A stretch of DNA of 64,000 nucleotides from Novosphingobium sp. CECT 9465 (GTDB taxonomy: Bacteria > Pseudomonadota > Alphaproteobacteria > Sphingomonadales > Sphingomonadaceae). The stretch is taken from the NCBI RefSeq assembly GCF_920987055.1, contig NZ_CAKLBX010000001.1, forward strand, positions 3,024,501 through 3,088,500, in the 5' to 3' direction. A program made the position numbers and the translations under genes. A model generated the notes under the pieces. It did not search any database. It was not told where the DNA came from and saw nothing but the letters and a program-made list of their open reading frames with translations. Every line of letters starts with the position of its first letter. Position 1 is the first letter of the stretch. Shown in pieces: positions 1 to 64,000 of this stretch.

Positions 1-1
1 C

Positions 2-250
2 ATCTATCCCGCTGACCAGGCGGTGGATGGCTATTTTGACGGAGCACCTTTTGCGATCAAGGTCGATGCGCGAAATCCGGCGGCGATCGCGGCGGCCATG
101 CGCAACGCGATGACGGACGAAACTGCGATCAAGCGCGCGCTGGCGCAATGGCAGAACAGCGCCGACGCCCGGCGGTTCATGCGCCCGGCGATTGCCGCAA
201 ACTTCGCGCTGGGCATGAACAGCGCCATCGCGGCGGCGGAACCGCGCTGA
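2..250 (+). CDS. C-terminal fragment of an upstream gene, possibly a glycosyltransferase
   Basis: The frame is open from the left edge of the window to a TGA at 248-250, so only about 82 C-terminal residues are visible. The tail has an alternating Ala-rich helical pattern (DARNPAAIAAAMRNAM) like the C-terminal helix of GT-B family 1 glycosyltransferases, where similar AIAAAI-type segments follow the nucleotide-sugar site. The neighbouring genes make polysaccharide, which fits. No catalytic motif is visible in this fragment, so the family is an inference; the reading frame itself is well supported by its composition and its position before a convergent gene. Confidence 0.5.
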   Translation: MYPADQAVDGYFDGAPFAIKVDARNPAAIAAAMRNAMTDETAIKRALAQWQNSADARRFMRPAIAANFALGMNSAIAAAEPR

Positions 251-289
251 TCGCGTCCATTGGGCCGCGACTGCGAGGTTGCCGTGTGA

Positions 290-877
290 TTACGCGATGC
301 AACGCATGCTGACGACGCGGGCGGGCGAACCGGCGACAATCGCCATCGCCGGAATGTCCCCCTTTACCACGGCCCCTGCGGCAATAATTGCACCATCGCC
401 GATAGTCGTGCCGGGAAGCACCACGGCCCTGGTTGCCAGCCAGACATCGTTGCCGATCACGATATCAGCTTCGCGCATCGGCTGATCGGTGACGGGCGAG
501 CCGTTGTTGAAATCATATGTGGCGGCGGTGAGCATAACTTCGGGACCGAACAGGACATCATCCCCGATGATGACCCGACCATCGCGGGGACCGGCCCAGA
601 TGTGGCAGCGCGAACCGATCCGCGCCCGATCGCCGATTTCGATGCGTTCGGGATTGGAGAACACCGCATCGGGGCTGATCCCGGCGGCCGCCCCGATCTT
701 CATCCGGCGCAATGGCTGGACGTGGGTGTAGTTGTAATAATTGACGATCTTGAACAGGTGCAGCCACGCCCGCGGATCAAACACTGACAGCACGAGCCGG
801 GCGAGCTTGCCCGCCTTGCCCAGCGCGTTCTTGCGCGGTGGATCGGCAGGTGCAGCGTTCAATATCCCTTCAGCCAT
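290..877 (-). CDS. WcaF-like left-handed beta-helix acetyltransferase
   Basis: The protein has 195 residues. The N-terminal half is a helical cap, with a segment around residues 37-60 typical of colanic-acid-type WcaF acetyltransferases. From about residue 75 onward hexapeptide repeats of the [LIV]-G-x4 kind appear (IEIGDRARIGSRCHIWAG, VIIGDDVLFGPEV, IVIGNDVWLATRAVVLPG, TIGDGAIIAAGAVVKGDI), ending with the usual VAGSPARVV. Such enzymes move acetyl groups from acetyl-CoA to a sugar hydroxyl in the cytoplasm. The ATG lies inside the last codons of the glycosyltransferase upstream (19-base overlap), so the two are translationally coupled. It is the last gene of the minus-strand block wzy-acyltransferase-GT2. 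The substrate is unknown. Confidence 0.85.
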   Translation of the reverse strand: MAEGILNAAPADPPRKNALGKAGKLARLVLSVFDPRAWLHLFKIVNYYNYTHVQPLRRMKIGAAAGISPDAVFSNPERIEIGDRARIGSRCHIWAGPRDGRVIIGDDVLFGPEVMLTAATYDFNNGSPVTDQPMREADIVIGNDVWLATRAVVLPGTTIGDGAIIAAGAVVKGDIPAMAIVAGSPARVVSMRCIA

Positions 878-1815
878 TCATGGCGCTCCTGCCAGATCTT
901 GCGCCAATGGCTCTGCTGTCCGCGCTTGCCCGAAACCAGCGCGAATGCCCCCGATCCAATGCGGCGCGTACAGATCCACAGCCACAGCAAACCGATGCCG
1001 AGCGGCGCGCGGACGCTGCCCCAGTGATCGCGGATCAGGGTTGCCTTCGACCGCATGAGGCGCAGCACCTTGTCTTCGCGCTTCGAACTGGAAGCGCCCA
1101 CAAGGTGCATGATCTGCGCATCGGGCGTGATCATCGGGCGATAGCCGAGGCGCGCGGCGCGCAGGCAGAGATCATGTTCCTCGCCATACATGAAATAGCG
1201 CGGGTTGAAGCCATCCAGCTGTTTCCACAGTTCGGTGCGGATCAGCAGGAAGCAGCCCACCACGACATCGACCTGCCGCACTGTATCCCGTTTCCACCCG
1301 CCGATGCCTTCCGGGTTGAAGAATGTCGTGTTCGAAAAGAGACGCGAAAGACCGGTTGCCGAACAGAACAGGCTCCACACCGACATCGTGTTCCAGCAGG
1401 AGGCGATATTGAGCGAACCGTCGGGAAAGACCGTGCGCCCCCCGACGATTCCGGCCCTGGGGTTGGCCTTTCCGAAACGCAGAATATTTTCGATGGCGCC
1501 GGGATGAGTCTCTGTATCGGGGTTGAGCAGGAGCAGCCACTCGCTTTCAGCCGACGCTGCGATCACGTTGTTGGCTTTGGCAAATCCGACATTGTCATCG
1601 GACCGGATCAGTTCGACCCCCGGAAAGTGGGCAGCGACGGCGTCGGCAGAGCCATCGTGCGACGCATTGTCCCAGACGACCACACGCATGGAGACGTTGC
1701 CGGCATTGGCGAACAGCGTTTCAAGCGCCGTGAGCGTCAACTCTCGCGTGTTGTAGCTCACCATGATCACGGTCACCTCGTGATCCTGAGCGCCGGTTGC
1801 CTCAAACGCTGTCAT
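859..1815 (-). CDS. GT2 glycosyltransferase, WbbL (rhamnosyltransferase)-like
   Basis: The protein has 318 residues. A GT-A fold of family GT2 is shown by VIMVSYNTRE near residue 16, VVVWDNASHDGS at 46-57, the DxD-like NPDTE at 98-102 (after LLLL) and GEEHDLCLR at 211-219, the motif that carries the catalytic base in WbbL-type enzymes. WbbL homologues transfer rhamnose from dTDP-rhamnose, and the complete rml set lies 11 kb away, so rhamnosyl transfer is a sensible inference but unproved. The C-terminal 60 residues contain a hydrophobic stretch (GIGLLWLWICTRRIG) that probably sits on the membrane. It follows the acyltransferase gene by 43 bases and overlaps the acetyltransferase gene downstream. 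Confidence 0.88.
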   Translation of the reverse strand: MTAFEATGAQDHEVTVIMVSYNTRELTLTALETLFANAGNVSMRVVVWDNASHDGSADAVAAHFPGVELIRSDDNVGFAKANNVIAASAESEWLLLLNPDTETHPGAIENILRFGKANPRAGIVGGRTVFPDGSLNIASCWNTMSVWSLFCSATGLSRLFSNTTFFNPEGIGGWKRDTVRQVDVVVGCFLLIRTELWKQLDGFNPRYFMYGEEHDLCLRAARLGYRPMITPDAQIMHLVGASSSKREDKVLRLMRSKATLIRDHWGSVRAPLGIGLLWLWICTRRIGSGAFALVSGKRGQQSHWRKIWQERHEWLKGY

Positions 1816-1858
1816 TCGTGTCTCATTCCAGTATGAGCAAACCCTAGAGCAAATCTAA

Positions 1859-2932
1859 TCACTTACCAGCATCCATTTTGGACAGGAGCTTTCCTCGCCA
1901 GACGCGGATCGGCATCTCGACAAAGTGATACATTGCCGCAGAATAGCCGAAGCTTAATATCGCCGCAATCAATGCGATGGCAATTTCAGAATTCAATGGA
2001 AAATTATAGTTTAATACGCCAATTATAATGTAATGTGACAAGTAAAATGTATAAGAATAAATTCCTATTTTCTTTATAATCCATCCATTCATTAACCGGT
2101 ACGAGATCCCGCTACGAAAGTTTATCAAAAAATAAAATATCGGAAACAAAGCGACTCCTTGGACAGTATAGCGCAAAGTCGATCGAAAAATCTCATCCCG
2201 TATCAAAAACGTCAAAACGATCAACAAAATGCCACCAACCGCTAGCGATCGCCACTGGTTGCGAGAAATTTTCTGCAATAATTCAGATTTTTGATTCATC
2301 AAAATTGCAAGAAGACACCCCCACAGCATTGAATCAAATCGCGTATCTGTAAGAGCATAGATTTCCCATTCGTTTGCGCCAAAAATAGTGAACTTTATGA
2401 AGCGCCACACAAGAACAATTATCGATAATACGATTACCCACAAAATCGGCCATTTTTGCCGAAGGGCGAGCAAAAGTACAAACGGATAAACAAAATAAAA
2501 ATGCTCCTCAACCGACAATGACCAGAATATCTTTGTTCCTGAAATGACATCACCTTGGCTGACATAAGCATCCCAGTAGTTAAAAAAGAAAAAAATCTGG
2601 CTGATCAAACCGATAGTATTTAGAGTACCTTCTGTAAGGTTTGCCAAAACCAATATTACACCAATTGCCATGGTTATCAATAGAGGTGGCGCAAGGCGAA
2701 ACAGGCGCCTGATATAAAATGCCCTGAAATCAACCTTACCAGTTTGCCCGTACTCTTTGACGAGCAAGCTGGTAATAAGATATCCGGAAATAAAGAAGAA
2801 TATCGTCACGCCAAATCCACCCGGAATGGGCAACGAGTGCATGGAATGCGCAACGAAAACTATAATGATTGAAACCGCCCGCAGACCATCAAGCGATGGA
2901 ATATGCCCGGTATTATCGGCACTAGGCTTCAT
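1859..2932 (-). CDS. Membrane acyltransferase, acyltransferase-3 (OafA/YrhL) family
   Basis: The protein has 357 residues and is almost entirely hydrophobic, with about ten predicted membrane helices. The N-terminus SLDGLRAVSIIIVFVAHS (residues 13-30) carries the DGLRA and the histidine typical of acyltransferase-3 proteins; FYIRRLFRLAPP and the SVEEHFY segment are further family marks. These proteins O-acylate surface sugars from the cytoplasmic acyl donor. The start codon abuts the stop of the wzy-like gene directly (TAA then ATG). The gene is strikingly AT-rich for this chromosome, like its upstream neighbour, which points to horizontal acquisition of this pair. The substrate sugar is unknown. 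Confidence 0.88.
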   Translation of the reverse strand: MKPSADNTGHIPSLDGLRAVSIIIVFVAHSMHSLPIPGGFGVTIFFFISGYLITSLLVKEYGQTGKVDFRAFYIRRLFRLAPPLLITMAIGVILVLANLTEGTLNTIGLISQIFFFFNYWDAYVSQGDVISGTKIFWSLSVEEHFYFVYPFVLLLALRQKWPILWVIVLSIIVLVWRFIKFTIFGANEWEIYALTDTRFDSMLWGCLLAILMNQKSELLQKISRNQWRSLAVGGILLIVLTFLIRDEIFRSTLRYTVQGVALFPIFYFLINFRSGISYRLMNGWIIKKIGIYSYTFYLSHYIIIGVLNYNFPLNSEIAIALIAAILSFGYSAAMYHFVEMPIRVWRGKLLSKMDAGK

Positions 2933-4276
2933 TTATCGCATACCTCGGACCACGTCACCAGCATGTCGGCCTAATTGATTTTTCCAAGATGGCAGGCAAA
3001 CTGCCGCACCAATCATAAAGTAGTATAAACTCAACGTCTGCCCAAAAAATGTTACTGTAAAACCTGAAACTAGGAATGCAAAGAGCGCAGCAGCTATCCC
3101 AATATAGAAATACCGCTCAGTTCCACTTTTTTGCGAAGCCGTTTTTGCGATACCAAAAATTGCCCATAGCAGGACATATAAAAATAGCAGGGAAACAATC
3201 ACTCCATGACGCATAGCCAAAAGAAGCCAATTGTTATCCACACTACTCCCCATCCAATTTAACCTTTCCCATTCACTAAGGCCAATACCAATAAGCGGAT
3301 GTTTTTCAACGGATGCACTTCCATATTTCCAAATATATTGACGATAACGTCCTGTCGCCGGATCGAGCGTGTATCGTATAAGTATGGAGACAAGCCCATT
3401 TTGGGACCCAATTTGAATCAATGTGCCTAGAAATACCGCCGATAAAATAATAAGCTTCCATCCGAAAAATTCAAATTTCTTCTGGATCTCGTCCAGCGCC
3501 AGAACTCCAATCCCCAAAATTAAAACAAGGAATGCTCCAGAACTGAGTGAGAAAAAGGCGCAACAACCCGCAGTTATTCCCGCAATTTTCGGCCATCCTC
3601 GTAAGCCAGAAGATATATAAATGGGCACAAAGCTACCGAGAAAAATTCCACCAAGAATAGGGTGAGCGAATGGTCCCGATGCACGCAGAAATCCCAATCG
3701 CGTTTCCTCAATAAACTTAGCAGCCCCAATCGCAACACCATTTTCGTATAACGCTAATCGGCCAAATATGCTGGCGGCAAAGGGCTTTATAATCGGCCTA
3801 CCAGACAGACTTTCGATGGCCATGGTGGCACCAGCAAGCATCAGACCTGGCGCAGCATAAACGAGAAAACGCCTGAAATCAGTTATGTTTCTAATACACA
3901 TCCGCCCGATGATGTACGGGACGAAAATATCAAATGCCAGTGGTGCCGCGCGCATAAAGCCCGTAATGGGATCATAAAAGGCCATGAATGAAATAATCAT
4001 CCAGCTTAATCCTGCGAACATTGCCCCATCAACAGCACGATACCTGAGTCCCCCGCGCGACAATTTACTAAGCAGCCAAGGTAACAACAAAAACGCAGCC
4101 ATACGCGGCGGATAGATGGTTTGCTCTGCCACAACAAAGCGCACCTCCATGGGCATGAACATTGCATAAAAAAGTATCAAGGCTGGAAGCAGAGGCCTGT
4201 AACCTGCAGATGCAGATACCGTCCTTGCCGGACCTTGCGGGCCGAAGCGGCCGGATGATGCGATCGGAACATTCAT
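2933..4276 (-). CDS. O-antigen polymerase/ligase-like membrane protein (Wzy/WaaL superfamily)
   Basis: I place the start at the ATG whose product begins MNVPIASSGRF, giving 447 residues. The frame is open for 90 further codons upstream, but those residues are Cys/Arg-rich, do not look like a protein and overlap the divergent spike gene. The mature protein has ten or more hydrophobic segments, a large hydrophilic loop in the C-terminal half (around RYRQYIWKYGSASVEKHPLIGIG) and GLSEWERLNWMGSSVDNNWLL, an arrangement typical of Wzy_C/O-antigen ligase proteins. It either polymerises repeat units in the periplasm or ligates them. Most of the gene is AT-rich compared with the genome. It heads the block with the acyltransferase and GT2. 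Confidence 0.8.
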   Translation of the reverse strand: MNVPIASSGRFGPQGPARTVSASAGYRPLLPALILFYAMFMPMEVRFVVAEQTIYPPRMAAFLLLPWLLSKLSRGGLRYRAVDGAMFAGLSWMIISFMAFYDPITGFMRAAPLAFDIFVPYIIGRMCIRNITDFRRFLVYAAPGLMLAGATMAIESLSGRPIIKPFAASIFGRLALYENGVAIGAAKFIEETRLGFLRASGPFAHPILGGIFLGSFVPIYISSGLRGWPKIAGITAGCCAFFSLSSGAFLVLILGIGVLALDEIQKKFEFFGWKLIILSAVFLGTLIQIGSQNGLVSILIRYTLDPATGRYRQYIWKYGSASVEKHPLIGIGLSEWERLNWMGSSVDNNWLLLAMRHGVIVSLLFLYVLLWAIFGIAKTASQKSGTERYFYIGIAAALFAFLVSGFTVTFFGQTLSLYYFMIGAAVCLPSWKNQLGRHAGDVVRGMR

Positions 4277-4433
4277 GGCGCTGGACTGTCCTGCTTGAGG
4301 TCTCCGAGTAGCCCTTCGAACTCGGTGGTGGCAAGGACGAATTGCCGCGCTGCAGCAACCAAGATTCCATTTTCCTACACGATAGCGCTCATGATAATCG
4401 ATGTTCTCCATTTGTTCAAAATGAGGCCTCGCC

Positions 4434-4700
4434 ATGATCACCGACAAATTCAGTGCGACAACCGACAGCATCATTGCTCCTGCAACCACCTGCTTTCCGA
4501 TCACGCCAAGCGATGTCGATGATTTGTCCGTGGCGACGAAGGCCATCTATATCGGCGAGACCGGCAATCTTGCCGTGCGCAGCCTTGGTGGCGATCTGGT
4601 GACGTTTGCCAACGTACAGGCAGGTACGATTCTGGATGTGCGTATCCGGCAGGTGCGGCAAACCGGAACTACCGCCGGTTCGCTGGTGGGGCTTTCGTAA
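4434..4700 (+). CDS. Spike base protein, RCAP_rcc01079 (GhsA-like) family
   Basis: This 88-residue protein has the compact pattern of the spike base family first recognised in the Rhodobacter capsulatus gene transfer agent: IAPATTCFPITPSDVDDL near residues 14-31, AIYIGETGNLAVRS at 37-50, then VTFANVQAGTILDVRIRQVR and TGTTAGSLVGL at the end. In RcGTA the two-gene head-spike set (GhsA and GhsB, rcc01079/rcc01080, from memory) decorates the capsid and binds the capsular polysaccharide. The stop codon overlaps the ATG of the next gene (TAATG), so the two are translated together. No other phage or GTA structural gene is in the window. Recognition is by pattern only, without a profile search. Confidence 0.75.
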   Translation: MITDKFSATTDSIIAPATTCFPITPSDVDDLSVATKAIYIGETGNLAVRSLGGDLVTFANVQAGTILDVRIRQVRQTGTTAGSLVGLS

Positions 4701-6745
4701 TGGGTCGCTACGGATTCGGCTTTGGCGCGAGGCACCGCGCCGTGCGCAATGCCGGCGCAAGCGCTCCGCCCGTGTCTGCTTCTCCCGGCCAAGCGTGGAG
4801 CGGCATTGCGGGAAGCGGCTTTGCCACTATCCCTGTCGATCCCGTAAGGACCACGGCAAAGCCCGCAATGCGCCTGATGGTGCCACCCGGCCAGGCATAC
4901 ACGGATCACCTGCTGGTGGGCGCCTATGCCGCTGCAAACAATGGCGGCACGCTGTTCGGCGACATGGGACTTGAGAAGGTTCGCGTGCATTACGAGGGCA
5001 CCATCGTGGACATCACCGCGCCCACGTTCGCGACGTTCGACGATGCCAACGGCAACCCGGTAACCTACTATGGCTGGTGGGCACGCCTTGCGCACGACGG
5101 ACGCAATGGTGACGCCAACCTCTACCTTGAAGCAATCCCCAAAGACGCCACGATGCAGGCCCGCGTGATGGGTCCCTACCTGTTCATGCCATCGGCGACG
5201 CTTTACGATCTGGAATTGACGGTTGCGCCTTCACTGTCGCAAATCACCGGATCGCGATACCAGTCGATCACTGCCGCGCTGACGTATTGCGCGCAGCAAG
5301 CCCGCCATCACCCCAGGATCACGATCACGGAGGCGCGAACCGACTATACGCTTGCCAATATCGGATCGCCTTTTTCGTACAACACCGGCAAGGGGTTTGC
5401 CACGATCGAGGCTGCGGTGCCCGTAACGATCATCGGCACGGCGACGTATGTGGACAGCACTCCGCGAACCAAATATTGCGGCATGCGCTTCAAGGGTTCG
5501 AACATCACGTTCGACTTCGCCAATGCATCGGTGATTTTTGCCGAAGCGACCGGCAACAAGAACTGGCTGGATGGCATTACCGTCATCAACTCTCGCGGCC
5601 GGGGCGGCCTGTTTCCCGGCCTTGGCGGACCTCGCCCCTATGGCACCGGCTGCCACTATGCCACCGAATGCACCATATCCGACCTGCCGACCGCATTGAA
5701 CGGTGCCTTTCTTGCGCGGGGCAACACGGTGACCAAGGGCTTCAGCGACGCGCTGACGGATTGCGTCTGTGCAGTTGGCAACCGACTGGACGATCACGAT
5801 TCCTATGTCGACTGGGCGAAGGAAGTACCAGCCTTTACGGTGACCTACACAGGCACCGGCACGACGGCCACGCTTGAACTTTCGGGTTTCAACGACAATA
5901 CCACGCGTGTGTTCACCGCCAAGGTCAATGGCGCTTCGGTCGGAAGCTTCACGGTCAACAAATACTACAGCGTAGCCAACGGTCGCAATTCGTCGGTCGT
6001 TGCCTGGCTGAACGGCTTGCCCGGATGGGCGGCGACCCTGCAGGATGACACGCGTCGCGTCACGTTCTGTTCGAACGTGGGCGGAAAGGGCACTGCGTTT
6101 GGTCCGATCAACTGCAAGAATACGGAACTGCAGATCGTCACCATGTTCGATCAGCATGGCGATGTGTGGCAGCACCTGATCAACGGCGTGCCCGAAAACG
6201 TGATCGTGGCAGACAATGTCATCACCAACTTTGCCGGGCAGTGCTTCTTCATTGCATCGACCACCCCTGCCAGGGACTTCATCTTCCTGAACAATTGCTA
6301 TCACGGCAAGCCGACCGTGCCCGGAAGCTACAACATCAAGGAAAACTTCTATTCGCAGTTGGACAGATCAGGCGTGAAATCGCATGTCGTCATCGCCCAC
6401 AATTCCTCAACGCAAGGGTGGTGGTTGCGCCCGGCTTCAGGTTTCGATGCCGACGCCTACTGCATGTGGGCGAACAACGCGATGCTGCAATTGAGCTGGC
6501 TGGGAACGCCGGACGCGGACATACGGATCACCAATAATCACATCATGTCATCTGCTCCAAGCCCTGGCCCGGATACAGCCACAGTGATCGGCGGGTCCGA
6601 GGCATCGCTTTGGCAAAATGCATCGGCGGGCGATTTCAGCCCGGCGGGAGAATTGCTGGCGAATCCGAAGGCTCCGGTGCTCAAATTCGATCGGACGGGC
6701 AAAAAGCGCGGCAATGTCGATAGCGTCGGCGCTATCGCCAACTGA
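4700..6745 (+). CDS. Large spike/fibre-like beta-helix protein, partner of the spike base protein
   Basis: The protein has 681 residues. The N-terminus is short and Gly/Arg/Ala-rich (MGRYGFGFGARHRAV), as often seen in proteins following spike-base genes. Roughly residues 90-190 look like a beta-sandwich domain (FATFDDANGNPVTYYGWW). Residues 250-630 have the rhythm of a right-handed parallel beta-helix with Asn ladders (NVIVADNVITNFAGQCFFIA, FLNNCYHG, NNAMLQL, ITNNHIMSS), interrupted by a Thr-rich inserted domain around 380-460. There is no signal peptide. By analogy with GTA/phage head or tail spikes it should bind, and perhaps cleave, a polysaccharide. Its place within the polysaccharide locus supports this. 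No catalytic triad could be assigned. Confidence 0.7.
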   Translation: MGRYGFGFGARHRAVRNAGASAPPVSASPGQAWSGIAGSGFATIPVDPVRTTAKPAMRLMVPPGQAYTDHLLVGAYAAANNGGTLFGDMGLEKVRVHYEGTIVDITAPTFATFDDANGNPVTYYGWWARLAHDGRNGDANLYLEAIPKDATMQARVMGPYLFMPSATLYDLELTVAPSLSQITGSRYQSITAALTYCAQQARHHPRITITEARTDYTLANIGSPFSYNTGKGFATIEAAVPVTIIGTATYVDSTPRTKYCGMRFKGSNITFDFANASVIFAEATGNKNWLDGITVINSRGRGGLFPGLGGPRPYGTGCHYATECTISDLPTALNGAFLARGNTVTKGFSDALTDCVCAVGNRLDDHDSYVDWAKEVPAFTVTYTGTGTTATLELSGFNDNTTRVFTAKVNGASVGSFTVNKYYSVANGRNSSVVAWLNGLPGWAATLQDDTRRVTFCSNVGGKGTAFGPINCKNTELQIVTMFDQHGDVWQHLINGVPENVIVADNVITNFAGQCFFIASTTPARDFIFLNNCYHGKPTVPGSYNIKENFYSQLDRSGVKSHVVIAHNSSTQGWWLRPASGFDADAYCMWANNAMLQLSWLGTPDADIRITNNHIMSSAPSPGPDTATVIGGSEASLWQNASAGDFSPAGELLANPKAPVLKFDRTGKKRGNVDSVGAIAN

Positions 6746-6793
6746 TACGCGGGCCAACCGATATCGCAGGCTGGCAGGGCGGTAGATGAGGAC

Positions 6794-6825
6794 GGGGGTG
6801 CCCGGCTTGACCGGCACCCCCCTTT
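6794..6825 (+). terminator. Hairpin terminator after the spike genes
   Basis: A 9-base stem (GGGGGTGCC at 6794-6802 with GGCACCCCC at 6813-6821) and a 10-base loop are followed by CTTTTCC. It sits between the convergent spike gene and WsaF-like gene and reads as a rho-independent terminator for the plus strand; the minus strand lacks a T tract. Confidence 0.7.
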
Positions 6826-6829
6826 TCCA

Positions 6830-8104
6830 TCACGAGGGTTCCAGGCCGAGTTCCGCGCGCATTTCCGCAACAAGCTCGGCGAGGAAAGGGTACTGATCCT
6901 GGCGGACGTAATCGTCGTTGGAACAGGCCGTCACCGGCGCACCGTATTCGTTGCAGGCGCGCGCAAGCGCTTGGGCCAGTTCGATGTCTGCAATCGAGCG
7001 AATCGAGCGAATGTTGGGATGGAACGATGAAAGGTCCTTCCCGAAGTAACCGTTGGTTATGGTCCTGAGACCCATGTGCGCCATTTCGAGAGGCGGGTAG
7101 CTTGGGTGTGGCGAGGCCATCAAGCTCAAACCGACGGAACTCGACAGGAGCATGGCGGCATAATCGTCGAGCGACAGCTTCCCAACGGAATTGACGGTTC
7201 TGCCGACGCCAAGATCGATCGGCTTGTGCGCGGTTCCTGCTGAAACCAGTTCCCAGTCGGAAAACTCAGGATAATCACGCACCCAGCGCCGAAGCCCGCG
7301 CACGATAGCGGGGAAGCAATTGCGCGCAATTCCCGGACGACCGTAGATGAGGATGCGTTTCTGCCGCTCACTCTTCGCCACGCCATCAAGATAAGGGCGC
7401 AGCTTGTCGCTGATCACCGGTTCGAACACAAAGGCACGCTCTGCCCGGTGCCCCAGTTTTTCGAAGTACCAATGCAGATTCGAGCTGTTGAAAACGCCCC
7501 ACAGACGTTCGGTCAGATCATACGCCTCACGGGTCAGCATGTGCGCCGATGAGAACGGATAGAGGTGCGGCTCGTACTCCTGGATGAGAAAAATCATCGG
7601 TCGCACCGGTTGGCGATAGTGTTCTGCCTGCTGCCTGATCAGACGCTGAAGATTCAAGGTCATCCATGTGCTGTAACTGATGAACAGATCATGTGTCCGG
7701 ACCGGAATAGCCTGATCCATGGCGCTGACCTGCAACAGTGAAAACCGACCCGCAGGCAAGCCATGGCGCTTCGCACGCTCGGTCAATATTCCGAAATCAG
7801 TTTCACGATCCGGCTCAGCCAGAATGACCCGGAGATCGATATCGGTAGTCCCGCACAGACTTGCGGCAAGTTCGAGGAAGATGTCGATGCCGGTCACCAC
7901 GCCTCCAAAGGCCGTCGATGCAGTGAGGTTCGGAATGACAAAATTGAGCCTCGGCCTTGCAGACCGATCTTCGACCAATCGATAGACAGCCAGCACGATA
8001 TCGTCGATCGGCGGTGGCAAGGTGCGCTCCCGGACGTCCTTGACGAACTTCTTCAACCGAACCGGCATTAGCCGTTTCATCGACGCCCGGACCGCCCCAC
8101 TCAT
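6830..8104 (-). CDS. WsaF-like glycosyltransferase
   Basis: The protein has 424 residues. The central LNFVIPNLTASTAFGGVVTG (about 53-72), the IFLIQEYEPHLYPFSSAH segment (about 172-189) and the C-terminal donor half with ILIYGRPGIARNCF and SYPPLEMAHMGLRTITN resemble WsaF, a GT-B rhamnosyltransferase of S-layer glycan synthesis. The acidic residues after SYPPLE fit the nucleotide-sugar site of GT4-like enzymes. With dTDP-rhamnose made by the rml genes nearby, beta-rhamnosyl transfer is a reasonable inference. The gene follows wzx by 49 bases on the same strand and faces the spike gene. An ATG eight codons downstream of the chosen start is an alternative. Confidence 0.78.
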   Translation of the reverse strand: MSGAVRASMKRLMPVRLKKFVKDVRERTLPPPIDDIVLAVYRLVEDRSARPRLNFVIPNLTASTAFGGVVTGIDIFLELAASLCGTTDIDLRVILAEPDRETDFGILTERAKRHGLPAGRFSLLQVSAMDQAIPVRTHDLFISYSTWMTLNLQRLIRQQAEHYRQPVRPMIFLIQEYEPHLYPFSSAHMLTREAYDLTERLWGVFNSSNLHWYFEKLGHRAERAFVFEPVISDKLRPYLDGVAKSERQKRILIYGRPGIARNCFPAIVRGLRRWVRDYPEFSDWELVSAGTAHKPIDLGVGRTVNSVGKLSLDDYAAMLLSSSVGLSLMASPHPSYPPLEMAHMGLRTITNGYFGKDLSSFHPNIRSIRSIADIELAQALARACNEYGAPVTACSNDDYVRQDQYPFLAELVAEMRAELGLEPS

Positions 8105-8153
8105 TGCTCGACTCCATCAACGTATTGGAATGCTGCACTTAGCAGCAACTGTT

Positions 8154-9626
8154 TCACAACGATCTCGCGCGGAGCACCGGGATGCTGCGGATTATAGGCA
8201 GGGCCTGAAGCTGAGACCGCACGGCAAGTGGCATCTGCACGAGCGCGAAGACCGCTGCGACCGACGCAATTGAAACACCCGTTGCCAATGAAGAGACCCA
8301 CGTCTGAAACGCCTGCCCTGCGAAAATCGAAGAGAGAACCAGAAGGCCCGGCACGCCAAGGCGTATCAGAAGGTCTTTGCTCCAGATCCTGGCAGACAGC
8401 ATCAGCAAAAGGCAATCGACAGCGCAGCGCAGCGAAAACGCAGCCGCAATGCCGATCAGCCCGAACTTCATGTGCAGCAGATAAAGCGCCGCTGTATAAA
8501 GCGGCAGTTCGATCACATGGAGAAGCGCCGTGTATCTGGGGTTTCCGCGTGCCTGGATATAGGCGTAAGGGACGCTGGCGATTGCGTTCGTCCAGAAACC
8601 TGCCAGTACGATCTGGCCAATGATGATCGACTGCCGATCAAGCGCGTTTCCGATCCACACATCGAGAAGCGGCGCGGCAAGACAGGCAAGACCAATCACC
8701 ATCGGGGCGTAGATCTGCCCGATTAGCACGGTCGAATCCCTGCACCGGTCAAGCGAACGCTCTACCGAATCCGCCGCGAATCGGGGGAACAGGACCTGCG
8801 AAATCGCCAACGGAAACATCACCGTGCGGCTGGCGATCTGGAAGGGTACCGCATAGATCGCAACGGCTGCAGTGCCAATCGTCGCGCCGATCACGAAGCG
8901 ATCTGCCATCGTCATCATCGGGCCGACGATCATGGTCAGCATGATCCAGATGCCGAAAGTAAACAGGTGGCGAAACTCGCTCCATGTGGCTGAAAACGGC
9001 TCGTCACGCAAGAAAGTGATCCACGCCCCAGCACCTACGATGACAAGTCCGATGATCCGGCCCGCCAGTGCGGCGGCGATGAGGTCCGTCAGGTTGCCGC
9101 CGATGAAAAAGGCAACGCCCAGCGGCAGGACCTGCATTGCGATCGAACTGGTGAGATTCCCAAAGGAAACCAGCTTGAACCGTTCCAGACCCATCAGCGC
9201 CCCTGCGAATGTGCTGGAAATGGCGATGACCGGAATGCACAATGCAAGATACCAGCGTGACGCCATCATCTCTGCCCGCAGGCCAGCCTCCACCTTGAGA
9301 GGGCCTGCAAAGAAGTAACTGGACGCGGCATAGACAAGGGCCCCGCTGACCAGACTGAACAGGATCACGCCACAGACAGCGGACCATACGGCAGCAACGC
9401 GTTCCTTGCGCGCATCCTGTCCGAGTGCTGAAATCCTTTGGGTGATGGCGCGGGCAATCCCGAAATCGGCCTGCCCGAAATACCCCAGGAGCAGCCATCC
9501 GATCATCAGTGCACCGTAGCGCTCGCTACCGATGAGCTTAAGGTAAATCGGCACGGTTACGATGCTGACAAATGCCGGCACTGCTGCACTGATGATGCTG
9601 TAGACGGCATTCATGGCCAACCGCAT
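8154..9626 (-). CDS. Wzx-type polysaccharide flippase
   Basis: The start is fixed by an AGGAG six bases before the ATG of MRLAMNAVYSII, giving 490 residues; the open frame runs 48 codons further upstream but that part is Cys-rich and not protein-like. The protein has about 12-14 hydrophobic segments and begins with AVPAFVSIVTVPIYLKLIG, typical of the polysaccharide biosynthesis (Wzx/MOP) superfamily that flips undecaprenyl-linked repeat units to the periplasm. SLDRCRDSTVLIGQIYAPM and ALLHVIELPLYTAALY are further family-like segments. It is the only flippase in the window and probably serves the polysaccharide made here, with one of the two Wzy-like proteins as partner. Confidence 0.88.
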   Translation of the reverse strand: MRLAMNAVYSIISAAVPAFVSIVTVPIYLKLIGSERYGALMIGWLLLGYFGQADFGIARAITQRISALGQDARKERVAAVWSAVCGVILFSLVSGALVYAASSYFFAGPLKVEAGLRAEMMASRWYLALCIPVIAISSTFAGALMGLERFKLVSFGNLTSSIAMQVLPLGVAFFIGGNLTDLIAAALAGRIIGLVIVGAGAWITFLRDEPFSATWSEFRHLFTFGIWIMLTMIVGPMMTMADRFVIGATIGTAAVAIYAVPFQIASRTVMFPLAISQVLFPRFAADSVERSLDRCRDSTVLIGQIYAPMVIGLACLAAPLLDVWIGNALDRQSIIIGQIVLAGFWTNAIASVPYAYIQARGNPRYTALLHVIELPLYTAALYLLHMKFGLIGIAAAFSLRCAVDCLLLMLSARIWSKDLLIRLGVPGLLVLSSIFAGQAFQTWVSSLATGVSIASVAAVFALVQMPLAVRSQLQALPIIRSIPVLRARSL

Positions 9627-9849
9627 GGAGTCTCCTGTAAATCCCGACGCAGCACCGCAACTGTCAAAGCACCTGCAGCAAGAGCATCCGAGGTTTCCAC
9701 CCATTCTCGTAACGCATTGCCGGTCCGCAGCATTTGACAGCCAAAGCCACGGCTCAATCGCAGCTTTCACGTGAAATCCCTATGGGTTTTTCCAATACCT
9801 TGTGCTAGCCCTATTTTGCAATGCAGCATGCGGGGCAGTCTCAGAAATC

Positions 9850-10977
9850 ATGGATCCGAACATTGCCAACGACGACGTCAAAGCCATCGCGATTCACCTC
9901 CCGCAGTATCATCCGGTGCCAGAAAACGATGCCTGGTGGGGCAAAGGCTTTACCGAATGGACGAATGTGACGAGGGCCCGTCCCCTGTTTCCCCGACATC
10001 CGCAGCCTCATCTCCCCGCAGACCTCGGCTTTTACGACATGCGCCTGCCCGAAACGCGCGATGCCCAAGCAGCGCTGGCACGCGAGTATGGCATATCTGC
10101 CTTTTGCTACTATCACTACTGGTTCGGCGGCAAACGCATTCTGGAGCGCCCCGTCAACGACATCGTCGCATCGGGCAAGCCGGATTTTCCGTTTTGCCTG
10201 TGCTGGGCAAACGAGAACTGGACACGGACCTGGGATGGTCAGGACACGTCGGTCCTGCTGGCCCAGAATTACGGACCGGAAGACGACGCCGCGCACTTCG
10301 CCGCATTGCTGCCGGTCTTCTCGGATTCCCGTTACCTTCGCGTGGACGGGAAGATTGCGTTCTTCGTCTATCGCCCCGATCAACTGCCCGACGCAAGATC
10401 GACCACGGACAACTGGCGTGATCTTGCGCGCAAGGCCGGATTGGGCGAAATTTTTCTGGGCGCATTCATGACGTCGCCCTTCGATATGGAAGCGGGTGGT
10501 TTTGACGTCGCGGTCGAATTTGCGCCAAACAAATATACAGCGCCTTCTTCGACCGGAATACGGCGTCTGCTGACACGTATCTGGTGCCGCATGTTCGCGA
10601 GGATTCGTGGCGCACGGCAAGCAGCAATCCATCTGTACGATGATCTCGCCAGCAGCATGGCCTCCAGTTCGCCGCCGACAGGAGTCGCGCCCGATCGCTG
10701 GCTGCGTTGTGTAACGCCTGGCTGGGACAATTCGGCACGCAAGAAAATCCGCCCGCTGATATTCATCGGAGCCACGCCTGAGCGCTATGGTCGCTGGCTG
10801 CGCGAGATGGTTTCATGGACAAGGAAGAATGCACCGGCAGGGCGCCGCTTCGTCTTCATCAACGCGTGGAACGAATGGGCCGAAGGGAACCACCTTGAGC
10901 CGGATCAGCGTACAGGCCATGCCAATCTCAAAGCCACGGCGCAGGCAATAGCTGATGGAAATCGCGAAGATATCTGA
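9850..10977 (+). CDS. WbsX-like protein (GH99-like fold, glycan biosynthesis)
   Basis: I use the ATG of MDPNIANDDVK (375 residues); a GTG 16 codons upstream at 9802 is possible. The motifs AIHLPQYHPVPEND, GKGFTEWTNV, FCYYHYWFGGKRILERP, CWANENWTRTWDG and FINAWNEWAEGNHLEPD are the hallmark of the WbsX family found in O-antigen clusters, which shares a TIM-barrel fold with GH99-like enzymes. Members are often annotated as glycosyltransferases, but their chemistry is poorly established. There is no signal peptide, so it should act in the cytoplasm. It stands alone on the plus strand between the divergent wzx and the convergent SGNH hydrolase gene. Confidence 0.85.
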   Translation: MDPNIANDDVKAIAIHLPQYHPVPENDAWWGKGFTEWTNVTRARPLFPRHPQPHLPADLGFYDMRLPETRDAQAALAREYGISAFCYYHYWFGGKRILERPVNDIVASGKPDFPFCLCWANENWTRTWDGQDTSVLLAQNYGPEDDAAHFAALLPVFSDSRYLRVDGKIAFFVYRPDQLPDARSTTDNWRDLARKAGLGEIFLGAFMTSPFDMEAGGFDVAVEFAPNKYTAPSSTGIRRLLTRIWCRMFARIRGARQAAIHLYDDLASSMASSSPPTGVAPDRWLRCVTPGWDNSARKKIRPLIFIGATPERYGRWLREMVSWTRKNAPAGRRFVFINAWNEWAEGNHLEPDQRTGHANLKATAQAIADGNREDI

Positions 10978-11099
10978 AGCGGCAGTGCAGGGATTCTCCA
11001 AGTCAGTCAAACTGACCCTTTGCCATTAATCAGCACGCCATCGCATTTTCAGATGCTGGCTTGCTGGGAGCTGTGACGGCGCTGCGCCTCACCGGCAAA

Positions 11100-11873
11100 T
11101 CAGTCGGCAGGATCGTGCGTTGAGACGTCCACTGCAATGTCGTTATGCCGAACGCCGATCCTGATGTTTTGGATCAGCCAGGCACTCAATTGCTCATGTC
11201 CCGAAACGCTTAGATGCAAGCCATCATAACCGAGCGCGGGTTTCTTGATCCCGTTACGGTTGAATGCGGCAACGGGATCAAGGAAACTTACATTTGCGTC
11301 AATCGCCGCTTGCCGCGCAGCAAAACGGTATGGGGCGACCCGGCGTTCCATCGCGGACGAACCAGTCGGCAACGGCGCCAGGATCAAGGTGCGCGCACCT
11401 ATGTTTTCGAATTTGCGGGCAAGTTCGGCAAGCTTCATCTGATAGACGTGTGTCGGTACTCGTTCTCGCTTTGCCATCCACCCTCGGGGAGCGGCATCGT
11501 TGGTCCCGTAAACCAGGATGACGAGATCACCGGGATGTGTTCCTGTCAGCCAGCGTTTCATACCTAGGGAAATCGTATCGCCGCCGAAGCTGCGAACTAC
11601 AACTTCGACGGTCGGCCCGATGCTTCGTCGGAGCAAGGTTGGCAAGGAGCGGGCATCATCGATCGGTGGCCGACTGCGCACGTTGCTGTCGCCTTGGAGG
11701 ATGAGGCTCGCTCCCTTGGGGACAATAAGAGGAAATGTGCCTGCCGGCGGCAAGGATGCATGCCCAACTATCTGGCTTCCGCCAACCTGCCAATGCGGTC
11801 TCTCGCCAGATTGCCACCCGACAAAGGGCAATGCGATTGCCATGCCCACAGCCATGACCGACATACGCCGCAT
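11100..11873 (-). CDS. Exported SGNH/GDSL hydrolase
   Basis: The start chosen gives MRRMSVMAVGMAIALPFVGW, a short membrane-targeting N-terminus, and 257 residues; the 41 codons of open frame upstream overlap the next gene and look spurious. SGNH blocks are visible: LILQGDSNV (nucleophile Ser), VYGTNDAAP (block III Asn) and YDGLHLS near the C-terminus (Asp-x-x-His). Such hydrolases remove or transfer acyl groups. Here it sits beside three acyltransferase genes of the polysaccharide locus, so periplasmic deacylation or trimming of the glycan is a likely but unproved role. The gap to the following upstream acyltransferase gene is 14 bases, indicating one transcript. Confidence 0.8.
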   Translation of the reverse strand: MRRMSVMAVGMAIALPFVGWQSGERPHWQVGGSQIVGHASLPPAGTFPLIVPKGASLILQGDSNVRSRPPIDDARSLPTLLRRSIGPTVEVVVRSFGGDTISLGMKRWLTGTHPGDLVILVYGTNDAAPRGWMAKRERVPTHVYQMKLAELARKFENIGARTLILAPLPTGSSAMERRVAPYRFAARQAAIDANVSFLDPVAAFNRNGIKKPALGYDGLHLSVSGHEQLSAWLIQNIRIGVRHNDIAVDVSTHDPAD

Positions 11874-11887
11874 CTCGCCCTGAAATC

Positions 11888-12343
11888 CTATATCTCGTTC
11901 TTCCGCATATTCAATGTTGCGTATGACAGGCGCCCGTACCGGCCAACTTCTATATCCCGCTTGACGATCCGGGCAGGGTTCCCCGCCACGGCACATCGAT
12001 CGGGAACGTCATCAAACACGACCGATCCCGCACCGACAATCACTTCGTTTCCAATCGTCACACCCGGCATAATGATAGAGCCTCCGCCGATAAAGCACCG
12101 TCGGCCGATGGTGATGCGCTTGGCAGTTCCGAAAGTATCGCGTGCAATGATAAGGCATTTCAGTGCCACTAGTGTTTCGGCTCCGATCCTGATGTCACCC
12201 TTCCCGCCTCCGACAAGCGTTGCCGAAGTTGAGACCGTGCTGGTTCGATCAATTATTGCCCCATGGCGCCACTGCAACCAATTCTGGCGTAGATTAAGGA
12301 CTACGGCCCGCACTGTCCAAAAATCATTCAGATCAAGCGCCAT
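11888..12343 (-). CDS. Hexapeptide-repeat acyltransferase (left-handed beta-helix)
   Basis: The protein has 151 residues. Repeats such as GDIRIGAETLVAL, KRITIGRRCFIGGGSIIMPG and VTIGNEVIVGAGSVVFDDV, ending in VAGNPARIV, build a left-handed beta-helix as in serine or sugar O-acetyltransferases. Length and repeats match small maltose/serine-acetyltransferase-like proteins of polysaccharide loci. It precedes the SGNH hydrolase gene by 14 bases on the minus strand, which links an acylating and a deacylating activity in one operon. The substrate is unknown. Confidence 0.82.
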   Translation of the reverse strand: MALDLNDFWTVRAVVLNLRQNWLQWRHGAIIDRTSTVSTSATLVGGGKGDIRIGAETLVALKCLIIARDTFGTAKRITIGRRCFIGGGSIIMPGVTIGNEVIVGAGSVVFDDVPDRCAVAGNPARIVKRDIEVGRYGRLSYATLNMRKNEI

Positions 12344-12403
12344 ACATGAAAAGCCTGTTGTCTGTTGCTTCTGGCCTGCCCTGAAGATACATCAGTTTCC
12401 TGC

Positions 12404-12790
12404 ATGTCAAAGACTTCAAAACACAGGCGACGCAGCTTCAGCCAGAGGTTGCGGCATGTTTTTCAGACACGGTTCTGGAAAATGGACATTCATCCATCCG
12501 CCTGGATTTCAACGTCGGCCTATGTCGACCGCACCAACCCGCGCGGCATCCACATTGCCGCCGGTTGCGTGATAGATCACGCGGCGGTAATCCTGTCACA
12601 CGACATGACGCGCGGCATCCGCCCCCATACCCGAATTGGTGAAAATGCAGTCATCGGCGCCCGCGCGATCATCATGCCCGGAGTCAGCATCGGTGCGGAT
12701 TGCGAAGTGCTGCCAGGCGCGGTCGTTACCAAGGATGTGCCCCCTGGCAGACGCGCGCTTGGCAACCCGGCCACTCTTTCGGAAGACTGA
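12404..12790 (+). CDS. Small hexapeptide-repeat acyltransferase
   Basis: From the ATG at 12404 the product has 128 residues; a TTG at 12365 would add 13. Repeats include WKMDIHPSAWIS-type entry, IHIAAGCVIDHAAVILSHD, TRIGENAVIGARAIIMPG and VSIGADCEVLPGAVVTKDV, ending with RALGNPA, a short WbbJ/NeuD-like left-handed helix. The histidine in LSHDMTRGIRPHT lies where the catalytic His of such acetyltransferases is found. It is transcribed divergently from the neighbouring acyltransferase gene with only about 60 bases between the starts. No good ribosome site is visible, so the start is uncertain. Confidence 0.75.
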   Translation: MSKTSKHRRRSFSQRLRHVFQTRFWKMDIHPSAWISTSAYVDRTNPRGIHIAAGCVIDHAAVILSHDMTRGIRPHTRIGENAVIGARAIIMPGVSIGADCEVLPGAVVTKDVPPGRRALGNPATLSED

Positions 12791-12873
12791 AACCTTCCGC
12801 CGGCACGGTCGGGTACGATTGCTTGCCTTGGTGCGCGGGATGATGCCCGATGCGCCACAAGGCGACACTTTCT

Positions 12874-13932
12874 TCAGCTTTTTTTGAGCAGCGGCACCCA
12901 CCAGTCTTCATTATCGAGATACCAGCGCAGGGTGCTACGCAGGCCGGTTTCGAAATCATGCTGCGGCACATAACCCAGTTCCGTGCGGGCTTTCGTCTCG
13001 TCAATGGCATAGCGGCGATCATGCCCCTTGCGATCTTCGACAAACGTCTTCAATTCAGACGTCGGGCGCCCTTTGGCTGCCGGAGCATCGGGGTAGCGTG
13101 CGGCAAGACCCGGAATTTCTACAAACGCAAGATCGACTTCGGCACAGATGCGATCAATGACTGCCATGTTGCGGAGTTCTTCACCTCCGCCGATGTTGTA
13201 AGTCTCGCCCGCCTTGCCATTCATCAGCGTCGCTTCGATGCCACGACAATGGTCTTCGACGTAAAGCCAGTCGCGCACATTCATCCCATCGCCGTAGATC
13301 GGCAGAGACTTGCCCGATAGCGCGTTCAGGATGAACAGCGGAATCAGCTTTTCCGGGTAATGATAAGGCCCGTAGTTGTTGGAGCAGTTGGTGGTGGTTA
13401 CCTGCAGCCCGTAGGTATGGTGATAGGCACGGACGAGGTGATCCGACGCCGCCTTGGACGCCGAATAGGGCGAATTCGGCTGGTACTGCGTCGTCTCCGA
13501 AAATGCCGCATCATCCGGTCCAAGCGAGCCATAGACTTCGTCGGTCGAGATATGATGGAAACGATGTTCGCGCCCGCCGTTGGCGCCCAGCCAAACCGAC
13601 CGGGCCGCCTTGAGCAAGCTGTTCGTGCCCAGGATGTTGGTATCGATGAATGCGTCAGGGCCACTGATCGAACGATCGACGTGGCTTTCAGCAGCAAAAT
13701 GCACGATGGTGGCGATGTCGCGCTCGCGCAGCAGCTTTTCGACCAGATCGGTGTCGCGAATGTCGCCAACAACCAGTTCGGCCTGCTCGACATCGGCAAT
13801 TGTCGATTCATTGCCTGCATATGTCAGGCAATCCAGCACGATCACGCTGTCGTCCGGGTGGGATTTGCCCCAGTAGTGAACGAAGTTGCCGCCGATGAAA
13901 CCGGCGCCGCCGGTGACAAGCAGGTTAGCCAA
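12874..13932 (-). CDS. rmlB: dTDP-glucose 4,6-dehydratase
   Basis: RmlB converts dTDP-D-glucose to dTDP-4-keto-6-deoxyglucose, the second step to dTDP-L-rhamnose. The Rossmann motif LLVTGGAGFIGGNFV is at the N-terminus, followed by FAAESHVDRSI and HISTDEVYGSLG with the TDE triad residues; YSASKAASDHLV holds the Tyr-x3-Lys couple, and NNYGPYHYPEKLIPLFI is a family signature. I start it at a TTG (13932) preceded by AGGAAAAGG, which gives 352 residues, the usual length; the ATG 20 codons upstream lies well inside rmlD. The TTG overlaps the end of rmlD by 8 bases, so translation is coupled. Last gene of the rmlACDB operon. Confidence 0.95.
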   Translation of the reverse strand: MANLLVTGGAGFIGGNFVHYWGKSHPDDSVIVLDCLTYAGNESTIADVEQAELVVGDIRDTDLVEKLLRERDIATIVHFAAESHVDRSISGPDAFIDTNILGTNSLLKAARSVWLGANGGREHRFHHISTDEVYGSLGPDDAAFSETTQYQPNSPYSASKAASDHLVRAYHHTYGLQVTTTNCSNNYGPYHYPEKLIPLFILNALSGKSLPIYGDGMNVRDWLYVEDHCRGIEATLMNGKAGETYNIGGGEELRNMAVIDRICAEVDLAFVEIPGLAARYPDAPAAKGRPTSELKTFVEDRKGHDRRYAIDETKARTELGYVPQHDFETGLRSTLRWYLDNEDWWVPLLKKS

Positions 13933-14782
13933 GTGCCTTTTCCTCTTCGAGCATGAGCCGCAGGTTCGTGCGCCAATGAATGTTTTCGTCACCCAGCGCC
14001 GCGCGTGTTTCGGTCACGTCCAGGACGGAAAATGACGGTCGTCTGGCCGGAACGGGATATTCGGATGTTGAAATCGGGACTATCCGTGGCAACCGGGCGA
14101 GCAGCCCCGCCGCCAATGCTTCCTCGCCGATCGCCACGGCAAAATCGTACCAGCTGGCAACGCCGGCATCGCGGTGATGCCAGATCCCCGGCCTGTCCGC
14201 CAAGGCAAGCCCCCATAGTGTGCGCGCAAGCCCGGTGGCCCAGGTCGGCGAACCGATCTGGTCTCCTACGACCCGCAGTTCATCGCGCTCACGCATCAAG
14301 CGCAGCATGGTCCGCACAAAATTTGCGCCACCCGCAGCATAGACCCAGCTGGTCCGCACGATTATGGAATCTTCACCCGCAGCAATCTCGCCATCGGCCT
14401 TGCTGGCACCATAGATGGATTGTGGGTTGCGCGTATCGCCAGGCTTGTAGCCGGTCCCACTGGTGCCGTCGAAAACGAAGTCGGTCGATACAGTGACCAG
14501 CCGCCCGCCGGTTTTGGCCAGCGCCTCGGCAAAAGCACCCGGTGCACGTGCATTGATGGCATAGGCCAGGTCTTGCTCGCTCTCCGCCCGGTCAACCGCA
14601 GTGTAGGCGGCGGAATTAAGCACGAGATCGGGCTTCTCGGCATCGACGATCCGCGCAATCGCATCGGCATCGCTCAGGTCCAGAGCGGCGCGGTCCAGCG
14701 CCACGCAAGTCCAGCCTTCCGGGCAAGTGCGCAACAGTGCACTGCCGACCTGCCCGTTAACCCCGGTGACTAATGCCTTCAT
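13925..14782 (-). CDS. rmlD: dTDP-4-dehydrorhamnose reductase
   Basis: RmlD reduces dTDP-4-keto-L-rhamnose to dTDP-L-rhamnose with NAD(P)H. The start in MKALVTGVNGQVG gives 285 residues and overlaps the rmlC stop as ATGA. The nucleotide-binding TGVNGQVG is at 6-13, NSAAYTAVDRAE at 56-67, STDFVFDG at 99-106 and YGASK at 124-128 supplies the Tyr and Lys of the short-chain reductase site. The segment QIGSPTWATGLA is a further RmlD mark. It is third in the operon rmlA-rmlC-rmlD-rmlB, the complete set for one sugar donor. Confidence 0.95.
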   Translation of the reverse strand: MKALVTGVNGQVGSALLRTCPEGWTCVALDRAALDLSDADAIARIVDAEKPDLVLNSAAYTAVDRAESEQDLAYAINARAPGAFAEALAKTGGRLVTVSTDFVFDGTSGTGYKPGDTRNPQSIYGASKADGEIAAGEDSIIVRTSWVYAAGGANFVRTMLRLMRERDELRVVGDQIGSPTWATGLARTLWGLALADRPGIWHHRDAGVASWYDFAVAIGEEALAAGLLARLPRIVPISTSEYPVPARRPSFSVLDVTETRAALGDENIHWRTNLRLMLEEEKALG

Positions 14783-15324
14783 GCGAAAGCCTGAACCTTG
14801 TCCAGCGAAAGACCTGCGGCATCCTTTGCGGAGATCTGCGGCTGAATGTCGCCAAGCGGCCATTCAATACCCACTGCAGGATCGTCCCACGCAAGGCTCG
14901 CTTCATTCTGCGGCGCATAGGGCGCAGTGCATTTGTACAGGAAATCCGTGTCGTCTTCCAGAGTCAGGAAGCCGTGAGCGAAGCCTTCGGGCACCCAGAA
15001 CATCCGCTTGTTTTCAGCAGACAGGGTCACCCCGGTCCATTTTCCGAACGTCGGCGAGGAACGGCGCAAATCCACAGCCACGTCGTAAACGGCACCTCGC
15101 ACCACCCGCACCAGTTTCCCTTGCGGCTCAGGATTCTGAAAATGCATTCCGCGCAGAACGCCCTTTTTCGAGCGGCTGTGGTTATCCTGCACAAATTGCA
15201 GATTCAACCCGGCTTGCGCGAAGGCTGCGTTATTCCACGTTTCAAGAAAGAACCCCCGCTCATCGCCGAAAACCTTGGGCTCAATGATGAGAGGGCCGGG
15301 AATGTTGCATTCAATGATGTTCAT
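14779..15324 (-). CDS. rmlC: dTDP-4-dehydrorhamnose 3,5-epimerase
   Basis: RmlC epimerises dTDP-4-keto-6-deoxyglucose at C3 and C5. The 181 residues match the usual length. The cupin core shows DERGFFLETW at 21-30, FVQDNHSRSKKGVLRGMHFQ at 44-63 with the catalytic His61, VVRGAVYDVAVDLR at 74-87, PEGFAHGFL at 112-120 and the active-site Tyr130 in DFLYKCT. It lies 5 bases after rmlA and overlaps rmlD by four bases (ATGA). Confidence 0.96.
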   Translation of the reverse strand: MNIIECNIPGPLIIEPKVFGDERGFFLETWNNAAFAQAGLNLQFVQDNHSRSKKGVLRGMHFQNPEPQGKLVRVVRGAVYDVAVDLRRSSPTFGKWTGVTLSAENKRMFWVPEGFAHGFLTLEDDTDFLYKCTAPYAPQNEASLAWDDPAVGIEWPLGDIQPQISAKDAAGLSLDKVQAFA

Positions 15325-15329
15325 CGAAT

Positions 15330-16226
15330 TTATCCCTGAACAATCAGATTCAAAAGATATTCACCGTAGCCCGATTTGCGCAAAGGCTGGGCGATCGCCT
15401 CAAGCTTGGCGTCATCAATGAAGCCCTGCCGCCAGGCGATTTCTTCAGGACAGCAGATTTTCAGGCCCTGCCGCTCTTCGGTGATGCGGACATAGGCCGC
15501 AGCATCGAGCAACGATCCGTGCGTTCCGGTATCCAGCCAAGCGAAGCCTCTGCCCATGATTTCGACCGACAACTGGCCTTCTTCCATGTACAGCCGGTTC
15601 AGGTCAGTGATCTCAAGTTCGCCGCGCGGCGAAGGCTTGAGATCACGAGCGCGATCAACCACCGTTTCATCATAGAAGTACAGGCCCGTAACCGCGTAGT
15701 TGGATTTGGGCTGCGTCGGCTTTTCCTCGATCGACATCGCGCGACCGCTCTCGTCGAATGCCACCACACCATAAGCCTGAGGATTGTTGACCCGATAGGC
15801 AAAGACACTGGCTCCGGTGCTGTTTGCGTTAGCATTGCACAGCAGTTCGGGAAGGCCATGGCCGTAGAAAATGTTATCGCCCAAGACCAGTGCGCTTGGG
15901 TTTCCGCCCACGAAATCCGCACCGATATGAAATGCCTGAGCAAGGCCATCCGGTGTCGGCTGCACAGCGTAAGTCAGCGAAATGCCGAAATCCGACCCAT
16001 CGCCAAGTACACGCTGAAACTGCGCAGCATCATCAGGCGTGGTAATGATCAGGATATCCTGAATTCCGGCGAGCATGAGCGTGCTCAAAGGATAATAGAT
16101 CATGGGCTTGTCGAAGACCGGCATGAGCTGCTTCGATACACCACGCGTCAGCGGATAAAGGCGTGTGCCAGAGCCGCCTGCAAGAATAATCCCTTTCCGT
16201 GGCGAACGGGCTGTGGTGATATTCAC
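15330..16226 (-). CDS. rmlA: Glucose-1-phosphate thymidylyltransferase
   Basis: RmlA makes dTDP-glucose from dTTP and glucose-1-phosphate, the entry to dTDP-rhamnose. The protein has 298 residues and starts at [19 protein letters not shown] (12-27) is the nucleotide-binding loop, [20 protein letters not shown] (31-50) follows, and DNIFYGHGL and the WLDTGTH motif near residue 223 are diagnostic for RmlA rather than other sugar nucleotidyltransferases. It is the first gene of the rml operon. Its promoter must lie in the long gene-free region upstream, which also contains a 20-base palindrome. Confidence 0.96.
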
Positions 16227-16556
16227 TTTCCGCGAAACTCCTGCTCAACACCAAATGAAGCCTGATATTTCAAGCCCTTGAAAATATGCCACCACCAGGC
16301 CCAAGATGCATTACCTGCATCGATCCCGGCAGACATATTACCGAAAATCCGCCTGAATCACTCCAATATGGGCGCTGCATTGCAGTATAAATTGCGCAGG
16401 TCAACCTTGAACCGTAGGGCCACAAACGGCCTGTCGGCCGAGCTACGGCAAGCTGCCGTGCGGGTGGTTCAGGCAAGGTATGGAGAAGTCGGCATATCGT
16501 ATTTTTCAGCCTTTTGGCGGATTATTCCAAAGACATTTCATCGCCCTCGCATCCGT

Positions 16557-16576
16557 TCGCGAGTTTAAACTCGCGA
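16557..16576. promoter_or_regulatory. Perfect 20-base palindrome, possible operator
   Basis: The sequence TCGCGAGTTTAAACTCGCGA reads the same on both strands with no spacer. It lies 331 bases upstream of the rmlA start and 484 bases before the small exported protein gene. A palindrome without a T tract fits a dimeric regulator's site better than a terminator. The binding protein is unknown. Confidence 0.5.
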
Positions 16577-16707
16577 TTGCGACAACCCGATTATTGCGCA
16601 GCGTCCGTCTTCACGTTTTCCATGCATCCCGCCCCCCCACATCCGAAACGCGGCCATAAACGCGGCCTTTGGTTTCGAGCGCCCAACACCCGATCACAAC
16701 CTGACGC

Positions 16708-16771
16708 TGCAGCGCAACATGTAATGGCTTGATGCTGCAAATGACGATGCAAAAATTCATGCAGCGCAACA
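16708..16771 (+). repeat. 12-base direct repeat pair
   Basis: TGCAGCGCAACA occurs at 16708-16719 and again at 16760-16771, exactly 52 bases apart (about five helical turns). Both copies lie in the AT-richer part upstream of the small exported protein gene. They may be paired binding sites; the pair could also be chance. Confidence 0.35.
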
Positions 16772-16979
16772 GCCAATGACGAATTTCGCCCGCCAAAGTG
16801 CAAAAGTGAATGCTTCATTAACCAAACCATTGCGAGCCGAAGTGCACGCGAGGGTTGCAATTTCCCCGCCGCTCGATTGCCACAATGCAATTAAGATATT
16901 GTTTTTATGTCATTTTATTGCCACCATGCGTCCCACTGCGATCTCAGAAAATGGCTAAGTGGTTCTACTTATCTTTTAG

Positions 16980-17008
16980 TTGCGAATCATTTTGCGTTGC
17001 GGTATGAC
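16980..17008 (+). promoter_or_regulatory. Candidate sigma-70-type promoter of the small exported protein gene
   Basis: TTGCGA at 16980-16985 and TATGAC at 17003-17008 are separated by 17 bases. A start about seven bases further downstream would leave a leader of roughly 45 bases ending in the AGGAG site before 17060. The match is moderate. Confidence 0.4.
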
Positions 17009-17059
17009 TGTCAGTCGAGAGGGCGGTACACGGAAGCGATACTGCTTAGGAGATTGACC

Positions 17060-17317
17060 ATGAAGTTTTCTAACATTGCTGCGGCACTCGTTGCTTCGTC
17101 GCTGCTGATGGCCCCGATCGCTGCCCAGGCCGGCACTCGTGCAAGCGAATCTGCTGTATATCCTGCTGCCAGCTATTCAGCGAACCGTGCTTCGGCTGCT
17201 GTTTCTGAAGAAAACGAGCTTGCTCCTTCGGCCCTGATCATCATCCTGCTGGCCGGCGGAGCTGCTGCTTTCGGCATTGCCAAGGCTGTTGACTCGAAGT
17301 CGAACGGCGCAGACTGA
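17060..17317 (+). CDS. Small exported or membrane protein of unknown function
   Basis: The 85-residue product starts with a clear signal sequence (residues 1-24, cleaved probably after AQAG or at IAAQA). A Ser/Ala-rich segment follows, then ENELAPSALIIILLAGGAAAF (from about residue 50), a second hydrophobic stretch, and a charged tail. An AGGAG lies ten bases before the ATG. It has its own leader and a strong terminator, so it is a monocistronic unit and possibly highly expressed. I do not recognise a named family. Its place between rmlA and a Wzy/WaaL-like gene suggests, but does not show, a link to polysaccharide. Confidence 0.75.
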   Translation: MKFSNIAAALVASSLLMAPIAAQAGTRASESAVYPAASYSANRASAAVSEENELAPSALIIILLAGGAAAFGIAKAVDSKSNGAD

Positions 17318-17335
17318 TCCGCGCTTGACGGAATC

Positions 17336-17368
17336 AAACCCGGTCACCAGCAATGGTGGCCGGGTTTT
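17336..17368 (+). terminator. Strong rho-independent terminator with a GCAA tetraloop
   Basis: A 14-pair stem with one G-T pair (17336-17349 with 17354-17367) closes a GCAA loop of the stable GNRA type and ends in TTTT. It starts 18 bases after the stop of the small exported protein gene. Confidence 0.9.
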
Positions 17369-17573
17369 CCGTGTCTGCACTTATCGCAGGCACATCCCAC
17401 GCGGTGGGTTCTCGATGCAGGTATCGTGGTTTTGACCGCCAGGTCGATCAATCCTCACCGGATGCCCCTTGATACACTCCGCAGCAATCGCACATCGCGC
17501 CCGCATCGGTCGATCGGCCCGCTTCTGGCCAGATTTCCTTGACCACGCGCGCTAAGCCGGTCAATCACGCGTC

Positions 17574-18917
17574 ATGTTCAAAACTCGGGTCAGCCAGCTA
17601 GTCGCTCTATTGATCCTGGCAGCTTTGTTTGGCGGTGGCGGTGTCGCTTACGGCCTTTCAAACCTCGTCGTGCAGCTTGCCGCATTGCTGGTGCTGTCCC
17701 TGAATTTCACATCAGTGCGCGACTTTGCCGTGTACGGTCCGCGCGCGTTGACAGCGCTTGTCGTCGTCTCGCTCGCCGTTCCTCTTATCCAGCTTTTGCC
17801 GCTTCCGCCCTCCATCTGGACAGAGATGCCTGGACGAGCGCTGGTCAGGGACGCCCTTGCCAGCGTCGGCGCTGGCGACATGTGGTTTACGACGACGGTC
17901 AGTCCCTATCGTACACTTGTCGCCCTCATCGGCCTGATCGCGCCATTTGCCGTGATTACCACCGGCTGGCGCCTCGGTGGAGACAGACTTCACCGGGTCA
18001 TGCAGGTGGTGGTTGCGCTTGGCCTCCTGAATGTCACTCTGGGCGTGGTGCAAGTACTGGGCGGCGGCGGAACTGGTGTCCTTTATCCTGAAAACGAGAT
18101 GCCCGGTGTATTGTTCGGATTCTTCGCCAATCGCAATTCTACCGGCCTGTTCCTTGTCTGCTGCCTCATCCTGCTAGCAGCCCTGCCATCAGGCAAATCA
18201 CGAACGATGGGTGGTCTCACGCATCTGCTCGCTGCGGTCATGCTCGCGCTCGGTGTAATCCTCACCCAGTCGCGTACCAGCATTGTCATGCTTGCGCTCC
18301 CGCTTGCACTCGCCATCTTCCGCGCCATATCGGGGCGGATGGGGAAGTCCGATGCCGGATCCGTCGCCACCTCGCGCGCGCTGCTCGTTGCAGGCCTCGC
18401 GATTGCGGCACTGGCGTCAGTGATACCAATGATTGGCGAATCCCGCTTGGGAACGGCGCTGGCGCGCTTCGAAAACGTGGATGACCAGCGCGCCCTGATC
18501 TGGGACGACGCGACTTATACCGCGCAGCGATATTGGCCGATCGGTTCGGGCATGGCCACGTTCGACGAAGTGTTTCAAGCCGACGAATCGCTTGAATACA
18601 TCTCCCCGCGCAAGGCCGGACGTGCACACAACGATTATCTCGAACTGGCAATCGAAGCTGGCGTCTTCGGGCTGGCTGTTGTCGCCGCGTGGGCGCTATG
18701 GATCGCATTTTCGGCATGGCGGGCAATTTCGACGGCACAACGCTGGCCTGCTCTGGCAGGAACCGGGGTGATGCTGGCCATCGCCCTGCAATCTGCACTG
18801 GACTATCCCTTGCGCAACCACACCATGCTTTGCATGGCCGCCTTGGCCATCGTGCTGATCGCCCCTCCGGGCAGGCGCAAGCCTTCCGACGCGAACGGGC
18901 AGGAGCCAGTGACATGA
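17574..18917 (+). CDS. O-antigen ligase/polymerase family membrane protein (Wzy_C/WaaL-like)
   Basis: The protein has 447 residues and about ten membrane helices. GFFANRNSTGLFLVCCL near residues 180-196 is the family's first periplasmic motif, ILTQSRTSIVML follows, and the large C-terminal loop carries RYWPIGSGMATF and RAHNDYLELAIEAG, the Wzy_C signature with the conserved HND. It is the second such protein in the window. Its normal GC content, unlike the AT-rich copy at 2.9-4.3 kb, suggests it is the resident polymerase or ligase. Its stop overlaps the next ATG (ATGA). Confidence 0.85.
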   Translation: MFKTRVSQLVALLILAALFGGGGVAYGLSNLVVQLAALLVLSLNFTSVRDFAVYGPRALTALVVVSLAVPLIQLLPLPPSIWTEMPGRALVRDALASVGAGDMWFTTTVSPYRTLVALIGLIAPFAVITTGWRLGGDRLHRVMQVVVALGLLNVTLGVVQVLGGGGTGVLYPENEMPGVLFGFFANRNSTGLFLVCCLILLAALPSGKSRTMGGLTHLLAAVMLALGVILTQSRTSIVMLALPLALAIFRAISGRMGKSDAGSVATSRALLVAGLAIAALASVIPMIGESRLGTALARFENVDDQRALIWDDATYTAQRYWPIGSGMATFDEVFQADESLEYISPRKAGRAHNDYLELAIEAGVFGLAVVAAWALWIAFSAWRAISTAQRWPALAGTGVMLAIALQSALDYPLRNHTMLCMAALAIVLIAPPGRRKPSDANGQEPVT

Positions 18918-19624
18918 TCCGCTATATCTGGATCGCAGTTATGGTCACGTTGGCTGTTCTTGCCGCCGGCTTGCAGCTTGACCGGCAGGCGCGTCGCCAG
19001 CCGGAACTCGCACCGCTGGTTCCGGCGCCATTCCGCAGCTTCGCGCTTGAACGCCAGACGATTTCGACAGTCCGCGCCGACTCCCCTGTCAAAGCACTGC
19101 GGAACGCGCGCCTGCTGGTCGAACGACGCCCGGTCCCGTCCGAACATCTTTCGCTGCTCGCGATCGCCGAAGTGCGCAACGGCAATGAAGCAGGGGCGGC
19201 TTTGATCGTGCAGCAAGCCGCCCGGCGCGGCTGGCGCGATTCGATCGCACAACAGGCCATGTTCGACATTGCACTGAACGCCGGCGATATGGCCGAAGCA
19301 TCGCGCCGTGTTGCCGCACTATGGGCGATGCGCGAAGATCAGGTTCCGGTCGCCGATTTCACCGCCCGACTGCTTGCCACACCACAAGGGCGTTCGGCCA
19401 TGGCCGAAATGCTCACCACCGGAGGCCGCTGGGAACGAGCATTTCTGGCAGGCGGGATCGATCTGCCGCCCGCCACCTTCGCGGCGACCATCAACGAAGC
19501 TGCGGCGCGTGGCGCGCGGCTCGATTGTCTGATGCTGGATCGTCTGAAAGGCGCCTATGTGCCGAAACATTTGGAAAACGAAGCCGCGATTATCGAAAAG
19601 GCCCGGTTGACCTGCCAGCGCTGA
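18914..19624 (+). CDS. Unknown protein with an N-terminal membrane anchor, coupled to the Wzy-like gene
   Basis: The product has 236 residues, starting at an ATG that overlaps the upstream stop. Residues 4-20 form one hydrophobic segment (YIWIAVMVTLAVLAAGL), so the rest is likely periplasmic. The body is an all-helical, Ala-rich sequence with TPR-like spacing (ALRNARLLVERRPVPSEHLS, SLLAIAEVRNGNEAGAALIV, AALWAMRED). Two Cys occur near the C-terminus (LDCLML and LTCQR). No named family is recognised. Coupling to the O-antigen ligase-like gene suggests a helper role in polymerisation or chain handling. Confidence 0.8.
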   Translation: MIRYIWIAVMVTLAVLAAGLQLDRQARRQPELAPLVPAPFRSFALERQTISTVRADSPVKALRNARLLVERRPVPSEHLSLLAIAEVRNGNEAGAALIVQQAARRGWRDSIAQQAMFDIALNAGDMAEASRRVAALWAMREDQVPVADFTARLLATPQGRSAMAEMLTTGGRWERAFLAGGIDLPPATFAATINEAAARGARLDCLMLDRLKGAYVPKHLENEAAIIEKARLTCQR

Positions 19625-19652
19625 CTGTTCGGTTCGGCCAGCACCACGCGCG

Positions 19653-20204
19653 TCAGTTGCGCTTGCGCACGTTGAACGTGCCCGAAACCCGGCCCGCGGC
19701 AGAACCCGCGCCCGAACCTGACCGTCCATCCACGCTGGAAAGACCGGAATCGAGATCGATGACCAGACGTCCGCCGTTCAAGGTATCCCCGCCACGCCGC
19801 AGCGCGACGTTTCCGGTCATGGTGATGATGTTGCGATCGAAATCATAGACTGCCACGTCACCGCGCGCGCTTTCGCTGCCGCGCGTCACCTGAACGCCGC
19901 CGGTCGCGTCGATCCGGTCGATCTGAATGCTACCAGCGTCGGTATAGGCGACAGTGGTGCGCGCAGCCCGCATGCGCAGGTCGGTTTGGGAGATATCGAC
20001 ATTGCCGGAAAGCACCACGCGCTTGGCCTTGTCCTGCACTTCGATACGATCGGCCAGATAATTGACCGGGGCGTCGCTGTCATGGCTGGCAATGCCCTGC
20101 GCCGAAAGGTGCTGCGCCCCGGCCACCAGCGCGGTCGATACGGCAAAACCCAATGCGGCCATGCGCAACGGGCGGGCGGAACGGATGATTTCGATCATGG
20201 TCAT
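19653..20204 (-). CDS. lptA: LPS transport periplasmic protein LptA
   Basis: LptA forms the periplasmic bridge that carries lipopolysaccharide from LptC to LptD. The 183-residue product has a signal peptide (about residues 1-36) and an OstA/LptA domain: VNYLADRIEVQDKAKRVVLS, GNVDISQTDLRMRAARTTV, then GGVQVTRGSESARGDVAVYD and ITMTGNVALRRGGDTLNG. A Ser/Gly-rich linker precedes the basic C-terminus. Its start overlaps the lptC stop (ATGA). The usual third gene lptB does not follow; the next gene is convergent and belongs to the polysaccharide locus. Confidence 0.92.
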   Translation of the reverse strand: MTMIEIIRSARPLRMAALGFAVSTALVAGAQHLSAQGIASHDSDAPVNYLADRIEVQDKAKRVVLSGNVDISQTDLRMRAARTTVAYTDAGSIQIDRIDATGGVQVTRGSESARGDVAVYDFDRNIITMTGNVALRRGGDTLNGGRLVIDLDSGLSSVDGRSGSGAGSAAGRVSGTFNVRKRN

Positions 20205-20845
20205 GGCATCTTCATCCTGCCCGGCACCATGCGGAGGCGGGCATTTCCTTCCAGTGTAACGGATCGTTCCGACAAGTCTGCGCTTATCGTGTCGGCCGAG
20301 AATGTTCCAGCCGGAATGCGGCCCTCCACCGGCCCGCGGCTTTTCAGGCGCTTCGCACCTAAATCGATGTCGACATTGGTTGCGGTCATACGATAGCCGT
20401 CTGCCGTCTGGAAATTGATCGGGCCGACGATGTCGACGATCTCCTTGCCAAAATCGTAGTTGCCCTTGCCCGCCGTCAACAACGCGGGGCCATCATCAAG
20501 GAGGATGCGCGCGGTCAACTGGTCCAGTTCGATCGTCGGCACGGTCCGCGTACGTTGCACGGCCGAACCGGCCGTAATCGAAAAGCTGCGGCCATCATCG
20601 TCCTGACCGCGATACATCGCGCTGGAAAGCTTCATGCGATCTTCCAGGACCGCCACCTTGCGACGATCGAGCAGGAAGCTGATCTCTCCGCGCGGCGAAA
20701 GCGGTGAAATGATCATGATTGCCAGCATCGCGCCAACGGCAGCGGGCAGCGCACGCGCCAGAAAATGGACCAGACGATCGTGAAAGCCCCCAGGCGCGGC
20801 TGAGCCTTGACGCTTCGAACGGATGATGTCGGCCTGCACGGTCAT
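20201..20845 (-). CDS. lptC: LPS export inner-membrane protein LptC
   Basis: The 214-residue protein has a cytoplasmic basic N-terminus, one membrane helix around residues 30-50 (ALPAAVGAMLAIMIISPLS) and a beta-rich periplasmic domain typical of LptC (YRGQDDDGRSFSITAGSAVQ, ILLDDGPALLTAGKGNYD, RMTATNVDIDL). It links the LptB2FG pump to LptA. It overlaps lptA by four bases and follows ribonuclease D after 24 bases, a neighbourhood common in alphaproteobacteria. Confidence 0.92.
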   Translation of the reverse strand: MTVQADIIRSKRQGSAAPGGFHDRLVHFLARALPAAVGAMLAIMIISPLSPRGEISFLLDRRKVAVLEDRMKLSSAMYRGQDDDGRSFSITAGSAVQRTRTVPTIELDQLTARILLDDGPALLTAGKGNYDFGKEIVDIVGPINFQTADGYRMTATNVDIDLGAKRLKSRGPVEGRIPAGTFSADTISADLSERSVTLEGNARLRMVPGRMKMP

Positions 20846-20869
20846 CGTGGGGGGGTTATCCCTAGCGCA

Positions 20870-21487
20870 TTACTCGTGGCTGAAGATGTCACGCTCGGCC
20901 CAGCCTGCAAGATCCAGGCGGGCGCGCATCGGCAGGAAATCGAAGCAGGCCTGCGCGATGGCGGTGCGGCCTTCGCGTTCCAGCCGCTCGACAAGGATAG
21001 CATGCATCGCATGCAGGTGCCGCACGTCGGATGCGGCATATTCCTGCTGTGCATCGGTCAGTGTTGGCGCGCCCCAGTCGCTCGATTGCTGCTGCTTGGA
21101 AATTTCCTTGCCCAGCAATTCGCGCACAAGGTCCTTGAGGCCATGGCGGTCGGTATAAGTGCGCACCAGCTTGGATGCGATCTTGGTGCAGAACACCGGC
21201 GCCGCGGTCACGCCAAGATAATGTTCGACGGCTGCAAGATCGAAGCGTGCAAAATGATACAGCTTCAACCGTTCGGGATCTGCCAGCACTGCCTTGAGGT
21301 TCGGTGCAGCGAAATCGTTGCCGGGTGAAAAGCGCACAAGATGTTCGTCGCCCCGTCCGTCCGAAATCTGGACCACGCAAAGGCGGTCACGCGGGGTGAT
21401 AAGGCCCATCGTTTCCGTATCTACAGCCACCGGGCCAGGAGCAAGAACGCCCTCAGGCAGATCATTTTCATGCAAGTAAACAGCCAT
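20870..21487 (-). CDS. rnd: Ribonuclease D (short form)
   Basis: This DEDD-family 3'-5' exonuclease has 205 residues: VDTETMGL at 22-29 gives Asp and Glu of Exo I, HFARFDLAAVEHYL gives Exo II, and EYAASDVRHLHAM gives the Tyr and Asp of Exo III. The HRDC domains of the E. coli enzyme (375 residues) are absent, as in other alphaproteobacterial short forms. It probably trims tRNA or other structured RNAs. It heads the unit with lptC and lptA. Confidence 0.93.
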   Translation of the reverse strand: MAVYLHENDLPEGVLAPGPVAVDTETMGLITPRDRLCVVQISDGRGDEHLVRFSPGNDFAAPNLKAVLADPERLKLYHFARFDLAAVEHYLGVTAAPVFCTKIASKLVRTYTDRHGLKDLVRELLGKEISKQQQSSDWGAPTLTDAQQEYAASDVRHLHAMHAILVERLEREGRTAIAQACFDFLPMRARLDLAGWAERDIFSHE

Positions 21488-21659
21488 GCCTAGCGCTTAG
21501 GCGCTCACCGGGTGTGTCGCAAGCGTTCAGTCCCCCGACATGGGCCGAACTGCGTGTGCGGCACGAAATCAGGGTGGACAGACCCGGCAAAACGCCCGAA
21601 ACGACAGCCGGGCGCTGCCGCAATTGCTCAAACGCGGCGCGCAATGGGGGAATGTCTGG

Positions 21660-21944
21660 ATGATCCTGTTCAACGGGCACGAAGCGCACACCCGCTCGGT
21701 CGTCAAGGCGATCAGCTGGCGGACGCTCGGCAGTATCGATACGTTCGTGCTGAGCTGGCTGTTTACCGGCAGCGCCAAGGCCGCAGGCGCCATCGCCGGA
21801 ACCGAGGTCATCACCAAGATCGGCCTTTACTACTTCCATGAACGCGTGTGGAGTTCCATCCACTGGGGAACCCGGCGCGAATCCATCGCCGTAAGCGACC
21901 TGCCGGTTCGCGACGAACCGGACGCCGCAGTCTTGCCCGGCTAA
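21660..21944 (+). CDS. DUF2061 membrane protein
   Basis: The chosen ATG follows a GGGGGA and gives 94 residues; the open frame extends 40 codons upstream but is Arg-rich there. The motif [20 protein letters not shown] near the N-terminus is the mark of DUF2061, followed by two hydrophobic segments and [14 protein letters not shown]. The function of DUF2061 is not established; some members occur next to cysteine or sulphate genes. It is a single gene between the divergent rnd and the following ung. Confidence 0.85.
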
Positions 21945-21990
21945 CGCCGCCCTTGCTTCGTGCGACCACAACCGCCAGATCTGCCATGCG

Positions 21991-22674
21991 ATGACAGCCT
22001 CCACCCTGCCTCCATCATGGCGTCCGGCGCTCGAACCAATCCTGCGATCGCCACCGCTGCGCGCGCTTGGCGCCTTCCTTCAGGCCGAAGAGCGCAGCGG
22101 GAAGACAATCTATCCTCCGCGCGGGCAAAGGCTGGCTGCGCTGGAACTGACCCCGCTTGACCGGGTGCGCGTGGTGATCCTGGGGCAGGACCCCTATCAT
22201 GGCTCCGGGCAGGCCCATGGTCTTGCCTTCTCGGTCCGCCCCGGCATCAAGGTGCCGCCCAGTCTCGTCAACATCTACAAGGAGCTTGAGAGCGATCTCG
22301 GCCTGCCGCGCCCTGCCCATGGCAACCTGACGCATTGGGCGGAGCAAGGTGTGCTGCTGCTCAACAATGCGCTCACGGTGGAAGCCGCCAACGCAGGCGC
22401 GCACCAGAACCGGGGGTGGGAACACTTTACCGACGCCGCCATCGCCGCCGTTGCGGCGCGCGCCGAACCGAGCGTATTCATGTTGTGGGGCAGCCATGCG
22501 CAGAAGAAGGCGGCGCGTGTTTCAGGGCTGTCAGATGGACCGCACCTTGTGCTCAAGGCGCCCCACCCCAGCCCGCTTTCGGCCTACAACGGCTTCTTCG
22601 GGTGCCGCCATTTCAGCCAGGCCAATGCATTCCTCGAAGCCCACGGGCGCGGGACCATAGACTGGCAGGTCTGA
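21991..22674 (+). CDS. ung: Uracil-DNA glycosylase, family 1
   Basis: Ung removes uracil from DNA as the first step of base excision repair. The 227-residue product carries [20 protein letters not shown] (61-80; the catalytic Asp67 in GQDPYH), [22 protein letters not shown] and the DNA-binding [11 protein letters not shown] (192-202) with the active His. These fix it as family 1 UDG, of normal length. It follows the DUF2061 gene by 46 bases on the same strand. Confidence 0.97.
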
Positions 22675-22723
22675 CCAAGGGAAAAGGCGGTCCTATCGAT
22701 TGCGAACGACATAGCCGCCAAAG

Positions 22724-22748
22724 AAAAACCCCGCCGAAGCGAGGTTTT
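22724..22748. terminator. Bidirectional terminator between ung and bamF
   Basis: AAAACCCCGC and GCGAGGTTTT form a hairpin around a CGAA loop with one mismatch, flanked by A and T runs on both sides. It lies between the convergent ends of ung (22674) and the DUF3035 gene (22784) and can serve both. Confidence 0.7.
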
Positions 22749-22783
22749 CCGGTATTCTTCGCGGTATATGCATTCCAGATCGG

Positions 22784-23203
22784 TCAGCCCGATACTGCCG
22801 CGGTTGCGGCCTGGCCATCGCCTTCGGGCGCAGCAAGAATATCGCGCACGACCTGGCCCTTGGCCACGGTCTGGGTATCGGGATCACCCACGGTCGAGCG
22901 GATCGATGCGGCAGCCGTACCTGCGCGGTTGATCGCATCGGTTTCCACGCCCGAACGCGCCGAAGGGCCGCCGAACAGCGCATCGAGCGCCTGGCGTCCG
23001 GCATCGGTATCCTGCGGGCGTGGCGCACCGGGGTTGGGCGGGGTAAGGCCGAAATCGGGCGGCACCACCAACGGCGCGGCGCGGGTCACCGCCATTTCAT
23101 CAGGCCGGTCACGGTTAAGCAGCGAGCCGCCGCTGCTACCGCAGGCGGACAGCAATGTCGCCACCGGAACGACGAGGGCGAGGGCGGCAGCTTTACGCAT
23201 CAT
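22784..23203 (-). CDS. DUF3035 lipoprotein, BamF-like subunit of outer-membrane protein assembly
   Basis: The product of 139 residues begins MMRKAAALALVVPVATLLSAC, a lipoprotein signal with lipobox LSAC. The conserved PDEMAVTRAAPLVVPPDFGL segment and the Pro-rich region after it identify DUF3035, which in alphaproteobacteria such as Caulobacter corresponds to BamF of the Bam complex. It overlaps the lspA stop by four bases (ATGA). It is fitting that a lipoprotein gene follows the signal peptidase gene that would process it. Confidence 0.88.
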   Translation of the reverse strand: MMRKAAALALVVPVATLLSACGSSGGSLLNRDRPDEMAVTRAAPLVVPPDFGLTPPNPGAPRPQDTDAGRQALDALFGGPSARSGVETDAINRAGTAAASIRSTVGDPDTQTVAKGQVVRDILAAPEGDGQAATAAVSG

Positions 23204-23733
23204 GCATTCTCCGTGGCGGTAGTATCGCCGTTGTTGGGGCCGCCATCGTTCGGCTTTTCGCGCGATTTGAACGAACGGGCAAGCAGTATCAGGACGCCGA
23301 AGGTGATGGCAACGTCGGCAAGGTTGAATATCTGGAACGGTCGCCATGCGCCGATATGCAGATCGGCATAGTCGATCACATAGCCGTAGCTCAGCCGGTC
23401 GTAGATGTTGCCCAGCGCCCCGCCGAGCACCATTCCCAAGCCAAGAATATCGCCGCGCGCGGTCTCGCGCAGCATCCACACGAACACGCCCGCCGCGATC
23501 AGCCCGGTCATCACGATCAGCCCCAGTCGCATTTCCAGCGAAGTGGCCGAAAACATCCCGAATGAAACGCCGTAGTTTTCCGCATAGCGCAGATCGAACA
23601 TCGGCAGCAGATCGATCACCCCGCGTTCGGGCAAGGCGAGTGTGCCGATCATCAGCAGTTTTACCGCGCGGTCGAGGGCGAACATGGCAAACGCCAGCGC
23701 CAGACCTTCAAGACGCGCGCGCCGGAGGATCAT
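23200..23733 (-). CDS. lspA: Lipoprotein signal peptidase (signal peptidase II)
   Basis: LspA cleaves prolipoproteins before the lipid-modified Cys in the inner membrane. The start overlapping the ileS stop (ATGA) gives 177 residues with four membrane helices. The aspartyl-protease motifs are NYGVSFGMFS, GALGNIYDRLSYGYVIDY and IFNLADVAITFG, which contain the two catalytic Asp residues. The C-terminus is a hydrophilic tail. It belongs to the operon ileS-lspA-bamF. Confidence 0.96.
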   Translation of the reverse strand: MILRRARLEGLALAFAMFALDRAVKLLMIGTLALPERGVIDLLPMFDLRYAENYGVSFGMFSATSLEMRLGLIVMTGLIAAGVFVWMLRETARGDILGLGMVLGGALGNIYDRLSYGYVIDYADLHIGAWRPFQIFNLADVAITFGVLILLARSFKSREKPNDGGPNNGDTTATENA

Positions 23734-26700
23734 GCCGCCACGCCCGCGTCGATCTGCGTCACCACGTCCTCGCAGCGGCCACACAGGTCACCGTCCGCCG
23801 CAACTTCGGGCAGGAGCCGCCAGCAGCGGCCGCACTTGTGATCGGTGGAGCGTTCGACAGTCACATCACTGCCCTGCCCGCGCGTTACTGTCGCGGTGAT
23901 GAACAGCTCTGCCAGATCGGCTTCCGGCGCGGATTCGGGCACGGTAACAACGGCTTCAAGACCCGAACCCAGCACCTTTTCACGGCGCAGCGGTTCGATG
24001 GCTTCGTTCACCGTCTGGCGCAAAGCGCGCAATTCGTTCCAGCGCGCTTCATCGACGCTGACCGCAGGAACATCCGGCCATTCCAGCAGATGCACACTGT
24101 CACTGCCCGGATAGCGCGAAGCCCAAACCTCTTCCGCCGTGAACACCAGTACCGGCGCGCCATAGCGCACCAACGCGTGGAACAGCATGTCGAGCACGGT
24201 GCGATAGGCCCGGCGCTTCGGATCAGTCGGCGCGTCGCAATAGAGGCTGTCCTTGCGGATATCGAAGAAGAACGCCGAGAGGTCCTCGTTGCAGAAATCG
24301 GTCAGCGCGCGGACATAAGTGTTATAGTCGAAGTCATCGACCGCCTGCCGCAGCGTGGCGTCCAGCTTGCCCAGCAGACCCAGCATGTACTGCTCAAGCT
24401 CCGGCATCTCTGCCACCAGCAGCCGCTCGTCCTCGCTGAAACCTTCCAGCGCGCCGAGCAGATAGCGATAAGTGTTGCGCAGCTTGCGGTACTGGTCGGC
24501 AACCCCCTGGAGGATCTCTTTGCCGATGCGGTGGTCTTCGGTGAAATCGACCGAGAGCGCCCAGAGCCGCAGGATATCCGCGCCATAATCGCGCATCAGA
24601 TCAATCGGGCTGATCGTGTTGCCGAGCGACTTGGACATTTTCATGCCCTTCTGGTCCATCGTGAACCCGTGCGTCAGCACCGCATCATAAGGCGCGCGGC
24701 CCCGCGTGGCGCAGCTTTCCAGCAATGAGGACTGGAACCAGCCGCGATGCTGGTCCGACCCTTCGAGATAGAGGTTGGCAGGCCACGAAAGATCCGGCCA
24801 GCGTCCCGATTCCAGCACGAAGGCATGGGTGGAGCCGGAATCGAACCACACGTCGAGAATGTCGGTGACGCGCTCGTAATCGTCGAGCTTGTAGGCATCG
24901 CCGAGATAGTCCTGCGCGTGTTCTTCGTCCCACGCGTCCACGCCGCCCGCCATGACAGCCGCGACGATGCGCGCGTTGACTTGCGCGTCGGCGAGGTACT
25001 GCCCGGTCTTGCGATCAACGAACAGCGTGATCGGCACGCCCCACGCGCGCTGGCGCGACAGCACCCAGTCGGGGCGGCCTTCGACCATCGCACCGATACG
25101 ATTGCGGCCCTTTTCGGGAACGAAGCGGGTGTTGGCGATGGCCTTGATCGCAACGTCCCTCAAAGTCCCCCTCCCGCTTGCGGGAGGGGTTAGGGGTGGG
25201 CTTGTTTCAGAGGCATCGCTGGCCGCCAGGCCCACCCCCGACCCCTCCCGCAAGCGGGAGGGGAGTTCACGATCCATCGGCACGAACCACTGCGGCGTGC
25301 AGCGATAGATCACCTTGGCCTTCGAGCGCCACGAATGCGGATAGGAATGCTTGTAATCCGCCGACGCCGCCAGCAGCCCGCCAGCCTCGCGCAGGGCCTC
25401 ACAGATCGGACCATCGGGCGCGTTGAACTTGGGGTTGATGACCGAGCCCTGCCCGCCGAGCCAGCCCCAGTCCTCCCGATACTTGCCGTCGCCCAACACC
25501 GCGAACACCGGCTCGATCCCGTGCGCCTTGCACAACGCAAAGTCGTCCTCGCCATGATCGGGGGCCATGTGGACAAGGCCCGTGCCGCTGTCGGTCGTGA
25601 CGAAATCGCCGGGGAGGAAAAGACGCGGCTTTGCGAAAAAGGCGAGGCTGCCCTCCCATTCGACGTCCCGCCTTACTTGTTCGTCATCCCCGCGAAGGCG
25701 GGGATCCAGTTCAGACGTTGCAACTGGATTCCCGCCTTCGCGGGAATGACGAAGGTAAGTGTAGATGGGGTGTTGTGCGATTGTCCCTGCGAGGTCGGAG
25801 CCTTTGCCGCGCCAGACACTCCCGTGATTAACCCAACGGCCGGGTTCCATGCGCTCAAGGCGTGAATAGAAAGCTTCTTGTAGCGCCGATGCAATTAAAC
25901 ATTTGCGCTCGTGAGTTTGCATAACCGGCACCGATTGACCGGGTTGCAACTCTGGCGCCAACGGGACGCGCGCAAGATCGAGCACAACATACTCAACCTC
26001 AGGCCCATAAGCCAAAGCTTGGTTCACCGGGATCGTCCACGGCGTCGTCGTCCAGATGACCGCATAAGCGCCCTTGAGCGCTTCAATCGGCGACTCAACA
26101 ATCTCGAACGCCACATCCACCTGCGTGGAGACGATGTCCTCGTACTCGACCTCGGCCTCGGCCAGCGCGGTCTTTTCGACCGGCGACCACATCACCGGCT
26201 TGGCCCCGCGATAAAGCTGGCCGCTTTCCGCAAACTTCAGCAGTTCGCGCACGATGGTGCCCTCGGCTTGGCTATCCATCGTCAGGTAGGGGTTGTCCCA
26301 ATCGCCATTGATGCCGAGGCGCTTCAATTGCTCGCGCTGCACATCGACCCACTTCTGAGCATAGGCGCGGCATTCGGCGCGGAATTCCTTTGGCGGAACC
26401 TCGTCCTTGTTCTTCTTTTTCTTGCGGTATTCCTCCTCGACCTTCCATTCGATCGGAAGGCCGTGGCAGTCCCAGCCGGGCACATAGGGCGCGTCCTTGC
26501 CCAGCAGCGTCTGGGTGCGGCAAACCATGTCTTTCAGGATATGGTTCAGCGCATGGCCGATGTGCATGTCGCCATTGGCATAGGGCGGGCCATCATGGAG
26601 GATGAACTTCTCGCGGCCTTTGCGCGCCTCGCGGACCTTCCGGTAAATGCCCTCATCCTGCCAGCGTTGCAGGATCACCGGCTCCTTCTGGGGCAGGCCA

Positions 26701-26765
26701 GCCTTCATCGGGAAATCGGTCTTCGGCAGGAAGACGGTCGGGCGGAAGTCGCGTGGTTCGGTCAT
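23730..26765 (-). CDS. ileS: Isoleucyl-tRNA synthetase carrying two repeat-derived peptide insertions
   Basis: IleS charges tRNA-Ile. It has 1011 residues, longer than the roughly 940 usual. HIGH is at 68-71 (GDMHIGHALNH), KMSKS at 709-713, and a C-terminal zinc site shows CGRCWRL and CGRC. Two stretches do not belong to the family: about residues 337-365 (HSREGGNP ... LDPRLRGDDE) in the CP1 editing domain just before the TGLVHMAPDHGEDDF segment, and about 501-534 (PSRLREGSGVG ... LTPPASGRG) just after TPQWFVPMDRE. Both are encoded by inverted-repeat elements (see repeats at 25682 and 25167) and keep the frame, so the gene should be functional. Operon with lspA and bamF downstream. Confidence 0.97.
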   Translation of the reverse strand: MTEPRDFRPTVFLPKTDFPMKAGLPQKEPVILQRWQDEGIYRKVREARKGREKFILHDGPPYANGDMHIGHALNHILKDMVCRTQTLLGKDAPYVPGWDCHGLPIEWKVEEEYRKKKKNKDEVPPKEFRAECRAYAQKWVDVQREQLKRLGINGDWDNPYLTMDSQAEGTIVRELLKFAESGQLYRGAKPVMWSPVEKTALAEAEVEYEDIVSTQVDVAFEIVESPIEALKGAYAVIWTTTPWTIPVNQALAYGPEVEYVVLDLARVPLAPELQPGQSVPVMQTHERKCLIASALQEAFYSRLERMEPGRWVNHGSVWRGKGSDLAGTIAQHPIYTYLRHSREGGNPVATSELDPRLRGDDEQVRRDVEWEGSLAFFAKPRLFLPGDFVTTDSGTGLVHMAPDHGEDDFALCKAHGIEPVFAVLGDGKYREDWGWLGGQGSVINPKFNAPDGPICEALREAGGLLAASADYKHSYPHSWRSKAKVIYRCTPQWFVPMDRELPSRLREGSGVGLAASDASETSPPLTPPASGRGTLRDVAIKAIANTRFVPEKGRNRIGAMVEGRPDWVLSRQRAWGVPITLFVDRKTGQYLADAQVNARIVAAVMAGGVDAWDEEHAQDYLGDAYKLDDYERVTDILDVWFDSGSTHAFVLESGRWPDLSWPANLYLEGSDQHRGWFQSSLLESCATRGRAPYDAVLTHGFTMDQKGMKMSKSLGNTISPIDLMRDYGADILRLWALSVDFTEDHRIGKEILQGVADQYRKLRNTYRYLLGALEGFSEDERLLVAEMPELEQYMLGLLGKLDATLRQAVDDFDYNTYVRALTDFCNEDLSAFFFDIRKDSLYCDAPTDPKRRAYRTVLDMLFHALVRYGAPVLVFTAEEVWASRYPGSDSVHLLEWPDVPAVSVDEARWNELRALRQTVNEAIEPLRREKVLGSGLEAVVTVPESAPEADLAELFITATVTRGQGSDVTVERSTDHKCGRCWRLLPEVAADGDLCGRCEDVVTQIDAGVAA
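25167..25263. repeat. Palindromic repeat element B inside ileS (in frame)
   Basis: Arms at 25167-25201 and 25230-25263 are inverted copies differing at few positions, each holding the core CTCCCGCTTGCGGGAG. The same element occurs intergenically at 53206-53296 and as a degenerate half at 60071-60103. Here it encodes roughly 33 residues of IleS on the minus strand. Confidence 0.9.
25682..25751. repeat. Palindromic repeat element A inside ileS (in frame)
   Basis: Thirty-base arms at 25682-25711 and 25722-25751 are inverted copies with two mismatches around a 10-base centre. The arm sequence (CGTCATCCCCGCGAAGGCGG and following bases) is of a kind widely scattered between genes in alphaproteobacteria. 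It encodes about 24 residues of IleS. Confidence 0.9.
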
Positions 26766-26866
26766 GACGGCTGCGCACTAGAGCAAATGCGCGGCTTGTG
26801 GAAGTGGCGACGCCCTTGGCAAACCGCTATCGTGCGCGGGAATCCCGCGACCCTGAAGGAAAGCCT

Positions 26867-27331
26867 GTGCCGAAGATCGATCTCGACGCCATCCCGCAAC
26901 GTAACACCACGGGGTATCCCGCGCCGTTCAACGCCGACGTTCAGGGCCGCTGGTATCGCAGGCTCGCGCCCGTGGCCGGGCTGACTGCGTTCGGGGCCAG
27001 CCATGTCGTGCTGAAACCGGGTGCATGGTCCAGCCAGCGCCACTGGCACCGCGACGAGGACGAACTGCTGGTGATGATCGCGGGCGAGGCCGTGCTGATC
27101 GAGGACGAGGGCCGGACCATCGTGCGCCCCGGCGATGTCGTCGCCTGGGCGATGGGCGTGGAAAACGGGCACCATCTTGTGAACGAAAGCGCCGAAGACT
27201 GCATGTTCGTGTGCATCAGCGGCGGGAACCGCGACGGCAGCGGTTCCTACCCGGATATCGACATGAAATTCGAAGGCGATGGCTACTTCCACAAGGACGG
27301 TACGCCCTACCCAACCGAGCGCATTCCTTAA
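26867..27331 (+). CDS. Cupin-domain protein
   Basis: The GTG at 26867, preceded by AAGGAAAG at a good distance, gives 154 residues; the frame is open 23 codons further up. The cupin motifs are SQRHWHRDEDELLVMIAGEA with the metal-binding His and Glu residues, and RPGDVVAWAMGVENGHHLVN with the last His. It resembles cupin proteins annotated as auxin-binding or oxalate-decarboxylase-like, with no assigned substrate. It sits in opposite orientation between ribF and ileS, two genes normally adjacent, and its end overlaps the ribF stop by four bases. Confidence 0.85.
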   Translation: MPKIDLDAIPQRNTTGYPAPFNADVQGRWYRRLAPVAGLTAFGASHVVLKPGAWSSQRHWHRDEDELLVMIAGEAVLIEDEGRTIVRPGDVVAWAMGVENGHHLVNESAEDCMFVCISGGNRDGSGSYPDIDMKFEGDGYFHKDGTPYPTERIP

Positions 27332-28251
27332 GCCAGCAGCCGTCGCGCTTCTTCGCAATCGCGGGCGATTTGCGCCACCAGCGCGTCCAGCCCGTCGTAC
27401 TTCGCTTCGGGGCGCAGGAAGTGGTGGAAGGCCACTTCGATTTCCTGCCCGTAGAGATCGCCGGAAAAATCGAAGAAGTGCGGCTCCAGCAGTTCCTTGG
27501 GCGGATCGAAAGTGGGGCGGATGCCGATATTGGCCGCGCCTTTCAGAATGCGCCCATCGGGCAGCCGCCCCGTCACCGCATAGATGCCATAGCGCGGGCG
27601 CAGATACGTGCCGATATCCAGATTGGCGGTCGGGAAGTTGATCGTGCGGCCCAGTTTGTCGCCATGCTGCACAAGGCCCCGGATCGCAAAAGGCCGCGTC
27701 AGCAGCCGCGAGGCGGTTTCGCAATCGCCGGATTTCAGGGCATTGCGGATGCGGCTGGATGAAACCGCCTCGCCCGCCAGCGTCACCGCGCCTACCGCCT
27801 TCGCGCGCAGGCCCACGGTAGCGCCATGCTCCGCCAGCACTTGTGGATTGCCGCTGCGGCCCTTGCCGAAGGTGAAATCGTCCCCCGTCACCACGCCCAC
27901 AGCGCCAAGGTGGCCGACCAGTCCCTGCTCGATCCAGTCCTGCGCGGTCATCCCCGCCACGTCTGCGCCGAAGTGGATCACCAGAATCGCATCGGCCCCC
28001 GCCGCTGCGAACAGTTCCTCGCGCTGGGCCAGCGTGGTCAGCCGAAACGGGGCTGAATCGAGCACGAAATATCGCACCGGATGCGGATCGAACGTGGCGA
28101 CGATGGCCGGGCGGCCTTCCGCCTTTGCCCAGCGGATCGCTTCACCCACCACGGCCTGATGGCCAAGGTGAAACCCGTCAAAGTTGCCGAGGGCAACGAT
28201 CCCGCCGCGCAGATGCGCGGGCACGGGTTCCAGACTGTTAAGCCGAATCAC
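27328..28251 (-). CDS. ribF: Bifunctional riboflavin kinase/FAD synthetase
   Basis: RibF turns riboflavin into FMN and then FAD. The 307-residue protein has the N-terminal nucleotidyltransferase domain (GIVALGNFDGFHLGHQAVV at 17-35, ATFDPHPV, VVTGDDFTFGKGRSGN, SSSRIRNAL) and the C-terminal kinase domain (GRTINFPTANLDI, PRYGIYAV, EPHFFDFSGDLYGQEIEVAF). Length and motif order are normal. Its ATG overlaps the M19 dipeptidase stop (ATGA); it is the last gene of the run from gpmA. Confidence 0.96.
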   Translation of the reverse strand: MIRLNSLEPVPAHLRGGIVALGNFDGFHLGHQAVVGEAIRWAKAEGRPAIVATFDPHPVRYFVLDSAPFRLTTLAQREELFAAAGADAILVIHFGADVAGMTAQDWIEQGLVGHLGAVGVVTGDDFTFGKGRSGNPQVLAEHGATVGLRAKAVGAVTLAGEAVSSSRIRNALKSGDCETASRLLTRPFAIRGLVQHGDKLGRTINFPTANLDIGTYLRPRYGIYAVTGRLPDGRILKGAANIGIRPTFDPPKELLEPHFFDFSGDLYGQEIEVAFHHFLRPEAKYDGLDALVAQIARDCEEARRLLA

Positions 28252-29432
28252 TCTTGCTCGCCCCCCTGCGGCAGGATTCCGGCGCGGATTACCCGCAAGG
28301 CGTTTTGTCCCATCACCAGGCGTATGTCATCTTCGCTGAAACCTTCGTCAAGCAGCGCTTGCGTCACCTGCTCAAGCTGTGCGGTATCGAAGCGCGTTGT
28401 CACCGCCCCATCGAAGTCGCTGCCGAGCGCCACGAACCGTACGCCCACAAGATCGCGGACATGCCTCATCGCCCGTGCCACCGCGCGCGGCGAGGTATCG
28501 CAGATCGCCGCGTCCCAATAGCCGATGCCCACCACGCCGCCGCTGCGGGCAATGCCGCGGATCTCGTTGTCGGTCAGGTTGCGGTTGACCTTGCAGGTTG
28601 CCTGCACCCCGCCGTGGCTGGAAACCACCGGCCTGCGCGCCATCGCCAGCACTTGTGCAACGCCGGGGTGTGAAAGGTGGGCGATATCCACGATCATGCC
28701 CTTCGCTTCCATCGCGCGCACGATCTGCTGTCCGAACGGCGTCAGCCCGCCCTTGCCCAGCCCGTGCATGGACCCGGCCAGTTCATTGTCGAAGAAATGC
28801 GTCAGGCTCGCCATACTGAACCCTGCGGCATACAGCCGGTCAAGGTTTTCCGCCTTGCCTTCCAGATCGTGCAGCCCTTCGACCGATAGCAGCGCGCCCA
28901 CCGGCCCACCGTTCGCGCCGCGACTGGCCAGCAGCCTGTCCAGCGACGACCGATCTGCGATCTTGAGCAACTGGCCCTGCGATCCGGCCACCGCCCGGTC
29001 CAGCTTGTGGCCGTGCCACAACGATCGCTCGACCAGCGAATTCCACGTACGGACCGGCTGCATCTGCGCCACCGCCAGCGGCGTAATGGTATCGCTGTCA
29101 GCGCCATTGGCGTCGTAATTGAGGCCCGAAGGCGATTTGGTGACTGACGAGAACACTTGCAGCGCGACGTTCCCGTCGATCAGGCGCGGCAGGTCCATAT
29201 GGCCGTGGCTGGCACGGTCGGTCAGGTTGCGCCGCCACATCAGCGTATCGGAATGCAGGTCCACGATGGTCAGCGTGCCGTGCAGCGCCTTCGCCTGCGC
29301 GCTGACGGCAAGCAGCGGCTGGCCATCGATCACGTTCATCCGCTTTTCAACCATCGCGGGAAGCGGGCCGACCACGAACAGCACGGCAAAGCACACCGCA
29401 AAGACCACGCCCCAGCCGATCTTGCCGCGCAT
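28248..29432 (-). CDS. Membrane-anchored dipeptidase, peptidase family M19
   Basis: The 394-residue product has an N-terminal membrane anchor (about residues 6-22), so the enzyme is periplasmic. IVDLHSDTLMWRR (57-69) holds the first zinc ligands, SVEGLHDLEGKAENLD supplies the bridging Glu, HLSHPGVAQVL and SSHGGVQATCKVNRNLTDNEI follow, and ALGSDFDGAV the catalytic Asp region. This is the renal-dipeptidase type of M19, which cleaves dipeptides or related amides. It starts six bases after folA and overlaps ribF. Confidence 0.93.
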   Translation of the reverse strand: MRGKIGWGVVFAVCFAVLFVVGPLPAMVEKRMNVIDGQPLLAVSAQAKALHGTLTIVDLHSDTLMWRRNLTDRASHGHMDLPRLIDGNVALQVFSSVTKSPSGLNYDANGADSDTITPLAVAQMQPVRTWNSLVERSLWHGHKLDRAVAGSQGQLLKIADRSSLDRLLASRGANGGPVGALLSVEGLHDLEGKAENLDRLYAAGFSMASLTHFFDNELAGSMHGLGKGGLTPFGQQIVRAMEAKGMIVDIAHLSHPGVAQVLAMARRPVVSSHGGVQATCKVNRNLTDNEIRGIARSGGVVGIGYWDAAICDTSPRAVARAMRHVRDLVGVRFVALGSDFDGAVTTRFDTAQLEQVTQALLDEGFSEDDIRLVMGQNALRVIRAGILPQGGEQE

Positions 29433-29438
29433 CGCCGG

Positions 29439-29933
29439 TTACCCCTTCCTGCGCCGCAGGGTCACGAAAGCGTGGGCAGGCCTGTCGTCCACTGCACCGT
29501 GCTCCTCGCGCATGACCTCGTTCCATTCGGACCCAAGCGGCGGCATCACGGTATCGCCCTCGAAATTCCCGCGAACTTCGGTCAATTCCACGGTTTCGGC
29601 AAACGGCAGAAACTGGCGATATATCTCTGCCCCGCCGACCACCGCCACCGCGCCGGGTCCGGCAAGCGCCAGCGCGCCTTCGACGCTGGTGGCAACTTCG
29701 GCGCCTTCGGCCCGCCAGCCTTCGTCGCGCGTGAGCACGATATGGCGGCGCCCCGGCAGGAGGCCAGGCAGGCTTTCGAACGTCTTTCGCCCCATGATCA
29801 TCGGCTTGCCAAGGGTCAGCGCCTTGAAGCGCCGGAGGTCTGCCGGGAGCCGCCAGGGCAGGGCATTATCCCGCCCGATCACGCCATTATCAGCGCGGGC
29901 ATAGATCAGGAACAGGCCTTCATGGACCGTCAC
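29439..29933 (-). CDS. folA: Dihydrofolate reductase
   Basis: FolA reduces dihydrofolate with NADPH. I start it at the GTG that overlaps the purK stop (GTGA), giving 164 residues, the normal length; the longer open frame runs into purK. The motifs ARADNGVIGRDNALPWRLPADL, FKALTLGKPMIMGRKTFESL and VVGGAEIYRQFLPFAE are diagnostic, with the active-site acidic residue in WRLPADL. It is coupled between purK and the M19 dipeptidase gene. Confidence 0.95.
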   Translation of the reverse strand: MTVHEGLFLIYARADNGVIGRDNALPWRLPADLRRFKALTLGKPMIMGRKTFESLPGLLPGRRHIVLTRDEGWRAEGAEVATSVEGALALAGPGAVAVVGGAEIYRQFLPFAETVELTEVRGNFEGDTVMPPLGSEWNEVMREEHGAVDDRPAHAFVTLRRRKG

Positions 29934-30988
29934 AACGCCAGCCGGGTGACGTGGCCCATCTTGCGGCCCGGACGCACCGCCGCCTTGCCATACAAGTGCA
30001 GGTGATTGGCCGGGTCCGAAAGGATCGCAGGCCAATCGTGGGCATCGTCGCCGATCAGATTGTCCATCACCACGCCCTTTGCCGCCAGCGCGGTCGATCC
30101 CAGCGGCAGCCCGCAGATCGCGCGAACGTGATTTTCGAACTGGCTGGTGAGCGCGCCCTCGATGGTCCAGTGCCCCGAATTGTGCACACGCGGGGCCATC
30201 TCGTTGAACACCGGGCCGTCTGCCGTTGCGAAGAATTCGAGCGTCAGCACCCCGACATAATCCAGCGCATCGGCCACTCTGGCGGCCAGCGCGCGGGCGT
30301 CGTCCACTTGATCGAGGATGACCTGTGATGCGGGCACAGTCGACCGATCGAGAATGCCGTTCTTGTGCACGTTTTCCGCCGAATCCCAGAACCGCACTTC
30401 ACCCGCCGAGGTACGCACCAGAATCACCGAAAATTCCGCCGCAAACGTGACGAAACCTTCGTAAATCTGCGGGACTTGCACCAGTTCCAGCGCATCGGCA
30501 TCCGCGGGAGCCATGATCCGCCACTGGCCCTTGCCATCATAACCATCGCGCCGCGTCTTGAGGATGCCCGGCGCACCGATCTTTGCCACCGCGGCTTTCA
30601 GGTCATCCAAGGTTTCAACCGTCGCCCACGGTGCAGGCCGTCCACCCAGCGCTTCAACGAAGGTCTTCTCGTTCACCCGGTCCTGCGCCACTTCCAGCGC
30701 ATAGGCTGGCGGGTGCAACCGTGCGTGCGGCGCAATCGCGCCCAGTGGCCCGGCGGCGACGTTCTCGAACTCGTAAGTCACCACAGCGCACTGGCTTGCG
30801 AACGCAGACAGTGCGGCCTCGTCGTCGAACGCGCCTTGCGTGAAGGCGGCACAGACATCGGCGGCAATCGGATCGCCTTCGGGGGCATAGACGTGGCAGC
30901 GATAGCCAAGGTTTGCCGCCGCCAGCGCGATCATCCGGCCCAGCTGGCCGCCGCCCAGAATGCCAATCGTCTCGCCAGGAGGGATCAT
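29930..30988 (-). CDS. purK: 5-(carboxyamino)imidazole ribonucleotide synthase
   Basis: PurK makes N5-CAIR from AIR, ATP and bicarbonate in purine synthesis. The protein has 352 residues: the N-terminal [20 protein letters not shown], the ATP-grasp core with [18 protein letters not shown] and [12 protein letters not shown], and [20 protein letters not shown] with metal ligands, then [19 protein letters not shown]. Its start overlaps the purE stop (ATGA), matching the pathway order. Confidence 0.97.
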
Positions 30989-31473
30989 CCGACGGGCTTC
31001 TCCGCAACGGAATCGGTCTGCGCTGTGCGGAAGGCGATCAATCGCCCAGCCAGTGCCTCGTCAGAGGTTGCCAGGATCGATGCCGCCAGAATGCCCGCGT
31101 TGGTCGCGCCCGGAACGCCGATGGCCAGTGTGCCTACCGGAATGCCGCCGGGCATCTGGACGATGGACAATAGTGAATCCATGCCCTTCAGCGCCTTGGA
31201 TTCCACCGGCACACCCAGCACCGGCAGATGCGTCATCGATGCGATCATGCCCGGCAGGTGCGCCGCGCCGCCAGCACCCGCGATGATGACCCTGAAGCCT
31301 CCAAGATGCGCGCCCTTGGCAAAGCTCACCAGCCGGTCGGGCGTGCGGTGGGCCGAAACGATGCGGCATTCATGCCCCACGCCCAGCTTTTCCAGCACGG
31401 CGGCGGCATTCTTCATCGTTTCCCAGTCAGACTGGCTGCCCATCACGATGGCAACTACCGGCTTTTGCATCAT
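30985..31473 (-). CDS. purE: N5-CAIR mutase
   Basis: PurE moves the carboxyl group of N5-CAIR to give CAIR. It has 162 residues with the class I signature: [14 protein letters not shown] (7-20), [13 protein letters not shown] with the active His, [17 protein letters not shown], and [24 protein letters not shown] split over the loop. A GGGGCGGGA precedes the ATG pair. It lies 30 bases after gpmA and overlaps purK. Confidence 0.97.
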
Positions 31474-31503
31474 TCCCGCCCCTTCAAGGCCTTTTCGCAG
31501 AAT

Positions 31504-32190
31504 TCAGCGCTCCGACAGGTAATAGCGCTCGATCTCGGCCAGATTGTCGTCAAGTTCATAGACGATCGGCTGTCCGGTCGGGATTTCAAGCCCGGTGATG
31601 TCCTCGTCGGAAATGCCGGAAAGGTGCTTCACCAGCGCGCGCAACGAATTGCCATGCGCCGATACGATCACGGTTTCCCCGGCTTTCAGCGCAGGCGCGA
31701 TCTTCTCTTCCCAGCACGGCAGAACACGCGCGATCGTGTCCTTCAGGCTTTCGGTCGCAGGCACTGCAATCCCGGCATAGCGCGGATCGGACGCGAGATC
31801 GAATTCGCTGCCCGCTTCCAGCGGCGGCGGCGGAATGTCGAAGCTGCGGCGCCAGACTTTCACCTGATCGTCGCCATGCTTCGCCGCCGTCTCGGCCTTG
31901 TCCAGCCCGGTCAGGCCGCCATAGTGGCGCTCGTTCAGGCGCCAGTCCTTGTCCTCGGCCACCCACAGGCGACCGGCCGCTTCCAGCGCCAGATGCAGCG
32001 TCTTGATCGCGCGGGTCTGCAAGGAGGTGAACGCCACGGTCGGCAGCATGCCCTTGTCCTTGAGCAACTGGCCCGCGGCAAAGGCTTCGGCAGCGCCCTT
32101 TTCGGTCACGTCGACATCCCACCATCCGGTGAAACGATTTTCGAGGTTCCATTGCGACTGGCCGTGACGGATCAGGATCAGGCGGGGCAT
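31504..32190 (-). CDS. gpmA: 2,3-bisphosphoglycerate-dependent phosphoglycerate mutase
   Basis: GpmA interconverts 3- and 2-phosphoglycerate in glycolysis. The 228-residue protein has the phospho-histidine motif [18 protein letters not shown] near the N-terminus, [36 protein letters not shown] and the second His in [16 protein letters not shown]. All family hallmarks are present. It follows a small unknown gene by 43 bases and precedes purE. Confidence 0.97.
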
Positions 32191-32233
32191 CGGGTCATCC
32201 TGTGCTGTTGATGAATTTCACCGCGCCCTAGCG

Positions 32234-32425
32234 TCACCCCGCCGACTTGGAAAGGCCGCTTTCCAGCGAACCGGCGGATTCGGCCGACGATTCGGCCTCA
32301 CCCGGATCGGGGCCGCGCCCGATCTTGTCCAGCGCCCGCGCTTGTGCCTTGCGCCGCTTGAGGTTTTCGCGAAGACGCGCTGCCAGGCGCTCGTCCCGGC
32401 TCAATGAAGGTTTGGTCTCGGCCAT
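32234..32425 (-). CDS. Small, highly charged unknown protein
   Basis: The ATG at 32425 gives 63 residues: MAETKPSLSRDERLAARLREN followed by more basic helix (LKRRKAQARALDKIG) and an acidic, Ser-rich tail. Sphingomonad genomes carry similar short Arg/Lys-rich proteins before metabolic genes, but no function is known to me. The reading frame extends 13 codons upstream without a better start. It lies 43 bases before gpmA on the same strand. Confidence 0.65.
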   Translation of the reverse strand: MAETKPSLSRDERLAARLRENLKRRKAQARALDKIGRGPDPGEAESSAESAGSLESGLSKSAG

Positions 32426-32575
32426 CTCGCGTGGCACCCTGCCGTCCGCGCCAAAGTCGTGCAAGACTTAACCTTCAACCCCGCTTGACAAAGCATCCCC
32501 CCACCGCCATTAGCCCGCCCCTGCCCACCCCGCCCGTTCGCGGCCAACGGGGTCTGGCAGTTTTGGAAATGGTGT

Positions 32576-32650
<75 letters not shown>

Positions 32651-32668
32651 TTTCCATCCCTCAAAAGT

Positions 32669-32959
32669 TCACGCCCGCAAGTCCGCCCATTCCGGGTGGC
32701 GGCGGAATGCGGCCTCGACGTAGCTGCACTGCGGCACGATCTTGTAACCAAACTTGCGCGCATCCTCGATCAGCGCCTCGACCAGCCTGGCAGCAACCCC
32801 GCGCCCACCGATCTCCGGCGGAACCAGCGTGTGGTCGGCGATCACCACATCGCCCTTCTGGCTGTAGGTCAGTCGGCCGATTGCTTCGCTCCCTTCGACT
32901 TTCGCGTGGTATTCGCCGCGCGCACCCTGATCGAAGTGGGTGATCACAATATCCGACAT
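32669..32959 (-). CDS. Small GNAT-type N-acetyltransferase (YidJ/NATD1-like)
   Basis: The 96-residue product has the short GCN5-related fold of the YidJ/GTLF3B group: GEYHAKVEGSEAIGRLTYSQ, VVIADHTLVPPEIGGRGVAA (the acetyl-CoA loop), RLVEALIEDARKFGYKIVPQ and CSYVEAAFRRHPEW. The acetyl acceptor is not known for this family. It faces the tRNA-Thr gene and is divergent from the aldolase gene. Confidence 0.9.
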   Translation of the reverse strand: MSDIVITHFDQGARGEYHAKVEGSEAIGRLTYSQKGDVVIADHTLVPPEIGGRGVAARLVEALIEDARKFGYKIVPQCSYVEAAFRRHPEWADLRA

Positions 32960-33026
32960 CGCTTATTCTCCTTGCCCCAACGTCCCTGCTTGACCCGTAA
33001 CGCACCCACCGACATTGCGGTTTCCG

Positions 33027-34043
33027 ATGAAATTCTTCTCCGACAATGCCGCCGCTGTCCACCCGCGCGTGTGGGAAGCCATGCACGCCGCCGATACACC
33101 CGATTCGGGTTATGACGGCGATGCCTGGTCGCGCGCGCTGGACGATGCCTTTTCCGACCTGTTCGGCACGGAATGCACCGCCCTGTGGGTTGCCACGGGC
33201 ACCGCCGCCAATTGCCTTGCGCTGGCGGCCATGGTCCCGCCCCATGGTGGCGTGGTTTGCCACCGCGAGGCGCATATCGAAATGGACGAAGGCGGCGCAC
33301 CGGGCTTCTACACGCATGGGGCCAAGCTGATGCTGGCAGAAGGCGAAGGCGCGAAGCTGTCGCCCGATGCCATCCGCGCCGTGATCGATCCCATCCGCGA
33401 CGACGTTCACCAGGTCCAGCCCCACGCCATCTCGATCACGCAGGCGACAGAATACGGCCGGGTCTACACGCCGTCGCAAGTCGCCGAGATCGGCTCGCTG
33501 GCGCAAGGCCGTGCCCTTGGCCTGCACATGGATGGCGCGCGCTTTGCCAATGCCGTGGCGCATCTGGGCTGCCACCCCGCCGAACTGACCGCGCAGGCCG
33601 GCGTCGACGTGCTCAGCTTCGGCTGCGTCAAGAACGGCGGGATGAATGCCGAGGCGCTGGTGTTCTTCGATAGCGAACTGGCTGACGTGGTGCGCTATCG
33701 CCGGAAGCGCGCCGGACACCTGCAATCGAAGGGCCGCTACCTCGCCGCGCAGGTCCTCGCCATGATCGAAGGCGATCTGTGGCTGGAAAATGCCCGCGCC
33801 GCCAATGCCGCGGCCCAGGAAATCGCCAGCGCCTGCGGATCGCGCGTGTTTCATCCGGTTGAGGCGAACGAAATCTTCATGGTCCTGTCACCCGCGGAAC
33901 AGGCCAGCTTGCGCCAGCAGGGCTTCGATTTCTACGATTGGACTGCCCCTGCAGGCACCCCCGGCGCGGCCAGGCTCGTCGCCGCATGGAACAGCGATCC
34001 GGCACACGTTGCTGCGCTATCCCGCGCGATCGCGGCATTATGA
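33027..34043 (+). CDS. Beta-eliminating lyase, low-specificity L-threonine aldolase type
   Basis: A fold-type I PLP enzyme of 338 residues from the ATG of MKFFSDN. CTALWVATGTAANCLALAAM is the PLP phosphate region, CHREAHIEMDEGGAPGFYTHG has the conserved His, LHMDGARFANAVAHLG gives the Asp for the PLP nitrogen, and FGCVKNGGMNAEALVFF the Schiff-base Lys. It splits threonine or allo-threonine to glycine and acetaldehyde. The stop overlaps the start of the transporter gene (ATGA), so the two are coupled. Confidence 0.92.
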   Translation: MKFFSDNAAAVHPRVWEAMHAADTPDSGYDGDAWSRALDDAFSDLFGTECTALWVATGTAANCLALAAMVPPHGGVVCHREAHIEMDEGGAPGFYTHGAKLMLAEGEGAKLSPDAIRAVIDPIRDDVHQVQPHAISITQATEYGRVYTPSQVAEIGSLAQGRALGLHMDGARFANAVAHLGCHPAELTAQAGVDVLSFGCVKNGGMNAEALVFFDSELADVVRYRRKRAGHLQSKGRYLAAQVLAMIEGDLWLENARAANAAAQEIASACGSRVFHPVEANEIFMVLSPAEQASLRQQGFDFYDWTAPAGTPGAARLVAAWNSDPAHVAALSRAIAAL

Positions 34044-34963
34044 GCGAACAGGAGTTGCCCGGTCAGGCGCGCTTCTGGCAATGGAGCGTTGCGGGGCCGT
34101 TCATTCTGGTCGCGCTGATCTGGGGTTCGACCTGGCTGGTCATCAAGGACCAGGTCGGCAGCGTTCCGCCCAGTTGGTCGGTCACATGGCGGTTCATCGT
34201 GGCCGCTATCGGCATGGCAGTGCTGGCCTTTGTCCGGCGGGAATCCCTTCGCATAGATCGTGCCGGTCTGCGCATCGCCGCGCTGGTCGGCCTCACGCAG
34301 TTCGCGATGAACTTCCAGTTTGTCTATCGTGCCGAACAGCACCTGACATCTGGCATCGTCGCGGTCCTGTTTGCGCTGCTGCTGGTGCCCAATGCACTGC
34401 TGGCGTGGGTGTGGCTGAAGCAACCTGTGACGCGCGGATTCGCTGTCGGGTCGGCAATTGCAGGCGCGGGCATTGCCTTGCTTCTGCTGCACGAATATCG
34501 CATGGCGCCGCCTGAAGGCAAAGTCATTGTCGGCATTGCGCTTACCACCGCCGCCCTGTTCAGCGCCTCGACCGCAAACGTGCTGCAATCCAGCAACGGC
34601 GCGCGGCGCCAACCGATGATCCCGCTGCTCACGTGGGCCATGGTGATGGGAGCGACGCTGGACGGCCTGTTTGCGTGGGCTATCGAAGGCCCGCCGCAGT
34701 TCGATACCCGGCCCGGCTACATCCTGGGTGTGCTCTACCTCGGCCTGATCGGTTCGGTCGTCACCTTCCCGCTCTATTTCCGCCTGTTGCAACGTCTCGG
34801 AGCCGGTCGCGGCGCCTATAACGGCGTGCTGGTTCCAGTGATCGCGATGGTCCTCTCAACCCTGTTCGAGGGCTATCGCTGGTCGCTGCTGGCAGCCGCG
34901 GGGTCGGCGCTGGCGATGGTCGGGCTGGTCCTGGCGCTCAAGGCGCGCAAGCCCTCGCGGTAA
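34040..34963 (+). CDS. EamA/DMT-family transporter
   Basis: From the ATG overlapping the aldolase stop the product has 307 residues with ten hydrophobic segments in two EamA repeats. The first begins FILVALIWGSTWLVIKDQVG, the second after the LLLHEYRMAPPEGK loop. Members move amino acids or other metabolites, mostly outward; linkage to a threonine aldolase suggests an amino-acid substrate, as an inference. The last 91 bases overlap, on the opposite strand, the 3' end of the epimerase-like gene. Confidence 0.9.
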   Translation: MSEQELPGQARFWQWSVAGPFILVALIWGSTWLVIKDQVGSVPPSWSVTWRFIVAAIGMAVLAFVRRESLRIDRAGLRIAALVGLTQFAMNFQFVYRAEQHLTSGIVAVLFALLLVPNALLAWVWLKQPVTRGFAVGSAIAGAGIALLLLHEYRMAPPEGKVIVGIALTTAALFSASTANVLQSSNGARRQPMIPLLTWAMVMGATLDGLFAWAIEGPPQFDTRPGYILGVLYLGLIGSVVTFPLYFRLLQRLGAGRGAYNGVLVPVIAMVLSTLFEGYRWSLLAAAGSALAMVGLVLALKARKPSR

Positions 34964-35715
34964 GTCGGGAACGCGGGTCTCCAGCCAAGCAGGCGCCTGG
35001 CCTTGCCGTTCGCCACCCGCCGGTTCTCGGCATAGAACGCCAGTGCCATCGGGGAAAGGTCCGCCTGCTCCAGCGATTGCATCGGCGGTGGCGCGCGCCC
35101 CAGCAACCGCGCCGCTTCCTCGATCACCGTGTTCTGGCTGCATGGCAGGTCATCGGCCAGATTGTAGGCTCCGGCAGAGCCGCCGAACGATGCGATCACA
35201 CCGCTGGCGATGTCGTCCACATGGAGACGGCTGAACACCTGATCGGGAATGGCAATGCGATGCGCCCTGCCCTCGATCACGCGATCCAGCGCGCTGCGCC
35301 CCGGACCGTAGATGCCGGGCAGGCGCAGCACCGTTGCGCCCCGCCCCAGCCACGCCAGGTCCGCAGCGGCGCGCGCCGTCCGGCGGCCCAGCCCGACTGG
35401 CGCACCCTCATCCACCCATGCCCCATCCGCATCGCCATACACCCCGGTGGAGGAAAGATAACCCATCCATTGCCCGCTAAATCCTGCGATATCAGCGCCA
35501 TAGCGATCCAGCACAGGATCGCCCCCGCCGCGCATGGGCGGCACCGAAGACAGAACATGCGTCGCCTCGCCCAGCGCGGCGCGCACTGTCGCCTCATCGG
35601 CAAAGGCAATATCGCCCGCGCTTCCGGTTCCGCGCACAAGCCAGCCCATCGCGCGCAGCCGTCCCGCCAGCACTTGCGCCGTATACCCCATTCCGAAAAT
35701 CAGCATCTGGTTCAT
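34873..35715 (-). CDS. NAD(P)-dependent epimerase/dehydratase-like protein (YeeZ type)
   Basis: The ATG of MNQMLIFGMGYTAQ gives 280 residues. LIFGMGYTAQVLAGRL is a Rossmann loop (GxGYxA) as in YeeZ/SDR-like proteins, with MGYLSSTGVYGD, VLRLPGIYGPGRSALDRV and SRLHVDDIASGVIASF as extended-SDR marks. The classical YxxxK is not preserved (VYGDADGAWVDE), so catalysis differs or is lost. The C-terminal 30 residues run antisense into the transporter gene. No substrate is known. Confidence 0.88.
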   Translation of the reverse strand: MNQMLIFGMGYTAQVLAGRLRAMGWLVRGTGSAGDIAFADEATVRAALGEATHVLSSVPPMRGGGDPVLDRYGADIAGFSGQWMGYLSSTGVYGDADGAWVDEGAPVGLGRRTARAAADLAWLGRGATVLRLPGIYGPGRSALDRVIEGRAHRIAIPDQVFSRLHVDDIASGVIASFGGSAGAYNLADDLPCSQNTVIEEAARLLGRAPPPMQSLEQADLSPMALAFYAENRRVANGKARRLLGWRPAFPTYREGLRALSARTSPTIASADPAAASSDQR

Positions 35716-35770
35716 CGAAAGACTCATAACCGCGATTGCCGCTTGGCGCACGGGTTCCTAAGTTGGGTAC

Positions 35771-38386
35771 ATGAACGATCTGTCCAGCGCACCATTCGCC
35801 CCGTCGCCCGTGATTCACCGCGCGGACTATCGCCCGCCCGAATGGCTGGTTCCCGAAATCGCGCTCGATTTCGCGCTTTCACTCGATGCAACGCGCGTCC
35901 AATCGGTGTTGAAAGTGCGCCGGAACCCCGCGGGCGCTGGCGCTTCACCGTTGCGCCTGAACGGCGAAGGCATTGAACCGAAGTCCATTTCTGTCGACGG
36001 CCACCCGCATAACGACTGGAGGATGGACGGCGCCGACCTCGTGATCGACCTGCCGGGGAACGCGCACGACGTGGGCATCGAGACGCTGGTCAATCCTGCC
36101 GCCAACACCCAGCTTTCAGGGCTTTACGCATCCAACGGCCTGTTGTGCACCCAGTGCGAGGCCGAGGGCTTCCGCCGCATCACCTTCTTCCCCGACCGGC
36201 CTGACGTGCTCTCGGTCTATTCCGTGCGGATGAGTGGCGAAAAGGCTGCGTTTCCAGTGCTTTTGTCCAACGGCAACCCGATAGCGTCGGGTGACGGCGG
36301 CGACGGTACGCACTGGGCGGAATGGCACGACCCCTGGCCCAAGCCGAGCTACCTGTTCGCCCTGGTCGCGGGCGATCTGGTGGCCAATCGCGATAGTTTC
36401 ACAACGATTTCAGGGCGCAAGGTCAACCTTGCGATCTATGTCCGCGCGGGTGACGAAGGCCGCACCGACCATGCCATGCGCTCGCTCATCGCGTCGATGA
36501 AGTGGGACGAGGACGTCTACGGCCGCGAATATGACCTTGATGATTTCAACATCGTCGCGGTCAGCGATTTCAACGCGGGCGCGATGGAGAACAAGGGCCT
36601 CAACGTCTTCAACACGCGCTATATTCTGGCCGATCCCGAAACCGCGACCGATGGCGATTACGACGCGGTAGAGGGCGTGGTCGCGCACGAATATTTCCAC
36701 AACTGGTCGGGCAACCGCGTGACCTGCCGCGACTGGTTCCAGCTAAGCCTCAAGGAAGGCTTCACTGTCCTGAGAGATCAGCAGTTCAGCGCGGATCGCG
36801 GGTCTGCGCCGGTCAAGCGAATCGAGGACGTGCGGATTTTGCGCGCGGCGCAGTTCCCTGAGGATTCAGGGCCGCTGGCGCACCCCATCCGGCCCGATTC
36901 CTATCAGGAAATCAGCAACTTCTATACGGCCACCGTCTATAACAAGGGCGCTGAAGTCATCCGCATGATGACCGTGCTGACCGGCATGGAGCGCTTCCTG
37001 AAAGGCACGACGCTGTACTTCGATCGCCATGACGGCGAAGCAGCGACTTGCGAGGACTTCGTTCAAGCCATTGAAGATGGAGCGGAAATCGACCTCAAGC
37101 AGTTCCGCCGCTGGTATGAACAGGCTGGCACCCCCAAGGTGGGCGTCACGATGGGGTATGAGGGAGGTAAGGTAACCCTTACCCTGTCTCAGACGATGAA
37201 TCCCACCCCCGGCCAGCCGATCAAGCAGCCGATGGTCATCCCGCTGCGCACCGCGCTGTTCGACCGCGCTACCGGCAAGCATCAGGGTGAACAATTGCTG
37301 GTCCTCGACCAGCCCCAACAGACCTTCACTTTCGAAGGCTTTTCCGCGCTGCCGGTGCTGTCCATCAATCGTGGATTCTCCGCGCCAGTCGAAGTCACCG
37401 CCCCGATCACGGCGGACGATCTGGTGTTCCTCGCCGCGCACGATGACAATCCCTTCGCCCGCTATGAAGCGATGCAGCAGTTGATCGTGCGCCATCTGGT
37501 GGCCGCCATTTCAGGCGTCATGTCGGATGCAGAGCGCGCTGCCGGGCGCGGTGCCATCGGCGATGCGATGGGCGCGATTCTGGATGATGCCGCGCTGGAC
37601 GATCTGATGCGCGGCGAACTGCTGATCCTGCCGGGTGAGGCCTATCTGGCCGAGCAACTGACCCGCGCCGATCCCACGCGTATCTTTGCCGAGCGCGAGG
37701 GATTGAAGCGCTGGCTGGGCGAGACATTGCAGGACAAATGGCTGGCGCTGCATGACCGTTGCAGCGCGGTGCCCTACAGCCTTGAGGCTGCCGCGCGGGG
37801 GGCGCGAAAATTGAAGACGCAGGCGCTGGTCTATCTTGCGCCCGCCCATCCAGCCGAAGCCGCGCGCCGTGCAAAGGCGCAGTATGACACCGCGACCAAC
37901 ATGACCGACCGCCAATCGGCGCTGATGGTGCTGTGCAGCCTGGATTGCCCGGAGCGCGAGGCTGCGCTGGCCGATTTCCATGCGCGGTTCGATGGCAACA
38001 TGCTGGTGATCGACAAGTGGTTTTCGCTTCAGGCGGGATCACTGCACCCCCAGGCCACCGAGCACGTCAAGGCCTTGAGCCGGCATGGCGATTTCACCCT
38101 GACCAACCCCAACCGCGTCCGCGCGCTGTGGATGGCCTATGCCGTGAATGCACAGGCGTTTCACAAGGAGGGCGGGGAAGGCTATCGTCTGATCGCGGAC
38201 CTGATCCTTGCGCTCGATCCGATCAACGGCAACGTGGCGGCGCGCTTCGTGCCCCCGCTGGGCCGCTGGAAGAAGGTGGACGAGGGCCGCGCCGCACTTA
38301 TGCGCGCGGAACTGGAGCGGATTGCGGCTGAGCCTTCGCTTTCGCGCGATGTGCGCGAACAGGTGACCAAGAGTCTGGAGGGATGA
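35771..38386 (+). CDS. pepN: Aminopeptidase N
   Basis: A family M1 zinc aminopeptidase of 871 residues, the normal bacterial PepN size. GAMENKG begins at residue 270 and the zinc motif HEYFHNW at 306, with the third ligand Glu in SLKEGFTVLRDQQF. N-terminal beta-saddle sequences (SGLYASNGLLCTQCEAEGFR, ITFFPDRPDVLS) and the C-terminal helical domain typical of PepN are all present. It removes N-terminal residues from peptides in the cytoplasm. The stop overlaps pgeF (ATGA). Confidence 0.97.
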   Translation: MNDLSSAPFAPSPVIHRADYRPPEWLVPEIALDFALSLDATRVQSVLKVRRNPAGAGASPLRLNGEGIEPKSISVDGHPHNDWRMDGADLVIDLPGNAHDVGIETLVNPAANTQLSGLYASNGLLCTQCEAEGFRRITFFPDRPDVLSVYSVRMSGEKAAFPVLLSNGNPIASGDGGDGTHWAEWHDPWPKPSYLFALVAGDLVANRDSFTTISGRKVNLAIYVRAGDEGRTDHAMRSLIASMKWDEDVYGREYDLDDFNIVAVSDFNAGAMENKGLNVFNTRYILADPETATDGDYDAVEGVVAHEYFHNWSGNRVTCRDWFQLSLKEGFTVLRDQQFSADRGSAPVKRIEDVRILRAAQFPEDSGPLAHPIRPDSYQEISNFYTATVYNKGAEVIRMMTVLTGMERFLKGTTLYFDRHDGEAATCEDFVQAIEDGAEIDLKQFRRWYEQAGTPKVGVTMGYEGGKVTLTLSQTMNPTPGQPIKQPMVIPLRTALFDRATGKHQGEQLLVLDQPQQTFTFEGFSALPVLSINRGFSAPVEVTAPITADDLVFLAAHDDNPFARYEAMQQLIVRHLVAAISGVMSDAERAAGRGAIGDAMGAILDDAALDDLMRGELLILPGEAYLAEQLTRADPTRIFAEREGLKRWLGETLQDKWLALHDRCSAVPYSLEAAARGARKLKTQALVYLAPAHPAEAARRAKAQYDTATNMTDRQSALMVLCSLDCPEREAALADFHARFDGNMLVIDKWFSLQAGSLHPQATEHVKALSRHGDFTLTNPNRVRALWMAYAVNAQAFHKEGGEGYRLIADLILALDPINGNVAARFVPPLGRWKKVDEGRAALMRAELERIAAEPSLSRDVREQVTKSLEG

Positions 38387-39147
38387 GCGTCGAGGCGCTG
38401 ACGCATCCTCTGCTGGCGGGCGCGGCGCATGGCTTTCTGGGTCGGCGTGGCGGGTTGAGCGCGGGGGGCCTTGCGGGGCTGAATGTCAGCTATAGCGAGG
38501 ACGATCCGGCGCTGACCGCGCAAAACCGCGCGCTTGCGGTCCAGGCGGTGCTGCCGGGTGGCATTTTGCAAACGTGCTACCAAATCCATTCGGCCGATGT
38601 GGTGACAGTGACCGAGCCATGGACCGATATCGACCGCCCCAGGGCCGATGCGCTGGTCACCGATCGTCCCGGCATGGTTCTCGGCGTGTTGACCGCAGAC
38701 TGCGCGCCGGTGCTGTTCCACGATTCCAGCGCGGGCGTTGTCGGCGCGGCCCATGCAGGATGGAAGGGCGCGTTCACCGGGGTCACCGATGCTACACTGG
38801 ACGCGATGGAAGCCTTGGGCGCGACCCGCGCGAACATCGCCGCCGTGGTCGGCCCGTGCATCGCGCAGAAAAGCTACGAAGTGGACACGGCGTTTGAGAC
38901 CCGCTTCCTCGAACAGTCGCCCGAAAACGAACGCTTCTTCCGCGCCGGGTCCGAAGGCCATGCGTGGTTCGACCTCGAAGGCTATGTCGCTTCGCGCCTG
39001 CGCGATGCGGGCGTCGGCAAGGTCGGCATGCTGGGCGAGGATACTTATGCGCAAGAAGGCCGCTTCTATTCCTTCCGCCGCGCCACGCACCGCCATGAGG
39101 CAAGCTATGGGCGGCAGATCTCGCTGATCGGGCTTGCCGCAGTTTGA
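38383..39147 (+). CDS. pgeF: Peptidoglycan editing factor/laccase-domain protein (YfiH)
   Basis: The 254-residue product has the multicopper-like YfiH fold: CYQIHSADVVTV with a metal His, VLTADCAPVLFHD with a Cys, VGAAHAGWKGAFTGV, AAVVGPCIAQKSYEV and the final RATHRHEASYGRQISL. PgeF-type proteins act on peptidoglycan precursors carrying L-Ser or as purine nucleosidases/oxidoreductases, depending on species. It overlaps pepN at its start. Its last 20 bases are the first copy of a 36-base duplication. Confidence 0.93.
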   Translation: MSVEALTHPLLAGAAHGFLGRRGGLSAGGLAGLNVSYSEDDPALTAQNRALAVQAVLPGGILQTCYQIHSADVVTVTEPWTDIDRPRADALVTDRPGMVLGVLTADCAPVLFHDSSAGVVGAAHAGWKGAFTGVTDATLDAMEALGATRANIAAVVGPCIAQKSYEVDTAFETRFLEQSPENERFFRAGSEGHAWFDLEGYVASRLRDAGVGKVGMLGEDTYAQEGRFYSFRRATHRHEASYGRQISLIGLAAV

Positions 39148-39227
39148 TGCCCATCCTCTACTCCGCCACCTCATGGCATACTGGGGCGGCGGATCGGGCT
39201 TGCCGCAGTTTGATGCCCATCCTCTAC
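39126..39227 (+). repeat. 36-base direct duplication across the pgeF/GST junction
   Basis: Identical 36-base copies at 39126-39161 and 39192-39227, 66 bases apart, each contain the end of pgeF and the ATG of the GST-like gene (GCAGTTTGATGCCCATCCTC). Period 66 keeps the frame, so the original TGATG overlap exists twice and two starts for the GST-like gene are available. Confidence 0.95.
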
Positions 39228-39857
39228 AGCTTCCGCCGCTGCCCTTACGCGATGCGCGCAAGACTCGCCTTGGCGGTGAGCAAGACACAATGCGAACTGC
39301 GCGAGGTGAAGCTTTCCGCCAAACCCGCCGCCATGCTCGCCGCCTCACCCAAGGGCACCGTGCCGGTGCTGGTCCTGCCAGACGGCACGGTGATCGACCA
39401 GAGCCTCGACGTGATGCGCTGGGCACTGGCGCAAAGCGATCCCGAAGGCTGGCTGACCCGCGACGATCCCGCGCTGATCGAACGCAACGACGGCGCGTTC
39501 AAGCACGACCTCGACCGCTACAAATACCCTGAGCGGCATGGCTCTGATGCCTTGGCGCACAGGACAAGCGGGCTGACGTTCCTGCGCGATCTGAACGCGC
39601 GACTGGCGATTCATGAGCAATTGTGCGGGGCGGCGCGCGGGCTGGCCGACATGGCGGTAATGCCCTTCGTCCGCCAGTTCGCCAGCGTGGATACGGCGTG
39701 GTTTGCCGGGCTTGATCTGCCGCATGTGCAGCGCTGGCTGGCGGGGCATGTGAAATCTGCGCTGTTCGCTGCGGTGATGGAGAAGTTCGCGCCTTGGCGG
39801 GAGGGTGATGTGGTGGTTTTGTTTGCGCCAAATATCTCGCTTGGAGTGCGCAGTTAA
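39213..39857 (+). CDS. Glutathione S-transferase-like protein
   Basis: From the second ATG the product has 214 residues: MPILYSFRRCPYAMRARLAL is a thioredoxin-fold start with CPYA, GTVPVLVLPDGTVIDQSL is the GST glutathione-binding cis-Pro and Ser region, and the C-terminal domain is helical (VMPFVRQFASVDTAWF). It resembles glutaredoxin-2/GST N-terminal proteins. An upstream ATG (39147), made by a duplication, would add 22 residues (MPILYSATSWHTG) that do not look native. The ancestral start overlapped pgeF. Confidence 0.88.
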   Translation: MPILYSFRRCPYAMRARLALAVSKTQCELREVKLSAKPAAMLAASPKGTVPVLVLPDGTVIDQSLDVMRWALAQSDPEGWLTRDDPALIERNDGAFKHDLDRYKYPERHGSDALAHRTSGLTFLRDLNARLAIHEQLCGAARGLADMAVMPFVRQFASVDTAWFAGLDLPHVQRWLAGHVKSALFAAVMEKFAPWREGDVVVLFAPNISLGVRS

Positions 39858-40198
39858 GGGGCGCTCAAAGGCAAAATTGCATTGGACGCGCAGTTAGATG
39901 ATCCCCTGCTTCACGATGAGCTTGGCGGCTGGACCCCGACTTGAACCAATTGCCGCACCCTCCACCATCGTCGCCCCGGACCTGATCCCGGTGAGGCTGC
40001 ACACTATCTGACGAACGGAGGTTCGCGCAAAGGCGCAAAGAGAATAAGGCGCAAAAGCTTGCCACTCTCGGCGAAGCGTTGATTTTCAAACCGAAGCTGA
40101 GCCGGGTACGAGATCGGAGGGACCTCTTCGCGCCTTCATCCCCTTTGCGCCTTTGCGCGAACCAAGTGCATCAACCCGAAGAACATCCTCCCTCCGGG
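39858..40198. other. 341-base intergenic region with nested inverted repeats
   Basis: No gene is visible. The stretch is dominated by repeat arms listed separately (39970-40215 outer, 40020-40163 inner). The genes on both sides end here, so no promoter is expected. Confidence 0.7.
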
Positions 40199-40215
40199 TC
40201 AGCTCCGGGGCGACA
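39970..40215. repeat. Composite inverted-repeat element reaching into the HAD gene
   Basis: Outer arms of about 22 bases begin with GTCGCCCCGGA on the left (39970) and end with its complement on the right (to about 40214). Inner 21-base arms at 40020-40040 and 40143-40163 are perfect inverted copies (left arm GGTTCGCGCAAAGGCGCAAA and one more base). The right outer arm supplies the last codons and stop of the HAD hydrolase gene. Confidence 0.75.
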
Positions 40216-40819
40216 GCAACAACCCCAGCCGCACCATCTCGGCCTCAAGCACCCCGGCGTCGCCCGCAAAATGAAATACCTGCCAACCCAGCCGCCGTGC
40301 CGTTTCCACGTTCGCCGCGCTGTCGTCGATGAACAGCATCGTTTCCGGGCTGCGGCCAAAGCGCTGCGCTGCCAGATCGAAGATGGCCTCGCCGGGTTTT
40401 ACCAATCGCTCCACGCCGGAGACGACGATGTCGTGCATGTGGTCGAGGATCGGGAAGGTCGGGCGGAACAGGTGCCATGCTTCCACGCCGAAATTGGTGA
40501 TCGCATATTGCGGTACACCTTGCGCGGCCAAGCGCTCAATCAGGGTGTGCGTGCCTGCGACAGGGCCGGGCAGGCAATCGAGCCAGTTTTTGGCGTAGAG
40601 CGCGATCAGATCGGCATGTTGGGGGAATTCGGCCTGGCGGGCGGCGACCATTTCGGCGAAGGGCACACCGGCGTCGTGCTGCATGTGCCACTGTTCGGTG
40701 ACGACTTCGGCGACGAATCGCTGGCGCTCCACCGGGTCGGGAATCGCGTCCACATATATCAGCGAGAGGTCCCATTCGACCAGCACGCGGCCAATGTCCC
40801 AGACGACGGCTTCGATCAT
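40199..40819 (-). CDS. HAD-family hydrolase
   Basis: The ATG of MIEAVVWDIGRVLVEWD gives 206 residues; 36 more codons upstream are open but Arg-rich. Motif I is VVWDIGRVLVEWD (the second Asp is replaced by Gly-Arg, as in the YihX-type phosphatase group), motif II is AITNFG, motif III the Lys of VKPGEAIFDLA, and motif IV FIDDSAANV. This is a haloacid-dehalogenase-like phosphatase of the YihX/HAD-IA group. Its last codons SPRS and stop lie in a repeat arm. The substrate is unknown. Confidence 0.88.
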   Translation of the reverse strand: MIEAVVWDIGRVLVEWDLSLIYVDAIPDPVERQRFVAEVVTEQWHMQHDAGVPFAEMVAARQAEFPQHADLIALYAKNWLDCLPGPVAGTHTLIERLAAQGVPQYAITNFGVEAWHLFRPTFPILDHMHDIVVSGVERLVKPGEAIFDLAAQRFGRSPETMLFIDDSAANVETARRLGWQVFHFAGDAGVLEAEMVRLGLLLSPRS

Positions 40820-40842
40820 TTTCGTGCCCTGCAAACGACAGC

Positions 40843-40864
40843 GCCCCCGCGTTTCGGCGGGGGC
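40843..40864 (-). terminator. GC-rich hairpin downstream of rpmJ
   Basis: GCCCCCGC (40843-40850) pairs with GCGGGGGC (40857-40864) around a 6-base loop. It lies between the end of rpmJ and the HAD start on the same strand. There is no T tract, so the terminator role is weakly supported. Confidence 0.4.
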
Positions 40865-40954
40865 AACGCGCCTCAACGTGGAGGCTTGCCGTGTTTCCGG
40901 TGCAGCCCCGCCGTCGCGAGACTGCACCGAAACTTGTTCGATCAGCGCGTCTGA

Positions 40955-41080
40955 TTAACCTTGGCGCGCCTTGAAGCGCTTCTGGGTCTTGTTGATCACA
41001 TAGACGCGGCCACGGCGACGGATCACGCGGTTATCGCGATGACGGTCTTTGAGCGACTTCAGGCTGTTGCGAATCTTCAT
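40955..41080 (-). CDS. rpmJ: 50S ribosomal protein L36
   Basis: Translation of the minus strand from 41080 gives 41 residues, [20 protein letters not shown] then [15 protein letters not shown] and FKARQG. This is the zinc-free form of L36 (no Cys/His zinc motif), 41 residues as in most alphaproteobacteria. It is a single gene downstream of galE, about 70 bases from that gene's end. Its shortness hides it from simple ORF finding. Confidence 0.96.
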
Positions 41081-41153
41081 GTCGAATCCCTTTGCCCGAA
41101 GCTGACCGGGCTGAAAACTGAAGCGTGGCCGTTAAAGAGGGCATGGACCCAAG

Positions 41154-42158
41154 TCAACCGCCCTTGCGAATTTCACCAAGCTTGCGCTCCCACGCAAGGG
41201 CATGGCTGACGATGGTATCGAGATCGGCATAGGCCGGTTGCCACGGCAGCGTGGCCTTGATCCGGCTGTTATCCGAAATCAACGCATCGGGATCGCCCGC
41301 GCGGCGGCCCTGCATGTTGCGCACGATCTTGCGGTTGGTGACGCGGTCCACCGCATCGAGCACTTCGAGGACCGAAAAGCCGCGCCCGTAGCCGCAGTTC
41401 ATGGTGAGCGAGCGGTCTGGCGCTTCCACCAGCGCTTCGAGCGCGAGGACATGCGCAGCGGCGAGATCGGAGACGTGGATGTAATCGCGCACGCCAGTGC
41501 CATCTGGCGTGGCGAAATCGGTGCCGAACACGCCGACCGATTCGCGCTTACCAAGGGCGGCCTCGACCGCAACCTTGATCAGGTGCGTGGCACCAGCGGT
41601 GGATTGCCCGGTGCGCGCCTGCGGATCGGCGCCCGCGACGTTGAAATAGCGCAGGACGCAGAAGTTGAGCGGGTGAGCGGCAGAGACATCGGCCAGCATC
41701 GCCTCGGTCATCAGCTTGGACATGCCATAGGGATTGATCGGGCGTTGCGCACTGTCTTCACGCACGGGCGAGACTTCGGGGATGCCATACGTGGCGGCGG
41801 TAGACGAGAAGATGAAGTGCGGCACGCCCCCCTGCACCGCCGCTTCGATCAGCGCGCGGCTTTTGACGGTGTTGTTGTGATAATACTTGAGCGGGTTTTC
41901 GACCGATTCGGGCACGACGACGGACCCGGCGAAATGCATGATCGCCTTCACGCCCTGTTCGGCAATGATCCTTGCCACAAGCGCCGCGTCTTCAATGTCG
42001 CCCTGATAGAACGGGACGCCTTCGGGCACGGCAAAACGGAAGCCGGTGACGAGATTGTCGATCACGCAGACCGGCCAGCCTGCGTCCTGAAGCGCCAGTA
42101 CGGCGTGGCTGCCAATGTAGCCTGCGCCGCCGGTGACGAGAACGGGAACCTTGGTCAT
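41154..42158 (-). CDS. galE: UDP-glucose 4-epimerase
   Basis: GalE interconverts UDP-glucose and UDP-galactose. The 334-residue product has VLVTGGAGYIGSHAVLAL (6-23), MHFAGSVVVPESVENPLKYY, FSSTAATYGIPE with the catalytic Ser/Thr, YGMSKLMTEAML with Tyr-x3-Lys and RYFNVAGADPQARTGQ. Length and motifs are typical. UDP-galactose could feed the polysaccharide of the left end, but no physical linkage shows that. It is followed by rpmJ on the same strand. Confidence 0.95.
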   Translation of the reverse strand: MTKVPVLVTGGAGYIGSHAVLALQDAGWPVCVIDNLVTGFRFAVPEGVPFYQGDIEDAALVARIIAEQGVKAIMHFAGSVVVPESVENPLKYYHNNTVKSRALIEAAVQGGVPHFIFSSTAATYGIPEVSPVREDSAQRPINPYGMSKLMTEAMLADVSAAHPLNFCVLRYFNVAGADPQARTGQSTAGATHLIKVAVEAALGKRESVGVFGTDFATPDGTGVRDYIHVSDLAAAHVLALEALVEAPDRSLTMNCGYGRGFSVLEVLDAVDRVTNRKIVRNMQGRRAGDPDALISDNSRIKATLPWQPAYADLDTIVSHALAWERKLGEIRKGG

Positions 42159-42274
42159 CGACGTATTTACTCCGTGAGTTGCAGGGATTCGGGCGCTCGT
42201 GCGTTCATACCTGTGACAGCGCGGACCGGCTATTATCAGTCCGGGCCGTTATGGTGCTTAAGGGATAAATACGA

Positions 42275-42955
42275 ATGAACGGCAAACTGCTTTCCTGCGC
42301 GGCCCTGATCCTGTCTGTGCCCATGATCACATTGGCGCAGCCTGTGCCCGGTGGCGGTTGGGGCGGCGGAACAATGATGGACCAGCGCTTGCGCGGGGAT
42401 GACGGGCGGCGCGCCACCGAACCGGCCAGGCGCGTGGAGGTGGAAGCGTTTCGCGCCAGCGATGCAGCGGCGCTGCTGGGCAAGGGACCGATTACGGTGG
42501 CGGCGGCGCCGGGCGCGGAAGCCGAATGGAAGCTGCCGGTCTATGAAGCGGCGGTGATCGATCAACTGGCGAAGCTGGGGTACGATACGGCAGTGAACGG
42601 TGCGGAAGGCGGGCAGATTGCGCAGATCGGGATCACGCACGACGTGGTCGTGCCCGAAGAGGCCAAGCGAAAGCCGGTTTCCGGCGCGATGGAAGTGGGC
42701 GTTTCCAATCGCGGCAATTATACCGCAATGGCGCTGAACGTGGACCTTTCCAAGCCGCGCAAGGCAATCGTTTCCACGCGGCTGGACGTGCGGATTCGCG
42801 ACAAGGCTTCCGGCCGGGTATTGTGGGAAGGCCATGCCGAAGCGCAGACGCGCGAGGACGATGACGGGCTGAACAATGGCGCGGTGGCGACGCGGCTGGC
42901 CTCGGCGTTGTTCGCACGGTTCGAGGATGCGACCGAGGTGGCTCCGGCCGGGTGA
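42275..42955 (+). CDS. Exported unknown protein, DUF4136-like
   Basis: The 226-residue product has a signal peptide (about 1-21, LAQP cleavage region) and a Gly-rich segment, then a beta-rich domain with the paralogue-specific stretches VYEAAVIDQLAKLGYDTAV, GQIAQIGITHDVVV and RLDVRIRDKASGRVLWEGHA. The same organisation occurs in the next gene, so they are tandem paralogues. There is no lipobox. The closest general match is the DUF4136 group of envelope proteins. The function is unknown. The next gene starts 10 bases downstream. Confidence 0.8.
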   Translation: MNGKLLSCAALILSVPMITLAQPVPGGGWGGGTMMDQRLRGDDGRRATEPARRVEVEAFRASDAAALLGKGPITVAAAPGAEAEWKLPVYEAAVIDQLAKLGYDTAVNGAEGGQIAQIGITHDVVVPEEAKRKPVSGAMEVGVSNRGNYTAMALNVDLSKPRKAIVSTRLDVRIRDKASGRVLWEGHAEAQTREDDDGLNNGAVATRLASALFARFEDATEVAPAG

Positions 42956-42965
42956 AGGATTTTTG

Positions 42966-43547
42966 ATGAAACGCTTTATCTGCGCTTTTGCCACGGTGGC
43001 GCTCGCTTCTTCGCCCGCATTGGCGCGCCCTGCGCCAGTGGAGGTGACCCGCTTTCACACCGCGCAGACGCTGCCGCGGCTGAAGGGCGCAGCGGTGATC
43101 GTCGAGGCGGGTCCGGCGAGCCTTGAGGATAGCGTATGGCGCGATGCGGTGGCGCGCGAACTGGCCGCAGCAGGTTTTGGCAGCGCCACGCCAGGTGCGG
43201 CGGATGGCATCGCCGACGTGATGGTTGAGCGCGAGACGGTGCGGCGCGACAAGGCGCGCGGGCCGGTGAGCGTGGGTGTGGGCGGATCGACCGGAAGCTA
43301 TGGCGGCGGCGTGGGCGTGGGGCTTGGCTTCAATCTGGGTGGCGGGCCGAAGGAAGTGGTGCTGACGCGGCTGTCCGTGCGCATCCGTGATCGTCTGACC
43401 GGCGAAGCGTTGTGGGAAGGCCGCGCCGAATTGCGCGAAAGCGCCAAGGCAAAGGACGCCGCCCCGGCGCTGGCCGCTCCCCGTCTGGCGCATGCACTGT
43501 TCGCGGGCTTCCCCGGAACGTCGGGTGAGACTATCACGGTGAAATGA
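42966..43547 (+). CDS. Exported unknown protein, DUF4136-like, paralogue of its upstream neighbour
   Basis: The ATG at 42966 gives 193 residues with a signal peptide (cleavage near ALARPAP). Conserved with the preceding gene are [29 protein letters not shown] and [21 protein letters not shown]; a Gly-rich beta segment ([20 protein letters not shown]) is particular to this copy. The domain looks periplasmic or outer-membrane associated. The stop overlaps the carboxypeptidase start (ATGA). The function is unknown. Confidence 0.8.
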
Positions 43548-44674
43548 CCGACATCCGCATCAACGCCGCATTCGATTCCGGCAATATCGACGTCCTTTCC
43601 ATCGCTGACACCACCGCACGGCTGGCGATCCGCAAGGACCGCCATTCCGATTTCTTTCAGTGGTTCCACTTCCGCGTCGATGGTGCGGCGGGGCGCGAAC
43701 TGGTGTTGAAGATCACCGGACTTGGCGCATCGGCCTATCCGGGGGGATGGCCTGCCTATCGCGCGGCATTTTCGGAAGACCGCGAATACTGGGGCCGGAC
43801 CGACACCACCTATGATGCAAAGGAAGACGACGGTACGCTGACCATCCGCCACACCCCGGCGGCGGGGACCTGCTGGTTCGCCTATTTCGCGCCCTATTCG
43901 ATGGAGCGGCACCATGATCTGGTGGCGCAGACGGCGGCGTGTGAAGGCGTCGAATATCGCAATCTGGGCCTGAGCATCGAAGGCCAGCCGATCGATTGCC
44001 TGTCCATCGGTGAAGGGCCGAAGCAGGTCTGGCTCTATGCCCGCCAGCATCCCGGCGAATCGATGGCGGAATGGTGGATGGAAGGCGCGCTCGACATGCT
44101 GACCGACCCTGCCGATCCCCATGCCCGTGCGCTGCGCCAGCGCTGCCGCTTCCACATCGTGCCCAATGCCAACCCGGACGGGTCGTGCCGGGGACACTTG
44201 CGCACCAATGCGGCGGGCGTCAACCTCAACAGGGAATGGCATGAGCCAAGCGCCGAACGATCACCCGAAGTGCTGGCGATCCGCAACGCAATGGATGCCA
44301 CTGGCGTCGATTTCGCGATGGACGTGCATGGAGACGAAGCGATCCCTTATGTATTCACCGCCGGGTTCGAAGGCATTCCTTCGTGGACCGAGACGCAGGG
44401 CGCAGGCTATTCCCGCTATCGTCAGATCCTTGAACGCCGCACCCCCGATTTCCAGACGAAGCGCGGATACCCCACCGCCGCTGCGGGCCGCGCGAACCTG
44501 ACGATGTCCACCAATCAGGTGGCTGAGCGCTTCGGTTGCGTGGCGATGACGCTGGAAATGCCCTTCAAGGACAATGACGACCTGCCCTGCGCGGCGCAAG
44601 GGTGGAGCCCGGAACGATCGAAGCTGCTGGCGCGCGAATGCCTGGCGGCGCTGCTGGAATGGCTGGAGAACTGA
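43544..44674 (+). CDS. M14-family metallocarboxypeptidase, Nna1-like
   Basis: The product has 376 residues. An N-terminal beta domain ([28 protein letters not shown]) precedes the peptidase domain with [20 protein letters not shown] (zinc ligands His and Glu), [30 protein letters not shown] with the third zinc His, and the catalytic Glu in MTLEMPFKD. This is the cytosolic M14D/Nna1-like class, and no signal peptide is present. Its ATG overlaps the upstream exported-protein gene. The natural substrate is not known. Confidence 0.93.
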
Positions 44675-44718
44675 CCGGCTTTACCGCGTGTTAAGGAATT
44701 CGGGCGCATGAGACGGCC

Positions 44719-44847
44719 ATGGCTCGCACTTTCGCCCTTTTCCACGCGCCGCCTGCATCACCGATGGTGCAGGACATTGCGCGCAAGCTGATCGTGCTCG
44801 GCTGCGCTGCGGCACTGATCCTCGCAGGCAAGCCACTGCCGTTCTGA
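44719..44847 (+). CDS. Possible 42-residue membrane peptide
   Basis: An ATG at 44719 opens 42 codons ending in one hydrophobic helix (KLIVLGCAAALILAG). It lies 44 bases after the carboxypeptidase gene on the same strand, in a space with no other gene. Coding character is plausible, but there is no family match and no clear ribosome site. Confidence 0.35.
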   Translation: MARTFALFHAPPASPMVQDIARKLIVLGCAAALILAGKPLPF

Positions 44848-44878
44848 AGGCGTGTCCAGCCGGGTTACGGCCCGGCGT

Positions 44879-45220
44879 TCAGAGAATTTCCAGCACCTTT
44901 TCCTTGGGACGACACAGGCGCGCGCCCTTGTCCGTTTCGACGAGCGGGCGCTCGATCAGCTTGGGTTCGGCAGCCATTGCGGCAAGCACTGTCGCATCAT
45001 CGGCCTGTGGCAGCCCGCGTTCCTCGGCATCGGTGCCGCGCAGGCGAAGGCCCTGCTGGGGAGTGATACCGGCATCGCGATAGAGCTGGGCCAACTTCCC
45101 GGCGCTTGGCGGGGTCTTGAGATATTCGATCACGGTAACCTCGGCACCGGCTTCCTCCAGCACCGCCAGGGTATTGCGTGACGTGCCGCAGCCGGGATTG
45201 TGCCAGATCGTCGCCTTCAT
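44879..45220 (-). CDS. arsC: Arsenate reductase, glutaredoxin type
   Basis: The 113-residue product has ATIWHNPGCGTSRNTLAVLE with the catalytic Cys11 in the GCGTSR loop, EYLKTPPSAGKLAQLYRDAG and the C-terminal PLVETDKGARLCRPKEKVLEI, the ArsC/Spx family pattern of the E. coli plasmid enzyme. It reduces arsenate to arsenite with glutathione and glutaredoxin. There is no ars regulator or arsenite pump next to it, so it may serve as a housekeeping member (YffB-like) instead. Confidence 0.9.
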   Translation of the reverse strand: MKATIWHNPGCGTSRNTLAVLEEAGAEVTVIEYLKTPPSAGKLAQLYRDAGITPQQGLRLRGTDAEERGLPQADDATVLAAMAAEPKLIERPLVETDKGARLCRPKEKVLEIL

Positions 45221-45397
45221 TGCTGCTGCTCCTTCATCGCCACTTCAGCCGGAAACCGTTCGCCCGGCTATGTAATGCGATTCGGTTTGACCGCAAGCAC
45301 AGCCGGATCGGGATGCATTGATCCCTATCAAGGTTAATGCGAAAAATTCGCAATTAAATGCTTGCCTATGAGATTGCCTCGCAATACCGGCATTGTT

Positions 45398-45416
45398 GAG
45401 AATGATAATCGAAACC
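45398..45416 (+). promoter_or_regulatory. Fur-like box before the siderophore receptor
   Basis: GAGAATGATAATCGAAACC matches 14 of 19 positions of the classical Fur box GATAATGATAATCATTATC. It lies 11 bases before the GTG start of the TonB-dependent receptor, so bound Fur would block the start region under iron-replete conditions. Confidence 0.65.
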
Positions 45417-45427
45417 AGGGATTTGCC

Positions 45428-47503
45428 GTGAATCGCCCAATGTGCCGCTTTACCTGCCTGCTGCTGGCCGGAACCATGCTGGTCCCCACCGCCGCCGCCG
45501 CCGAAAACCTGATTCCCGAAGCCGACGCTTCCGGCACGGTCATTGTCGTTACCGGCACGGCGGATGGCTATCGCCCGGTCGATGCCAATGCCATCAAGAC
45601 GCCGACTCCGCTGGTAGACGTGCCGCAGACGATCACCGTGCTGACGCGCGAGCAGCTTGACGATCAGGGCGTGACTCAACTGGGTGATGCGTTGCGCTAT
45701 GTTCCCGGCGTCGTGCTGGGCCAGGGCGAAGGCCACCGTGACCAGATCACGCTGCGCGGCCAGAACACCACCGCCGATTTCTATCTCGACGGGCTTCGCG
45801 ACGACACGCAATACTACCGCTCGCTTTACAACATCGAACGCGTTGAAGTGCTGAAAGGCGCCAATGCCTTGCTGTTTGGCCGTGGCGGCGGTGGCGGCGT
45901 GATCAACCGCGTGAGCAAGACGCCCGATCTTGACCGAGTGAAGGGCGAGGTCAACGCCAATGCAGACAGCTTCGGCGCCTTCGCGCTGGCCGCCGATTAC
46001 AACCAGCCGCTCACGGAAAAGGTGGCAGGGCGGTTGAACGCGACATACGAAGAATTCGACAATCACCGCCAGAATTTCGAGGGCCGCTTCATCGGGGTGA
46101 ACCCGACGATGGCGTTCGAGCCGGGCGATGCCACGCGCATCGAGCTGGCCTATAATTACGATGACGATCGCCGCACCACGGACCGCGGTGTGCCTTCGAA
46201 GAGCGGCAAGCCATTGACAGGGTTTGACGATACCTTTTTCGGTACGCAGGCGCTGAATGTGGCCACGGTCAAGGCGCACATCGCGCAGGCTCGCCTCGAT
46301 CACGATCTCGCCGATGGCCTCAGCTTCAATATGCTGGGTCAATATACCCACACCGACAAGCTCTACGGCAATGTGTTCGCCGCAGGTGCGGTGAGCGCTG
46401 CCGACACCGTGGCGCTGTCAGGCTATGAAAGCGGTACGCTGCGCGACAGCTGGGTGGGCCAGGCGAATCTCGTGTGGACCGGTAACACCGGCGGCATCGG
46501 GCATACGCTGCTGGCAGGCGTGGAAGCGGCAAGCCAGGATACACACGCCACGCGCCGGAACACCAACGGTGCCACGATTGCGCTGGCCGAACGCATCATC
46601 ATGCCCACCTTCACTTACGGTGCATTGGTGACCAACAGCCGCACCGATGTGCGTACCCTGTCGGCCTATGTGCAGGATCAGGTGGAGCTTGCCCCGTTCC
46701 TGCAACTGGTTGCAGGGGTGCGGGTTGACGAGTTCCGCATCGAAGGGCGCAACGCCATCAACGGCGTGGCGGCAAGGCGCACCGACACCAAGTGGTCGCC
46801 CCGCTTTGGTCTGGTGGTAAAACCGCGCAAGGAAATATCGTTCTACACCAGCTTCACCCGCAGCTTCCTGCCCCAATCGGGCGACCAGTTCGGCGCACTG
46901 GATGCGACGCAGGCAACGCTGGCACCTGAGCAGTTCGAAAACCTTGAGGCAGGCGTGAAGTGGGACATCAACCCCGCCCTCGCCCTCACCGCCGCCGCTT
47001 ACCGGCTGGATCGCGACAATTCGCGCTTCAATAATCCGGTGACTGGCCTGCCCGAACTATCGGGGAAGACCCGGACCAAGGGCGTCGAACTTTCGCTTGC
47101 AGGGCGTATCCTGCCCGATTGGCAGATGAGCCTTGGCTATACCCTGCAAGATGGCGAAGTGCGATCGGCCACGACCGCCGCGCCTGCGGGACGCAAGCTT
47201 TCGCAATTGCCGCGCCACCAGTTTGCGGCGTGGACACGTTATGACCTGTCACGCCGGATCGGGCTTGGCCTCGGCGTGACGCATCAATCCGACAGCTTCG
47301 CCACGATCAGCAACGGCGTGATCCTGCCCGCATTCACGCGGGTGGATGCGGCGGTTTTCTATGACCTTTCGGATCGTTTCTCGATCCAGCTCAATGTCGA
47401 GAACCTGACCGACACCGACTACTTCCCGGCGGCGCACACCGATAACAACATCTCGACCGGAGAGCCGATCAACGCACGGATTTCGATAAAGGCAAAGTTC
47501 TGA
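45428..47503 (+). CDS. TonB-dependent siderophore receptor
   Basis: I start at the GTG after AGGGA (691 residues); the ATG four codons later is an alternative. A signal peptide (about 1-22, PTAAAAE) precedes the plug domain: GTVIVVTGTADGY, VDVPQTITVLTREQLDDQGV, GDALRYVPGVVLG, FYLDGLRDDTQYYRSLYNIE and RVEVLKGANALLFGRGGGGG. The 22-stranded barrel follows and ends with Phe, as outer-membrane barrels do. It belongs to the FhuE/FpvA-like ferric-siderophore class. A Fur-like box overlaps its leader. No siderophore synthesis or ABC genes are adjacent. Confidence 0.95.
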   Translation: MNRPMCRFTCLLLAGTMLVPTAAAAENLIPEADASGTVIVVTGTADGYRPVDANAIKTPTPLVDVPQTITVLTREQLDDQGVTQLGDALRYVPGVVLGQGEGHRDQITLRGQNTTADFYLDGLRDDTQYYRSLYNIERVEVLKGANALLFGRGGGGGVINRVSKTPDLDRVKGEVNANADSFGAFALAADYNQPLTEKVAGRLNATYEEFDNHRQNFEGRFIGVNPTMAFEPGDATRIELAYNYDDDRRTTDRGVPSKSGKPLTGFDDTFFGTQALNVATVKAHIAQARLDHDLADGLSFNMLGQYTHTDKLYGNVFAAGAVSAADTVALSGYESGTLRDSWVGQANLVWTGNTGGIGHTLLAGVEAASQDTHATRRNTNGATIALAERIIMPTFTYGALVTNSRTDVRTLSAYVQDQVELAPFLQLVAGVRVDEFRIEGRNAINGVAARRTDTKWSPRFGLVVKPRKEISFYTSFTRSFLPQSGDQFGALDATQATLAPEQFENLEAGVKWDINPALALTAAAYRLDRDNSRFNNPVTGLPELSGKTRTKGVELSLAGRILPDWQMSLGYTLQDGEVRSATTAAPAGRKLSQLPRHQFAAWTRYDLSRRIGLGLGVTHQSDSFATISNGVILPAFTRVDAAVFYDLSDRFSIQLNVENLTDTDYFPAAHTDNNISTGEPINARISIKAKF

Positions 47504-47629
47504 ACGGTCCCCACGGCGTCCTTTTCCGGTCCCCCATCCCTCCTGCCGAAAGAGGGCGCCACCCCCTTGGTGTCAACGATAGTCGCGTTCGTTTCGAGCG
47601 GTGCCTTGAAACAACGGGGTGGGCTGGAT

Positions 47630-48139
47630 TCAGCCTGCCCCCGGCGTGACGATAGCCGGCGGCGGGGCCGCGCTGAGCGTTTCCTCGCCGCGCATGACAC
47701 GGCCGGCGCGCTGGATCGCGCGGATCAGGCGAGGATAAACGCCGCAGCGGCAGATATTGGTGATCGCGCGGGCAATGTCATCGTCCGCAGGGCTGGCATT
47801 GCTGGCCAGCAACGCGGCAGCGGCCATGACGATGCCGGGGGTGCAGAACCCGCATTGGACTGCCTGTTCGGCAACCAGCGCCTGCTGCACCGGATGAGAT
47901 CGATCGGCGGACAGGCCTTCGATGGTGGTGACATTGCGCCCCTCGGCCTCGCCCAGCAGAAGTGTGCAGCTTGGCATCGCCTGACCATCGACGATGACCG
48001 TGCAGGCGCCACATTCACCCGTGCCGCAGCCATATTTGGTGCCGGTCAGGTTTGCCGCATCGCGCAGCGCCCACAGCAGCGGCGTATCGTCTTCAAGGCG
48101 ATACTGGACAGGCTGGTTGTTTACGGTGAGGCGGGCCAT
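47630..48139 (-). CDS. 2Fe-2S subunit of a molybdenum hydroxylase (IorA-like)
   Basis: The 169-residue product holds two [2Fe-2S] sites: Cys38, 43, 46 and 58 (YGCGTGECGACTVIVD) and Cys96, 99, 130 and 132 (QCGFCTPGIVM and ICRCGVYPRL). This is the small subunit of xanthine-dehydrogenase-type enzymes such as isoquinoline 1-oxidoreductase and aldehyde oxidase. It transfers electrons from the molybdenum subunit. No molybdopterin large subunit gene is adjacent: the next gene downstream is the convergent receptor and upstream is HPP. It is therefore an orphan in this region. Confidence 0.9.
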   Translation of the reverse strand: MARLTVNNQPVQYRLEDDTPLLWALRDAANLTGTKYGCGTGECGACTVIVDGQAMPSCTLLLGEAEGRNVTTIEGLSADRSHPVQQALVAEQAVQCGFCTPGIVMAAAALLASNASPADDDIARAITNICRCGVYPRLIRAIQRAGRVMRGEETLSAAPPPAIVTPGAG

Positions 48140-48225
48140 CGCCTGGCTCTAGCCCATCGCAGCGCGCAATCAATCCCGGCAAATGGTCAGGACCATCCTG
48201 ATCGCAGCGCCAGAACCCGCACGGG

Positions 48226-48921
48226 CTATTTCCGGTCATCGGCCCAGCGGCGCAGCACCCGGCGCTCCACGGCCCGAAACAGCGAATCGAGGTCCTGGCG
48301 ATTGACGTCGAGGACTTCATCCCATTCCTCCAGCACAGCGTCGAGATCGGCCGTTTCATACATGCCTGCCCAGGTACCGGGGGGCATCGGCGGGGCCTGC
48401 GCGGGAACGTGTGGCCATGCGTGGCCGGTGAGGTTGTTGTAAAGCCAGCCCGCTGCGATCAGCGCGATCACATTGAGCAGGAGCGGAAGCAGCAGCGCCA
48501 GCCAGCCGCCATCCGGCGCCGTCGCGGCAAGGACACCCACCACCGCGCAGGCACCGCCGGGGGGATGAAGGCAACGGGCAGAGGTCATCACGGCAATGGC
48601 CAATGCCACGGCCAGCCCCGCCGCCAGCATCGGTGTTGTGACCAGCTGACCGACCGCAAGGCCGGTCAGCGCAGAAAGCATGTTGCCGCCGAGCACTGAC
48701 CACGGCTGGGCCAGCGGGCTGGCAGGCACGGCGAACACCAGCACGGCGGACGCGCCGACCGGGGCGACGATCCACGGCCAGTGCCACGCGTGGGGCAACG
48801 AAAGCCCCAGCGTTGCGGCCAGTGCGATGCCGACAAGCGCCCCTGCCGCACCGCGCGCCCAGCCCAGCCGTCCCCCGAACCGGAGCTGGCCCAGCGCAGT
48901 CGGTCGTGGAAACTTGAACAT
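48226..48921 (-). CDS. HPP-family membrane protein
   Basis: The 231-residue product has four to five hydrophobic segments. GASAVLVFAVPASPLAQPWS contains the family's Pro-rich motif, followed by LGGNMLSALTGLAVGQL and ARCLHPPGGACAVVGVL, the HPP signature itself. The C-terminal 60 residues are hydrophilic (LEEWDEVLDVNRQDLDSLFR). HPP proteins have been linked to nitrite transport in plastids and cyanobacteria; the bacterial role is not settled. It is transcribed alone. Confidence 0.88.
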   Translation of the reverse strand: MFKFPRPTALGQLRFGGRLGWARGAAGALVGIALAATLGLSLPHAWHWPWIVAPVGASAVLVFAVPASPLAQPWSVLGGNMLSALTGLAVGQLVTTPMLAAGLAVALAIAVMTSARCLHPPGGACAVVGVLAATAPDGGWLALLLPLLLNVIALIAAGWLYNNLTGHAWPHVPAQAPPMPPGTWAGMYETADLDAVLEEWDEVLDVNRQDLDSLFRAVERRVLRRWADDRK

Positions 48922-48979
48922 CGGACGGCATCCTCAAAGTTTGCGCGCTCTTTCAGGCGCGGTTGCTTTGCGGGCAAGG

Positions 48980-49010
48980 AAAAAGGGGCCAGCCCGAAGG
49001 CCAGCCCCTT
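48980..49010 (-). terminator. Terminator after rpsI
   Basis: Read on the minus strand, AAGGGGCTGGCC and GGCTGGCCCCTT form a stem around a short TTCG-containing loop, followed by TTTCC. It lies 50 bases after the rpsI stop and ends the rplM-rpsI operon. Confidence 0.9.
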
Positions 49011-49059
49011 GATTTCGTTCGACCTTGCGGGTTTCGACACGCCGCTGGCCGAAGTGCGA

Positions 49060-49608
49060 TTAGCGCTTCGAGAACTGGAAGCTCTTGCGCGCCTTGGCCT
49101 TGCCGTACTTCTTGCGTTCCACGACGCGCGGATCGCGGGTCAGGAAACCGGCAGCCTTCACGGCGCTGCGCAGTTCGGGTTCGAACTTCGACAGGGCCTG
49201 GGCGATGCCGTGCTTTACCGCGCCGGCCTGGCCCGAAAGGCCACCGCCCTTGACGGTGCAGACGATGTCGTACTGCTCTTCGCGACCGGCAACCTGAAAC
49301 GGCTGGTTGATCACCAGACGCAGGGTTGGGCGGGCGAAGTATACGGCCTGGTCACGGCCATTGACGGTGACCTTGCCCGAACCGGGCTTCAGCCACACAC
49401 GGGCAACGGCGTCCTTGCGGCGACCGGTTGCATAGGAACGGCCCTGCGCATCGACTTCGCGATCGCGGATCGGTGCGGCTGGACCGGTGCGGATGACCGG
49501 AGCGGCAACTTCGCCGTCTTCGGCAGGAGCCGAAGTGACAGCTGGAGCAGCAGCGGTCAGATCCTTGAGATCAGCCAGGCTAGAGACGGTGTTTTCGGTG
49601 TCGGCCAT
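49060..49608 (-). CDS. rpsI: 30S ribosomal protein S9
   Basis: The 182-residue product has an N-terminal extension of about 55 Ala/Val/Pro-rich residues, then the S9 core [74 protein letters not shown] and the invariant C-terminal FQFSKR. The extension is common in sphingomonads. It follows rplM after two bases, the universal order rplM-rpsI. Confidence 0.97.
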
Positions 49609-49610
49609 GA

Positions 49611-50090
49611 TTATGCACCCACCTTGTTCTTGCGGTTCATCGAAGCGACGTCGAGCGCCACTGGCTGAGTGCCTGCATGCGGGTGTTCAGCGCCGGCATA
49701 GAGGTGAAGAGCGCGCATCTGCGCACGGCCCAAGGGACCACGCGGGATCATGCGTTCGACCGCCTTTTCAATCACACGCTCAGGGAAACGACCGCTGAGG
49801 ACCTTGTCCGCAGTCACTTCCTTGATGCCGCCGGCATAACCGGTGTGCTTGTAGTAGATCTTGTTCTTCAACTTGTTGCCGGTCAGGCGCACCTTGTCGG
49901 CATTGATCACCACAACGTGATCGCCGCAATCGACGTGAGGCGTGAAGCTTGGCTTGTGCTTGCCGCGCAGACGATTGGCGATGACGACGGCCAGACGGCC
50001 AACCACCAGACCTTCGGCATCGATAAGATGCCACTTCTTCTCCACCTCGGCCGGTTTGATCGACCGGGTGACCTTGCTTAGTGCCTTCAT
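49611..50090 (-). CDS. rplM: 50S ribosomal protein L13
   Basis: The 159-residue product shows [79 protein letters not shown] and [20 protein letters not shown], all L13 signatures. The C-terminal 20 residues are slightly longer than E. coli L13, as is usual in the class. It begins the operon with rpsI. Confidence 0.97.
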
Positions 50091-50581
50091 GGCGCTTCGG
50101 TTCCCTGGATTTCAGTACACCGGACGCGGCAGGCGGAGACCTGTGCATCACGGCGAGGAAGCGCGCCTCTGTTGCATATGCCCGCCAGAGTCAAGTAAAT
50201 CGGGGCGTTTTGATGGAGGTAAAATAATACCGTCGTGTTTTACGGTGTGGTTGAGCGGCGCCAAAATCCGATTTTCGGCCGCTATAGTATATCTGGAAAA
50301 ACCAGAATGGGAGCGTCTTGGAACAGCTACGTCCAGCGGCGGGTAAGGGCCATGACAATCCTCCAGCAAGCGCGCTTTCGCCATCAATGACGCAGTGGCT
50401 TGCAATACCCCATCACCACAGCCTTCGTCATCCTGAACTTGTTTCAGGATCCATCTATCAACGCTCACTGCAATTCGTGGAGAGAAATGGATCCTGAAAC
50501 AAGTTCAGGATGACGGGTTTGTAGTTTTCGATGCCGATCTAGAAATTAGCCGAAAAAATTCAGCATGATCGGTGTCAGCAC
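50091..50581. other. 491-base intergenic region with one large inverted repeat
   Basis: No gene is supported; the short minus-strand frame at 50148-50468 has no family features and part of it is repeat-encoded (KQVQDDE). The region contains the rplM promoter and the repeat element at 50427-50514. Confidence 0.65.
50427..50514. repeat. 28-base perfect inverted repeat element (family C)
   Basis: Arms at 50427-50454 and 50487-50514 are exact inverted copies (beginning GTCATCCTGAACTTGTTTCA) with 32 bases between them. This sequence type is scattered widely between genes in sphingomonads and rhizobia. It can fold as a long cruciform or RNA hairpin between rplM and ctaA. Confidence 0.95.
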
Positions 50582-51646
50582 TCACAGTCCAGCGCGCTCC
50601 CGGCCACCCACCACATGCGCGCTCCATACCGTTGCCATCACCAGCAGTGCGCCGACCAACTGATGCAGCACGGCAATCCATAGGGTGACGCCACTCCATA
50701 CGGTGAGGATGCCGAGGAGGACCTGGGTGCCGAAGACGGAGTGGAGGACCACGGAGGCTTTGCGGTTTATCGGACGCACGGCTCTGGCGAGGACGACCAG
50801 CACGGCGACGACCACCCATGCCCACCAGCGGTGGATGAAGTGGACGAGGAACGGGTCTGATAGCAGGGCGTGGGCCGCTCCCTGTGTCCAATCGACGCCT
50901 GCGGGGTAGAAACTGCCTTGCATCAGCGGCCAAGCGTCCATGCTGAACCAGCCGGCGCCCGCCGATGTGCCCGCGCGCATGCCCGCGACGAGCGCGCCGT
51001 AGAACAGTTGCAGGATGAGCGCAGCGATGGCGAAGGCGCCGAGGCTGGTGAGCCTCGCGCGGCGCTCTCCCTTGGCCAGCGCGAGCAGATCGAGCGCGGT
51101 CCACACCAACCCGCCCAGCGTGAACAGCGCGACGAGCAAGTGCGCGGCGAGGCGGAAGTGGCTGACTTTCACATCGTTGACGATGCCCGATTTGACCATC
51201 CACCAGCCGACCGCGCCTTGCGCCGCGCCCAGTGCCAGCAGCGCGAGGAGGCGCGGCTTGTAGCCTTGCGGGATGCGGCCCTTGATCCAGAACCATGCCA
51301 GCGGGGCGGCGAACACGAGGCCGACCGTGCGGGCGAGCAGGCGGTGGACCCATTCCCAGAAGAAGATGAACTTGTACGTTTCCAGCGTCATGCCCGCCGG
51401 ACCGTTGATCAACTGGTATTGCGGCGTGGCGCGATAGGCGTCGAATTCAGCCTGCCACTGCGCAGCGGTGATCGGCGGGATCGTGCCTGTCACCGGCTTC
51501 CATTCGGTGATCGAAACCCCTGATTCGGTCAGCCGCGTAATGCCGCCGACCGCGACGATGGCCAGGACCATCAGGGCGACGATAAACAGCCAGCGCGCAA
51601 GGGCTTTGGCATTGGTTTTCAGGGGCTGCGAAGGGGCATCTGACAT
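50582..51646 (-). CDS. ctaA: Heme A synthase
   Basis: CtaA oxidises heme O to heme A for cytochrome c oxidase. The ATG of MSDAPSQP gives 354 residues with eight membrane helices. Key segments are GGITRLTESGVSITEWKPVT, FIFFWEWVHRLLARTVG with heme-binding His, VSHFRLAAHLLVALF, FVHFIHRWWAWVVVAVL and LHQLVGALLVMATVW with the other conserved His residues. This is the alphaproteobacterial type 2 CtaA, which lacks the extracytoplasmic Cys pair. It is a single gene, divergent from the MerC-like gene. Confidence 0.95.
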   Translation of the reverse strand: MSDAPSQPLKTNAKALARWLFIVALMVLAIVAVGGITRLTESGVSITEWKPVTGTIPPITAAQWQAEFDAYRATPQYQLINGPAGMTLETYKFIFFWEWVHRLLARTVGLVFAAPLAWFWIKGRIPQGYKPRLLALLALGAAQGAVGWWMVKSGIVNDVKVSHFRLAAHLLVALFTLGGLVWTALDLLALAKGERRARLTSLGAFAIAALILQLFYGALVAGMRAGTSAGAGWFSMDAWPLMQGSFYPAGVDWTQGAAHALLSDPFLVHFIHRWWAWVVVAVLVVLARAVRPINRKASVVLHSVFGTQVLLGILTVWSGVTLWIAVLHQLVGALLVMATVWSAHVVGGRERAGL

Positions 51647-51755
51647 GCCGGCGGCACTGCTCCTGCGCCCATAAAAGCGCAAGAGGCATTGTTTGCCGGG
51701 GCTGCATGGCTCTTTGGGCAGGGTGCGCGAATTTCAGCATAGGCACCCTTGCGCA

Positions 51756-51776
51756 ATGATACAGTATAACATACAT
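51756..51776 (+). promoter_or_regulatory. Candidate Zur-like operator
   Basis: ATGATACAGTATAACATACA (one more T at the 3' end) contains GTAT-AAC-ATAC and resembles the TGTTATA half-sites of Fur-family zinc regulators when read on the minus strand. It lies nine bases before the MerC-like start. The dyad is imperfect. Confidence 0.35.
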
Positions 51777-51785
51777 GAGTGCGCG

Positions 51786-52157
51786 ATGAGTGACGCCATG
51801 CTTGCCTTGCGCGCCCGGCTGGACCGGATCGGGGTGCTCCTTTCGGGGCTGTGCCTGATTCATTGCGTGGCCGGGCTGTTCCTTGTGGGCCTGCTGGGTG
51901 TGGGCGGCGGCGTACTGCTGAACCCGGACATTCACCGTTGGGGCCTGATGTTCGCGCTGGTGATCGGCGCGGCGACCATCGGCATCGGCGCGGTGCGCCA
52001 CGGGCGGTTCCTGCCGCTGACGATCGGCAGCACCGGGCTGTGCCTGATGGCGGGCGCGGTGGCGGTGGGCCATGGCAATGCCGAAGTCGTGCTGACCGTT
52101 ATCGGCGTGGTGCTGGTGGCGGGGGCACATATCCTCAACATGCGGCGCGCGCACTAG
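51786..52157 (+). CDS. MerC-domain membrane protein
   Basis: The ATG of [13 protein letters not shown] gives 123 residues with four hydrophobic segments; the frame upstream is open but covers the presumed operator. The motif [20 protein letters not shown] near residues 18-37 has the Cys pair of MerC-like proteins, and [15 protein letters not shown] ends it. MerC proteins carry mercuric or other heavy-metal ions across the inner membrane; without mer genes nearby and with a Zur-like site upstream, a role in zinc handling is more likely. Confidence 0.85.
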
Positions 52158-52197
52158 TTGGCTTGCACCCTGCCCTGCCCTCGTTAAAGCGGGCGGC

Positions 52198-53190
52198 ATG
52201 ACCATGACACTTTCTCTGACCGTCAATGGCGAACCCCGCCGCGCTGCGCCCGGATCGATTGCCGATCTGGTGCGCAGCCTTGAACTGGACCCGACCAAAG
52301 TGGCAGTGGAACGCAACGGCGAGATCGTGCCGCGTTCCACGCTGGCAAACGTCCAGATTGCGGAGGGCGACGTTCTGGAAATCGTGCATTTCGTGGGTGG
52401 AGGACAAACCGACGTGACGACTAATGACACTTGGACGGTTGCGGGCCGGACTTTCACTTCGCGGCTGATCGTGGGCACCGGCAAGTACAAGGACTTCGAG
52501 CAGAATGCGGCGGCTGTGGCGGCTTCGGGCGCGGAAATCGTGACCGTGGCGGTGCGCCGGGTGAACGTGTCCGATCCCAAAGCGCCGATGCTGACCGATT
52601 TCATCGATCCCAAAAAGATCACCTACCTGCCCAACACCGCCGGGTGCTTTACCGCCGAAGACGCGATCCGCACTTTGCGGCTAGCGCGTGAGGCGGGCGG
52701 CTGGGATCTGGTGAAACTGGAAGTGCTGGGCGAGGCGCGCACACTGTACCCCAACATGATCGAGACGATCCGCGCGACCGAAGTTCTGGCGAAGGAAGGC
52801 TTCGCGCCGATGGTCTATTGCACCGACGATCCGATTGCGGCCAGGCAACTGGAAGATGCCGGCGCCGTGGCGGTGATGCCGCTGGGCGCGCCAATCGGGT
52901 CGGGCCTTGGCATCCAGAACCGCGTGACCATTCGCCTGATCGTGGAAGGGGCCAAAGTGCCGGTGCTGGTCGATGCGGGCGTGGGCACCGCGTCCGATGC
53001 CGCCGTGGCGATGGAACTGGGCTGCGACGGGGTGCTGATGAACACCGCGATTGCCGAAGCCAAGGACCCGATCCGCATGGCCCGCGCGATGAAACTGGCT
53101 GTGGAAGCGGGGCGCCACGCCTATCTTTCGGGCCGGATGGGCACGCGCAAATATGCCGATCCGAGCAGTCCGCTGGCGGGGTTGATTTAA
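52198..53190 (+). CDS. ThiS-ThiG fusion: sulfur carrier protein and thiazole synthase
   Basis: Residues 1-66 are a ThiS-like ubiquitin fold ([40 protein letters not shown]) ending with GGG at 67-69, the place where free ThiS has its C-terminal Gly-Gly. Residues 80-330 are a complete ThiG TIM barrel: [56 protein letters not shown] with the probable Schiff-base Lys173, and [20 protein letters not shown]. Such fusions are known in some alphaproteobacteria. No thi neighbours and no TPP riboswitch precede it (only 40 bases separate it from the MerC-like gene). Confidence 0.93.
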
Positions 53191-53205
53191 TTTAGGGATA
53201 GAAGT

Positions 53206-53296
53206 GCCCGCCCCTAGCCCCTCCCGCAAGCGGGAGGGGGGAAGAAAAGGGGCGATGTCACTCCCCTCCCGCTTGCGGGAGGGGTTGGGGGTGGGC
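53206..53296. repeat. Palindromic repeat element B, intergenic copy
   Basis: Arms of 34 bases at 53206-53239 and 53263-53296 are inverted copies with three mismatches, each with the CTCCCGC(AA/TT)GCGGGAG core also seen inside ileS at 25167-25263. It fills the gap between the convergent thiSG and maeB genes. Confidence 0.92.
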
Positions 53297-53311
53297 CTTC
53301 GGGGCCTTAAC

Positions 53312-55576
53312 TCAGCCCACGATCCCTGCAGCCGCCAGCACTGCCAGCGTCAGGATGTCCGGCGCGATCGAGGTCATCGCGGCGATCTGGACGGGCTTTT
53401 CCATCCCGATCAGCATCGGGCCGATCACGGCATTGCCCGCCAGTTCGCGCAGCAGTTTGGCCGAGATGTTGGCTGATTGCAGGCCGGGCATGATCAGCAC
53501 GTTGGCAGGCCCGGACAGACGGCTGAACGGATAGTTGGCCATGACCTTTGGATTCAGCGCCGCGTCGGGGGCCATTTCGCCTTCGTATTCGAAGCCGGGA
53601 TCTTCGGCATCGAGGATGGCGACGGCACCGCGAATGGTATCGAGCCAGCGACCGTAAGGGTTGCCGAAGGTCGAGTACGACAGGAACGCAACGCGTGGTT
53701 CGTGGCCCATGCGGCGGGCCACGGCAGCGGTTTCCCTGGCGATGTGCGCAAGATCTTCCGCAGAAGGACGTTCGTTCACGGTCGTATCGGCCAGGAACAC
53801 GGTATAGTTCTTGGCGACCATCAGGTGAATGCCGAACGGCAGATGGCCGGGCTTGGGTTCAAGCACCCGGCGCACTTCCTTCATCGACTGCGCAAACGTG
53901 CGCGTCATCCCGGTGATCAAGGCATCGCCGTGGCCCAGCGCCACCAGCAGCGACGCGAAGACATTGCGGTCCTGATTGACCATGCGCTTGACGTCACGCT
54001 CCATATACCCGCGACGCTTGAGCTTTTCGTAAAGGTAGGAAACCATTTCGGGCACCAGCGGCGACACCGCCGAATTGTGAATCTCGTAGGATTCAGGCTT
54101 GCTAACGCCCAATTCGGTGAGCAGATCGAGAACGCCCTGGGTACGGCCGACAAGCACGGGTGTACCATAGCCGAAATCCTTGAACTGGATTGCGGCGCGC
54201 AGCACCACTTCGTTCTCAGCCTCGGCAAAGACGACGCGCTTGGGATTGTCCTTGGCCGTGGCGAAGACATTGGTCAGCACCGAGGTGGTCGGGTTGAGCC
54301 GGGCCTTGAGGCTGTTGCGATAGGCGTCGAAATCCTCGATCGGCTTCTGCGCGACGCCTGAATCCATCGCGGCCTTGGCAACGGCGGAGGAGACGACTTC
54401 CATCAGGCGCGGATCGAACGGCGCGGGGATGATGTAATCGAGACCGAAGGTGTGGTTCATGCCATAGGCGGCGGCCACTTCCTCTGGCACGGGTTCGCGC
54501 GCCAACTGGGCGATCGCCTGCGCGGCGGCAATCTTCATTTCCTCGTTGATCGCGGTGGCGCGCACGTCGAGCGCGCCGCGGAAGATGAACGGGAAACCAA
54601 GGACATTGTTGACCTGGTTGGGATAATCCGACCGGCCCGTGGCGACGACGCAATCGGGACGAATGGCCTTGGCATCCGGCGGCGTGATTTCCGGGTCCGG
54701 GTTGGCCATGGCAAAAATGATCGGCTGGGGAGCCATCTTCGTGACCCATTCGGGCTTCAGCGCACCAGCGGCGGACAGGCCGAGGAAGATGTCTGCACCA
54801 TTGAGCGCATCTTCAAGGCTGCGCGCTTCGGTATCCACCGCATGCGCGCTCTTCCATTGATCTAGGCCACCTTCGCGACCGCGATAGATCACGCCCGAAC
54901 GATCGCACATGATCACATTGTCATGGCGGACGCCCATCGCCTTGATCAGCGCGGTGCAGGCGATGGCAGCGGCGCCCGCGCCATTGACCACGACCTTCAC
55001 GTCTTTCAGTTCGCGCCCGGTCAGATAGCAGGCATTGAGCAGGCCGGCGGCGGAAATGATCGCGGTGCCGTGCTGGTCATCGTGCATGATCGGAATCTTG
55101 AGGCGTTCCTTCAGCGCCTGCTCGATGATGAAGCATTCGGGGGCCTTGATATCTTCAAGGTTGATGCCGCCGAAGCTGGGTTCCATCAGGGCCACGGCTT
55201 CGATGAACTTGTCGGCATCTTCGGTATCGAGTTCGATATCGATCGAATCGACATCGGCAAAGCGCTTGAACAGCACCGCCTTGCCTTCCATCACCGGCTT
55301 GGAGGCCAGCGCGCCAAGATTGCCCAGACCCAGGATGGCCGTGCCATTGGAGATGACCGCAACAAGGTTGCCCTTGGCGGTATATTCATAGGCATCCGAC
55401 GGATTATCGGCGATGGCGCGAACCGGCACGGCAACGCCGGGCGAATAGGCCAGCGACAGATCGCGCTGTGTTGCCATCGGCTTCGATGCGATGATCTCGA
55501 TCTTACCGGGGCGGATCGTGTTGTGGTAGAACAGCGCCTCGCGCTCGGTGAAGCGGACGTTGCTTTCCTCAGACAT
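53312..55576 (-). CDS. maeB: NADP-dependent malic enzyme with phosphotransacetylase-like domain
   Basis: MaeB decarboxylates malate to pyruvate with NADP. The ATG of MSEESNVRF gives 754 residues. The malic enzyme part has YSPGVAVPVRAIADNPSDAY, IPIMHDDQHGTAIISAAGLL, VVVNGAGAAAIACTALIKAM and FAMANPDPEITPPDAKAI. From about residue 440 a phosphotransacetylase-like domain follows (RVVFAEAENEVVLRAAIQFK, GLQSANISAKLLRELAGNAV), the standard MaeB architecture; that domain regulates but does not catalyse acetyl transfer. It is a single gene. Confidence 0.96.
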   Translation of the reverse strand: MSEESNVRFTEREALFYHNTIRPGKIEIIASKPMATQRDLSLAYSPGVAVPVRAIADNPSDAYEYTAKGNLVAVISNGTAILGLGNLGALASKPVMEGKAVLFKRFADVDSIDIELDTEDADKFIEAVALMEPSFGGINLEDIKAPECFIIEQALKERLKIPIMHDDQHGTAIISAAGLLNACYLTGRELKDVKVVVNGAGAAAIACTALIKAMGVRHDNVIMCDRSGVIYRGREGGLDQWKSAHAVDTEARSLEDALNGADIFLGLSAAGALKPEWVTKMAPQPIIFAMANPDPEITPPDAKAIRPDCVVATGRSDYPNQVNNVLGFPFIFRGALDVRATAINEEMKIAAAQAIAQLAREPVPEEVAAAYGMNHTFGLDYIIPAPFDPRLMEVVSSAVAKAAMDSGVAQKPIEDFDAYRNSLKARLNPTTSVLTNVFATAKDNPKRVVFAEAENEVVLRAAIQFKDFGYGTPVLVGRTQGVLDLLTELGVSKPESYEIHNSAVSPLVPEMVSYLYEKLKRRGYMERDVKRMVNQDRNVFASLLVALGHGDALITGMTRTFAQSMKEVRRVLEPKPGHLPFGIHLMVAKNYTVFLADTTVNERPSAEDLAHIARETAAVARRMGHEPRVAFLSYSTFGNPYGRWLDTIRGAVAILDAEDPGFEYEGEMAPDAALNPKVMANYPFSRLSGPANVLIMPGLQSANISAKLLRELAGNAVIGPMLIGMEKPVQIAAMTSIAPDILTLAVLAAAGIVG

Positions 55577-55682
55577 GGTATCCCCCGTCAATCTTGCGCA
55601 ATCTGCGTTCGGCAGTGTCCGACCTTGGCCGCTACGTCAAGGCAGGTAAGGGCCTGGTTGACGATAGGGTCCCATCAGCTTC

Positions 55683-57347
55683 TCAGAAATCGCGGGGCTT
55701 CCACGTGGGAATGCCGAGGCGTCGCACCTTGAACAGCAGGCTGCGGTCCTCCTGCCAGACGAGTTGCAGGCGTGGATCTGCCCGGCGCGGCAGACCCGTA
55801 TCGATCAGCCAGACGTAATCGACGCGTTCGATCGGCGCGAACTTCAAAGCATTGTCGACCGTGCGCCGCCAGCCACCGGAGCAACGGGCGGACCATACGA
55901 ATTCCGAAGGGTCGGCCGTGAAATTGCGGCCCGGACGGAAGCGCGGCACGACCATGTGCAGGCCGGGGACGGCCCAGTTGTCGTTGACCCAGGCCTGGCG
56001 GTACAGGCTGGCAAGGCTGGCAAGGTGATCGCGGCGGGTATTGCGCCACGATTCATCAAGACAGGTATGTTCGACGAAGGCGAGCACACGGCTGCCGGGT
56101 TCGACGTGAGTCAGCGCGGAAAGCTGCTTTTTGTAGTCATCGGCGTAGCCGGCAAAACTCCACGCCGTAACCGACAGGCGCACCGCGAGCAGGCCCATGC
56201 CGCTATAGGCCACCCACCTGGCCCATTCGGGCTTGCGCGCGCGGCTCCAGTCCTGAAGGCCGAGGCCGAGCATGGCGGCGACCGGAAGCAGGCGAATGTC
56301 GACGAAGGACGATCCGTTGATATCGCTGGGAATGGCAAGGAACAGCACGAAAACCGCCAGCGCAGGCAGACCCTGCCGCCAGCGCCAGCGCGCACCAAGC
56401 AGCGGGCCGACAAGGACCAGCAGACCGGCGATGATCGATGTGCCGAAATCGAGCAGTTTGGACTGATCGCGCAGGGTCAGCACGAACGACCATGCCTTCT
56501 GATCCCAGCGCCAGATGTTGATCGATTTGGTTTCGGGCGAGAATGCCTTCCACAATACGATGGTAACGACCGTGGCAAGCAACGGCCAGCAGGCCTGCCA
56601 CAGGCGCAAGCCGATGGCTTTCCAATCGAGCGTTTTCAGCCATTCACGATTGGTGAGATCGCGCCAGCGCCAGCCTTCGGGCAGTTCGTCCATCGCGCGG
56701 CCAAATGCGTAAGCGCCGACCAGCAGCGCCAGCAACAGCCCGCCGATGGCGTGGCACAGCATCGCGACCGGCTGCGCCACGATCAGCATCGCGGCGCGAG
56801 CGCGCGGGTTGCGCTTTTCCAGCCAGAGCGAGGCCCCGAACGCGGTCAGCGCCAGGCCGGTGGCGAGAATGTAGTTGAGGAAGCCGGTCAGCAACGGGAA
56901 ACTGAACACGAACATCAGCGACCATGCCGCCGCGTGTCCGCCCCTGGGATTCAGCATGCGGATGGTCCACAGGCAACCGCCCGCGAACAGCCCGGTGGCC
57001 AGCACCGTGCTCCACCACCCGGCAGCAAGGATGCCGAACTGCGCGCCCAGCACCTTCATCAGCACACCACCGCCGATGTTCAGCGTGAACACCCATTTCC
57101 AGGTGAAATACTTTTCGAGCGGGTTGCCGGGGCCGGCCGCTTCGATGGCGGCGGCGCCCATGTGGCCGGGAATGTCGATCAAGGGCGGGACATCGACCAG
57201 CGCAAAGGGCAGGCAAACCAGCAACACGCCAATGATGATGCCGGGGCCGGACAGCCACGGCAGCGCCCCGGCGCGCGCCCACAGGGCCTTGATACCCTGC
57301 ACCCAATCCTTTTCGCGGACTTGCGTCAAACCGACTATACCCCCCAC
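55683..57347 (-). CDS. Unknown multi-spanning membrane protein
   Basis: The 554-residue product has about 10-12 hydrophobic segments (for example GIIIGVLLVCLPFALVDVPP, LLALLVGAYAFG, SIIAGLLVLVGPLLGARWRW) and a C-terminal soluble part of 150 residues with a WLIDTGLPRR element and many Trp/Arg. The build recalls membrane glycosyltransferases of the GT-C or DUF2142/ArnT type, and an early loop LIDIPGHMGAAAIEAAGPGN may carry the acidic residue of GT-C enzymes, but I cannot assign a family. The start is uncertain: GTG at 57347 or TTG at 57329. It is divergent from mutS. Confidence 0.8.
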   Translation of the reverse strand: MGGIVGLTQVREKDWVQGIKALWARAGALPWLSGPGIIIGVLLVCLPFALVDVPPLIDIPGHMGAAAIEAAGPGNPLEKYFTWKWVFTLNIGGGVLMKVLGAQFGILAAGWWSTVLATGLFAGGCLWTIRMLNPRGGHAAAWSLMFVFSFPLLTGFLNYILATGLALTAFGASLWLEKRNPRARAAMLIVAQPVAMLCHAIGGLLLALLVGAYAFGRAMDELPEGWRWRDLTNREWLKTLDWKAIGLRLWQACWPLLATVVTIVLWKAFSPETKSINIWRWDQKAWSFVLTLRDQSKLLDFGTSIIAGLLVLVGPLLGARWRWRQGLPALAVFVLFLAIPSDINGSSFVDIRLLPVAAMLGLGLQDWSRARKPEWARWVAYSGMGLLAVRLSVTAWSFAGYADDYKKQLSALTHVEPGSRVLAFVEHTCLDESWRNTRRDHLASLASLYRQAWVNDNWAVPGLHMVVPRFRPGRNFTADPSEFVWSARCSGGWRRTVDNALKFAPIERVDYVWLIDTGLPRRADPRLQLVWQEDRSLLFKVRRLGIPTWKPRDF

Positions 57348-57442
57348 AAGACCGGACCCGTCTCCAGCCCTGTAGCGCGGAGTTGCGGATATCCGGTGTT
57401 GATGGTTTGAGAAACACGCGAGGCTGGTCTAGCCACAGCTTC

Positions 57443-60043
57443 GTGACCCTTAATGCCCCAACTCCGATGATGGCGCAATATCTTGCGCTGAAACAGCAGG
57501 CCAGCGACTGTCTGCTGTTCTATCGCATGGGCGATTTCTTCGAACTGTTCTTCGACGATGCAAAAGTGGCGGCGCAAGTGCTCGACATCGCGCTGACCAG
57601 CCGGGGCGAACATGGCGGTGTGCCGATTCCGATGTGCGGGGTGCCAGTCCATTCGGCCGAGGGCTATCTTGCCCGGCTGATCCGCGCAGGCTGCCGCGTG
57701 GCCATTGCCGAACAGGTGGAAACGCCCGAAGAAGCGAAGAAACGCGGCGGTTCCAAGACGCTGGTAGCGCGCGATATCGTGCGCTTCGTGACAGCGGGAA
57801 CCCTGACCGAGGAAGCGCTGCTGGAGCCGCGCCGGGCCAACGTGCTGGCGGCGGTCTGCGAGGTGCGCGGTGCCATCGGGGTGGCGGCTTGCGATATTTC
57901 GACCGGACGGATGGAACTGGAGGAATGTGCCCCCGACCAGATGGGTGCGGCGCTGGCACGATTGGGGGCTACAGAGATTGTCGCGCCCGAAAACTGGGAC
58001 CAGGCCCCTGCGGGTTGTGTTTACAGGCCGAATCGGTCTTTCGGCAGCGATGAGGGCGAGGCGCGGCTGAAAGCGGTACACGGCGTGACCACGCTGGATG
58101 GTTTCGGCCAGTTCAGCCGCGCGATGCTGGCAGCGGCGGGCGGGCTGATCGGCTATCTCGATCATGTGGGCAGGGGCACTTTGCCGCTGCTGCTGCCGCC
58201 GGTGGCCCGTGAGACGGGCACGCACATGGCCATGGACGAGGCCACGCGGGCGAGCCTTGAAATCCTGACCAGCACTGGCGGCACACGGCGCGGCAGTCTG
58301 GTGGAGGCGATCGATCGCTGCGTTACCGGCGCGGGCGCACGGCTGCTGGCCGAAGACTTGTCCGCGCCATTGACCGATTCCCGCAGCATCTACCGGCGGC
58401 TGGAACTGGTCAGCTGGCTGCATGACGATCCGCTGCTGCGCGGCGATATTCGCGCCGTGTTGCGATCCCTGCCCGATGTGGGCCGCGCGCTTGGGCGGGT
58501 TGTGGCAGGGCGGGGAAGCCCGCGCGATCTGGGGCAATTGCGCGACGGGCTGGCCGAAGCACGGCGGCTGCATGACATGCTGCGGGCGCGGGCAGACCGC
58601 CCTGCCCCGCTCGATGAATTGCTGCCTGCGCTTTCGGGCCATGGGGCGCTGGTCGATCTTTATGCCCGCGCGCTGGTGCCTGCGCCGCCCACCGAACGAT
58701 CGCAGGGTGGCTTTATTGCCGAGGGCTATGACGCGGGGCTGGACGAATTGCGCCGCGTTTCAGGCAATTCGCGCCGGGCCATTGCGGCGCTGGAGGCGAA
58801 ATACCGCGACGAGACCGGGGTGGCCGCGCTGAAGATCCGGCACAACGGTGTGCTGGGATACTTCATCGAGGTGCCGGCAAAACATGCCGACCGGCTGATG
58901 GCGCCCGATTCGGGCTTTACTCACCGCCAGACGATGGCGGGCGCGGTGCGGTTCAATGCGCTGGCGCTGCATGAGGAGGCCAGCCGCATCGCCGAGAGCG
59001 GCGGGCATTCGCTGGCGGCGGAAGAGGCGCATTTCGAAGACCTTGTCGGCCACGCGGTGCGCGCGAAGGAAGCGATTGCGACGACCGCTGCGGCGCTGGC
59101 GCGGATCGACGTGGCAGCGGGACAGGCCGAGCGCGCCGCCGAGGGCGGCTGGGCACTGCCGCGCGTAGTGGATGAGCCGTGCCTTGAGATTACGGGCGGG
59201 CGGCATCCGGTGGTGGAAGCCGCGCTGGCCAGCCGGGGCGAACGGTTTGTGGCCAATGACTGCCGACTCGCGCCACAAGACCGACTCTGGCTGATCGGCG
59301 GGCCGAACATGGGCGGTAAATCGACCTTCCTGCGCCAGAACGCGCTGATCGTGCTGCTGGCGCAGGCAGGCGGGTTCGTGCCTGCCCAGACCGCGACGAT
59401 CGGCATGGTGGACCGCCTGTTCAGCCGCGTGGGCGCTTCGGACAATCTGGCGCGCGGGCGTTCGACCTTCATGGTCGAGATGGTCGAGACTGCCGCGATC
59501 CTTGCGCAAGCGACCGAACGCAGCTTCGTGATTCTTGACGAGGTGGGGCGCGGAACTTCGACTTATGATGGTCTGGCGCTGGCTTGGGCGGTGGCCGAAG
59601 CAGTGCATTCGATCAACCGCAGCCGGTGCCTGTTTGCCACGCACTATCACGAACTCGCGCGGCTGGCGGAAAGCTGTGATTCGCTGTCTTTGCACCATGT
59701 TCGCGCGCGTGAGTGGAAAGGCGATCTGGTGCTGCTGCACGAACTGGCGGAAGGTCCGGCAGACAAGTCCTATGGCCTTGCCGTAGCGCGGCTGGCGGGT
59801 GTGCCCGCACCCGTGGTGAAGCGCGCCAAGTCTGTGCTGGATAAGCTGGAAAAGGGCCGCGCGGCGACCGGAGGCCTCGCCGCCGGGCTGGACGACCTGC
59901 CCCTGTTCGCCGCCGCCATCGAGGCTGCCGAGGAGAAGGTCGATGCCTTGCGCGAACGGCTGAACGGGCTGGATATCGACGCGCTTTCGCCGCGCGAGGC
60001 TTTGGATTTGCTCTATCAGTTGAAGGCGCAGGCGAACGGGTAG
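57443..60043 (+). CDS. mutS: DNA mismatch repair protein MutS
   Basis: MutS recognises mismatches and starts repair. Starting from the GTG at 57443 gives 866 residues; ATG at 57467 also fits. Near the N-terminus PMMAQYLALK and RMGDFFELFFDD carry the Phe-x-Glu mismatch-reading motif. Walker A GGPNMGGKSTF is near residue 620, Walker B region FVILDEVGRGTSTYDGLALA and the ATHYHEL motif follow, and the C-terminal helix-rich tail ends the protein. Full MutS, not MutS2. It is divergent from the unknown membrane protein gene. Confidence 0.97.
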   Translation: MTLNAPTPMMAQYLALKQQASDCLLFYRMGDFFELFFDDAKVAAQVLDIALTSRGEHGGVPIPMCGVPVHSAEGYLARLIRAGCRVAIAEQVETPEEAKKRGGSKTLVARDIVRFVTAGTLTEEALLEPRRANVLAAVCEVRGAIGVAACDISTGRMELEECAPDQMGAALARLGATEIVAPENWDQAPAGCVYRPNRSFGSDEGEARLKAVHGVTTLDGFGQFSRAMLAAAGGLIGYLDHVGRGTLPLLLPPVARETGTHMAMDEATRASLEILTSTGGTRRGSLVEAIDRCVTGAGARLLAEDLSAPLTDSRSIYRRLELVSWLHDDPLLRGDIRAVLRSLPDVGRALGRVVAGRGSPRDLGQLRDGLAEARRLHDMLRARADRPAPLDELLPALSGHGALVDLYARALVPAPPTERSQGGFIAEGYDAGLDELRRVSGNSRRAIAALEAKYRDETGVAALKIRHNGVLGYFIEVPAKHADRLMAPDSGFTHRQTMAGAVRFNALALHEEASRIAESGGHSLAAEEAHFEDLVGHAVRAKEAIATTAAALARIDVAAGQAERAAEGGWALPRVVDEPCLEITGGRHPVVEAALASRGERFVANDCRLAPQDRLWLIGGPNMGGKSTFLRQNALIVLLAQAGGFVPAQTATIGMVDRLFSRVGASDNLARGRSTFMVEMVETAAILAQATERSFVILDEVGRGTSTYDGLALAWAVAEAVHSINRSRCLFATHYHELARLAESCDSLSLHHVRAREWKGDLVLLHELAEGPADKSYGLAVARLAGVPAPVVKRAKSVLDKLEKGRAATGGLAAGLDDLPLFAAAIEAAEEKVDALRERLNGLDIDALSPREALDLLYQLKAQANG

Positions 60044-60070
60044 CGCTTTGGCAATTCGACGTTGCAAGCT

Positions 60071-60103
60071 CACCCCCACCTCCTACCGCTTGCGGGAGGG
60101 GAG
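60071..60103. repeat. Degenerate half of repeat element B
   Basis: The stretch CACCCCCACCTCCTACCGCT and the following TGCGGGAGGGG match one arm of element B with a few changes. The second arm is absent. It lies between the convergent mutS and nupC-like gene. Confidence 0.7.
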
Positions 60104-60187
60104 CGAGACTTGGGTCACGAAGTGGCCTTAGTCGCAGCGGGGTGGGCGTGCTCCGGCCGCTTTTGTGAACAGAAGCAAGCGCCAAGC

Positions 60188-61444
60188 CTAGAGACTCAGG
60201 AACATCCCCGCCAAGGCGGCGCTCATCAGATTGCTGAGCGCGCCTGCGGTCAGAGCGCGAAGGCCCAACTTGGCGATGATCGGGCGCTGGTTGGGGGCAA
60301 GTCCGCCGGTGACCGCCATCTGGATCGCGATCGAGCTGAAATTGGCGAAGCCGCAGAGCGCGAAAGTGACGATGGCGACGGTGTGGGGTGAAAGCCCGGT
60401 GTCCTTGCCCAGTTCGATGAAAGCGACGAATTCGTTGAGCACGATCTTGGAGCCGAACAATCCGCCCGCCTGCATCGCTTCGGCCCAGCCATCCGCGCCA
60501 AGCAGATAGAACACCGGGGCGAAGACATAACCCAGGATCATCTGGAATGAGAGGTCCGGCGCACCGAACCAGCCGCCGAGCCAGCCGAGAATGCCGTTGG
60601 CCAATGCCACCAGCGCGACGAAAGCGAGCACCATCGCACCGACCGCGACGGCAAGTTTGACGCCGGTCTGCGCGCCCTGGCTCGCCGCCATGATGATGTT
60701 GGCGGGGCGTTCTTCGTCATCGGAGGCAAGCCGCGGCGCGACATGCGGGTTGGGCAAGGCTTCGTCGGCCACTTCCGTTGGCACGGGCGGTTCATCGGGC
60801 ATGATCAGCTTGGCCATGAGGATGCCGCCGGGGGCCGACATGAACGCGGCGGCGACCAGATAATCGATGCGGATGCCCATGCTGGCATAGGCCGCTAGGA
60901 TCGTTCCCGCCACGCCTGCCATGCCCACGGTCATCACGCAGAACAGTTGCGAGGGATTGAGCGCGGCCAGATAGGGCCGGATCACCAGCGGGGATTCGCT
61001 TTGCCCCACAAAGATATTGCTGGCCGCGCACAGCGATTCCACCTTGCTGATGCCGGTGACTTTTTCCAGCGCGCCGCCGATCCAGCGGATCACCAGCTGC
61101 ATCACGCCGAGGTAATAGAGGATCGAGATGAGCGCGGCGAAGAACACGATCACCGGCAGCGCCGATATGGCAAAGCTGGTGCCGCCGATGGCAGGGTCCG
61201 CCAATGGACCGAACAGGAACGATACCCCCGCACGGGCAAAGCCGAGCAGGCCTTCGACGCCGCTGGCCGCGCCTTGCAGCATGCGGTTGCCGAACGGCAC
61301 ATAAAGCACGAGCGCGGCAAAGCCTGCCTGAAGCGCAAAGGCGGCAGCCACCACGCGCAGCCGGATCGCGCCGCGATTGGAGGACAGGGCAAAAGCGATT
61401 GCAAGAATGAGGAGCATGCCCAGAAGGCTGAAAACGACACGCAT
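60188..61444 (-). CDS. Concentrative nucleoside transporter (NupC/CNT family)
   Basis: The 418-residue membrane protein has the CNT core: the hydrophobic N-terminal domain, GGTSFAISALPVIVFFAALI, the reentrant SNIFVGQSESPLVIRPYLAA motif with the Gln-Ser-Glu-Ser substrate site, SAPGGILMAKLIMPDE, and KIVLNEFVAFIELG with HTVAIVTFALCGFANFSSIA, the other site half. It imports nucleosides with protons or sodium. There is no nucleoside catabolic gene adjacent. It is alone on the minus strand. Confidence 0.94.
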   Translation of the reverse strand: MRVVFSLLGMLLILAIAFALSSNRGAIRLRVVAAAFALQAGFAALVLYVPFGNRMLQGAASGVEGLLGFARAGVSFLFGPLADPAIGGTSFAISALPVIVFFAALISILYYLGVMQLVIRWIGGALEKVTGISKVESLCAASNIFVGQSESPLVIRPYLAALNPSQLFCVMTVGMAGVAGTILAAYASMGIRIDYLVAAAFMSAPGGILMAKLIMPDEPPVPTEVADEALPNPHVAPRLASDDEERPANIIMAASQGAQTGVKLAVAVGAMVLAFVALVALANGILGWLGGWFGAPDLSFQMILGYVFAPVFYLLGADGWAEAMQAGGLFGSKIVLNEFVAFIELGKDTGLSPHTVAIVTFALCGFANFSSIAIQMAVTGGLAPNQRPIIAKLGLRALTAGALSNLMSAALAGMFLSL

Positions 61445-61531
61445 CGGGTGGGACGGCTCCGCAAGTGAAATGGTTTCAGCCGAATCTAATAGCGAATTGG
61501 CGCGGGGTTAAAAGCGCGCTATCGGCCCTTG

Positions 61532-62197
61532 ATGCACGATAACGCCGCTTCAGCGCCCGCAATCCCCCGTTCCCTGTTTGCCGTATCGCTGCTTTATGGC
61601 GGAATGTGCGTGTTGGCAGGTGTGCTGGGGGTGAAACTCGCCGCGCTTGGCACCTGGCCACTGCTGGGCGATCTTGCGGTGGAATCGGGGATTTTCGCGT
61701 TCCTGCTGCTGGTGGTGATGGCAAGCGCGACCGCCGAACTGTTCGGCCAGGATGTGGCGAACAGGCTGGTGCGTTTCGGCTTCGTGCCGCTGATCGTTTC
61801 GATGATCCTGCTGACGCTGGTGATCCGCGTGGTGCCCCCCGCCCCGTTCTGGAGCGATCAGGACGCTTTTGCGCGCCTGCTTGGCCAGGGCGCGCGGATG
61901 CAGTTCGCCGGGCTGATTTCCTATGGCACTTCGCAGACGCTTAACGTCTTCCTGTTTTCGCGCATTGCGGGCGGGCGCGGGCGCTTGCTGATGCTGCGGG
62001 CATGGCTCGCCTCCATGCTGTCGCAAGTGGTCGATACGGTGCTGTTCATCACCATATCGTTCTACGGACAGGATCTGCCGATCGTTTCGATCATGGAAGG
62101 GCAGATCATTTCCAAGCTGGTACTCTCGACGATCATGGTGCCCCCGCTGATCTGGGTGTTCGTGAAAGCGGGCCAATGGCTGGACCGCCCGGCCTGA
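61532..62197 (+). CDS. Queuosine-precursor transporter (YhhQ/VUT family)
   Basis: The ATG at 61532 gives 221 residues with six hydrophobic segments. [20 protein letters not shown] near residues 63-82 and [20 protein letters not shown], followed by [20 protein letters not shown], are the YhhQ signature including the conserved SQ/D pair. YhhQ imports 7-cyano-7-deazaguanine for queuosine in tRNA. Nothing else of the pathway is adjacent. It precedes argB by 55 bases. Confidence 0.92.
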
Positions 62198-62252
62198 CAT
62201 TGAAGCACCACGAATATTGGATTCCGCACACTTTGCGCGTAAGGGCGCGGCC

Positions 62253-63161
62253 ATGACTCAGAACCACGATCCCGCGATGCTCGCCAAGGCGGAAACGCTG
62301 ACCGAAGCGCTGCCCTATCTCCAGCGCTATGCCGGCAAGACCTTCGTGGTGAAGTATGGTGGCCATGCGATGGGCGATCCCGAACTCGCGCAGGACTTTG
62401 CCGAAGACATCGTGCTGCTGAAGGCGGTGGGCATCAATCCGGTGGTGGTCCACGGCGGCGGCCCGCAGATCGGGCGGATGCTGAAGGCGCTGGGCATCGA
62501 ATCGCAGTTCGTGGATGGGCTTCGCGTCACCGACAAGCAGACCGCGGAAGTGGCCGAAATGGTGCTGGCGGGCGCGATCAACAAGGAACTGGTCGGCTGG
62601 ATCGCCAAGGCGGGCGGCAAGGCCATCGGCATTTCGGGCAAGGACGGCGGCATGGTCATTGCCCGCAAGGTCCAGTCGAAGAAGGCTCCCAAGGCGATTG
62701 CAGGCGACGATGGCGAAGCGCTGGTCGTCGATCTCGGCTTCGTGGGCGAACCGGCGCGGATCGATACCACGGTGATCGACACCATCGTCAACGCAGGGAT
62801 GATCCCGGTGATCGCCCCGATCGGCGTGGGCGAAGACGGCGAGACCTACAACATCAACGCCGATACCATGGCTGGAGCCATCGCCGCTGCACTGGGTGCC
62901 GCGCGCATGTTCCTGCTGACCGACGTGCCGGGCGTGCTCGACAAGGACAAGAACCTGCTGACCGACTTGCGCCCCGCGGACATCAAGCGGCTGGCCGAGG
63001 ACGGCACGATCAGCGGCGGGATGATCCCCAAGCTGGAAACCTGCGTTCACGCGGTAGAGGCCGGGTGCGAGGCGACGGTCGTGCTGGATGGCCGCGTACC
63101 GCACGCCATGCTGCTGGAGATCTTCACGGCGCAGGGCGCGGGAACGCTGATCCGGGCCTGA
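62253..63161 (+). CDS. argB: Acetylglutamate kinase
   Basis: ArgB phosphorylates N-acetylglutamate in arginine synthesis. The ATG of [10 protein letters not shown] gives 302 residues. [15 protein letters not shown] and [20 protein letters not shown] hold the ATP and phosphate Gly-rich motifs, [20 protein letters not shown] follows, [20 protein letters not shown] is the substrate site, and [19 protein letters not shown] the ATP side. The N-terminal extension of about 25 residues matches the arginine-inhibited hexameric type. Normal length. Confidence 0.97.
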
Positions 63162-63224
63162 TGACTTTGGTCTGACTATTCGGGGAACCGAAGGAACCGA
63201 TGGGCGTGGCGATCGTCAGTGCCC

Positions 63225-63734
63225 ATGATCCGTTTCCGTGTTGTTGTGCTGGCATCCAGCCTCGTTTCCCTGGGCGCCTGCCAGCAGGGTCCATCCTCCA
63301 CCGCCCCGGAAGTGGCCGCCAGCGATGCGCCGACGACCGTGGCTGTGGCAAAGCCCGTGCCCCGCATCGCCGGGCCGGGGCTGCCGTCGTTCTCGCGCGA
63401 CCCCGCCGAAGCGCTGGCCGGTTTTGCTTCGTCCATCGAAGCGCGCGACTGGAAGGCCGTGCGGGCCTACTGGGGCGAAAAAGGCACCGGCAGCGGGCTG
63501 GATGAAGCGGCCTTTGCCCGAAAGTGGGACGTGCTGGCATCGCCGATAGTGACCATTGGCGAAGGTGTGCAGGAAGGCGCGGCGGGATCGCTGTTCTACA
63601 CCGCGCCGGTCACCATCGTCGATGGTGACCGGACCATCCGGGGCGGCATCACGATCCGCCGGGTCAATGACGTGGACGGCGCATCGCCGGAGCAATTGCG
63701 CTGGCACATCGAGAGCGCGACGCTCGACTTCTGA
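63225..63734 (+). CDS. Unknown lipoprotein
   Basis: The ATG at 63225 (a GTG lies two codons upstream) gives 169 residues starting with a lipoprotein signal, lipobox LGAC at about residues 15-18. After a Ser/Ala/Thr-rich linker a compact domain follows: FASSIEARDWKAVRAYWGEK, AFARKWDVLASPIVTIGEG and FYTAPVTIVDGDRTIRGGIT, then RVNDVDGASPEQLRWHIESA. The shape resembles SnoaL/NTF2-like or DUF4440-like folds, but I cannot assign it. It is probably anchored in the outer membrane and is the only gene between argB and the yggT-like gene. Confidence 0.8.
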   Translation: MIRFRVVVLASSLVSLGACQQGPSSTAPEVAASDAPTTVAVAKPVPRIAGPGLPSFSRDPAEALAGFASSIEARDWKAVRAYWGEKGTGSGLDEAAFARKWDVLASPIVTIGEGVQEGAAGSLFYTAPVTIVDGDRTIRGGITIRRVNDVDGASPEQLRWHIESATLDF

Positions 63735-63874
63735 ACACCCGCTGCGCTTGCCATAATCGGAGGCAAGGCATACGAAGCGCGCGGAACCGCATGGCGCATT
63801 CCCCCGCGGCCCCTTGTGGCCTTGGGAGAGGGTCGGCTAGGAGCGTAGGTTCCCGACTTTAAGGATGACGCGCC

Positions 63875-64000
63875 ATGTTTCTCTACACATTGATTTCGAT
63901 GATCAATTACCTTGTGAACATCATCGTCATCGTGGTGATCGTGCAGTTCGTGCTGAGCCTGCTGATCTCGTTCAACGTGGTGAACATGCATAACAATGCC
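63875..64000 (+). CDS. YggT-family membrane protein, N-terminal part (cut by the window edge)
   Basis: Translation gives 42 visible residues: MFLYTLISMINYLVNIIVIV and VIVQFVLSLLISFNVVNMHN, then NA. A first membrane helix followed by the SFNVVNMHN element is typical of YggT proteins (COG0762), which are two-domain membrane proteins often near proC or yggU and implicated in osmotic or cation tolerance. AAGGA precedes the ATG by about 11 bases. Confidence 0.88.
   Translation, partial: MFLYTLISMINYLVNIIVIVVIVQFVLSLLISFNVVNMHNNA

Follow-up and report, generated by a model that had tools for sequence, protein, structure and literature searches.

The window analysed here, a stretch of 64,000 nucleotides from Novosphingobium sp. 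CECT 9465, carries within a polysaccharide biosynthesis locus a pair of coupled genes, for which assignment to a head spike of the GTA type is well supported. The features of the locus, in the coordinates of the window, are the following:

290..877, minus strand: hexapeptide acetyltransferase (Pfam PF00132)
859..1815, minus strand: glycosyltransferase family 2 (GT2; Pfam PF00535)
1859..2932, minus strand: acyltransferase 3 (Pfam PF01757)
2933..4276, minus strand: Wzy-type polymerase (Wzy_C), divergent from the spike (Pfam PF04932, 40.2 bits)
4371..4379, plus strand: TTTCCTACA promoter box, an instance of the common box TKTCCTAC(A) of spike upstream regions
4403..4417, plus strand: GTTC-N7-GTTC, predicted LexA-type operator (consensus match)
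4434..4700, plus strand: head-spike base gene, 88 aa (NF048002 / Rcc01079 family)
4700..6745, plus strand: head-spike fibre gene, 681 aa (beta-helix model), TAATG-coupled to the base gene
4709..4729, plus strand: YGFGFGA hydrophobic/glycine repeat, fibre codons 4-10, proposed base-pentamer docking peptide
6830..8104, minus strand: WsaF-type glycosyltransferase (Pfam WsaF_N and WsaF_C)
8154..9770, minus strand: Wzx-type flippase (Polysacc_synt; Pfam PF01943, 67.2 bits)
12874..16226, minus strand: RmlB-, RmlD- and RmlA-like genes (Pfam), the conserved flank of the variable locus

The base and fibre reading frames (4434-4700 and 4700-6745) have the A of the TAATG in common, as the last base of the base stop codon and the first of the fibre start. 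An earlier note on this DNA, made from the letters alone, had described such an overlapping pair of 88 and 681 residues, placed between a wzy/acyltransferase/GT2 block and a wzx/WsaF block and with no other phage or GTA gene nearby. Its coordinates proved exact, the neighbours match by Pfam, and no phage family rose above the Pfam cut-off in the 11 neighbouring ORFs of the window that were scanned, the sole phage-family match being that of the acyltransferase to a holin family, with 14.3 bits against a cut-off of 26. To the right of the spike, the WsaF and Wzx genes are followed by WbsX and GDSL genes and then by the rml-like genes, which recur in the spike loci of relatives at 55-91% identity where close homologues were found, the same comparison also giving 24-29% matches to other epimerases. 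The Wzy gene probably starts at ATG 4276 and not at ATG 4546, since the reading frame from the latter would overlap the spike gene; with this start, a divergent intergenic region of 157 bp separates wzy from the spike and includes both promoter elements.

The 88-residue protein matches the NCBIfam family NF048002 with 105.8 bits (cut-off 28; E 1e-30), which bears out the spike-base identity proposed in the earlier note, as well as phrog_12296 (E 4e-21) and, by sequence, chain 6tb9 of RcGTA (E 4e-8). Its predicted model (pLDDT 87.9) retrieves 6tb9 as the top Foldseek match (E 3.1e-7, TM 0.81/0.85) and superposes on it with an rmsd of 2.7 over 85 columns. Coupling of the two genes is the rule across the 138 spike loci collected: they overlap by one base in 89 and by four bases in 14 (103/138 together), the fibre not being found in nine.

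The fibre is confidently predicted as a right-handed parallel beta-helix (pLDDT 94.5), in keeping with the beta-helix protein announced by the earlier note. Reading of the model gives these parts:

residues 1-17: disordered N-terminus, putatively docking
residues about 25-168: beta-rich N-terminal domain
residues about 169-668: right-handed beta-helix
residues about 376-450: inserted domain

Sequence searches with the fibre and with a fibre profile returned no PDB match named Rcc01080 and no clear relative, and single-linkage clustering sorts the 129 fibres gathered into 33 classes, of which 19 have a single member. The N-terminus reads MGRYGFGFGA. The fibre of RcGTA docks by its residues 2-10 (IALGLGLGL), with which five pockets in the pentamer of the base are filled (PMC7296036). 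A run of this docking type, defined as at least three hydrophobic residues alternating with small ones within the first 18 residues, occurs in 54 of 116 fibres, compared with 7.1 in shuffled sequences and 4.4 in inner windows. Taken by fibre class, the median run attains three in just 12 of the 30 classes, so that this putative docking repeat is common among fibres and not universal.

Elsewhere in the genome, where the earlier note had supposed that a GTA might be encoded, an RcGTA-type head-tail cluster is present (C1, about 2815072-2828273, some 200 kb away from the spike), with Pfam matches to terminase, portal, HK97 capsid, tail tube, DUF2460/NCTSP, BR0599 and Rcc01698_C. The base family is tied to the GTA head by ten sphingomonad loci in which the base gene directly follows the GTA capsid gene: three among 80 named loci and seven among 21 spike regions (L166-L186), six of these seven having been chosen for fetching because hub was near. 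The tail-tube gene follows the base in those loci that reach far enough, and in these genomes the spike belongs to the GTA cluster. The hub family PF23666 (hub being an RcGTA gene label) was detected in 182 of 296 genomes of the order, and in 40 of the 51 genomes with a spike against 142 of the 245 others (p 0.007, genomes being counted as independent of phylogeny), which leaves 11 spike genomes without the family at E 1e-3. Among near relatives the spike is found in only 9 of 61 genomes and hub in 40 of 61.

The presence of the pair in the locus is not a matter of chance, as the base family occurs in 51 of the 296 genomes (50 over the cut-off) and fibre homologues in 16, in every case right beside the base (15 whole, one, in G252, fragmented). 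The placement of the spikes is, in turn, well supported as non-random. For at least 29 of 55 spike places there is a Wzx (PF01943) or Wzy_C (PF04932) gene no more than 15 kb away, whereas coverage would predict 2.57 such places. When the seven places in GTA clusters are set apart, the same holds for at least 29 of the 48 ectopic ones (2.31 expected), and for at least 36 within 30 kb (about 4.6 expected), under a binomial test that treats these related genomes as independent. Twelve of the 48 had no Wzx or Wzy within 30 kb among the matches listed. These twelve are a mixed group: three have as neighbours Wzy-, GT2- and rml-like genes found by tblastn (G162), Wzz and GT4 (G011) and a sugar transferase (G259), and three more have dapB and a transposase (G206), a phage-tail gene (one spike of G131) and a weak terminase homologue (G307). 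Some base homologues reside in phages, in GTA clusters or in loci of an unrelated kind; in the bacterial genomes of the order, the ectopic ones, far from being confined to prophage tail clusters, are mostly near polysaccharide genes. Of the lineage-specific receptor module envisaged in the earlier note, the polysaccharide neighbourhood stands, and the narrow lineage specificity does not, the spikes being spread over several genera.

The upstream regions of the spikes have promoter elements in common. An exact TTTCCTAC was found within 250 bp upstream in 87 of the 138 spike loci, lying 51-75 bp before the called start codon in 81 of these 87, and the degenerate TKTCCTAC within 130 bp upstream in 95 of 131. 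In the de-duplicated set used for the base tree, TKTCCTAC precedes 96 of 113 ectopic spikes and none of the ten GTA-cluster spikes. The box was absent from 77 viral base loci (three of 80 were dropped as their upstream sequence was too short) and from 41 viral loci with a GTA-type holin. Some of the viral base loci may be pieces of GTAs and not phages, since 30 of the 80 carry homologues of GTA proteins. GTTCN7GTTC, which is the LexA consensus given for Caulobacter (PMC12700426), occurs in 46 of 131 spike upstream regions, against 0.42 in shuffles that preserve base composition only, and in none of the 77 viral base loci.

The genes that carry the box besides the spikes point to its possible role. 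Searches with a composite box pattern yielded 25 matches, spread over 11 of 15 genomes, and the reversed pattern yielded none; by position or ORF reading, with Pfam applied to one DUF6456 and one transglycosylase protein, the matches correspond to eight spikes, five DUF6456 genes, eight lytic transglycosylases, two ParB-like genes and two unclear cases. The only two matches in the genome under study are the spike and a DUF6456 gene that is divergent from an XRE regulator. On its own, TTTCCTACA is only modestly over-represented in this genome (20 sites against 11 for the reversed control) and shows no excess in G242 (10 against 11), many of the sites in both falling inside genes. It precedes a GTA_holin_3TM gene here (PF11351, E 1.5e-32), a gene of the same type (assigned by likeness) and a phage-type lysozyme gene in G242, and a DUF6437 gene. 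The box was not found in front of the GTA head-tail clusters in 30 regions; to judge from their positions, four exact TTTCCTAC matches in three of these regions are within the clusters or close to them. The late genes of R. capsulatus, which include those for the spike, the tail fibre and lysis, are triggered by CtrA-P together with GafA, the direct activator of the GTA, whose homologues are annotated as DUF6456 (PMC9638019). We read the box as a putative late-GTA accessory element, which mobile-looking genes also carry; as such, it may provide a handle for finding scattered GTA accessory genes in sphingomonads. A literature text search for the box returned, among the matches listed, titles unrelated to it.

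In a tree of the base family (165 rows, 89 columns, with every second viral locus used and a bootstrap that had not settled), Rcc01079 groups with the RcapNL phage base (100/99) and not within a sphingomonad branch (98/91) that comprises all 96 spikes with the box, all ten GTA-cluster spikes, 15 bases lacking the box and 12 viral rows. This position of Rcc01079 suggests that the spike-beside-capsule arrangements of R. capsulatus and of sphingomonads arose separately, a suggestion only, owing to the short base alignment.

The relationship between fibre and polymerase was assessed in the fibre class of this locus (class 0), by comparing fibre, Wzy and RpoB in 29 genomes. These remain from 49 class-0 loci, of which 35 have a Wzy homologue and 30 entered the RpoB search (L075, L076, L080, L083 and L119 were left out), L098 being dropped for a short RpoB and L095 kept with a partial one. 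Fibre and Wzy are both alike in six of the 36 genome pairs whose RpoB identity is 0.93 or higher and both different in the other 30, which leaves no discordant pair; all 406 pairs, which are not independent of each other, comprise six alike in both, none in the fibre only, one in Wzy only and 399 in neither. The thresholds for 'alike' were set after the values had been seen, and three settings gave the same permutation p (5e-5, or 3e-4 with labels moved only within RpoB groups). By rank, fibre and Wzy correlate weakly in the 29 genomes (partial Mantel r 0.214, p 0.019); the fibre-Wzy correlation for n=35 is r 0.227 (p 0.011). RpoB shows no relation to the fibre (r 0.03, p 0.34) and barely any to Wzy (r 0.13, p 0.05). 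When the neighbouring dehydratase gene is taken into account, with nine genomes for Wzy, the partial Mantel correlation is not significant (r 0.29, p 0.14). Because 'Wzy' stands for whichever match to the Wzy of the window scored best within about 10 kb, very divergent polymerases may be mis-assigned (e.g. L069). That spike and glycan are exchanged together, as the earlier note had proposed, is thus borne out in so far as fibre and Wzy vary together, and co-exchange of the fibre with glycan genes is moderately supported; linkage alone could explain the pattern.

Taken together, our analyses favour, with a probability of about 0.77, a reading in which the pair is an accessory module, ectopic in position, of the RcGTA-type GTA that the cell itself encodes, with the spike kept beside the genes for its probable receptor. 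The base would be expected to assemble as pentamers on the capsid of the GTA and to receive the hydrophobic/glycine repeat at the fibre N-terminus, and the beta-helix would bind, and possibly cut, the surface polysaccharide that the adjacent wzy/wzx locus produces. The pair's own promoter, with the TTTCCTACA box and the LexA-type operator, would turn it on together with other late GTA genes, presumably through GTA and SOS factors. As the spike divergently adjoins the polymerase gene, fibre and glycan type may be exchanged jointly, by virtue of which particles would go on recognising cells with the same coat.

The alternative that survives best accepts the spike as a true GTA part and explains the co-turnover of fibre and Wzy as hitch-hiking in a recombination hot spot, without any selection for matching. 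We consider it the less likely account, albeit one to be taken seriously: Wzy is adjacent, GT2 co-varies too, adjacency by itself could produce the pattern and the alike pairs might be explained as single tracts of recombination. It is harder to reconcile with the non-random placement across genera, with the same placement in R. capsulatus of a base of seemingly separate descent, and with the lack of fibre changes apart from Wzy in close pairs, which include only six or seven alike pairs.

A role of the pair in GTA particles is itself questioned if the fibre is an enzyme that modifies or depolymerises polysaccharide in the service of the host's glycan pathway, with the base gene as a leftover. 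The fold neighbours of the beta-helix include lyases, epimerases, alpha-1,3-glucanase and WceF of Pantoea, a tailspike-like enzyme that modifies glycan. Furthermore, R340, D350, H486, D488 and D526 are invariant over 91 aligned sequences and are candidate catalytic residues by sequence, and the gene is located within a polysaccharide locus. Nevertheless, this explanation appears improbable in view of the intact base gene that is tightly coupled by one or four bases in most loci, the N-terminal docking repeat in a protein in which no signal peptide was seen by eye, the base family behind the capsid gene in GTA clusters and the promoter box common to GTA lysis-type genes. Just as improbable is the view that the spike module was acquired from a phage and persists, with no GTA function, as cargo or in a decaying state. 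It could draw on phage base relatives with a coupled downstream gene, at least 442 base relatives in viral contigs, the viral rows inside the sphingomonad branch, the spike genomes that lack hub and the fragmented fibre of G252, but agrees poorly with a base family in 51 of 296 genomes, the absence of the box from 77 viral base loci, 11 scanned neighbours without a phage gene and an own branch that includes all ten GTA-cluster spikes, though on few columns.

From the preferred reading of an accessory GTA module, a bolder one may be put forward tentatively, at somewhat less than even odds: a sphingomonad self-recognition cassette, in which the genes for the fibre and for the polymerase of the receptor glycan, as divergent neighbours, would be inherited and swapped as a unit under a late-GTA/SOS promoter, with an origin separate from that of Rhodobacter. 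If so, a single exchange would alter both coat and particle specificity, resulting in a greenbeard-like, kin-directed gene transfer. How GTAs are selected despite the death of the producer is a standing question, for which delivery restricted to kin through polysaccharide receptors has been proposed (PMC10883770), and this idea of kin delivery becomes testable with a second bacterial order in which a spike gene is linked, both in position and in evolution, to a polymerase gene for its presumed receptor.

The closest known system is GhsA/GhsB (Rcc01079/Rcc01080) of RcGTA in R. capsulatus. Its base is homologous, the design of base and fibre is alike, as is the glycine/hydrophobic docking N-terminus (PMC7296036), and its genes are likewise apart from the GTA cluster and beside capsule genes (PMC10218006, PMC7296036). 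The spike fibre of R. capsulatus binds the capsule (PMC10218006), and the spike-beside-capsule precedent invoked in the earlier note is already in print in that source. In contrast, the fibre described here is longer and beta-helical (681 aa against 325 aa), its locus has wzy, wzx and rml genes, and its promoter has the TTTCCTACA and LexA-type boxes. TspA (Rcc02623) of RcGTA also combines an N-terminal beta-sandwich with a right-handed beta-helix that bears an inserted domain (PMC13420450, preprint), and both it and the present fibre resemble alpha-1,3-glucanase, a likeness of architecture only; unlike a head-spike fibre, TspA is attached to the baseplate (PMC13420450). Among phages, the base fold is alike in the head of Carin1 (8cjz, Foldseek E 2e-4), and RcapNL and P8625 have a base with a coupled downstream gene, but among phage genes. 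A literature search that excluded subscription papers gave, among the matches listed, no report of a sphingomonad GTA spike or of the co-location of spike and receptor genes. As far as we have searched, then, a system of a kind known from R. capsulatus is here new in its lineage, its apparently separate origin, the co-turnover of fibre and polymerase and its promoter.

Promoter elements of the spike also stand before other genes in the window's own genome (G000), in which the promoter TTTCCTACA and a LexA-type box are common to the spike and to a DUF6456 gene, possibly part of the control of the GTA; the like DUF6456 genes in G011, G028, G015 and G146 have this promoter and arrangement too. 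In some spike promoters (genomes G163 and G185), the LexA-type box is replaced by an AACC-N5-GGTT dyad similar to that of GTA-type holin genes. The genes concerned are:

G000:C1:1595040 (locus L255), DUF6456 gene, transcribed divergently from the gene of an XRE regulator, promoter the same as that of the spike
G000:C1:1582355 (L286), GTA-type 3TM holin gene, carrying TTTTCCTACA then GAACCGATATGGTTATCTGA
G242:C23:3834 (L275), GTA-type 3TM holin gene, carrying TTTTCCTACA then GAACCGATATGGTTATCTGA
G000:C1:1330133 (L284), possible further GTA accessory gene, likewise preceded by the box and the dyad; its 255-aa product matches a PHROG weakly

The default Wzy start at 4546 makes Wzy overlap the spike gene (window 4276-4546), and either gene at this junction may be open to mis-calling by annotation pipelines. 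In genome G252, the spike fibre is broken into fragments (G252:C12:51693-52720, L196) and the GTA hub was not detected, as expected for decay following GTA loss.

Under the title 'Actinobacteria bacterium 21-64-8' stands a record, CAJCHR010000090.1 (L145, 8019 bases), that is apparently one and the same contig as G026:C90 (8019 bases); G026 is placed in the window's own genus, and the title is probably wrong.

Because lytic transglycosylase and ParB-like genes also carry the box with a LexA-type operator (L247, L248, L252, L253, L259, L260, L264, L265, L267 and L268), our results suggest that mobile elements are under the same control as the spike. Several of these transglycosylase genes are divergent from a protein that, judged by eye, resembles a zinc-finger protein.
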